Source: Thermoanaerobaculia bacterium | GTDB lineage: Bacteria > Acidobacteriota > Thermoanaerobaculia > Gp7-AA8 | DNA length: 34,830 nucleotides | NCBI GenBank assembly: GCA_023700825.1 | Contig: JAMPYE010000004.1 | Coordinates: forward strand, 1 to 34,830 | Reading direction: 5' to 3' | Shown here: piece after piece, positions 1-34,830 of the stretch | Layout of the letters: every line of letters starts with the position of its first letter | Position numbering within the stretch: position 1 is the first letter of the stretch | Made by a program: the position numbers and the translations under genes | Notes under the pieces: generated by a model | What the model was told of the DNA's origin: nothing | What the model saw: the letters and a program-made list of their open reading frames with translations, nothing else | The model's database searches: none

Positions 1-39
1 TAGCAGGACGATGGCGATGGTGACGGCTGTCTTTTTCAT
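1..39 (-). CDS. 5' end of a truncated CDS (N-terminus MKKTAVTIAIVLL..., signal-peptide-like)
   Basis: ATG at 39 on minus strand, open to window edge; short, hydrophobic N-terminus downstream of the next gene. Confidence 0.4.
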   Translation of the reverse strand, partial: MKKTAVTIAIVLL

Positions 40-61
40 GGCGGTTATCCTCGTCGTCGTT

Positions 62-967
62 TCAGGGGAGCTGGATGCTCTTCAGCTCGTACGGAACGGA
101 CATCGTCGCCTTCTTCGTGAGCAGCGTGAGCTCGAGAGTCACGTCCGCCGGTGGTGGTTCCGACGGCTCGAGCGTCATGATCGTGTCGTCTCCGGAGGTG
201 TTCGAGCTGCGCTAAGGGACCGAGACCTCGGTTCCGTCGGCCTTCAGGAGCCGCACGCTGAGGATTCGATCCATGTCGGCTTCCTTGCCGGAAAGGACGA
301 CGGCTCCCTCGGCGCCCGAGCCCGCTCCGAGCTCCTGGAACGCCTTGGCGAGCTCGATCATCGCCTCGACTTCCTTCTCGTCGACCCCTTCCTTCTTCGC
401 CTGCTCGCGAATCTCCGCGATCTTCTTGTCGTCGAGTTTGTTCTGGCCGCGTTTCTCCTCCAGCTTCTGCGGGGAGAGGACCGTGATGGAGAGCTTCTCC
501 GCCTTGAGGCTCTTGTTGCTGAGCGGCTTGTCCATCTTCGAGAGCACCCTGTCGATCTTCACGATCGAGTTCGGGTCCTTCGACGGCACGAAGAGCTCGA
601 CCGTGCCCGAGATGCGCATCGACTTGGCGGCGCGCGCGGGAGTCTTGAGGCGGACCGTGAGCTGGCCCATGTTCCAGTCGCGCGGCATGAAGTCGGCCTG
701 CTCGCCACCGGACCAGAGCTCGTTCCCCTTTTCGTCGCGCGCTTCCTTCACGACGATGCGGGCCGCGTTGATCTTGTCGAGCCCGTTGCCGGTCAGCTCC
801 ATCTTGAGCTCGAGATTCCCCGAGAACGGCCCGGCTTTCGCGCGGCTGTCGATGACTTCCTTGACTTGCACGCCGACGCCACTCTGGGCGTGAGCCGTTC
901 CGATCGCTCCCGCGCCGAGACAGAGCAGGGCGAAGGAAAACCTGACGACACGTAGAGTTGCCCGCAT
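62..967 (-). CDS. Secreted hypothetical protein, interrupted by an in-frame TAG at 214..212 (ORF 212-967; continuation 62-211)
   Basis: MRATLRVVRFSFALLCLGAGAIGTAHAQ signal peptide; after TAG the same frame continues RSSNTSGDDTIMTLEPSEPPPADVTLELTLLTKKATMSVPYELKSIQLP then TGA. Confidence 0.6.
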
Positions 968-1063
968 CGAGAACCTCCGATTGATTGAATGCCGGAGAGG
1001 ATAGCACGACGTGCCGCGACGGGTCTCGCGGGCGCGCGGGACCGCCGGCATCGATGCGAAGGC

Positions 1064-1933
1064 CTAGCCGCGCTTCTGCTGCTCCCGTTGGCGCGCCTTG
1101 AACTCAGCGTCGTTGCGCCCCAGAACGTCGGTCAGCTCGGCGCCCGCGAGCAACGCGGCGACTCCGACGAAGATCATCACCAGGGCGACGAGAATCGAGC
1201 TCGCTCCGCCGTACGCGGACATCGCGCCTGACCGGTCGAAGTAGAGCGCGACCGCGATTTGCGCCGAAGTGAAGATCAAGGCGGCGCACAAGGCTCCCGG
1301 CGCGACATGACGCCACTTCAGCCGCATGTCGGGCACGAACTTCAGGATGCTGCCGAACATGATCGCCATCAGGACGAAGAACGCGACGAAGCTGAGTCCT
1401 CGCCAGAGGCCGAGCCCCGTGACGTCGGGGAAGTGCTGCTTCCACCACGAAATGCCGATGTTCAGGCTGATGCCTGCGAAAACGAACAACAGAGACGACA
1501 CGACCATGAGCACCGCGACCAGCCGGTCCCATAGCAGCGCGCGCCATCCACTGCGAGGCGGCTCGGGGACGCTGAGCACGGCGTTCAGAGAGCCCCGCAG
1601 CTGTTCGAATACGCCCGAGGCGCCGAAGAGGAGCGCGACGATCCCCACGATCGTGATGGTGGGATCGTGCGTGGTGGCCGCCGAAGTCAGGATCCCCTCG
1701 ACGGCCCGGCCCGTTTCGTCTCCGAGAGCGCGCCGCACGACGGAGATCATGTCGTGCCGGGCCGACTCGCGGCTGAAGAGGGCGCCTACCGCGCTGAAGG
1801 AGAGAAGCAGGAGGGGAGCGAGCGAAAAGGTGGCGAAGAAGGCGACAGCCGCGGCGCGCCCCGTTGCATCATGGCGCTGCCACGCGCGCCAGACCTCGGC
1901 GAACACATCGCGGACTCTCGTGATGACTCGCAT
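1064..1933 (-). CDS. YihY/BrkB family inner-membrane protein
   Basis: 289 aa, multi-TM, family-typical GASGVFEQLRGSLNAV...; MRLKWRHVAPGALCAALIF; YGGASSILVALVMIF. Confidence 0.9.
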   Translation of the reverse strand: MRVITRVRDVFAEVWRAWQRHDATGRAAAVAFFATFSLAPLLLLSFSAVGALFSRESARHDMISVVRRALGDETGRAVEGILTSAATTHDPTITIVGIVALLFGASGVFEQLRGSLNAVLSVPEPPRSGWRALLWDRLVAVLMVVSSLLFVFAGISLNIGISWWKQHFPDVTGLGLWRGLSFVAFFVLMAIMFGSILKFVPDMRLKWRHVAPGALCAALIFTSAQIAVALYFDRSGAMSAYGGASSILVALVMIFVGVAALLAGAELTDVLGRNDAEFKARQREQQKRG

Positions 1934-1996
1934 CGCGTCGGGCGTCGCTCCCGCAAGCGCCGGGGAGTTCGGGTCCGCCTTGACGGATCGAACCGG

Positions 1997-2236
1997 TCAG
2001 CAGCGCTTCTTGACGATCGCAACCGCCTGCTCGGTGAGGCCCTCGCAGCAGGTCGTCCACATCGCGTCGAACCAGCCGTTGTCGAAGCCGTGGATCGTCA
2101 CCGCGACCACCTGCTTGCCGTGCTCGGCACAGCGAAGGTCCGCCGCGCGCTCGAGGCGGGGCCGCAGGCGCTCGCGCAGCGTCGTTTCGCGGTCTTCGAA
2201 AATGATCTTCATCGATTCCTGCTGGATTGCGCTCAT
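1997..2236 (-). CDS. Small hypothetical protein (79 aa)
   Basis: MSAIQQESMKIIFEDRETT...NGWFDAMWTTCCEGLTEQAVAIVKKRC; ATG overlaps the stop of the upstream small ORF (ATGA). Confidence 0.55.
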   Translation of the reverse strand: MSAIQQESMKIIFEDRETTLRERLRPRLERAADLRCAEHGKQVVAVTIHGFDNGWFDAMWTTCCEGLTEQAVAIVKKRC

Positions 2237-2385
2237 GCGACGGGCTCCTCTCGGCTGACCAGTCGAGACGAGGTGACGGTGCTTTCGTCCTGCGTCGCGT
2301 GATGGCCGGGCCCGAACCGAAGTGCGAGGTCCCAAACCATGCCTGCGACGGCGACTGCAGCGGTGATCGTCAACCACATCTCCAT
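2233..2385 (-). CDS. Small single-TM protein (50 aa), below the ORF-track cutoff
   Basis: MEMWLTITAAVAVAGMVWDLALRFGPGHHATQDESTVTSSRLVSREEPVA; hydrophobic N-terminus; ATGA overlap with the next gene. Confidence 0.45.
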   Translation of the reverse strand: MEMWLTITAAVAVAGMVWDLALRFGPGHHATQDESTVTSSRLVSREEPVA

Positions 2386-2478
2386 CCGGCGCCTCCGTGA
2401 TTGCGGTCCCGGGGGACGACCGTGATGGCCGTTCCCCCGGGCCCGCGTGTTCGATCGGATCGATCGTGCGTCGCCGAA

Positions 2479-2724
2479 CTACTTCTTCGGCTTGGCTTCG
2501 TCGGCCTTGAGCGTCTGGCCGTCGACTTCCTTGCCGTTCAGGCCGGCAATCGCGGCGCGACCCACTTCGGCGTTTTCGAATTCGATGAAGCCGAAGCCCT
2601 TCGACTCTCCGCTCGAGCGCTCGGTCGCGACCGTCGCCGAAACGACGGTTCCGTACGAAGCTGCGAGTTCGTTGAGCTGCGCGTCGTTCATCTGCCTGGG
2701 GAGATTGCCTACATACAATTTCAT
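2479..2724 (-). CDS. RRM-type RNA-binding protein (81 aa)
   Basis: RNP2 KLYVGNL and RNP1 KGFGFIEF motifs at canonical spacing. Confidence 0.95.
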   Translation of the reverse strand: MKLYVGNLPRQMNDAQLNELAASYGTVVSATVATERSSGESKGFGFIEFENAEVGRAAIAGLNGKEVDGQTLKADEAKPKK

Positions 2725-3008
2725 TGGAGCTCCTGGCCGGCCGGGCCGGCGAATCCCCCGGAGCTGGCGCCGTGGACCAGCCTCGATGAAGAGGTCTCGC
2801 CGGGCGCGACAATTCGGGAGAATGGGAAGCTAAGAGGGGTGAGTCCAGAATATCTGACTTAGTTCAGATGGACTGAAGTGCCGAAGAAGTTTCCCCGACC
2901 GTGCGTCCACCATAGTCTCTTCGACGCGGAATGTCACGGCGCAATAGTTCCGGCCCGTTTCCGGTTGCGGCGCCACCCGACGATGGGGAAGGGGCACCGA
3001 CTGGTATG

Positions 3009-3124
3009 TGGCGCAGGCACTCCTGCCTGCGCGTCGCCGAAGGCGACCAGTAGATTCCCACCTGGTGGGTCGACAGGGCGGCGCTTCGTCCCGCTCCGCG
3101 GGACAGACAGGAGTGCCTGCGCCA
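3009..3124. repeat. 116-bp element bounded by 21-bp inverted repeats (1 mismatch)
   Basis: TGGCGCAGGCACTCCTGCCTG (3009-3029) versus CAGACAGGAGTGCCTGCGCCA (3104-3124). Confidence 0.7.
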
Positions 3125-3135
3125 GATTCGGCGCA

Positions 3136-3174
3136 GCGAAAGGCGCCGCCCTTTCGGGCGGCGCCTTTCGCTTT
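3136..3174. terminator. Perfect 16-bp stem hairpin downstream of hflC
   Basis: GCGAAAGGCGCCGCCC-tttc-GGGCGGCGCCTTTCGC; loop reads GAAA on the minus (hflC) strand. Confidence 0.7.
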
Positions 3175-3206
3175 GACTCGATGCGCCTGGCTCTACGTCG
3201 GCGCCG

Positions 3207-4145
3207 TCACTTCGACGAGCCCAGGTACTTCAGCATCTCGCCGTCGGTCGAAAGCACCATCACCGTATCCGCGTCGAAGCTCTTTTCGAGCGTTCCCATC
3301 GTCTTGAGGAAGCGGTAGAACTCGGGATCGCGGTTGTACGCCGAGGCGTAGATGTCGGCGGCCGCGGCGTCCGCCTTTCCGCGGATCTCCTGTGCTTTCC
3401 GATACGCCTCCGACTCGATCACCCGGAGCTCGCGCTCCCTCTCGCCGGCGATGCGGGCGGCTTCTCCTGCGCCCTCGGAGCGGTAGCGTTCCGCGATCCG
3501 CTTTCTCTCCGAGATCATGCGTGCGTAGACTTCCTGCCTGACCGCGTCGACGTAGTTGATCTGCTTGACGCGGAAGTCGAGGATCTCGATTCCGAGGTCG
3601 ACGGTGCGGCGTTGCGCGTTCTTGAGAACCTCGGCCGTGAGCTTGTCGCGGCCGAACTCGACCCGCTCGGCAGCTTCCGGCTGGCTCAGTTCGGCGACGT
3701 CGTCCGCGACGACCATCGGGCGATTCGTCGAGCGCACCAGATCGATCAGCTCGTGCTTCGCGATCGTGTTCCGGGTCTCGCCGTCGAGGATGTCGTCGAG
3801 CCGCGACTGCGCGCCCCGCTCGTCGTGGAGGCGCTGGAAGAACAGGAGCGGATCGGTGATGCGCCAGCGCGCGTACGAGTCCACCCAGATGAAACGCTTG
3901 TCTTTCGTCGGGATCTGGTTCGGGTTTCCGTCCCATTCGAGAAACCGCTTCTCGAACGCGTGGATGTTCTGTACGAACGGAGTCTTCATCTTCAGGCCCG
4001 GCGTCGTGATCGGCTTCCCGACCGGCTTGCCGAACTGCGTGATGACGACCTGTTCGGTCTCGCGCACGACGTAGAGCGAGCTCGACAGGGTCACGATGGC
4101 GAACAGCACCACCACGGCGATGATCGCGATGCGAATCTGCGTCAT
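3207..4145 (-). CDS. hflC: Protease modulator HflC (SPFH/prohibitin family)
   Basis: MTQIRIAIIAVVVLFAIVTLSSSLYVVRETEQVVITQFGKPVG...; HflC-type SPFH domain, paired with hflK. Confidence 0.95.
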   Translation of the reverse strand: MTQIRIAIIAVVVLFAIVTLSSSLYVVRETEQVVITQFGKPVGKPITTPGLKMKTPFVQNIHAFEKRFLEWDGNPNQIPTKDKRFIWVDSYARWRITDPLLFFQRLHDERGAQSRLDDILDGETRNTIAKHELIDLVRSTNRPMVVADDVAELSQPEAAERVEFGRDKLTAEVLKNAQRRTVDLGIEILDFRVKQINYVDAVRQEVYARMISERKRIAERYRSEGAGEAARIAGERERELRVIESEAYRKAQEIRGKADAAAADIYASAYNRDPEFYRFLKTMGTLEKSFDADTVMVLSTDGEMLKYLGSSK

Positions 4146-5137
4146 GGCTTCACCTCCGCCGCCTGGCCCGGAAGAGGCAAGAGCGGGATCAGTCCCTTGA
4201 GGTTCTCGTCCAGGATGATCTTCTTCTTCACGTTCGGATAGACCGCGCTCATCGTTTCGAGATACATGCGGCGGCGGGTCACTTCGGGCGCGCGCTGGTA
4301 CGCCGCGTGGACCTGGACGAACAGGTCCGCGTCGCCGCGCGCGCGGTTGACGCGATCGGTCGCGAAGCCCTCGGCCTGTTCGACCGCCTGCATCGCCTGG
4401 CCTTTCGCGCGCGGGATGATCTGGTTGTAGTCGGCGCGCGCCTGGTTGATCATCTTCTCGCGCTCCTGCTGCGCCTGGTTGACCTCGTTGAATGACGGCT
4501 TCACGGGGTCGGGCGGGTTCACGTCCTGCAGCACGATCTGCTCGACCTTGATGCCGTTCTCGTACTGATCGCAGAGCGCCTGCAGCTTCTGCTCCACCTC
4601 GTCGGCAATCTCCTGCCGTCCGACGGTGAGCACTTCGTTGACGCTGCGATCCCCGATGACTTCCCGCATCACCGTCTCGTTCATGTCGCGGAAGGTCTTT
4701 CGCACGTTCCGGACCTTGAACAGGAACTTGTACGGGTCGCGCACTCGGAACTGTGCCGTCCACTCGACGACCGCGACGTTCAGGTCACCGGTCAGCATGA
4801 GCGACTCCGCCGAGAGGTCCTCGTCCGAGTAGGTCGTGCGGGTATCGGTCTGCTCCGTGCGGAAGCCGAACTCCTCCTTGAGCTGGCGCTCGATCGGAAC
4901 CTTGACGACGCGCTCGATCGGCGAGGGGAGCTTGAGATGCAGACCCGATGGGACCTGGCGCACGAATTTTCCGAAGCGCAGGACGATGCCGGCCTCTTCG
5001 GGCTCGACCGTGAACCAGGTCGTGAACGCGATGAACACCAGAGGGAGGGCGAGCAGCAGTCGCGCCAGCTTCCTGGGGTCCAGCGTCGGCGGATTGAACC
5101 GACGAAGATTTGGAGGGGGGAACTCGAATTGGCTCAT
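4142..5137 (-). CDS. hflK: FtsH protease activity modulator HflK
   Basis: 331 aa; TWFTVEPEEAGIVLRFGKFVRQVPSGLHLKLPSPIERV...; ATGA overlap with hflC. Confidence 0.95.
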   Translation of the reverse strand: MSQFEFPPPNLRRFNPPTLDPRKLARLLLALPLVFIAFTTWFTVEPEEAGIVLRFGKFVRQVPSGLHLKLPSPIERVVKVPIERQLKEEFGFRTEQTDTRTTYSDEDLSAESLMLTGDLNVAVVEWTAQFRVRDPYKFLFKVRNVRKTFRDMNETVMREVIGDRSVNEVLTVGRQEIADEVEQKLQALCDQYENGIKVEQIVLQDVNPPDPVKPSFNEVNQAQQEREKMINQARADYNQIIPRAKGQAMQAVEQAEGFATDRVNRARGDADLFVQVHAAYQRAPEVTRRRMYLETMSAVYPNVKKKIILDENLKGLIPLLPLPGQAAEVKP

Positions 5138-5240
5138 GAGAGGCTCCTGTCGTTAAAGCGGGTGACCGGGCCATGCTAGCGCACTCCATCCGCGATTCTG
5201 GCAAATATCGGCGGGGTGTCATAACGTCTTCACGGCCCTC

Positions 5241-5807
5241 ATGCGACTCGCCGATTGCTATCGCCTGCTCGACCTTCAGCCCGGGGCGTCTCCGGAGGAG
5301 GTGAAGCGCGCGCATCGGGATCTGAACAAGGTCTGGCACCCGGATCGCTTCGGTGACGACCTCGCTCTTCGCGCGAAGGCGGAGGAGAAGCTCAAGTCGA
5401 TCAACGCCGCCTACGCGTCGATCCGCGAGTCGTGCGACGAGGCGTGGCCCGAGGCGGAAGGCGGCCGGGACGAGCCGGGCGCATGGCGGGCTCGCTCTCG
5501 CGGCCGCGAGTCGCGGTTCGCCGACCTGGAGTCGATCGCGCGGTTCGTCGAGCGCGGGTCTCTTGGCGAAGATGCCGACGTGTTCGACCCTTCCACCGGG
5601 CGGTGGGCTCCGATCGAGACGATTCCGCGGCTTCGCACGGCGCTGGCGCTCGTTCGATCGCGACGGAACCGCGGGTGGGCGTTCACCTGCGCGATCCTGG
5701 CGATCTTCCTTCTCGCCCGGCGCCCGACTCCCGCCGGGCTGTTGATCGCGGTGGCGCTGGGCGTCGCGTCGTACTTTCTCGCGCGGCGGGCGCGAGCCGA
5801 CCATTGA
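5241..5807 (+). CDS. DnaJ-domain protein with C-terminal TM segments
   Basis: J-domain with HPD (KVWHPDRFGDD); C-terminal hydrophobic FTCAILAIFLL and AGLLIAVALGVASYFLARR. Confidence 0.9.
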   Translation: MRLADCYRLLDLQPGASPEEVKRAHRDLNKVWHPDRFGDDLALRAKAEEKLKSINAAYASIRESCDEAWPEAEGGRDEPGAWRARSRGRESRFADLESIARFVERGSLGEDADVFDPSTGRWAPIETIPRLRTALALVRSRRNRGWAFTCAILAIFLLARRPTPAGLLIAVALGVASYFLARRARADH

Positions 5808-5831
5808 CCGGTGCGGGGCTCCGCCGCGCCC

Positions 5832-6530
5832 TCACTCGTCGATCGGCTCGGCGATGAAGCGGTAGCCGATCCACGGCTCGGTGATGATGAACTGTGGTGA
5901 GGCGGGATCGGGCTCGATTTTCTTCCGGAGCGCTGCGACGTGGACGCGGACCGTCTCCGCGGTGGTCGACGGCGTGTCCCTCCAGACGCGGGCGATGATC
6001 TGGTCGGTCGTGATGACCTTGCCGGAGTTCGACGCGAGGAGCGAGAGCAGGGCGAATTCCGTCGGCGTAAGGCGGATTTCGTCGTCGCCCCGGAGGACGC
6101 GGCGGCGGTCGAAGTCGATCGTCAGTGCCGCGAAGCGGAGGCGTGAGAGGCTCGCGAGGCCGCTCCTGCGCAACTGTGCGCGGACGCGGGCGAGCAACTC
6201 GGCGACGGAGAACGGCTTCGCGACGAAGTCGTCGGCGCCCAGGTCGAGAGCGCGCACGCGGTCGGTTTCGCCGCCGCGCACCGAGAGCACGATGATCGGA
6301 GTCGAGACCGCCTTCCGCAGCGCGGCGATCAGCTCGAAGCCGTCCATGACCGGCATCGCGAGGTCCGTGAGTATCAGGTCGGGACGGTCCTTCCCGGCCG
6401 CGGCGAGAGCGTCACGCCCGTCGCCCGCCTCGATCACGTCGTACGACTCGCCGCGCAGCTGCGCGACGATCGCGCGCCGGATCGCCAGATCGTCCTCGAC
6501 GACGAGGATGCGCGAGCTGCCTAACGTCAT
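5832..6530 (-). CDS. KdpE-like OmpR-family response regulator
   Basis: Receiver domain (ILVVEDD, LILTDLAMPVMDG, KPF) plus winged-helix Trans_reg_C; ATGA overlap with histidine kinase. Confidence 0.92.
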   Translation of the reverse strand: MTLGSSRILVVEDDLAIRRAIVAQLRGESYDVIEAGDGRDALAAAGKDRPDLILTDLAMPVMDGFELIAALRKAVSTPIIVLSVRGGETDRVRALDLGADDFVAKPFSVAELLARVRAQLRRSGLASLSRLRFAALTIDFDRRRVLRGDDEIRLTPTEFALLSLLASNSGKVITTDQIIARVWRDTPSTTAETVRVHVAALRKKIEPDPASPQFIITEPWIGYRFIAEPIDE

Positions 6531-8038
6531 GCCGGCCCCTCGGCGGCGACCGGCGCCGCGGGCAGGTCGAGGCGCGCGACCGTTCCGCCGCCGGCACGCT
6601 CGAACCACTCCACGCTGCCGCCGCTGAGCGCCGCGAGCGTTCGCGCGAGCTCGATTCCGAGGCCGCTGCCGCGCGCGTCGGGGGAGGAGAACGTCCGCAC
6701 GCGCTTCGTCTGCTCCGGCGTGAGCCCGGGGCCGCGGTCGCGGACTTCCACCCAGACGCGCCCGTCCACCTCGCAGGACGGCATCGCGTTGAGCTCGATC
6801 GGCGAACCCGCGGGCGATGCGCCGTCGGCGTTCTCGATCAGGTTGATCACGATCTCCAGCGCCAGGGACGGGTCGACGAGAAGGTCTCTCGCGTCCTCGG
6901 CGACCGTGGTCTGAACCGGTCGCGTTCCCGTGATCGTCGGTAGCGCCTCTCTCGCGGCGCGGAACAGGTCGGCCGCCGGCGTCGGCTCCGTGCGCGGCGA
7001 GACGATGCCCGCCTCGAAGCGCGCGAGCGAGAGGAGGTTGTCGATCCTGCGGTGGAGCCGTCCCACTTCGTCGCGAATCGTCCGCACGTGCCCGGCCGCC
7101 GCGTCGGCGCCGATGCCGATGCGCTCGAGCGACTCGCTCTCGACCGCGAGGACCGTGAGCGGCGACTTCAGGTCGTGCGATACGGCCTGGAGGAGTGACG
7201 ACTTCAGCTCGTTGGCCTGTCCGAGCGCTTCGACCTGCGCCCGCTCGTGCAGGAACCGTTCGCGCTCGATTGCGAAGCTCAGGAGGTTTGCCGCAGAGTC
7301 GAGCGCGGTCTGCGTACGCACGGCACCGCGAACGAGGAACGCCGCCTTTACGCGCCCGCCCATCGTGAGAGGCAGGCAGATGTCGCGGCCGAAGCGCGAA
7401 GGGATGTCGGTGACCTTGCCGTGCCGTCCCACGCCTGCCGCGATGTCCTCCACCTCGTCGGTCATCGGTGCGCCGCTCCACGCGAGCACTTGCTGCTGCT
7501 GGGGTGACGCGCCGTAGAGAATCACCCCGCCGCTCGAGGCCCCGATGCGCGCGAGGTAACGGCTCGCAGCCTCGCCGATCTGGTCGGTGCCGCCGGCCCC
7601 CTTCAGCAGCGCGACGCTCATTTCGTAGAGCGCCTCGATCTCCTCGCGGCTCGCGCGCGCGTTCTCCGCCTGGAGGCGTTCGCGGACGAGCAGCCGGTTC
7701 GCGAGCAGGGACGTCAGCAGGAACGCCGCGAGCGCGATCCAGTTCTCCGGATCGTCGATCACGAGGGTGTGTTTCGGCGGGAAGAAGAAGAGGTTGTAGG
7801 CGATGGTCGCCGCGACCGCGGCGAGGGTTGCGACGAAGAGCGGTTGTCGCGACGCGATCAGCAGGACGCCCACGAGCAGCAGGAAGCCGGAGCTCGCCGG
7901 GTTCAACCGCAGTGTGATTCCGCAGACGGTCAGGGCCGCGACGATCAGCAGCGCCGCCGCCACGCGCGCCGCGATCGGCACGAGGTCAGCGGGCCTGAAC
8001 GCTCTGCGCGCGCGTGTCTCGCCTGGAATCGTCGTCAC
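6527..8038 (-). CDS. KdpD-like sensor histidine kinase (DUF4118 TM domain, HisKA, HATPase); lacks KdpD/Usp N-terminal domains
   Basis: DUF4118-like TM block ending YNLFFFPPKHTLVIDDPENW; H-box SHDLKSPL; N-box IENADGASP; G-box DRGPGL, GSGLGIELAR; GTG start. Confidence 0.9.
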   Translation of the reverse strand: MTTIPGETRARRAFRPADLVPIAARVAAALLIVAALTVCGITLRLNPASSGFLLLVGVLLIASRQPLFVATLAAVAATIAYNLFFFPPKHTLVIDDPENWIALAAFLLTSLLANRLLVRERLQAENARASREEIEALYEMSVALLKGAGGTDQIGEAASRYLARIGASSGGVILYGASPQQQQVLAWSGAPMTDEVEDIAAGVGRHGKVTDIPSRFGRDICLPLTMGGRVKAAFLVRGAVRTQTALDSAANLLSFAIERERFLHERAQVEALGQANELKSSLLQAVSHDLKSPLTVLAVESESLERIGIGADAAAGHVRTIRDEVGRLHRRIDNLLSLARFEAGIVSPRTEPTPAADLFRAAREALPTITGTRPVQTTVAEDARDLLVDPSLALEIVINLIENADGASPAGSPIELNAMPSCEVDGRVWVEVRDRGPGLTPEQTKRVRTFSSPDARGSGLGIELARTLAALSGGSVEWFERAGGGTVARLDLPAAPVAAEGPA

Positions 8039-8153
8039 AGCTCCTTACCCCAACGACCGTGAGCGCGAGCGCCATGACGAGCAGGGCGCCGAGCAGCCAG
8101 TCTTCGAAGGTCGGACCCACGAGCCGGGCGATGAAGCTGAAGAAAGTTCGCAT
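7986..8153 (-). CDS. Small single-TM protein (55 aa) overlapping the start of the KdpD-like gene
   Basis: MRTFFSFIARLVGPTFEDWLLGALLVMALALTVVGVRSCDDDSRRDTRAQSVQAR; 53-nt out-of-frame overlap. Confidence 0.45.
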   Translation of the reverse strand: MRTFFSFIARLVGPTFEDWLLGALLVMALALTVVGVRSCDDDSRRDTRAQSVQAR

Positions 8154-8231
8154 CACTCTCTTCAACAGCGCGCGGGACCCAGGGTCGTATTGATTCTGGC
8201 ACCGAATCGTGAAGCACGTGCGGGGATTGCA

Positions 8232-8247
8232 TTAAGAGTTCGTTAAG
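8232..8247. promoter_or_regulatory. Direct repeat TTAAG-N6-TTAAG (11-bp periodicity), candidate OmpR-family operator
   Basis: ATTAAGAGTTCGTTAAG in the divergent kdpDE-like/kup intergenic region. Confidence 0.35.
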
Positions 8248-8269
8248 CCCGAATTTTGCGAGCTTTCGC

Positions 8270-10240
8270 ATGGCTAACCTCATTGTAGGGCGCAGGCGCG
8301 GTTTCGGCGCGCCGCGTCCTCGCGGGAGGCTCTTCTTGGTTGCGGAAGCGACGACGTACCACCATGCGGCGCGCGGCAGGGGCCGCGTGTTCGCCCTTTC
8401 CCTTCTCGCGCTCGGCATCGTTTACGGCGACATCGGCACGAGCCCCCTCTACGCCCTCCGCGAGTGCTTTCACGGCGCCCACGCGATCGCGCCGACCGTC
8501 GCGAACATCTACGGCGTCCTCTCTCTGATCTTCTGGACTCTCGTCACCGTCGTGACGGTCAAGTACCAGCTCTACGTGATCCGCTTCGACAACCGCGGCG
8601 AGGGAGGGATCCTCGCGCTGCTCGGCCTCATCGGCACGAGCCTGCGGAGGCGCGGCAGGCTGAAGCTGACGCTCGTCATCCTCGGCGTCTTCGGGGCGGC
8701 GCTCCTCTACGGAGACGGGATGATCACCCCGGCGATCTCGGTGCTCAGCGCGGTCGAAGGGCTCGAGGTCGCGACCCCGTTCTTCACTCCCTACGTGATT
8801 CCGATCACGATCGCGATCCTGTTCCTGCTCTTCTTCGTCCAACGGCAGGGCACCGCGAGAGTCGGGACTGTCTTCGGTCCCGTCACGCTCGTCTGGTTCT
8901 CGACTCTCGCCGTGCTCGGAATCCGGGGCATCCTGATGCATCCGTCCGTGATCCTGTCGCTCAATCCACTGCATGCGGTGTCGTTTTTCGTCCGCAACGG
9001 ATCCCACGGCTTCCTGGTGCTGGGCGCTGTCTTCCTCGTGGCGACCGGAGGCGAAGCGCTCTACGCCGACCTCGGGCACTTCGGGAAGAAGCCGATTCAG
9101 ATCGACTGGTTTTGCATCGTCGCCCCCGCGCTCATGCTCCAGTACCTCGGGCAGGGTGCGCTCCTGATCGAGCGTCCGGAAGCCGCGGTCAATCCCTTCT
9201 ACATGCTCGCACCGAGGTGGAGCCTCTATCCGCTGGTCGTGCTCGCCGCCTGCGCGACCATCATCGCGTCGCAGGCGATCATCTCGGGCGCGTTCTCCCT
9301 CACGCGACAGGCGATTCAGCTCGGTTACCTCCCGCGCATGGAGATCGTCCACACGTCGCGGGAGGAGATCGGCCAGATCTACATCCCGACGGTCAACTGG
9401 GCGCTCATGGTGGCGACCATCGCGCTCGTCATCGGCTTCAAGTCGTCGAGCAACCTTGCGGGAGCGTACGGCGTGGCGGTAAGCACGACGATGGTCATCA
9501 CGACCGTTCTGGCCTATGTCGTGGCGCGCGACCTTCGCGGCTGGAGCCGATGGGCGGCGCTCTTGGTGTCCGCCGCGTTCCTGGTCGCCGACGTCGCCTT
9601 CCTCGTCGCGAACTACTTCAAGATTTTCGCGGGCGGCTGGTTCCCGTTGCTCGTGGCGGCGATCGTCTTCGTCGCGATGACGACCTGGCGGCAGGGGCGT
9701 GACATCCTGACCGAGAAGCTGCGCGAAGGATCGCTCTCGCCGGAGATGTTCGTCCAGTCGCTCCGCCTCCGGACACCGATCCGCGTTCCGGGGACGGCCG
9801 TGTTCATGCACCGGAATCCCGCTGCCGTCCCGTCCTCGCTCCTTCACGCGCTCAAGCACTTCAAGTCGCTGCACGAGCGGGTGATCCTGCTGTCGATCGC
9901 CAGCGAGGAGGTCTCCCACGTGGCCCCGGCGGAGAGATACACGCTGCGCGAGCTCGGAGAGGGGATCCACAGCCTCGAGGCTCACTACGGCTACATGGAG
10001 GACGTCGACGTGCCGGCGCTGCTCGAGAGGGCGGCGGAGCGGGGGATCGTCGTCCCGCCGATGGAGACTACCTACTTCCTCGGCCGCGAAACGCTCGTCA
10101 GCTCCGGACGTCGGAGCGGCATGATGCACTGGCGGGAGAAGCTGTTCGCGTCGATGATGCGGAACGCGGCCGGCGCCGCGCGATTCTTCCATCTCCCGCC
10201 TAACCGTGTCGTCGAGCTGGGCGCGCAGATCGAGTTCTGA
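8270..10240 (+). CDS. kup: KUP/HAK/KT family potassium transporter
   Basis: ALGIVYGDIGTSPLYALRECF; LLYGDGMITPAISVLSAVEGL; TGGEALYADLGHFGKKPI; start codon may lie downstream. Confidence 0.95.
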   Translation: MANLIVGRRRGFGAPRPRGRLFLVAEATTYHHAARGRGRVFALSLLALGIVYGDIGTSPLYALRECFHGAHAIAPTVANIYGVLSLIFWTLVTVVTVKYQLYVIRFDNRGEGGILALLGLIGTSLRRRGRLKLTLVILGVFGAALLYGDGMITPAISVLSAVEGLEVATPFFTPYVIPITIAILFLLFFVQRQGTARVGTVFGPVTLVWFSTLAVLGIRGILMHPSVILSLNPLHAVSFFVRNGSHGFLVLGAVFLVATGGEALYADLGHFGKKPIQIDWFCIVAPALMLQYLGQGALLIERPEAAVNPFYMLAPRWSLYPLVVLAACATIIASQAIISGAFSLTRQAIQLGYLPRMEIVHTSREEIGQIYIPTVNWALMVATIALVIGFKSSSNLAGAYGVAVSTTMVITTVLAYVVARDLRGWSRWAALLVSAAFLVADVAFLVANYFKIFAGGWFPLLVAAIVFVAMTTWRQGRDILTEKLREGSLSPEMFVQSLRLRTPIRVPGTAVFMHRNPAAVPSSLLHALKHFKSLHERVILLSIASEEVSHVAPAERYTLRELGEGIHSLEAHYGYMEDVDVPALLERAAERGIVVPPMETTYFLGRETLVSSGRRSGMMHWREKLFASMMRNAAGAARFFHLPPNRVVELGAQIEF

Positions 10241-10360
10241 TCGGGCGCGGCCGGGGCAGCGCGTCGTCGTGGTAAGATCAAGATCCCCGGCGCGCTGCGC
10301 GTGGCGTGACTCGCGATCGCGTCACATCGCGTGCGCGCGCCCGGCCCCCGTGGCGAATGC

Positions 10361-10681
10361 ATGAGTGACCCTGACGACGATCTCGACTTCGACAGCACGC
10401 TCGTGCGGCACGGACGCAACGCGGAGACGTTCGACCAGGTCAGCGCGTTCGCGAAGGAAATCGAGGGGCGATCGCTCGACAAACTCCTCCTCGACCTGCC
10501 CGGCCTCGCGGCGCTCTCGGAGTGGAAGTTCCGCCTTGCCGCGCAGATGTTCGGCCGTCGATTCCGGCAGCTCAAGGGTGTCGAAAAGGAACAGCTGCGA
10601 ATCTTCGCCGAGGAGGTCGCGGCAACGGAGAAGCCCGACCTCGCCGCGAAGATTCGCGCGCTGACCTCGGAACGAAACTGA
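10361..10681 (+). CDS. Hypothetical protein (106 aa)
   Basis: MSDPDDDLDFDSTLVRHGRNAETFDQVSAFAKEIEGRSLDKLL...; coherent acidic, helical-looking sequence. Confidence 0.6.
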   Translation: MSDPDDDLDFDSTLVRHGRNAETFDQVSAFAKEIEGRSLDKLLLDLPGLAALSEWKFRLAAQMFGRRFRQLKGVEKEQLRIFAEEVAATEKPDLAAKIRALTSERN

Positions 10682-10785
10682 CGGCCACGCCTCCTGGACC
10701 GGGTTGCCCGTCGTCGCTGTCGATCTCGAGGGCAAGCTGGGGTCACGCCCTTTGCTCTGAGTTAGGGCGTTCCGTTTCCCCGGGC

Positions 10786-10992
10786 GTCATTCCGAGGCGA
10801 CGAACGGACTCGGGGTCGTCCTGAGCGGCGCTTCCAAGAAACTGTCGGCTCGAAGTTAAGGAGAGGCTGTCGTCCTGAACGTAGCGAAGCGGAGTGAAGG
10901 ACCTCGCAGGCTCCCGTGGTCATGCCATGGCCATGTACCGAGGGCCATGATTTCGGAAGCCTGCGAGGCCGTTCGCTTCGCTCAGGGCGACA
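10786..10992. repeat. Cluster of interspersed GTCRTYCTGA-type units in direct and inverted orientation
   Basis: GTCATTCCGAGGCGA (10786), GTCGTCCTGAGCGGCG (10816), TGTCGTCCTGAACGTAGCGAAG...CCTCGCAGGCTCC (10868-10914), inverted GGAAGCCTGCGAGG...CGCTTCGCTCAGGGCGACA (10955-10992). Confidence 0.7.
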
Positions 10993-11183
10993 AGTGTTCA
11001 GCGACGCCAGTTTCTTCCCTCAGGCGCCGCGCGCGCGGTGGGCCGCTCAGGCCCGCATGCTTGCCGTGTAAGGCGAGACCCTCGGCTCTTGCGAGGGGAC
11101 TTACCCTCGGTCATGATGTCGCGGCGAAGCGTCCGATCGAGGCAGTCGCTGACACATGCTGACCGGGGCCGCAGGAGAGAGCC

Positions 11184-12227
11184 ATGTACTGTCCGAAGTG
11201 CGGAAGCCCGATCGTCCCCGCGTCGAACTTCTGCACGCGATGCGGGACGCCGCTTCCCGTAGTGCCGCCCGGATCTCCCTCGTCGGACGCGGCGCTGCTG
11301 GCTCGGCCCGCCGTCATCACTCTGCTCGCGATCCTCGATCTCGTGTTTGGCGGAATCTGGCTCCTGGCCACGCTCGGGCTCTCGTTCACGCTGACCTCGG
11401 GCAAGAGCGACCCCGAGGACCTGGTGCTGGCGTTGATCTTCGGAGTGCTCGGCCTCACCGCGATGGTCGCCGGAGTCGGTCTGCTCCGGATGAAGGAGTA
11501 CGGGCGCATCGTCCAGCTCGTGCTCTCGACGATCGGCCTGCTCGGCATTCCGATCGGAACGATCATCTCCGCACTCGTCCTCTACTACCTCACGCGGCCC
11601 GGAGTTCGCGTGCTGTTCTCGGGCAGGCCGGTCGAGCAGCTCACTCCCGAAGAGATCGGGGCGGTCTCGCAGTTGAGGGGCTCGGGTGGTGCGGGAGTGG
11701 CGATCGCAGTTGCGGTAGGCCTGCTCGTCCTCGTGGCGGTCATGGGGATTCTCGCCGCCATCGCGATTCCCAACCTGCTCACCGCGATGCAGCGGTCGAA
11801 GCAGAAGCGGACGATGGCCGACATGCGCTCCGTCGCGACGGCGTGGGAAGCCTATGCCACTGACCACAACACCTATGCGCCCACGGACGCAATCGGCAGC
11901 ACCCATCCCGCAACGCTGACCGACGAGCGCGGCGTGATGCTCGAAGCCGCATCGAGGATCGATGCGAGCGAGCTGGAGAATGTGCTCGTTCCGACATACC
12001 TCCGGATGCTGCCGCAAAAGGACGGATGGGAACGGGAGATCGAGCTCTTCGTCGGTTCGGACGGGCAGGAATACGCCATGCGCTCGTCGGGAAAGAACGG
12101 CGTTGCCGAGAGCGAAGCCTACCAGGCGGGACCGATCAAGAATTTCGACTGCGACATCGTCTACGCGCTCGGCGAGTTCATCGCCTATCCGGAAGGAGCC
12201 GCGGTACAGGTCGACCAGCCGCGCTGA
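11184..12227 (+). CDS. Zinc-ribbon / multi-TM protein with C-terminal GspG-like pseudopilin domain
   Basis: N-terminal CPKCGSPIVPASNFCTRCG; several TM helices; MGILAAIAIPNLLTAMQRSKQKRTMADMRSVATAWEAYATDHN...LPQKDGWEREIELFVGSDGQEYAMRSSGKNG...FDCDIVYALGEFIAYPEG. Confidence 0.88.
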   Translation: MYCPKCGSPIVPASNFCTRCGTPLPVVPPGSPSSDAALLARPAVITLLAILDLVFGGIWLLATLGLSFTLTSGKSDPEDLVLALIFGVLGLTAMVAGVGLLRMKEYGRIVQLVLSTIGLLGIPIGTIISALVLYYLTRPGVRVLFSGRPVEQLTPEEIGAVSQLRGSGGAGVAIAVAVGLLVLVAVMGILAAIAIPNLLTAMQRSKQKRTMADMRSVATAWEAYATDHNTYAPTDAIGSTHPATLTDERGVMLEAASRIDASELENVLVPTYLRMLPQKDGWEREIELFVGSDGQEYAMRSSGKNGVAESEAYQAGPIKNFDCDIVYALGEFIAYPEGAAVQVDQPR

Positions 12228-12257
12228 CGAGGCGCGTGGCGTTCCGAGGCCGATCCC

Positions 12258-12881
12258 ATGCTCTCGTACGCAATCCTTGGAGCGGCCTACGCGTTCGCAG
12301 CGGCGGTGCAGCCCGGACAGTTCCAGGCCTATGTCGTCTCGCAGGCGATCGCGAACGGCTGGCGCCGGACGATGCCCGCGGCGCTCGCGCCGCTGCTGAG
12401 CGATGTATTCATCGTCGTGCTGGTACTGGCGATACTCACGCAGATTCCACTGCTCTTCCTGCTCGTGCTCAGGCTCGTCGGCGGGTTTTTCCTGCTCTAC
12501 CTCGCGTGGGGCGCATTTCGCACGTACCGGGGCACGGTAGAGTCAATGGCCGCACCGCCGAGCGCGGCGCACAAGACCGTTCTGGAAGCCGCGTTCGTGA
12601 ACATCCTGAATCCGAATCCGTATCTCGCCTGGGCGCTCGTTCTCGGGCCGCTGCTTCTCGAGGCCTGGAAGAAGAGCCCGTCATACGGAGTCGTGCTCGT
12701 CGCGGCGTTCTACCTGACGATCATCGTCGCGACGGCGGCCATCATTCTGCTGGCAGCGCTCGCGCGCTCGTTCGGGCCGAAGGTCTCCCGCGCGCTCGTC
12801 GGAATTTCCGCCGTGGCGCTCGTCTGCTTCGCGATCTACCAGCTCTCCGCAGTGTCCATGGCGTTGGTGGAAATGGGGTAG
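12258..12881 (+). CDS. LysE family translocator
   Basis: 207 aa, 6 TM; VQPGQFQAYVVSQAIANGWRRTMPAALAPLLSD, AAFVNILNPNPYLAWALVLGP. Confidence 0.88.
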   Translation: MLSYAILGAAYAFAAAVQPGQFQAYVVSQAIANGWRRTMPAALAPLLSDVFIVVLVLAILTQIPLLFLLVLRLVGGFFLLYLAWGAFRTYRGTVESMAAPPSAAHKTVLEAAFVNILNPNPYLAWALVLGPLLLEAWKKSPSYGVVLVAAFYLTIIVATAAIILLAALARSFGPKVSRALVGISAVALVCFAIYQLSAVSMALVEMG

Positions 12882-12913
12882 CCGGGGAGCGCACGACCGA
12901 CGCTTAGCCCGAT

Positions 12914-12953
12914 GGCGTCCCGCGGAGAGGGACGCCGGAGAGTAGCCGGTTGC
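12914..12953. repeat. Short copy of the GGAGAGTAGCCGGT repeat with hairpin
   Basis: GGCGTCCC-gcggaga-GGGACGCC followed by GGAGAGTAGCCGGTTGC; related to 22783-22996. Confidence 0.55.
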
Positions 12954-13014
12954 GTTCACTCGACGATCACGCGCCCCTCCGCGGCGCGATCCCTACAGAG
13001 CAGAGCGAGCTCCC

Positions 13015-13464
13015 TCACCCTCCGAACTGCCGCAGGTGATGGTCGATGTGCTTGTGAGTCAGCACGCCCCACTCCTCGCCCGACAGTGTCCCGAAGAAGA
13101 GATGAACCCGTCCGGCGGCGGGACCCGCGCCCTCTCTTCCGAAGCGGTCGATCAGTTCCGCGAGGCGGGCGCGCTCGGCCTCGAATTCGCGCGTTTCCGA
13201 GACGATGTAGGTCGGATGCGTCGGCGAGTTCCTTCCGAACGGCTTCTCGCCGAAGATGGCCCCGCGGATGAAGGGCGTGACGAGCTTTCCCAGGAGGCTC
13301 TGCCTGCAGACGCGCTCGCCCGCGGCATCCGACATCGCGACACAGAGGTGCGCGAGCATCTGCACGCAGCTCATCGTTCCCCACTGGCGCGCGGCGTTCG
13401 CGTCGAGCGCGGCGAGCCTGCGGAGCAGCGCATTTCGAGCGCCATCGTCGAAGAGTGTGTTCAT
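13015..13464 (-). CDS. DUF1569/DinB-like protein
   Basis: 149 aa; LDANAARQWGTMSCVQMLAHLCVAM...; C-terminal LTHKHIDHHLRQFGG. Confidence 0.75.
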   Translation of the reverse strand: MNTLFDDGARNALLRRLAALDANAARQWGTMSCVQMLAHLCVAMSDAAGERVCRQSLLGKLVTPFIRGAIFGEKPFGRNSPTHPTYIVSETREFEAERARLAELIDRFGREGAGPAAGRVHLFFGTLSGEEWGVLTHKHIDHHLRQFGG

Positions 13465-13543
13465 CGTGGTCCTTTCGTGCGGCGCGCCCGCGCCGCATCG
13501 GCAACGCCGACATCGACTCGAAGAGGGGCGCTCTCTCCTGCCG

Positions 13544-15745
13544 TCAGGAGCCCGCCGGATACATCCGCTCGAACTCCGGGTCGTCGTGCAGCAGCGAGAG
13601 ATCGGGGTCGCGGCGCGCCCAGTCCGCATCCTTGAATCCGGCGTTCCACGCGCGCTGCAGCGCGTCGAGGGCGTCGGACTTCCTCTTCAGCTCGCAGAAG
13701 ACGCAGGCGAGGTTGTACAGGATCGTCGCTTCGTTAGGCCGCAGCGCCATCGCGAGGTTCGCTTCGCGCAGCGCGTCGTCGAGCTGGCCGAGCTGCGCGT
13801 AGTCGATCGCCAGCAGCAGCCGGGCGCGCGCATCTTCGGGGATCTGCTTCAGGTGCGGCTCGAGGACCTGCACGCGTCGCTGCCGCGCATTGCGAGCCGC
13901 CTCGGCCTTTCCCAGCGCGCCGTACGAGTTCAGGATCGGCACGTAAGTGTTGTAGTCGTTCCCGGCCGCGTCTGTCGCCGCGTCGGCCAGATCGGCGACC
14001 TCCTGGTAGCGCCCCGCCGCGAAGAGCGTGCGGAGCAGCAGGTAGTAGGCGCCCTCGCAGTCGGGCTTCTGCATGATCGCTTCGCGCACTCGCGAGATCG
14101 CGTCGTCGTACCGGCTTTCCGCGTGGAGGATCCAGGCCGCGGCGACCTTGACCTCGGGCAGGTCCTGCCGCAGCGCGCTCGCACGCTTCGACGCCGCGAG
14201 TGCGCGCTCGATCCACTTCTGGTCGCGCTCGAAGTGATAGTGATACTGCGCGCAGGCGTTCGAGATCGCCGCGTGCGCCAGCGCGAAGTTCGGATCGAGC
14301 GACACCGCGTTCTCGAACATCTGCAGCGCGAACTCGAGGTCCTGCCGTGTCAGGCGCCTCGCGAAGCTCTTCCCGCGCAGGTAGAGGTCGTACGCCTGCA
14401 GGTCCTCGGTCGGCTTCGACGCGAGCGCCTTCTCCTCCTGCGGCGAGAGCGTGACGCGGAGCGCCTCCGCGATCTTGCGTGCGATCTCGTCCTGCACTTC
14501 GAAGACGTCCTTCATCTCGCGGTCGTAGCGCTCGCTCCAGAGCGGGAAATCGGTCGCCGTGTCGACGAGCTGCGTGTTGATTCGAAGGCGGCTGCCGGCG
14601 CGCCGCAGGCTTCCCATCAGCACGTACGACGCGTTCTGCTGCTGGGCGATCTGCGCCGGCGTGACCGGCTTGTCACGGTACGACAGCACCGTCGCGCGCG
14701 AGAAGATCTTGAGCCCCTTGATCTTGGACAACTCGGTGATGATGTCCTCGGTGACGCCGTCGCGGAAGTACTCGTCTTCCTTGATGCCGCTCAGGTTCTC
14801 GAAGTAGAGGACCGCGATCGACTTCTCCGCCGGCTTCACGGAGACGCCACCACGCGTCTCGCCCGAGTCGTGCAGGCGCCGCCCGCCGGAGTCGAGGTCG
14901 CGCTTGAGGCGCATCAAGTCGGTCTTCAGGTCGTTCGCGCTTTGGTAGCGGAGGTTGCGGTCCTTCTCGAGAGCCTTGCCGAGAATCCGGCCGAGCTCCG
15001 AGGGAAGCGTCGGGTTGGCCTCGCTTGCGGGCTGCGGCTCGCGATTCAGAATCGCATCGAAAATCACGGCGGAGCTGTCGCCCGCAAACGGCGGCACCCC
15101 GGTCGCCATCTGGTAGAGGACCGTGCCGAGCGAGAAGATGTCGGTCCGCGAGTCGGTGAGCTGCGCGCGCGCCTGCTCCGGTGACATGTACGAGATCGTC
15201 CCGAGCGTCGTTCCCGCCTTGGTCAGCTCGTCGGGACGGACCGCGGTCGCGTCGCTCGGATCGGACCCTCGTCCCTGATCGATCTTCGCGAGCCCGAAGT
15301 CGAGGATCTTCGCCTGTCCTCTCGAGTTCACGAAGATGTTCGCCGGCTTGATGTCGCGGTGGACGATGCCCTTCGCGTGCGCAGACTCCAGGGCATCGGA
15401 TATCTGGATACCGATCTCGAGGAGCTGGGCCGCCGGAACCGCGCCCCTGCTGACACGCTCTGCAAGCGTCTCGCCTTCGAGCAGCTCCATCGCGATGAAG
15501 TGCTGTCCCTCGTGCTGGTCGATTGCGTAGACAGTGCAGATGCCCGGATGGTTCAGGGCCGAGGCGGCACGCGCCTCGCGCTGGAACCGTTCGAGTGTCG
15601 CACCGTCCCTCGCCATTTCGGGAGGGAGGAACTTCAGTGCCACGCGCCGACCGAGGCTCGTGTCTTCCGCTTCATAGACGACACCCATCCCGCCGCTGCC
15701 GAGTTTCGCAGTGACTCGATAGTGAGACAGAGTTTGGCCGATCAT
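13544..15745 (-). CDS. Serine/threonine protein kinase with TolB-like domain and TPRs
   Basis: [85 protein letters not shown]-terminus; an alternative start at 15820 exists. Confidence 0.93.
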
Positions 15746-15847
15746 GATTGGTTCCAGGTTTGGAGGTGGAGCGATCATCGTATCCACGCCCGATGTTGGC
15801 GTCAACGAAGGGACCTTCACGTTTGAGGTCGTGCGCGCGGCGCGAAT

Positions 15848-16684
15848 TCAGGCCCGCGGCCGCGGATTGCGGCACCACTCGCTCCAGCTGCCGACGAAGA
15901 GGCTGGCGCCGGGCATCCCGGCGATCTCGAGCGCGAGAAGGGTGTGGCAGGCAGTCACGCCCGAGCCGCAGTGAACGACGACGTGCGTCGGGTCGGCGCC
16001 GGACAGGCGGCCCGCGTAGAGTTTTCGCAGGGCCTCCGGCGACTTGAAGCGACCGTTCTCGAGGTTCTCGGAGAACGGCACGTTGATGGCGCCTGGAATG
16101 TGTCCAGCCACCGGGTCGATCGGCTCCTCGAGGCCCGCGAAGCGTGTGGCGCTTCGCACGTCGATCACGCGCCAGGCGGGGTCCGTCCGAAGCGAGTCGA
16201 CCACGTCGATGTCGACGGTGGGCAGACTCCATCGCTCGCAAGGGTACGGCGAGAGTGGAGTGACTGACGCCGGCGCCGTCGTCAACTCGAGCCCAGCGGC
16301 GACTGCGGCAGGCAGGCCGCCGTCGAGGACTGCCGCGTGCTCGTGGCCGATGGCCCGCAACATCCACCACGCACGAGCCGCCGCGTTCGCGCCCGCCTGC
16401 TCATCGTAAACCACCACGCGGGTCGACGGTGCGATCCCCCAGGCTCCCAGGGTGCGGCACCACTCGTCGAGCGTCGGGAGGGGATGGCGTCCGCCGCGCG
16501 AGGGGTCGTGTCCCGGGCGAGACGCGCTGCTCAGCTGCTCGTCCGAGCTCGCGTACCGGGCGCCAGGCAGATGACCCTGCTCCCAGGCCGCGCGACTCCT
16601 TCCGGCGTCGAGCACGACGACGTCGTTGTCGGTCGCGAGCGCCGACCGCAGGGCGTTCGCGGAGATGATCGGGGAAGTGCTCAT
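15848..16684 (-). CDS. sseA: Sulfurtransferase with two rhodanese domains (thiosulfate/3-mercaptopyruvate type)
   Basis: VVLDAGRSRAAWEQGHLPGARY; DVRSATRFAG...DPVAGHIPGAINVPF; active-site VVHCGSGVTAC. Confidence 0.9.
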   Translation of the reverse strand: MSTSPIISANALRSALATDNDVVVLDAGRSRAAWEQGHLPGARYASSDEQLSSASRPGHDPSRGGRHPLPTLDEWCRTLGAWGIAPSTRVVVYDEQAGANAAARAWWMLRAIGHEHAAVLDGGLPAAVAAGLELTTAPASVTPLSPYPCERWSLPTVDIDVVDSLRTDPAWRVIDVRSATRFAGLEEPIDPVAGHIPGAINVPFSENLENGRFKSPEALRKLYAGRLSGADPTHVVVHCGSGVTACHTLLALEIAGMPGASLFVGSWSEWCRNPRPRA

Positions 16685-16841
16685 GTACGTAGATCCTTTG
16701 CGCGTCGGATTCAGGTCGGGAGTCGGAGTCGGAGCCAATGTGCGCACTTTAGCCGATCGCTCTCGGCGATCAGCAGGAGTTCGCGGTCTGCCCCCGGTCC
16801 CATCGGCGCGCAGCGCCGCCCGGCCTGGTGGAGCCCGCGCT

Positions 16842-17915
16842 TCAGAATCGCCCGGTCCAGACGAGGTGAAGGCCGATGTCGGCGGTGTTGTCGAAGTGGG
16901 CGAGGTTCTCGGTGAGAGCGACGAAGAGGACACTTTCCCGCGAGATCATGCATTTGACGCCGATGCTCGCCTGGATCGAAAGGGCGGCGAGCTCGGGAAG
17001 GTCGAGTTCGCGGAACGGCGACTGAGACACCGTCGACTGGATGATCAGAGAGTTTCGCGAGCTGAAGATCTCATGCTCGTATCCGAGCATGGCGGAGATG
17101 ACCGTCTGAGGCCTCGTGTGAAGCCGCTCGTTCTCACCGAGGTACACGACGCCGGCAGCGGCGTGGAGGCACGATTTTTCGAAGAACCTGCTGGCCAGCA
17201 GCTGGGCGCCTGCATCCCACGAGCCGGAGCTGTAGAGGTCGCGCTCACTGCCCGTGGGTGCCTTCGCCACGAGCTCGATGGAGCTGGCCCACTCGGTCCC
17301 GGGGCCGCTGATTCCCCGTTTCAGGCTGAAGGTCGTGTCCCCGAGCCCCGCGCCGGGGTTGCGGCTCGTGTACGAGGATCCATTCTCGTCGGAGATGAAG
17401 ACGGTGATGTCGCCGCGGGGAGCTCCGAGGCGTCCCGCCTGACCAAGGCCGAAGGCGTCGTGAAACGACTCGATCGAGGAGTCCATCGCGTCTCCCCCGA
17501 AGTCGAGAATCTGGACCGTTACGCCTAACTGTGTCCTGTTGCCGAAGCCGCGGTGAAGCGCGATCGCCGTCCGGTAGAACTCGCCGTCGAGATAGAATGC
17601 GTTCTGCCCGCTCTCCGCCACGACGGATTCGAGGAACTCCCGGGTGACGGGCTCGCGGGTCGTCCGCGCTTCGAGCGCCTCCTCGATCGCTTCCGATTTC
17701 GCGAAGCTGTTCGTTCCTGTGACGGTCACGTCGAGTTGCCAGCGACCGTTCTCGAGGATGTCGGCCGAGTTGGGGTCGAGTGCGAGAAACCCCATGTTGA
17801 GCGCGAACTGGTCGCGTATGCGCAGGGGGCCGAGGTCCTCGAAATGGAGCGGCTGGGCGCCCGTGTGCAGTGCTGCGACGAGCACGAATGCTGCGATGCC
17901 GAATCGTGCGTTCAT
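16842..17915 (-). CDS. DUF3187-like outer-membrane/secreted protein
   Basis: 357 aa, signal peptide; PLRIRDQFALNMGFLALDP...; FYRTAIALHRGFGNRTQLGVTVQILDFGGDAMDSSIESFHDAFGL; beta-rich. Confidence 0.75.
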   Translation of the reverse strand: MNARFGIAAFVLVAALHTGAQPLHFEDLGPLRIRDQFALNMGFLALDPNSADILENGRWQLDVTVTGTNSFAKSEAIEEALEARTTREPVTREFLESVVAESGQNAFYLDGEFYRTAIALHRGFGNRTQLGVTVQILDFGGDAMDSSIESFHDAFGLGQAGRLGAPRGDITVFISDENGSSYTSRNPGAGLGDTTFSLKRGISGPGTEWASSIELVAKAPTGSERDLYSSGSWDAGAQLLASRFFEKSCLHAAAGVVYLGENERLHTRPQTVISAMLGYEHEIFSSRNSLIIQSTVSQSPFRELDLPELAALSIQASIGVKCMISRESVLFVALTENLAHFDNTADIGLHLVWTGRF

Positions 17916-18174
17916 TGGTACGATCTCGAGATTGTGCCTGCGACCATGAGGTCACCCGTTTCGTCATCGCGCGGAGCCCGCGTGTCTTGCATCTGCGCCT
18001 CTTGGACGCGCACGCCCGCTTCCTCCTGGCGCTCGATCGGTTCGAGCCCGATCCGGCCTGCGCGCAACTCTCGGGTCGACGTCGACGGCCCGGGGGACGT
18101 TCGAGAAATCAACCGGCGAGTGCCCTGGGAAGAGCATGCTGCGCGCGGGCTTGACGGCCTCGGGTCAGCGCGGT

Positions 18175-18361
18175 GGCGTCAATTCTCTGGTTTTTCCGAT
18201 TTTACGATTGCCGGACTTCCTCGGCAACTCCGCGCGCCTCATGCCGGGCAGGCCTGAGAGCGACACGGCGCCGGAGCGGCGCAGCATGATCGCAAGTAAT
18301 TGACGGATCGAGCTTTCGAGCCCGAGCGTCTCATGTTGCGCAGGAGCGATGTTCTGACCCC
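18175..18361. repeat. 187-nt dispersed element, copy 1
   Basis: Near-gapless alignment to 34412-34598; shared TGCCGGGCAGG, TCGCAAG, ATCGAGC(T/C)TTCGA, GAGCGT, TCTGACCCC. Confidence 0.7.
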
Positions 18362-18437
18362 GGCTCCCAACCCTGGGTCCTGGCACCTCGCGCGATTAGA
18401 CTCTTCCGGGAGCGCACGAAAGCGAGAGGCCGGAACG

Positions 18438-19163
18438 ATGGGGCAGGAGGCGATCGACGAACTGCTGGAGTTTCTCCGCCGGGACGAGCCGCGGAACGTC
18501 GGAATCGCCAATTTCCTGCAGAACGGCGGGATGTTAGGCGTTCGACGCGTCGGCAACTCCGTGCACGTCCGCGGGCGGAGCGACTTCGTCTGGAATTTCT
18601 TCAGCAGCGAGAACGAGGACGAGCTCCGGCGCCTCGTCGAGCGGCTCGGCGACGACGACGATCGCTTCGCCGCCGTCGAGGATTGGATGGTGCCGCTCCT
18701 CGCGCGAGGCCGCGCCGTCGCGTGGACGCTTCCGATGGTTCGGTTCGCTCTGCCGCACGGGACCGGGCTTCCCGCGATCGACGGCGAGGTTGGCGGGCTC
18801 GATGCGGACGATGCCAGGCACATCTACGAGCACTCGAAGTACCAGCAGTACATCTCGGTCGAGTACACGAGAGACTGCATTCTCCGCGGGCCGGGCGTCG
18901 CGATCCGGGACGGGAACCTCCTCGTCGCCTGGGCGATGACGCAGGACGACGGCGCGATGGGTTTTCTGCAGGTGCTCGACGGCTACCAGCGCCGAGGGTA
19001 CGGAAGGCGCGCGACGATCGCGCTCGCCTCGGAGCTCCGGCGCCTCGGGCGACTGCCGTTCGCGTACGTCGCCGAAGACAACCGGAATTCGATCGGGCTG
19101 CTCGCGTCGCTGGGCTTCGTGCGCGACCGGAGGGTTCAGTGGCTGCAGCTCGCGGCGAGGTGA
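18438..19163 (+). CDS. GNAT family N-acetyltransferase
   Basis: GFLQVLDGYQRRGYGRRATIALASELRRLGRLPFAYVAEDNRNSIGLLASLGFVRDRRVQWL. Confidence 0.88.
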   Translation: MGQEAIDELLEFLRRDEPRNVGIANFLQNGGMLGVRRVGNSVHVRGRSDFVWNFFSSENEDELRRLVERLGDDDDRFAAVEDWMVPLLARGRAVAWTLPMVRFALPHGTGLPAIDGEVGGLDADDARHIYEHSKYQQYISVEYTRDCILRGPGVAIRDGNLLVAWAMTQDDGAMGFLQVLDGYQRRGYGRRATIALASELRRLGRLPFAYVAEDNRNSIGLLASLGFVRDRRVQWLQLAAR

Positions 19164-19166
19164 CGA

Positions 19167-19676
19167 ATGAAGCGCTTTCTCGCTCTCGTGGGGCCGAAGG
19201 GCTCGGGCAAGTCGACGATCGGCAGGCTGCTCGAGGCAGAGCTGGGCATTCACTTCTTTCGCGTGGAGCCGCTCTTTCTCGAGGTTCGCGAGCGGATGGG
19301 CGCGTCGCATCCCGACTACGAGCGCACGGGCTTCGAGCTGACGGTGCAGCGGCTCGTGGACGCGCTCGCAGCGCACGACGCCGTCAGCTTCGAGTCGACC
19401 GGCGCGTCGTCGTGGTTCGAGTGGCAGCTGGCGCACCTTCGTGAGGTCGCGCGCGTGGAGCTCGTTCGCGTCGTCGTGGGGCCGGAGCAGTGTCTCGAGC
19501 GCATTCGCGGACGCGACGCGTCGCTGCACATCCCGGTGTCGGACGACCGGATCGCCGAGATCAACGCGATCGCGGCGCGCGTCGTGCTGCCGTGGAGCGC
19601 CGAAATCGACAATCGCGGCGACCTCGACTCGGCGCGGATCGTCGAGGTCGTGCGCCAGCTCCTCGAGCACGCGTGA
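19167..19676 (+). CDS. P-loop NTPase / shikimate-kinase-like protein
   Basis: Walker A LVGPKGSGKSTIGRLLEAELG; 169 aa. Confidence 0.8.
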   Translation: MKRFLALVGPKGSGKSTIGRLLEAELGIHFFRVEPLFLEVRERMGASHPDYERTGFELTVQRLVDALAAHDAVSFESTGASSWFEWQLAHLREVARVELVRVVVGPEQCLERIRGRDASLHIPVSDDRIAEINAIAARVVLPWSAEIDNRGDLDSARIVEVVRQLLEHA

Positions 19677-19847
19677 GGCGCCGCCGGTTACGGGACCAGG
19701 GCTTCGGTAGGAGAATTTGCCGATGAGCTCCATGCACGCGTCCCCCGGCCGGATCACCCGCAGGCGGATCGCGATAGAATCCTGCTTCCAATTCCCACGA
19801 CACCCCGACGGCAGTTTCCGTCGATCATCAGAAAGGGAGGCACCCGA

Positions 19848-20678
19848 ATGCGCAAGCTCACTCTCGCAGTATGTTTCGTCTTACTCACCCTTCCCCTGGC
19901 GGCCCAGATCGAGACGCCGCAGGTCAGTCAGTCCGCGTCGGTGACGCAGACCATCGGCACGTCGAAGATCACCATCGACTATCACCGGCCCGGCGTGAAG
20001 GGACGTCAGATCTGGGGCGGCCTCGTGCCGTACGACTCGCCATGGCGCATGGGCGCCAACGAGGCGACCACGCTGACGGTCTCCGACGCTGTGAAGATCG
20101 AGGGGAAAGAGCTCCCGGCCGGGAAGTACTCCTTCTTCGCGATCCCGGGCAAAGAGAAGTGGACGCTGATCATCAACAAGGATCCCGAGCAGTGGGGAGC
20201 CTACGGCTACGACCAGGCGAAGGACGCGCTCCGCGTCGAGGTGAAGCCCGCCGAGGCGCCTCACACGGAGTGGATGCGCTTCACCATCGACCCGACGAGC
20301 CCGACGGCTGCGAACGTGACCATGAACTGGGAGAAGGTCGCGGTGTCGATGAAAGTCGACGTCGACGTGAAGTCGATCGTGTGGAAGGACGTCGACAAGA
20401 CGCTGGCGACGAGCTACGGGAGCGCCGCGAACTGGGCGCTCGACAGCGGCGAGCGCCTCGACGAGGGTCTCGCCTGGATCGACAAGTCGATCGCGATCAG
20501 CGGCGAGAACGTCTTCAACCTCTGGACCAAGGCGCGGATCCTGCACAAGATGGGCCGGGCGAAGGACGCCGTTCCGGTGATGGAGAAGGCGCTGAAGATG
20601 GCCGAAGGCAAGGTGCCTGCCGACTTCTGGGCGATTCTCACGGGAACGATGCAGGCAATCAGGAAGGACGCGAAGTAG
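19848..20678 (+). CDS. DUF2911 domain-containing secreted protein
   Basis: Signal peptide; ASVTQTIGTSKITIDYHRPGVKGRQIWGGLVPYDSPWRMGANEATTLTVSDAVKIEGKELPAGKYSFFAIP. Confidence 0.92.
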   Translation: MRKLTLAVCFVLLTLPLAAQIETPQVSQSASVTQTIGTSKITIDYHRPGVKGRQIWGGLVPYDSPWRMGANEATTLTVSDAVKIEGKELPAGKYSFFAIPGKEKWTLIINKDPEQWGAYGYDQAKDALRVEVKPAEAPHTEWMRFTIDPTSPTAANVTMNWEKVAVSMKVDVDVKSIVWKDVDKTLATSYGSAANWALDSGERLDEGLAWIDKSIAISGENVFNLWTKARILHKMGRAKDAVPVMEKALKMAEGKVPADFWAILTGTMQAIRKDAK

Positions 20679-20746
20679 ACGAGCGTCGGGTCAAACGGGG
20701 GCACCGCGCACGGGAGCCGATGAGCTCGGTCCGGGCGCGGTGCCAT

Positions 20747-21676
20747 TCAGCCGGGCGTCGCGGCCGCGCGAGTTCCCTCGCCTCGCAGCCGGAGGATGTC
20801 TTTCGTCGGTGCGGCGCCGAAGAAGCGTCCGTACTCGCGGCTGAATTGCGAGGCGCTGGCGTAGCCGACGCGCCGGCTCGCATCGCCAGCGTCCATCATC
20901 GCCGTCAGCATGAGCCGCCGCGCTTCCTGCAGCCGGAGCGCCTTCTGGTACTGGAGCGGGCTCATCGACGTCACCGCCTTGAACTGGCGGTGAAACGCGG
21001 AAACGCTCAGGTTCACGAGCTTCGCGAGGTCGTCGACGTCGATCGGCTGATCGTAATTCGCGCGAAGCCACGAGACCGCCTTCCCCACCCGGTTGAGGCT
21101 CGAGTCGGCCCTGCCGATCTGCGCCACACGGCTGCCGATCGGGCTCCGCAGCAGCCGGATGAGGATCTCGTCGAGGACGAGCGGCGCGAGCAGCTCCGCG
21201 TCTTCGGGTCGCGCCATGAGCTCGAGGAGTCGGGTCGCCGCCTCGATCACGTGAGGGTCGGCCTGGCCCAGGTATAGCGGACGGCTCTCCTGGGTGCGCG
21301 GCAGGCCGTTCGGATAGACCTTCAATGTCAGCTCCGCGATCTTCTCCGGGTCGAGGTCGAGCTTGAGCGTCAGATACGGTTCCGCCCGGCTCGCGCGCGT
21401 GATCTGGAAGGCGAGGGGGAGGTCGACCGAGTAGACGGCGACGCCGCCCGCCTCGTAGGTGTGCACTTCCTCGCCGATCAGCACGCTCTTCGCGCCCTGC
21501 GCGACGATGCACGCGGAGGATTGCTGTAGGCCGTGCATTGCCTCGTGGTTCGTCGCCGAGATGCGAATCGCGTGCACGCCGGGATGCTGGAGCTCGAAGA
21601 TCCCGTCGTACGGCGCATGAACTGCGATCATCGTAGAGAGCCGGGTCAGGTCGGACTTGGCGACAGTCAGTGCCAT
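20747..21676 (-). CDS. AraC family transcriptional regulator
   Basis: AraC_N-like N-terminus; C-terminal [41 protein letters not shown]...[18 protein letters not shown]. Confidence 0.93.
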
Positions 21677-21704
21677 GGCGCGTCACCCATTCTATTGCCC
21701 TCGG

Positions 21705-22996
<1,292 letters not shown>

Positions 22997-23020
22997 GGGA
23001 CGTCTTCGAACTGAGCGGGC

Positions 23021-23052
23021 AACGCATTGCGGCACGAGTGCCGCAATGCGTT
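23021..23052. repeat. Perfect 15-bp inverted repeat, 2-nt spacer
   Basis: AACGCATTGCGGCAC-GA-GTGCCGCAATGCGTT. Confidence 0.8.
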
Positions 23053-23132
23053 CGGATGTCACCCGTCTCAGGACCAATTGTTTGTTGTCGCTCATCCGCT
23101 GCATTCCCTACGTTCAGGACCTCGTCCTCGTC

Positions 23133-24239
23133 TTACTTCACCGACGACGCCAGTTCTTTCTCGTCCTCGACCGTAGCGCTCTTCTCGGCCTTGAGCGACG
23201 CCATGTCGATCGAGAAGCGGTACTTCACGTCCGACTTGAGCAGTCGCTCGTACGCCTCGTTGATGTTCTGGACCGGGATGACCTCGATGTCTGCGGTGAT
23301 GCCGTGCTCTCCGCAGAAGTCGAGCATCTCCTGCGTTTCGCGGATGCCGCCGATGGGCGATCCGGACAGGCTGCGCCGGCCGAGGATCAGGCCGAACGAC
23401 GCGATGGCGAGCGGTTTCGACGGTGCGCCGACCAGCGTCATGTTGCCGTCGCGGTGGAGCAGGTTGATGTACGCATTGACGTCGTGATCGGCGGAGACGG
23501 TGTCGAGGATGAAGTCGAACGTGCCGGTGTGCCTCTGCATCTCCTCGGCGTTCGTCGACACGACGACTTCGTCTGCCCCGAGGCGGAGGGCGTCGGCCGT
23601 CTTGTTAGGCGAAGTGGTGAAGACGACGACGTGGGCGCCGAGCGCGTGCGCGAACTTCACGCCCATGTGGCCGAGCCCGCCGAGGCCGACGACGCCGACC
23701 TTCTTTCCTTTTGTCACGCCCCAGTGGCGCAGGGGAGACCAGGTCGTGATCCCGGCGCAGAGGAGCGGCGCGGCGCCGGCGGGGTCGAGATTCGCGGGGA
23801 TGCTGAGCACGAAGCGCTGGTCGACGACGACGCTCTCGGAGTATCCGCCGTGGGTGAAGCCGCCGAGGTGCTTGTCGGGCGCGGCGTAAGTGAGCACCTG
23901 GTTCGGGCAGAACTGCTCGAGGCCATCCTTGCAGTCGGGGCAGGTGCCATCGGAGTCGACCATGCAGCCGACGCCGACGAGATCGCCGGACTTGTACTTC
24001 GTGACTCCGGAGCCGACCTTCGTCACGCGGCCGACGATCTCGTGGCCGGGGACGATCGGATACGGAGTCGCCATCAGGCTGCTCCACTCGTTACGGACCA
24101 TGTGAAGGTCGGAGTGGCAGACGCCGCAGAAGAGAACCTCGATCTGGACGTCCTGTTCGTTCGGCTCGCGACGCTGAATCGTGGTGTGGGCGAGCGGCGA
24201 GGTGGGGCTGGTTGCGGCGTAGGCCTTTGCGTTGTACAT
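23133..24239 (-). CDS. Zinc-dependent NAD(P) alcohol dehydrogenase (CAD/YahK-like)
   Basis: CGVCHSDLH, GHEIVGRVTKVGSGV, GVGCMVDSDGTCPDCKDGLEQFC, VGLGGLGHMGVKFAHALGA. Confidence 0.94.
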   Translation of the reverse strand: MYNAKAYAATSPTSPLAHTTIQRREPNEQDVQIEVLFCGVCHSDLHMVRNEWSSLMATPYPIVPGHEIVGRVTKVGSGVTKYKSGDLVGVGCMVDSDGTCPDCKDGLEQFCPNQVLTYAAPDKHLGGFTHGGYSESVVVDQRFVLSIPANLDPAGAAPLLCAGITTWSPLRHWGVTKGKKVGVVGLGGLGHMGVKFAHALGAHVVVFTTSPNKTADALRLGADEVVVSTNAEEMQRHTGTFDFILDTVSADHDVNAYINLLHRDGNMTLVGAPSKPLAIASFGLILGRRSLSGSPIGGIRETQEMLDFCGEHGITADIEVIPVQNINEAYERLLKSDVKYRFSIDMASLKAEKSATVEDEKELASSVK

Positions 24240-24512
24240 GGGTTCCTCTTCCTGTGGGTTGCTGAGGTGATTTGAATCAAATCTGCTGCTACCGACTGGC
24301 TGATATTGAATCTAGGCGCGGAGCGGGTCGTTCCCTTGCCTGATTCTCCTGAGTGTTGACACGATTCTGCCGGTATGAGTTCGGCGACGCATCGTCCGGA
24401 CCGACTGCGCTCCCCACGCCGGAGGCGTACCGGATGGTAGCCACGGGTCGCGCCGCGCAGCGGGGCGCTCCTGCGATCCCACTCGAACCTGCGCGGTCCT
24501 ATCATTGAACTC

Positions 24513-25202
24513 ATGAGAACCAAAGACCGGCCCTACGTCATCTGCCACATGGTCCCGTCGATCGACGGGAGAATCGTCGTCCGCGACTGGAAGCTCGGGA
24601 GCGCGTTGCGCGAGTACGAGAAGACCGCCGCGACCTTCGGCGCGGACGCCTGGATCATCGGGCGGATCTCGATGGAGCCGTATGCCGGCAAGGCGCGCGT
24701 GCCCGTGCGGAAGAACGGCGCACCCATCGCGCGAAAGGACTTCGTCGCCGAACGCGACGCGACGTCGTACGCGATCGCAATCGACCCCTCGGGGAAGCTC
24801 CGATGGGAGAAGAGCGACATCGACGGCGAGCACGTCGTCACCGTGCTCACCGAATCGGTCACCGACGACTACCTGGCGTTCCTGCAGTCGAAAGGGGTGT
24901 CGTACCTCTTCGGCGGGAAGTCGCGGATCGACGTCGCAGTGGTGCTCAGGAAACTGCGCTCGTGCTTCGGCATCAAGAGGCTGCTGCTCGAAGGCGGGGG
25001 GAAGATCAACGGCCATTTCCTCGCCGCCGATCAGATCGACGAGCTCAGCATCCTCGTCGCGCCAGTCGCCGACGGCAGTGTCGGCACGCCATCGCTCTTC
25101 AACGTGGCAGGTCGCCGCACGCCGGTGCGCGCGCTGAAGCTCCTGTCGATCGAGAAGCGAGCAAGCGACCTCGTGTGGCTCCGATACAGGGTCCGGCAGT
25201 GA
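24513..25202 (+). CDS. RibD C-terminal-like / dihydrofolate reductase family protein
   Basis: RPYVICHMVPSIDGRIVVRDW...; LRKLRSCFGIKRLLLEGGGKINGHFLAADQIDELSILVAPVADG. Confidence 0.9.
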   Translation: MRTKDRPYVICHMVPSIDGRIVVRDWKLGSALREYEKTAATFGADAWIIGRISMEPYAGKARVPVRKNGAPIARKDFVAERDATSYAIAIDPSGKLRWEKSDIDGEHVVTVLTESVTDDYLAFLQSKGVSYLFGGKSRIDVAVVLRKLRSCFGIKRLLLEGGGKINGHFLAADQIDELSILVAPVADGSVGTPSLFNVAGRRTPVRALKLLSIEKRASDLVWLRYRVRQ

Positions 25203-25299
25203 GGCTCGTGCTCGTGATACGGCGATCCTGAAGCTCGAGCCGGCCGCAGTTTCGGAGGCCCGCTGACGGCTGAATCGGTCTGCGCGAAGCTGCCCCCCG

Positions 25300-25326
25300 G
25301 TGAGACGCCGCCTCGCGGCGTCTCAC
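25300..25326. terminator. Perfect 12-bp hairpin between convergent genes
   Basis: GTGAGACGCCGC-ctc-GCGGCGTCTCAC, between 25202(+) and 25447(-). Confidence 0.65.
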
Positions 25327-25446
25327 ATCGCTTCGTCGTGCGTGGATGGAGATCCGACGCGTGCCCTGGAACGTCCGCGAATCGTGAGGGCGCGACGTTC
25401 GAGGCGCTGTGGGTGCCGCGTTCGTATCGAACGACGATCCGTCACG

Positions 25447-26418
25447 TCAACCCAACGCGCCGAGCGCTTCGGCGACCGCGCCCCGCACGAGCGCCACCTT
25501 GTACTCGTTACCCGACATGGGCGTGGCGCCCTCCGCGGCCTTCGCGACGGCGCGCTCGATCGTCGCGTCGTCGAGCGCGTGCCCGACGAGAAGCTCTTCC
25601 GCCTTCGCCACGCGCCACGGGATCGCCGCGACTCCGGAGAGGACGATCCTCGCGTGACTGACCGAGGCGCCTCGCGTCGCGACGACGACCGCGGCGCCGA
25701 CGAGGGCGAAGTCCCACGCGCCGCGGGCCCTGAGCTTCGAGTAGCAGCCGCGCGCGCCCTGCAGGGGTGGGGGAACGACGATCTCCGAAACGATCTCCCC
25801 CGGCTCCACGACCGTCTCCCGCATGAAGTCCCTCTCCGGCGGGACGAAAAATGCGTCGATCGGAACCGAGCGGGCGCCGCCCGGGCCCACGAGGCTCACA
25901 GCCGCGTCCAGCGCGGTGAGTGCCGGCGCGGTGTCGGACGGATGAACCATGAAACAGCTCTCGCCGCCGAAGATCGCGTGGAGCTGATTCTCTCCCTCGG
26001 CCGCGAAGCAGGTGCCGCCTCCTTTGCGCAGGCACTCGAAGTCGCCCCTGAAGTACCAGCATCGCGGGCGCTGGCAGAGGTTTCCGCCTAACGTACCCTG
26101 GTTGCGAAGCTGCGGGCTCGCAGCGGCCGCGGCCGCATCGGCGAGAACGCGATACTTCTCCCTCACGAGCGGATTCGCGGCGAGTTCCGCGAGCGTCGTC
26201 AGCGCGCCGATTCGGAGCCCTCCGCTCGCGGTTCTGCTGACCCCTCGGAGCTCCGCAAGCCCGCTCAGGCTGACGAGCTTGTCCGCGGAATAGACGCCGT
26301 CGCGGAGGCAGCCGACGACGTCGGTGCCTCCTGCGTGTGCGCGCGCGCCGGGGGAGGAGAGCTCGCGGATGGCCTGGGCGAGCGAGGTCGGTCTCACGTA
26401 CGAAAATGTTGGCAGCAT
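25447..26418 (-). CDS. Xanthine dehydrogenase family FAD-binding (M) subunit
   Basis: TFSYVRPTSLAQAIRELSSPGARAHAGGTDVVGCLRDG; QGTLGGNLCQRPRCWYFRGDFECLRKGG. Confidence 0.94.
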   Translation of the reverse strand: MLPTFSYVRPTSLAQAIRELSSPGARAHAGGTDVVGCLRDGVYSADKLVSLSGLAELRGVSRTASGGLRIGALTTLAELAANPLVREKYRVLADAAAAAASPQLRNQGTLGGNLCQRPRCWYFRGDFECLRKGGGTCFAAEGENQLHAIFGGESCFMVHPSDTAPALTALDAAVSLVGPGGARSVPIDAFFVPPERDFMRETVVEPGEIVSEIVVPPPLQGARGCYSKLRARGAWDFALVGAAVVVATRGASVSHARIVLSGVAAIPWRVAKAEELLVGHALDDATIERAVAKAAEGATPMSGNEYKVALVRGAVAEALGALG

Positions 26419-26421
26419 GGT

Positions 26422-28725
26422 CTAGCTCCTCGTTCGCGCGAGCGCCGTAACGATCGCGTTCGCCGTGATGGGCGCGTCAAAGATGCGAACGCCGATCGCG
26501 TCGCGTACGGCATTCGCGATGGCGGCGGCCGCAGGGACCGTCGCCGGCTCGCCGAGCCCCTTCGCGCCGACGGAGTTGCACTCCGCGTCGCGCGGGTCGA
26601 CCGGAAGGCAGGTGAATTCGGCCGGGAAGTCGAGCGCGGTCGGGATCTTGTAGTCGTGCCACGCCCCCGTCACCAGCTTGCCGGTGTTGCGGTCGAGCAT
26701 CCTCCGCTCCGTTAGGCCGAAGCCGATTCCCATCGTCACGCCCCCCAGCACCTGGTTCTCGTACGTGAGCGCGTTCATCACGCGCCCCGAGTCCTGGGCC
26801 GCGAGGTACTTGACGACCTTCACCGCGCCGGTGCGCGTGTTCACCTCGACCTCGGCGAAGTGTGCCGCGAACGGCAGCGCCACTTTTCCCTCGGGATGAG
26901 GTTCCCGTTTCCCGACGCCAACGAGCTGCTGGCGCTGTGCGAGCGATTTCAGCTGGGCGAGGGGGACGCTCTTGGCATCGCCGGCGATCTCGATCGCTCC
27001 GTCACGAAGCGACAGATCCTTCACGTCCTTTCCGAGCTCCGCCGCGGCGAGCGACAGGAGCTCGTTCTTCACGGCGACGGCGGCCGACCTCGCCGCCGGC
27101 ATGTTCACGAGCACCGTCTGGCTTCCTCCGGACGACGGCGCGAACTGCGTCGTCGCCGTGTCGGCCATCTCGACCTGGATCTTCGCGATGGGCACGCCGA
27201 GCTCCTCGGCGACGACCTGCGCGAGAATCGTCCGCGTGCCGGTGCCGATGTCCGCGGCGCCGGAGTTCACGTTCGCCGAGCCGTCGGCGTAGAGCTTCAC
27301 GATGGCGGTGGCCGTCGGGTCGCCGCCGTAGCCCCACATCCCGGCCGCGACGCCGATCCCGCGCCTGACGTGACCGCGGCCCCTCGCGCGTTTCCGCGCG
27401 GCAGCCCAGCCAAAGCCCGCGCTGCCGTTCTTCAGGCAGTCGGCGAGCCCGGTCGACGTGTACGGCTGCCCGGCGCGCATCTGGCTTAGGGTCGGGACGT
27501 TCTTCAGTCGCATCGCCACGGGATCGAGGCCGAGCCTCTCCGCGAGCTCGTCGATCACCTGCTCGAGCGCCCACGCCGCCTGCGGAAAGCCCGGGGCGCG
27601 GAACGCGCGCGCCTGCCCCGCGTTCATGAGCGCCGCCGTTTCCTCGACGCGGACGTTGGCGCAGGTGTAGAGGTCCAGGACGAGGTAACCCGACGTCGCA
27701 GCGGCGGGGAAGGCGCCTACTCCGCCGAGGAGCTTCGCGTCGAAGGCGGTCAGCTTCCCGTCCTTCCTCGCGCCCGCCTTGATGCTGATCGTGTTCGCGG
27801 GGCGGTTGCCGGCGCAGAGCATCGTCTCCTCGCGGGAGAGCGCCGCTTTGACCGGCCGGCCGGTCGTGCGGGCGAGGATCGCGGCGAGCACCGTGTACTT
27901 GCCGAGCTCGAGCTTGCTTCCGAAGCCGCCGCCCATGAAGCGGCTGCTAACGCGAACCGAGGCAAGCGGGAGCTGCAGCGCCTGCGCGAGACCCCGGCGG
28001 ATCGCGTAGACACCTTGCGTGCTGTCCCAGACCTGCAGGCTTCCACCGTCCCATTGCGCGACGGAGCAGTGGGTCTCCATCGGCGTGTGCAGCTCGCACG
28101 AGGTATGGAACTCCCGTTCGACCGTCACGTCGGCGGCGGCGAAGCCCGACGCGAGGTCGCCGCGCTCGGTGACCCGCGGCTCCCCGAGCTGGTTGCCGAA
28201 GGGGTGAACCTTCGGCGCGTCGGGCCGGAGCGCCCGCTCGTAGTCGACGACGAAGGGAAGGATCTCGTACTCGACGACGACGGCGCGCGCCGCGTCGGCA
28301 GCCTGCAGCGGCGTCTCGGCGACCAGTGCCGCGACCTCATCGCCCTCGTAGCGGCACTCGGGATCGAGGAGGCGCGAGAGCGCTCCCTTCGCGCCGAAAT
28401 ACCAGGGGATCGACGCCTCGGGGGAATCGCAGGTGATGACGGCGTGAACGCCCGGCATCGCAAGCGCGCGCGACGCATCGATCCGCTTCACCCTGGCGTG
28501 TGCGTGAGGTGAGCGGACGATGGCACAGTGCAGCATTCCGGGGAGAGCGAGGTCGCGCGTGTAGACCGCGGTGCCGGAGACACGCTCGTGCGCGTCGACC
28601 CGGGGAACCGCGGCGCCGACGACGTTCGTCTTCTCCCACGCGGGCAGCGCCGGGTTTTCCCTGGTTGTCGCGGTCGTCGCGGCTGTCGCGATCGCCTGCG
28701 TCATGAAGGAACAGGGGCCGGTCAT
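26422..28725 (-). CDS. Xanthine dehydrogenase family molybdopterin-binding (L) subunit
   Basis: PRVDAHERVSGTAVYTRDLALPGMLHCAIVRSPHAHARV; ETHCSVAQWD; RFMGGGFGSKLELGKYTVLAAILA; GAKGLGEPATVPAAAAIANAVRDA. Confidence 0.95.
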   Translation of the reverse strand: MTGPCSFMTQAIATAATTATTRENPALPAWEKTNVVGAAVPRVDAHERVSGTAVYTRDLALPGMLHCAIVRSPHAHARVKRIDASRALAMPGVHAVITCDSPEASIPWYFGAKGALSRLLDPECRYEGDEVAALVAETPLQAADAARAVVVEYEILPFVVDYERALRPDAPKVHPFGNQLGEPRVTERGDLASGFAAADVTVEREFHTSCELHTPMETHCSVAQWDGGSLQVWDSTQGVYAIRRGLAQALQLPLASVRVSSRFMGGGFGSKLELGKYTVLAAILARTTGRPVKAALSREETMLCAGNRPANTISIKAGARKDGKLTAFDAKLLGGVGAFPAAATSGYLVLDLYTCANVRVEETAALMNAGQARAFRAPGFPQAAWALEQVIDELAERLGLDPVAMRLKNVPTLSQMRAGQPYTSTGLADCLKNGSAGFGWAAARKRARGRGHVRRGIGVAAGMWGYGGDPTATAIVKLYADGSANVNSGAADIGTGTRTILAQVVAEELGVPIAKIQVEMADTATTQFAPSSGGSQTVLVNMPAARSAAVAVKNELLSLAAAELGKDVKDLSLRDGAIEIAGDAKSVPLAQLKSLAQRQQLVGVGKREPHPEGKVALPFAAHFAEVEVNTRTGAVKVVKYLAAQDSGRVMNALTYENQVLGGVTMGIGFGLTERRMLDRNTGKLVTGAWHDYKIPTALDFPAEFTCLPVDPRDAECNSVGAKGLGEPATVPAAAAIANAVRDAIGVRIFDAPITANAIVTALARTRS

Positions 28726-29354
28726 TTCGCACCTCCCTCGCGGCGCGCGCGCGCGACGCGCTCGACCGCCTTGAAGATGTGGCCGTAGGCGCCGCAGCGG
28801 CAGAGGTTGCCGCTCATGCCGAGGCGGACGTCGTCGAGCGTCGGACTCGGGTTCGCGCGGAGGAGCCCCTCGGCGGCCATGATCTGTCCAGGCGTGCAGT
28901 AGCCGCACTGCAGGGCGTCCTCCTCGACGAACGCCTTCTGCACGTCGCCGAGTTCCTCGCCGCGCGCGAGCCCTTCGATCGTCGTGATCTCATGCCCTTC
29001 GGCCTCGAGGGCCAGCGTCAGGCAGGCGTATCGGGTGACGCCGTCGACGAGGACGGTGCACGCGCCGCACTCGCCGCGCTCACAGCCGGGCTTCGTGCCG
29101 ACGAAACCGAGGCGCTCGCGTAGAACGGCGAGCAGCGTCTCGCGCGGCTCGACGGCGAGGCGATGCTTCCGGCCGTTGACGGAGAGGCCGATCGTCATGG
29201 GTTCGGCCGCGCTCGCCTTCTGCTGTTCGGCGGTAGCCGGCAGCGCGGAACCCGCTGCAGCCGCGGCGACGGCGCCGACACCCATCGTCGTGAGGAATCC
29301 GCGGCGGCTGACGCCCGAATGGTCGCAACCGCCCTTCTTGCACTGATCGCTCAT
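28722..29354 (-). CDS. Tat-exported (2Fe-2S) subunit of molybdenum hydroxylase
   Basis: SRRGFLTTMGVGAVAAAAAG Tat motif; CERGECGACTVLVDG and CGYCTPGQ...GNLCRCGAY; ATGA overlap with the L subunit. Confidence 0.95.
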   Translation of the reverse strand: MSDQCKKGGCDHSGVSRRGFLTTMGVGAVAAAAAGSALPATAEQQKASAAEPMTIGLSVNGRKHRLAVEPRETLLAVLRERLGFVGTKPGCERGECGACTVLVDGVTRYACLTLALEAEGHEITTIEGLARGEELGDVQKAFVEEDALQCGYCTPGQIMAAEGLLRANPSPTLDDVRLGMSGNLCRCGAYGHIFKAVERVARARREGGAK

Positions 29355-29625
29355 CGAACCTCCCTCGCGCAAACGCGCAGGACGCAGGCCCGACCCCGCG
29401 ACCTGACCCACGAGGATGACGGGGTCCGGGCAGAACGTCGTGGGGCGATGATATCGCGGAGGACGCGGGCGTTCACATCGAGGAACATCCTGGTTCGTTG
29501 ATGGAACGAACGCACGTCCCTGGGTGAGCCGGGTCACCGCGGCGCAGTCGGCGCGGCGGAAGCGGATGGCAAGTGGAGCCAGTGCGGATGGGGTCAGGCG
29601 ATGGCGTGTCAGCGGATTGCGGGGA

Positions 29626-29723
29626 GGGGCTCGCACCTCGAAAGTTCACCTGGCGCGCTGCGCGACTCGAGGTCCGGAGTGACGTGCGGGGTCCACAAGT
29701 CAACTATCGAGGTGTGACCCCAG
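29626..29723. repeat. Degenerate segment related to 34350-34418
   Basis: CACCTCGAAAG-TTCACCTGGCGCGCTGCGCGACTCGAG...GGGGTC versus CACCTCCAAAGGTTTCTCAACACGCTGCGCGAATCCGGGAG...GGGGTC. Confidence 0.4.
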
Positions 29724-29744
29724 CGGCAGCGGCGGTCGCCGGAC

Positions 29745-30338
29745 TTATCGCGGCACGGCCTCAACCTTCTTCGTCAGCTCGTTCAGAAGCCACGCCTTCG
29801 CCATCCTCCAGTCGCGTTTTACTGTTTCGGTGGAAACGCCGAGGACCTCGGCCGTCTCTTCGATGTTCAGCCCGCCGAAGTAGCGCAATTCGACCACGCG
29901 GCTCTTGCGCGCGTCGACCCGCGTGAGAGCATCGAGTGCCTCGTCGAGCGCGAGCACTTCGACGCCGTGCTCCTCCGCGGCGATCACGGCCTCGTCGAGC
30001 GCGACGCGCAGCGCGCCTCCTCCGCGTTTCGAGACTGCGCGCCGCCGCGCGTGGTCGACGACGATTCGCCGCATGACCTGCGAGCAAAGCGCGAAGAAAT
30101 GCACGCGGTTTTCGCAGCGAATGCCGCCGGCTCGCACGAGCTTGAGGTACGCCTCGTTCGCAAGGGCGGCCGATTCGAGGCTCCCGTCAGCCCTGCGGAG
30201 CGCGAGATGCTGGTGGGCGATCCGCCGGAGCTTCGGATACAGCAACTCCATCAGGCAGTTCAGCGCCGTCGCATCGCCGTCGTTCCAGGCGGCGAGCATC
30301 GCCGTGATGTCGTGCGGCTCCTGCTTCACGAGCAACAC
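29745..30338 (-). CDS. ECF-type RNA polymerase sigma factor
   Basis: Sigma-70 regions 2 and 4: LNCLMELLYPKLRRIAHQHLALRR...ALANEAYLKLVRA...VELRYFGGLNIEETAEVLGVSTETVKRDWRMAKAWL. Confidence 0.93.
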   Translation of the reverse strand: MLLVKQEPHDITAMLAAWNDGDATALNCLMELLYPKLRRIAHQHLALRRADGSLESAALANEAYLKLVRAGGIRCENRVHFFALCSQVMRRIVVDHARRRAVSKRGGGALRVALDEAVIAAEEHGVEVLALDEALDALTRVDARKSRVVELRYFGGLNIEETAEVLGVSTETVKRDWRMAKAWLLNELTKKVEAVPR

Positions 30339-30419
30339 CCGTCAGAAGATCATACGCCATTAACCATTTCTGCCCCCGTTCGCGGAGTACAGGACAGAGC
30401 ACTCTCGAGGAGGTTTCCC

Positions 30420-31700
30420 ATGAGACTCCGAACGCTTCTGTCGCTCTTCATCGCAATCTGCGCGCCTGCGGTCTTTGCCCAGACCATCACGATCGGGAAC
30501 GTCTACACTCCGCAGACCGGCTTTGCGATCGGTCCCGTTGATGGCATCACCTTCGTGGACCTCGTCCACCCGGCGACCGCCTCCGGAGCGCTGGTTCAGG
30601 CGAGCTTTGCTTATCCGTGCTGGGCTGAGGAGTGCCCCGGCGCCGCCAAGATCAAGTTTTTCCGCCAGGTCGGCAGCAATCTCAGGATGATCGCGGAGCG
30701 CGGGCCTTTCAATGCGCCCCTGACCGACAACCAGATCTTCGAGCTCTCGCCTCCGGTGCAGGTCCTCGAAGGAGACCTGATCGGCGTCGCAGAAATGGTC
30801 TCGAAGGCCGACTGCGGTGGCAGTTTTCAGCTGGCGCCCCCCTCGGAGGGGCGGTATCTGGCGTTTTCAAACGACGTCATGGGCGAGGTACGAATGTCGG
30901 CCGGAAAGTACGCAACCGGAACGCTCGTCGTCTCCGCTTCGGGAACACCCGGCAGCGAGTACGCGGCGCGCATCATGCCGGTCGTCGGCTCCGCAGCCGG
31001 TGGCTATGGATCGCAGTGGAGCACCTCCGTCCAGCTGCTGAATCCGAATTCCGTCGCCACGACGGGGAAGCTGGTCTTTCGCTCCGCGGGCGTTCCCGCA
31101 TCGTCGAGCGACCCGAGCATCCCGTACTCACTCGAACCCGGGGCGACGGAGACGATTCCCGACATCGCTGCCGCGTTCGGAAGGGGAGGGCTCGGCAGCC
31201 TCGATGTGGTTACCCGCTACGGCGACGGCGTCCCGCCCGTCGTCGTCGCTTACATCTTCAGCGCGCACGACGACGGCGGCGTGTTCGGCATGACCGAATA
31301 CGCGGTCGATTTGACCGAGCGTTCGAGCCAATACCCGACGTCGACGGGAACGCGCATCGGAAGCTGGGTTCTCGACGACGCCGTCACGGGCTATCTGATC
31401 GCGCCACGCTCGGCAACGGAGTCGCGATTCAACATCGGCGTGCGGACACTGGCGCCGGGCGCATCGATCACCGCAACGCTCCGGAGTTCGACCGGCGCGC
31501 CTGTGCTGACGGTCACCCGCGAATTTCCGCCCGACTATTTCCAGCAATTCTCAGCAGGTGAATTCTTCGGCATGTCCCTCGCCGGAGGAGAATCGATCGT
31601 GCTGACCGTGGTCAGGGGCTCGGCGATCGTGTACGGCTGCGCAGTCGATAACCTGACGAACGATCCGGCGATCTTCTACGCGTACGGCGTAACGCCGTAG
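30420..31700 (+). CDS. Secreted hypothetical protein
   Basis: Signal peptide MRLRTLLSLFIAICAPAVFAQ; RBS-like gaggagg upstream; 426 aa beta-rich. Confidence 0.8.
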   Translation: MRLRTLLSLFIAICAPAVFAQTITIGNVYTPQTGFAIGPVDGITFVDLVHPATASGALVQASFAYPCWAEECPGAAKIKFFRQVGSNLRMIAERGPFNAPLTDNQIFELSPPVQVLEGDLIGVAEMVSKADCGGSFQLAPPSEGRYLAFSNDVMGEVRMSAGKYATGTLVVSASGTPGSEYAARIMPVVGSAAGGYGSQWSTSVQLLNPNSVATTGKLVFRSAGVPASSSDPSIPYSLEPGATETIPDIAAAFGRGGLGSLDVVTRYGDGVPPVVVAYIFSAHDDGGVFGMTEYAVDLTERSSQYPTSTGTRIGSWVLDDAVTGYLIAPRSATESRFNIGVRTLAPGASITATLRSSTGAPVLTVTREFPPDYFQQFSAGEFFGMSLAGGESIVLTVVRGSAIVYGCAVDNLTNDPAIFYAYGVTP

Positions 31701-31734
31701 CGAATCGCGGTGGACGCTGAACGGCGACCGCCGG

Positions 31735-34233
31735 CTACTTCACGATCGCGAGCCGACGCAGCAGATCCTGGAATCGGGGATCGGCGCGCAGCGGTGCGAA
31801 CGCGCGCATCGCGGCGATGTGAGGCAGCTGGCTGTCCCGCTCGCGAAAACCGGTTTCCATCCATTCGAGCGCGCGATCGACGTCACCGAGGCCGGCGAGA
31901 GGCCAGAACCTCGCTCCCGCAGCGACGTAACGCTGATGCGACAGCGCCTCGAGCTCGTCCAGGACCGCGATCGCCTCGGATCGCCGTCCAGCCTTTGCGA
32001 GCGCGTACCCCATCCACCCGCGCACGATCGGGAGATCCGGGGCGAGGGATTCTCCCTTGCGCGCGAGTTCTACCGCCTCCAGGCAGTTGCCCTCGTCACA
32101 CTGCACGACGGCCGAGAGCGACCACGGCAGGAAGAAATCGGCGTCGAGCTCGATCGACTTCCGAAGTAGCTGCTTGCCCGCTTCATCCTGGTCGAGCTGA
32201 CAGACGAAGAACCCCGTGATGGCGAGGTTCCAGGGTGAAACGGGGTCGAGTTGCACGGCGCGCTGAAGCTCCACCAGTGCCTCGTTACTGCGGCGCAGGT
32301 CGGCGAGCAACATCCCGCAGTGGAAGTGAGCCATCGCGCAGCTGGGATTGAGCTGTATGGCACGTCGCAACTCGCGCTCGGCGCCCACGGGATCGCGATC
32401 GTGCCAGAAGAGAACGCGCGCCAGCGACACGTGCGGCTCGGCGAGGCTCTCGTCCAGCTCGAGCGCCCTCAGCGCTGACGCGCGGGCCTTGGGCGCGATC
32501 TCCGGTGGCGGGATCAGCTCCATCGCCGCGCCGAACAGCATGCACTGCGCGTCCGCGATGCCGGCGTGGGCGAGGGCGTTCTCCGGATCGATCTCGATCG
32601 CGCGCCTGAAGTGCTCGATGCTCCGTTCTGGATGGACGCGTCCCCAGTGATACCGTCCGCGGATGTAGGATTCGTGCGATTCGACGTTGACGGGACGGAC
32701 GCGCGCGAGGCTCGCACGTTCCTGTGGCGTCACTTCGACCTGGATCTCGTCCGTGATGGCCCGCGCAACTTCGCCCTGCAGCGCGAGCACGTCGCGCAGA
32801 TCGCGCTCGTAGGTCCGCGCCCAGAGATGACGATCGGTCTGCGCGTGGATCAACTGCGCCGTGATGCGAACGCGGTTGTCGTATCGCGTTACCGAGCCCT
32901 CGATGATCCCGTCGACTCCCAGGTCCCTCCCGATCTCGGGTACGGACTTCGTCGTGCCTTTGTAGCGCATGACCGATGTCCGGGAGATCACGCGCAACGC
33001 GCGAATCTGCGAGAGTTCCGTGATCAGCGCCTCGGTCATTCCGTCGGCGAAATACTCCTGGTCGGAGTCGCCGGTGAGATTCGCCATTGGAAGCACCGCG
33101 AGCGCCCGGATGCGCATGACGGCGCCGCGCCGCTCCTTGCTCCCTGCCGAAGCGGCGCGCTGACCGGAGCGTCGCGAAGTCGCCCGATTCAGCTCCTGAA
33201 GCGTCGCCCGCGCCTCTGCGATGTCGTTCAAGCGTCGGTCCGCGTCCTTCTCGAGACAGCGCTGCAGGAGCTCGCGCAACCTCGCGGGTGTTCGCCGCGG
33301 GAGGGCGTGCCAGTCCGGCTCCCGGTCCAGTACGGCCGTGATGGTCTCCGTCAGGCTTCCGCACTCGAAGGCGCGTCTTCCGGCAAGCAGCTCGTACAAC
33401 ACGCATCCGAACGCCCAGATGTCGGTTCGTTGATCGAGTGCCTTGCCTAACGCCTGCTCGGGGCTCATGTAGCCGGGTGTGCCGAGAATCTGCCCGGTGT
33501 TCGTCCCGGACGCGCCGGGCGCCGCGCGCGCCGCCAGCTCGGGCTTTGCCTCGGCTCCCCAGATCGTTTTCGCGAGCCCGAAATCGAGAACCTTCACCGT
33601 GCCCTGGGCCGTGACCATGAGGTTCGCGGGTTTGAGATCGCGATGGATGATCCCGTGCTCGTGAGCGCCCTGCAGCGCGTCCGCGATCTGGACGGCGTAG
33701 TCCAGCGCCGTCGCGAGTGGAAACGGCCCGCGCAGCGTTTGTCCCTCGACGAGCTCCAGTACGAGGTAGTCGCTTTCGGGCGCCTCTTCGAGTCCGTAGA
33801 TCGCCGCGATGTGCGGATGGTTCAGCGCCGCGAGCGTGCGTGCCTCGCGGCGGAAGCGCGCGAGCCGCTCGGGATCGCTGGCGAGCTCGGGAGCCAGTGT
33901 CTTGATCGCGACGTCGCGATCGAGTTTGTCGTCGTGCGCGCGGTAGACCTGGCCCATGCCTCCGGCACCGATCAGCGACATCACGCGATACGGTCCCAGT
34001 TGCCGGCCTACGAGCGAGGCACGCGCCTTCGTGGTCCCGGCGGCATCCTTCAGCAGCGGATGCTCGAGGAAGCTGCCGGCCTGCGCGTCCCCTGCTATGA
34101 GCGCCTCGACCTCTCTCCGCAACTCGAAGTTGTCGCCGCACACTTCATCCAGGAACGACCGGCGCTCCTCCGGCGCGCGCTCGAGCGCAGCGTGAAAGAC
34201 GTCCTCGGCCCGCGCCCAGAGCTCCAGTTTCAT
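31735..34233 (-). CDS. Serine/threonine protein kinase with TolB-like domain and TPRs
   Basis: [85 protein letters not shown]-terminus. Confidence 0.95.
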
Positions 34234-34411
34234 GGCGACCTTGCGCCCGCACCCCGACCGAAGCTCAGCAGAGGCGGACGCTCCATTGACGAAAACATAG
34301 GTTCCTTGCGAACGGGTGGCAACGCGGGATTCCGATCAAACGTGGAGGCTGAGGTCACACCTCCAAAGGTTTCTCAACACGCTGCGCGAATCCGGGAGGA
34401 TGCGGGAAGAT

Positions 34412-34598
34412 GGGGTCAAAGCTTCGGTCTTCTGAATTCTGCGATTAGTAGACTGCATCGCCGGTTGCGGACGTTTCGTGCCGGGCAGGTCGGCGACCGA
34501 CCCGACGTCGGGGCGAAGTGATTCACTCGCAAGCCATTGAAGAATCGAGCCTTCGATCTCGAGCGTTCATGTCTGCAGAAGAACGAAGCTCTGACCCC
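34412..34598. repeat. 187-nt dispersed element, copy 2, with 15-bp terminal inverted repeats
   Basis: GGGGTCAAAGCTTCG ... CGAAGCTCTGACCCC (1 mismatch). Confidence 0.7.
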
Positions 34599-34830
34599 AC
34601 GCTCCCGCCTACGACCGTCCCGTCAAGCGCCAGGTTCTCGACGGAACGACGCCTCTCGTGGACGAGCGATTCGCCTACGACAAGAATGGCGAGCTGGCCT
34701 ACGAGATGCGCCGACAGTCGCCGCTCGGGCTCGTCGAGACGTTCCACGAGTTCGACGAGATGGGCCGTCCGGTGAAGTCGAGCCTCACGCAGGCGAGCGT
34801 CGAGGGCGTGCTTTCGACGATCGTCTCGAA
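34595..34830 (+). pseudogene. 5'-truncated Rhs/YD-repeat protein fragment running off the window
   Basis: AYDRPVKRQVLDGTTPLVDERFAYDKNGELAYEMRRQSPLGLVETFHEFDEMGRPVKSSLTQASVEGVLSTIVS; in-frame TGA at 34592-34594 immediately upstream, no ATG start. Confidence 0.65.

Follow-up and report, generated by a model that had tools for sequence, protein, structure and literature searches.

The 347-residue protein encoded in the window, the whole 34,830-nucleotide stretch of Thermoanaerobaculia DNA that was analysed, combines in one chain a zinc ribbon, a hydrophobic membrane module and a GspG-type pilin that begins within a membrane helix. As judged from sequence, the protein is pilin-derived: it is a pilin by homology and lies outside the pilin family by the class III signal that defines that family. 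Fusions built on the same module recur across the Acidobacteriota and carry pilins of two classes. Their features suggest that the fusion acts on the pilus machinery of its host.

Gene and domain organization

The open reading frame given in the preliminary description is borne out to the base (Table 1). It starts with ATG and has a GC content of 0.84 at third codon positions. Compared with the orthologue in another genome of the same genus (G001), pN is 0.31 and pS is 0.64, with pN below pS in every segment, and both reading frames are intact at 53% identity. The gene is under protein-level selection.

Table 1. Features of the fusion gene, with positions in the window and residues of the encoded protein
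Feature	Position	Strand	Evidence
Likely ribosome-binding site, AGGAG	11173..11177	+	read directly; 6 bases before ATG
CDS of the 347-aa fusion (zinc ribbon / membrane module / pilin)	11184..12227	+	full-length relatives; pN < pS
Zinc ribbon, residues 2-24, CPKC...CTRC	11187..11255	+	Pfam Zn_Ribbon_1, E = 1.9e-7, over cut-off
Membrane module, residues 41-149 (RPxxxT ... GLL ... GR ... GLLGxPxGTxIS ... YLxRPG ... LFSG)	11304..11630	+	alignments A6, A7; hydropathy
Linker, residues 150-171, E157 conserved	11631..11696	+	alignment A7
Hydrophobic N-half of pilin-like helix, residues 172-187, replacing G|FTLIELLIVVAII; no acidic residue	11697..11744	+	
Retained pilin spine from G14, residues 188-234 (GILAAIAIPNLLTAMQRSKQKRTMADMRSVATAWEAYATDHNTYAPT)	11745..11885	+	identity to own pilin and to same-genus fusion
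GspG-type head, residues 235-339 (DGW ... SSGKNG ... DCDIV ... GEFIAYPEG)	11886..12200	+	TIGR01710, PulG 5wda, family pilin profile

The zinc ribbon has two CxxC pairs and matches Zn_Ribbon_1 (PF13240) with 31.1 bits against a cut-off of 25. Three strong hydrophobic segments precede the pilin helix. The third is long (about residues 112-137) and may be either one long helix or a hairpin, giving three or four membrane segments ahead of the pilin helix. The Pfam match and the hydropathy agree with the earlier assignment of a zinc ribbon and several TM helices in front of the pilin domain. Basic residues precede the first segment and are also found in the second loop and where the linker begins; the head is net acidic. 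By the positive-inside rule, this charge pattern would place the zinc ribbon and the linker in the cytoplasm and the head in the periplasm, with the third segment as a hairpin. Such an orientation, with the ribbon inside and the head outside, would be the same as that of an ordinary prepilin. AlphaFold2 models of the full protein and of the pilin part, built from an input of only three sequences, are poor (pLDDT 50 and 48), and the third segment appears in the model as a single helix. The window protein is unmatched by DUF7144 in Pfam; two relatives of the module score 21.1 (L241) and 17.9 bits (L242) against a cut-off of 27, a weak hint that the module may be related to that domain.

The pilin part and its junction

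The pilin fold is supported by homology rather than by structure prediction. TIGR01710 matches residues 179-309 (E = 3.5e-10, 40 bits), and the solved PulG pseudopilus (5wda) matches residues 179-310 (E = 6.5e-6). A profile of the ordinary pilins of the window's family matches PulG over nearly its full length, with E = 7.5e-15. The Pfam T2SSG score of the window protein is 18.2 against a cut-off of 21, and five related fusions exceed this cut-off. Of the "complete-looking GspG" domain that had been proposed, the GspG-type homology stands; the TIGR01710 score, however, does not reach the equivalog cut-off of 88.85, and the closest relatives are GFTLIE pilins of the same bacterial family. The domain is indeed internal.

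The match to the pilin starts at G14 of the mature helix (G188 of the window protein), and the first 13 residues, which include the cleavage site and E5, are replaced. Across the junction the window protein reads IAVAVGLLVLVAVM and then GILAAIAIPNLLTAMQRSKQKRTMADMRSVATAWEAYATD, and an ordinary pilin from the same genome (contig C206) has KGFTLIELLIVVAIIGILAAIAIPNLLTAMQRSKQKRTMADMRSIATAWEAYATD. The preliminary description had noted that the G|FTLIE signature is replaced, and the residues ahead of GILAAIAIPN hold no acidic residue at all; the same is true of the replaced half of the helix in every related fusion. The class III signal (a short leader, G(-1)|F(+1) and E5) is absent from the N-terminus of the window protein. 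The hydrophobic helix that runs on into an amphipathic spine is present, and from G14 the 47 residues of the spine are 87% identical to those of the C206 pilin, against 42% identity over the head. Since the processing signature is absent, here as in all the recurrent fusions, the window protein is very probably membrane-locked, as had been supposed. Its sequence argues against cleavage, N-methylation and assembly into a filament.

Within the window's lineage, it is on the pilin spine rather than on the head that constraint is strongest. The spines of the two fusions from this genus are 85% identical, and all other regions are 43-62% identical. Recent gene conversion is not needed to account for the similarity between the spine of the fusion and that of its own pilin, since codons are shared at 23/37 and 19/38 of the identical residues, with no clear excess.

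The ordinary GFTLIE pilins of the same genomes, such as that at C206:143-667 in the window's genome, differ from the fusion in starting with an ordinary prepilin leader followed by G|FTLIE and in lacking additional domains. Next to this pilin, at C206:781-1200 (L002/L039), the window's genome (G000) has a second pilin copy, which contains two TAG stops and looks decayed. An 828-residue frame around the pilin on contig C589 was rejected as a fusion, being a chance extension of the reading frame with a GMTLVE pilin start inside.

Distribution in the Acidobacteriota

Protein and profile searches covered 61 genomes of relatives, 149 of the class and 396 of the phylum. The domain-architecture search that the preliminary description had proposed turned up zinc ribbon and GspG-type fusions in further Acidobacteriota. 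With the window included, there are 14 fusions of the membrane module to a pilin in 13 genomes and 10 families, a recurrence of the same architecture that excludes an assembly accident. Full-length relatives occur in G001 (Acidobacteria NC_groundwater_304, of the same genus), G020 (Holophagales UBA2201), G126, G131, G168, G153, G446, G280, G432, G208, G199 and G314. One membrane module is common to all 14 fusions (alignments A6 and A7). The zinc ribbon is found in 11 and is absent from both copies in G208 and from that in G314.

The homologous module also occurs in proteins that differ from the fusions in having no recognisable pilin part: with a zinc ribbon (L241), with an FHA domain (L239 and L240) or as a small stand-alone protein (L118, L122 and L127). 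Another FHA protein with this module (L242) may carry a degenerate pilin part, although the signal is weak. At L158:2330-3406 (G163), a different multi-TM module precedes an uncleavable GspG-type pilin that exceeds the T2SSG cut-off, suggesting that anchors of more than one kind were used in the making of such fusions.

GspG-type heads are also found without the pilin helix, at L217:981-2249 on contig C500 of the window's own genome and at L210, L213, L215, L219, L209, L212, L214, L216, L218 and L221. These heads sit in lipoproteins, in secreted proteins with two heads in tandem, behind DUF2059 and behind unrelated membrane segments, and several exceed the T2SSG cut-off. The GspG-type head seems to be a mobile domain in the Acidobacteriota. 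A scan of viral contigs for extra pilin sequences yielded GFTLIE pilins whose heads were different and which were of no use.

Origin of the pilin part

In two of the fusions (G199 and G314), the module bears a pilin of the NEASAIGSLR class, not of the GspG type. These pilin parts are 42% (E = 4e-27) and 37% (E = 7e-25) identical to the GFTLIE pilins of their own hosts, in which the GspG-type pilin profile matched weakly. By these comparisons, two pilin classes are present on one module, and the NEASAIGSLR class in these two hosts is the one to which their own pilins belong.

In a tree of the GspG-type pilin parts, the fusions of the window and G001 group with the pilins of their own genus (SH-aLRT 81), and the G280 fusion groups with its own pilin (SH-aLRT 91). 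A single origin of the 11 pilin parts is rejected (AU p = 0.007); with the window's genus left out, it is not rejected (p = 0.137). Tracking of the host is not a universal rule, since in four hosts (G020, G153, G168 and G208) the nearest relatives of the pilin part are not the pilins of the host, and the permutation p value, which leans on one well-sampled family, is discounted. Taken together, the AU rejection, the grouping with own pilins and the presence of two classes indicate that capture or replacement of the pilin part happened more than once, and that the resident pilins were the source in several cases.

Genomic context

Linkage to T2SS or T4P genes, raised as a check in the preliminary description, is not seen: no pilus or secretion genes occur among the neighbours of 15 loci. 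No conserved neighbour family was found across these loci either, and an operon link to T2SS or T4P is thus absent. In the window, the neighbours encode a Kup K+ transporter, a small HAD-like ORF (below cut-off), a LysE translocator, a DUF1569 protein and a Ser/Thr protein kinase with TPR repeats. The kinase gene (13544-15820, minus strand) is on the opposite strand to the fusion gene, at a distance of about 1.3 kb, with no sign of a link between them.

The window's genome encodes several ATPases of the T2SSE/PilB/PilT type in addition to ordinary pilins. A prepilin peptidase was found in 12 of the 14 genomes examined, the exceptions being the window's genome and G001. Its gene adjoins an ExbD gene in relatives. 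In G001 the contig stops 62 bases past the matching ExbD gene (C36:5421-5893), and in the window's genome there is a partial ExbD match at a contig edge (C507:48-254). The absence is not taken as a loss of the peptidase in the window's genus, since the contigs end where relatives encode it; the missing gene is probably an assembly gap.

Possible function

Pilins are N-terminally processed subunits that leave the membrane as the filament grows. The spine is the surface by which they pack together in type IV filaments, and E5 is required for normal type IV pilin assembly. In the fusions, a single membrane module, in most cases preceded by a zinc ribbon, is joined in frame, within a membrane helix, to a pilin. 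Having no free N-terminus and no E5, and having extra membrane segments, such a protein would be neither released nor extracted and would not be a normal filament subunit. It would stay in the inner membrane, where the retained spine could pack on resident pilins or on the assembly platform. Fixed at the base of the filament as a pilin-like partner, it might provide a nucleating, holding or terminating site or act as a brake, and the cytoplasmic zinc ribbon may be the part through which it is controlled. The protein is best explained as a non-cleavable paralogue of pilins, anchored in the inner membrane and packed against the resident pilins or their platform, although this explanation is held with somewhat less than even confidence.

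A close rival, ranked below the membrane-locked partner and itself a substantial possibility, is that the GspG-type head has been recycled as a general periplasmic ligand-binding or structural domain, in which case the protein would be a sensor or adaptor that spans the membrane and plays no part in pili. This would fit the occurrence of the same head without the pilin helix in several other settings, the replacement of the zinc ribbon by FHA domains on the same membrane module, and the orphan genes with no pilus linkage. A sensor based on its head should, however, conserve the head, and in the window's lineage it is the head that has diverged and the membrane and spine part that is conserved. 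The module has, moreover, repeatedly taken a whole pilin from mid-helix, with two classes of head. A spine that is held constant, and a pilin part that in some of the family is the host's own, are compatible with a non-polymerising membrane-locked partner and favour it over a pure sensor. Against the membrane-locked partner stand the missing pilus-gene linkage and conserved neighbourhood, the four hosts whose own pilins are not tracked and the single origin allowed once the window's genus is left out. A duplicated pilin would also resemble the resident pilin through its origin alone, and pilin-type heads serve outside pilins in the same phylum. Furthermore, three members lack the zinc ribbon, the topology is a matter of inference and the predicted models from AlphaFold are of poor quality.

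It is improbable that the protein is an ordinary pilin precursor in disguise, cut in the linker or helix by another protease that frees a polymerising mature pilin. The linker offers enough length for a cut and the protein from G14 onward is still like a resident pilin, but the G|x site and E5, the latter needed in normal assembly, are absent from all members. Mitochondrial GspG, by comparison, keeps its processing features even though no prepilin peptidase is known for it (PMC8134430). Slightly less probable still is that the protein is a dispensable relic, in which a duplicated pilin was fused by chance and now drifts without function. The patchy orphan genes and the decayed pilin copy beside the C206 pilin are what drift might leave behind. 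The fusions, however, keep intact frames at 53% within-genus identity, with pN below pS in every segment, and the same architecture is present in many independent assemblies.

Relation to known pilin systems

The fusion resembles the major pseudopilin GspG/PulG (TIGR01710, PF08334, PDB 5wda) in its spine from G14 and in a head with DGW and SxGxDG...DxDI-like positions. It differs in that its pilin is internal, has no class III signal or E5, lies behind a zinc ribbon and membrane module and is not linked to T2SS genes. In the literature searched, which included few subscription papers, no description was found of zinc ribbon fusions to pilins or pseudopilins, or of GspG in Acidobacteria. The nearest case described there is mitochondrial GspG (miT2SS; PMC8134430), which also has an additional N-terminal part on a GspG domain. 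In mitochondrial GspG this extension probably serves as a targeting sequence, and the features of processing, including E5, are retained (PMC8134430), whereas the extension of the fusion is a multi-pass module and its processing features and E5 are gone.

A wider proposal, which is rather doubtful, is that on more than one occasion in the Acidobacteriota a resident pilin class was joined to one membrane module. The locked pilins so made would seed, hold or restrain the type IV filaments of the cell from the inner membrane, with the cytoplasmic zinc ribbon as the control end; the fusion would then be a new filament-biogenesis factor. The swap of classes, with two kinds of pilin on one module, offers a natural experiment in specificity. 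If these proteins are recurrent locked pilins, they would represent either an inner-membrane element of a new kind that controls type IV filaments or a clear case of pilin domains that are leaving the filament world.
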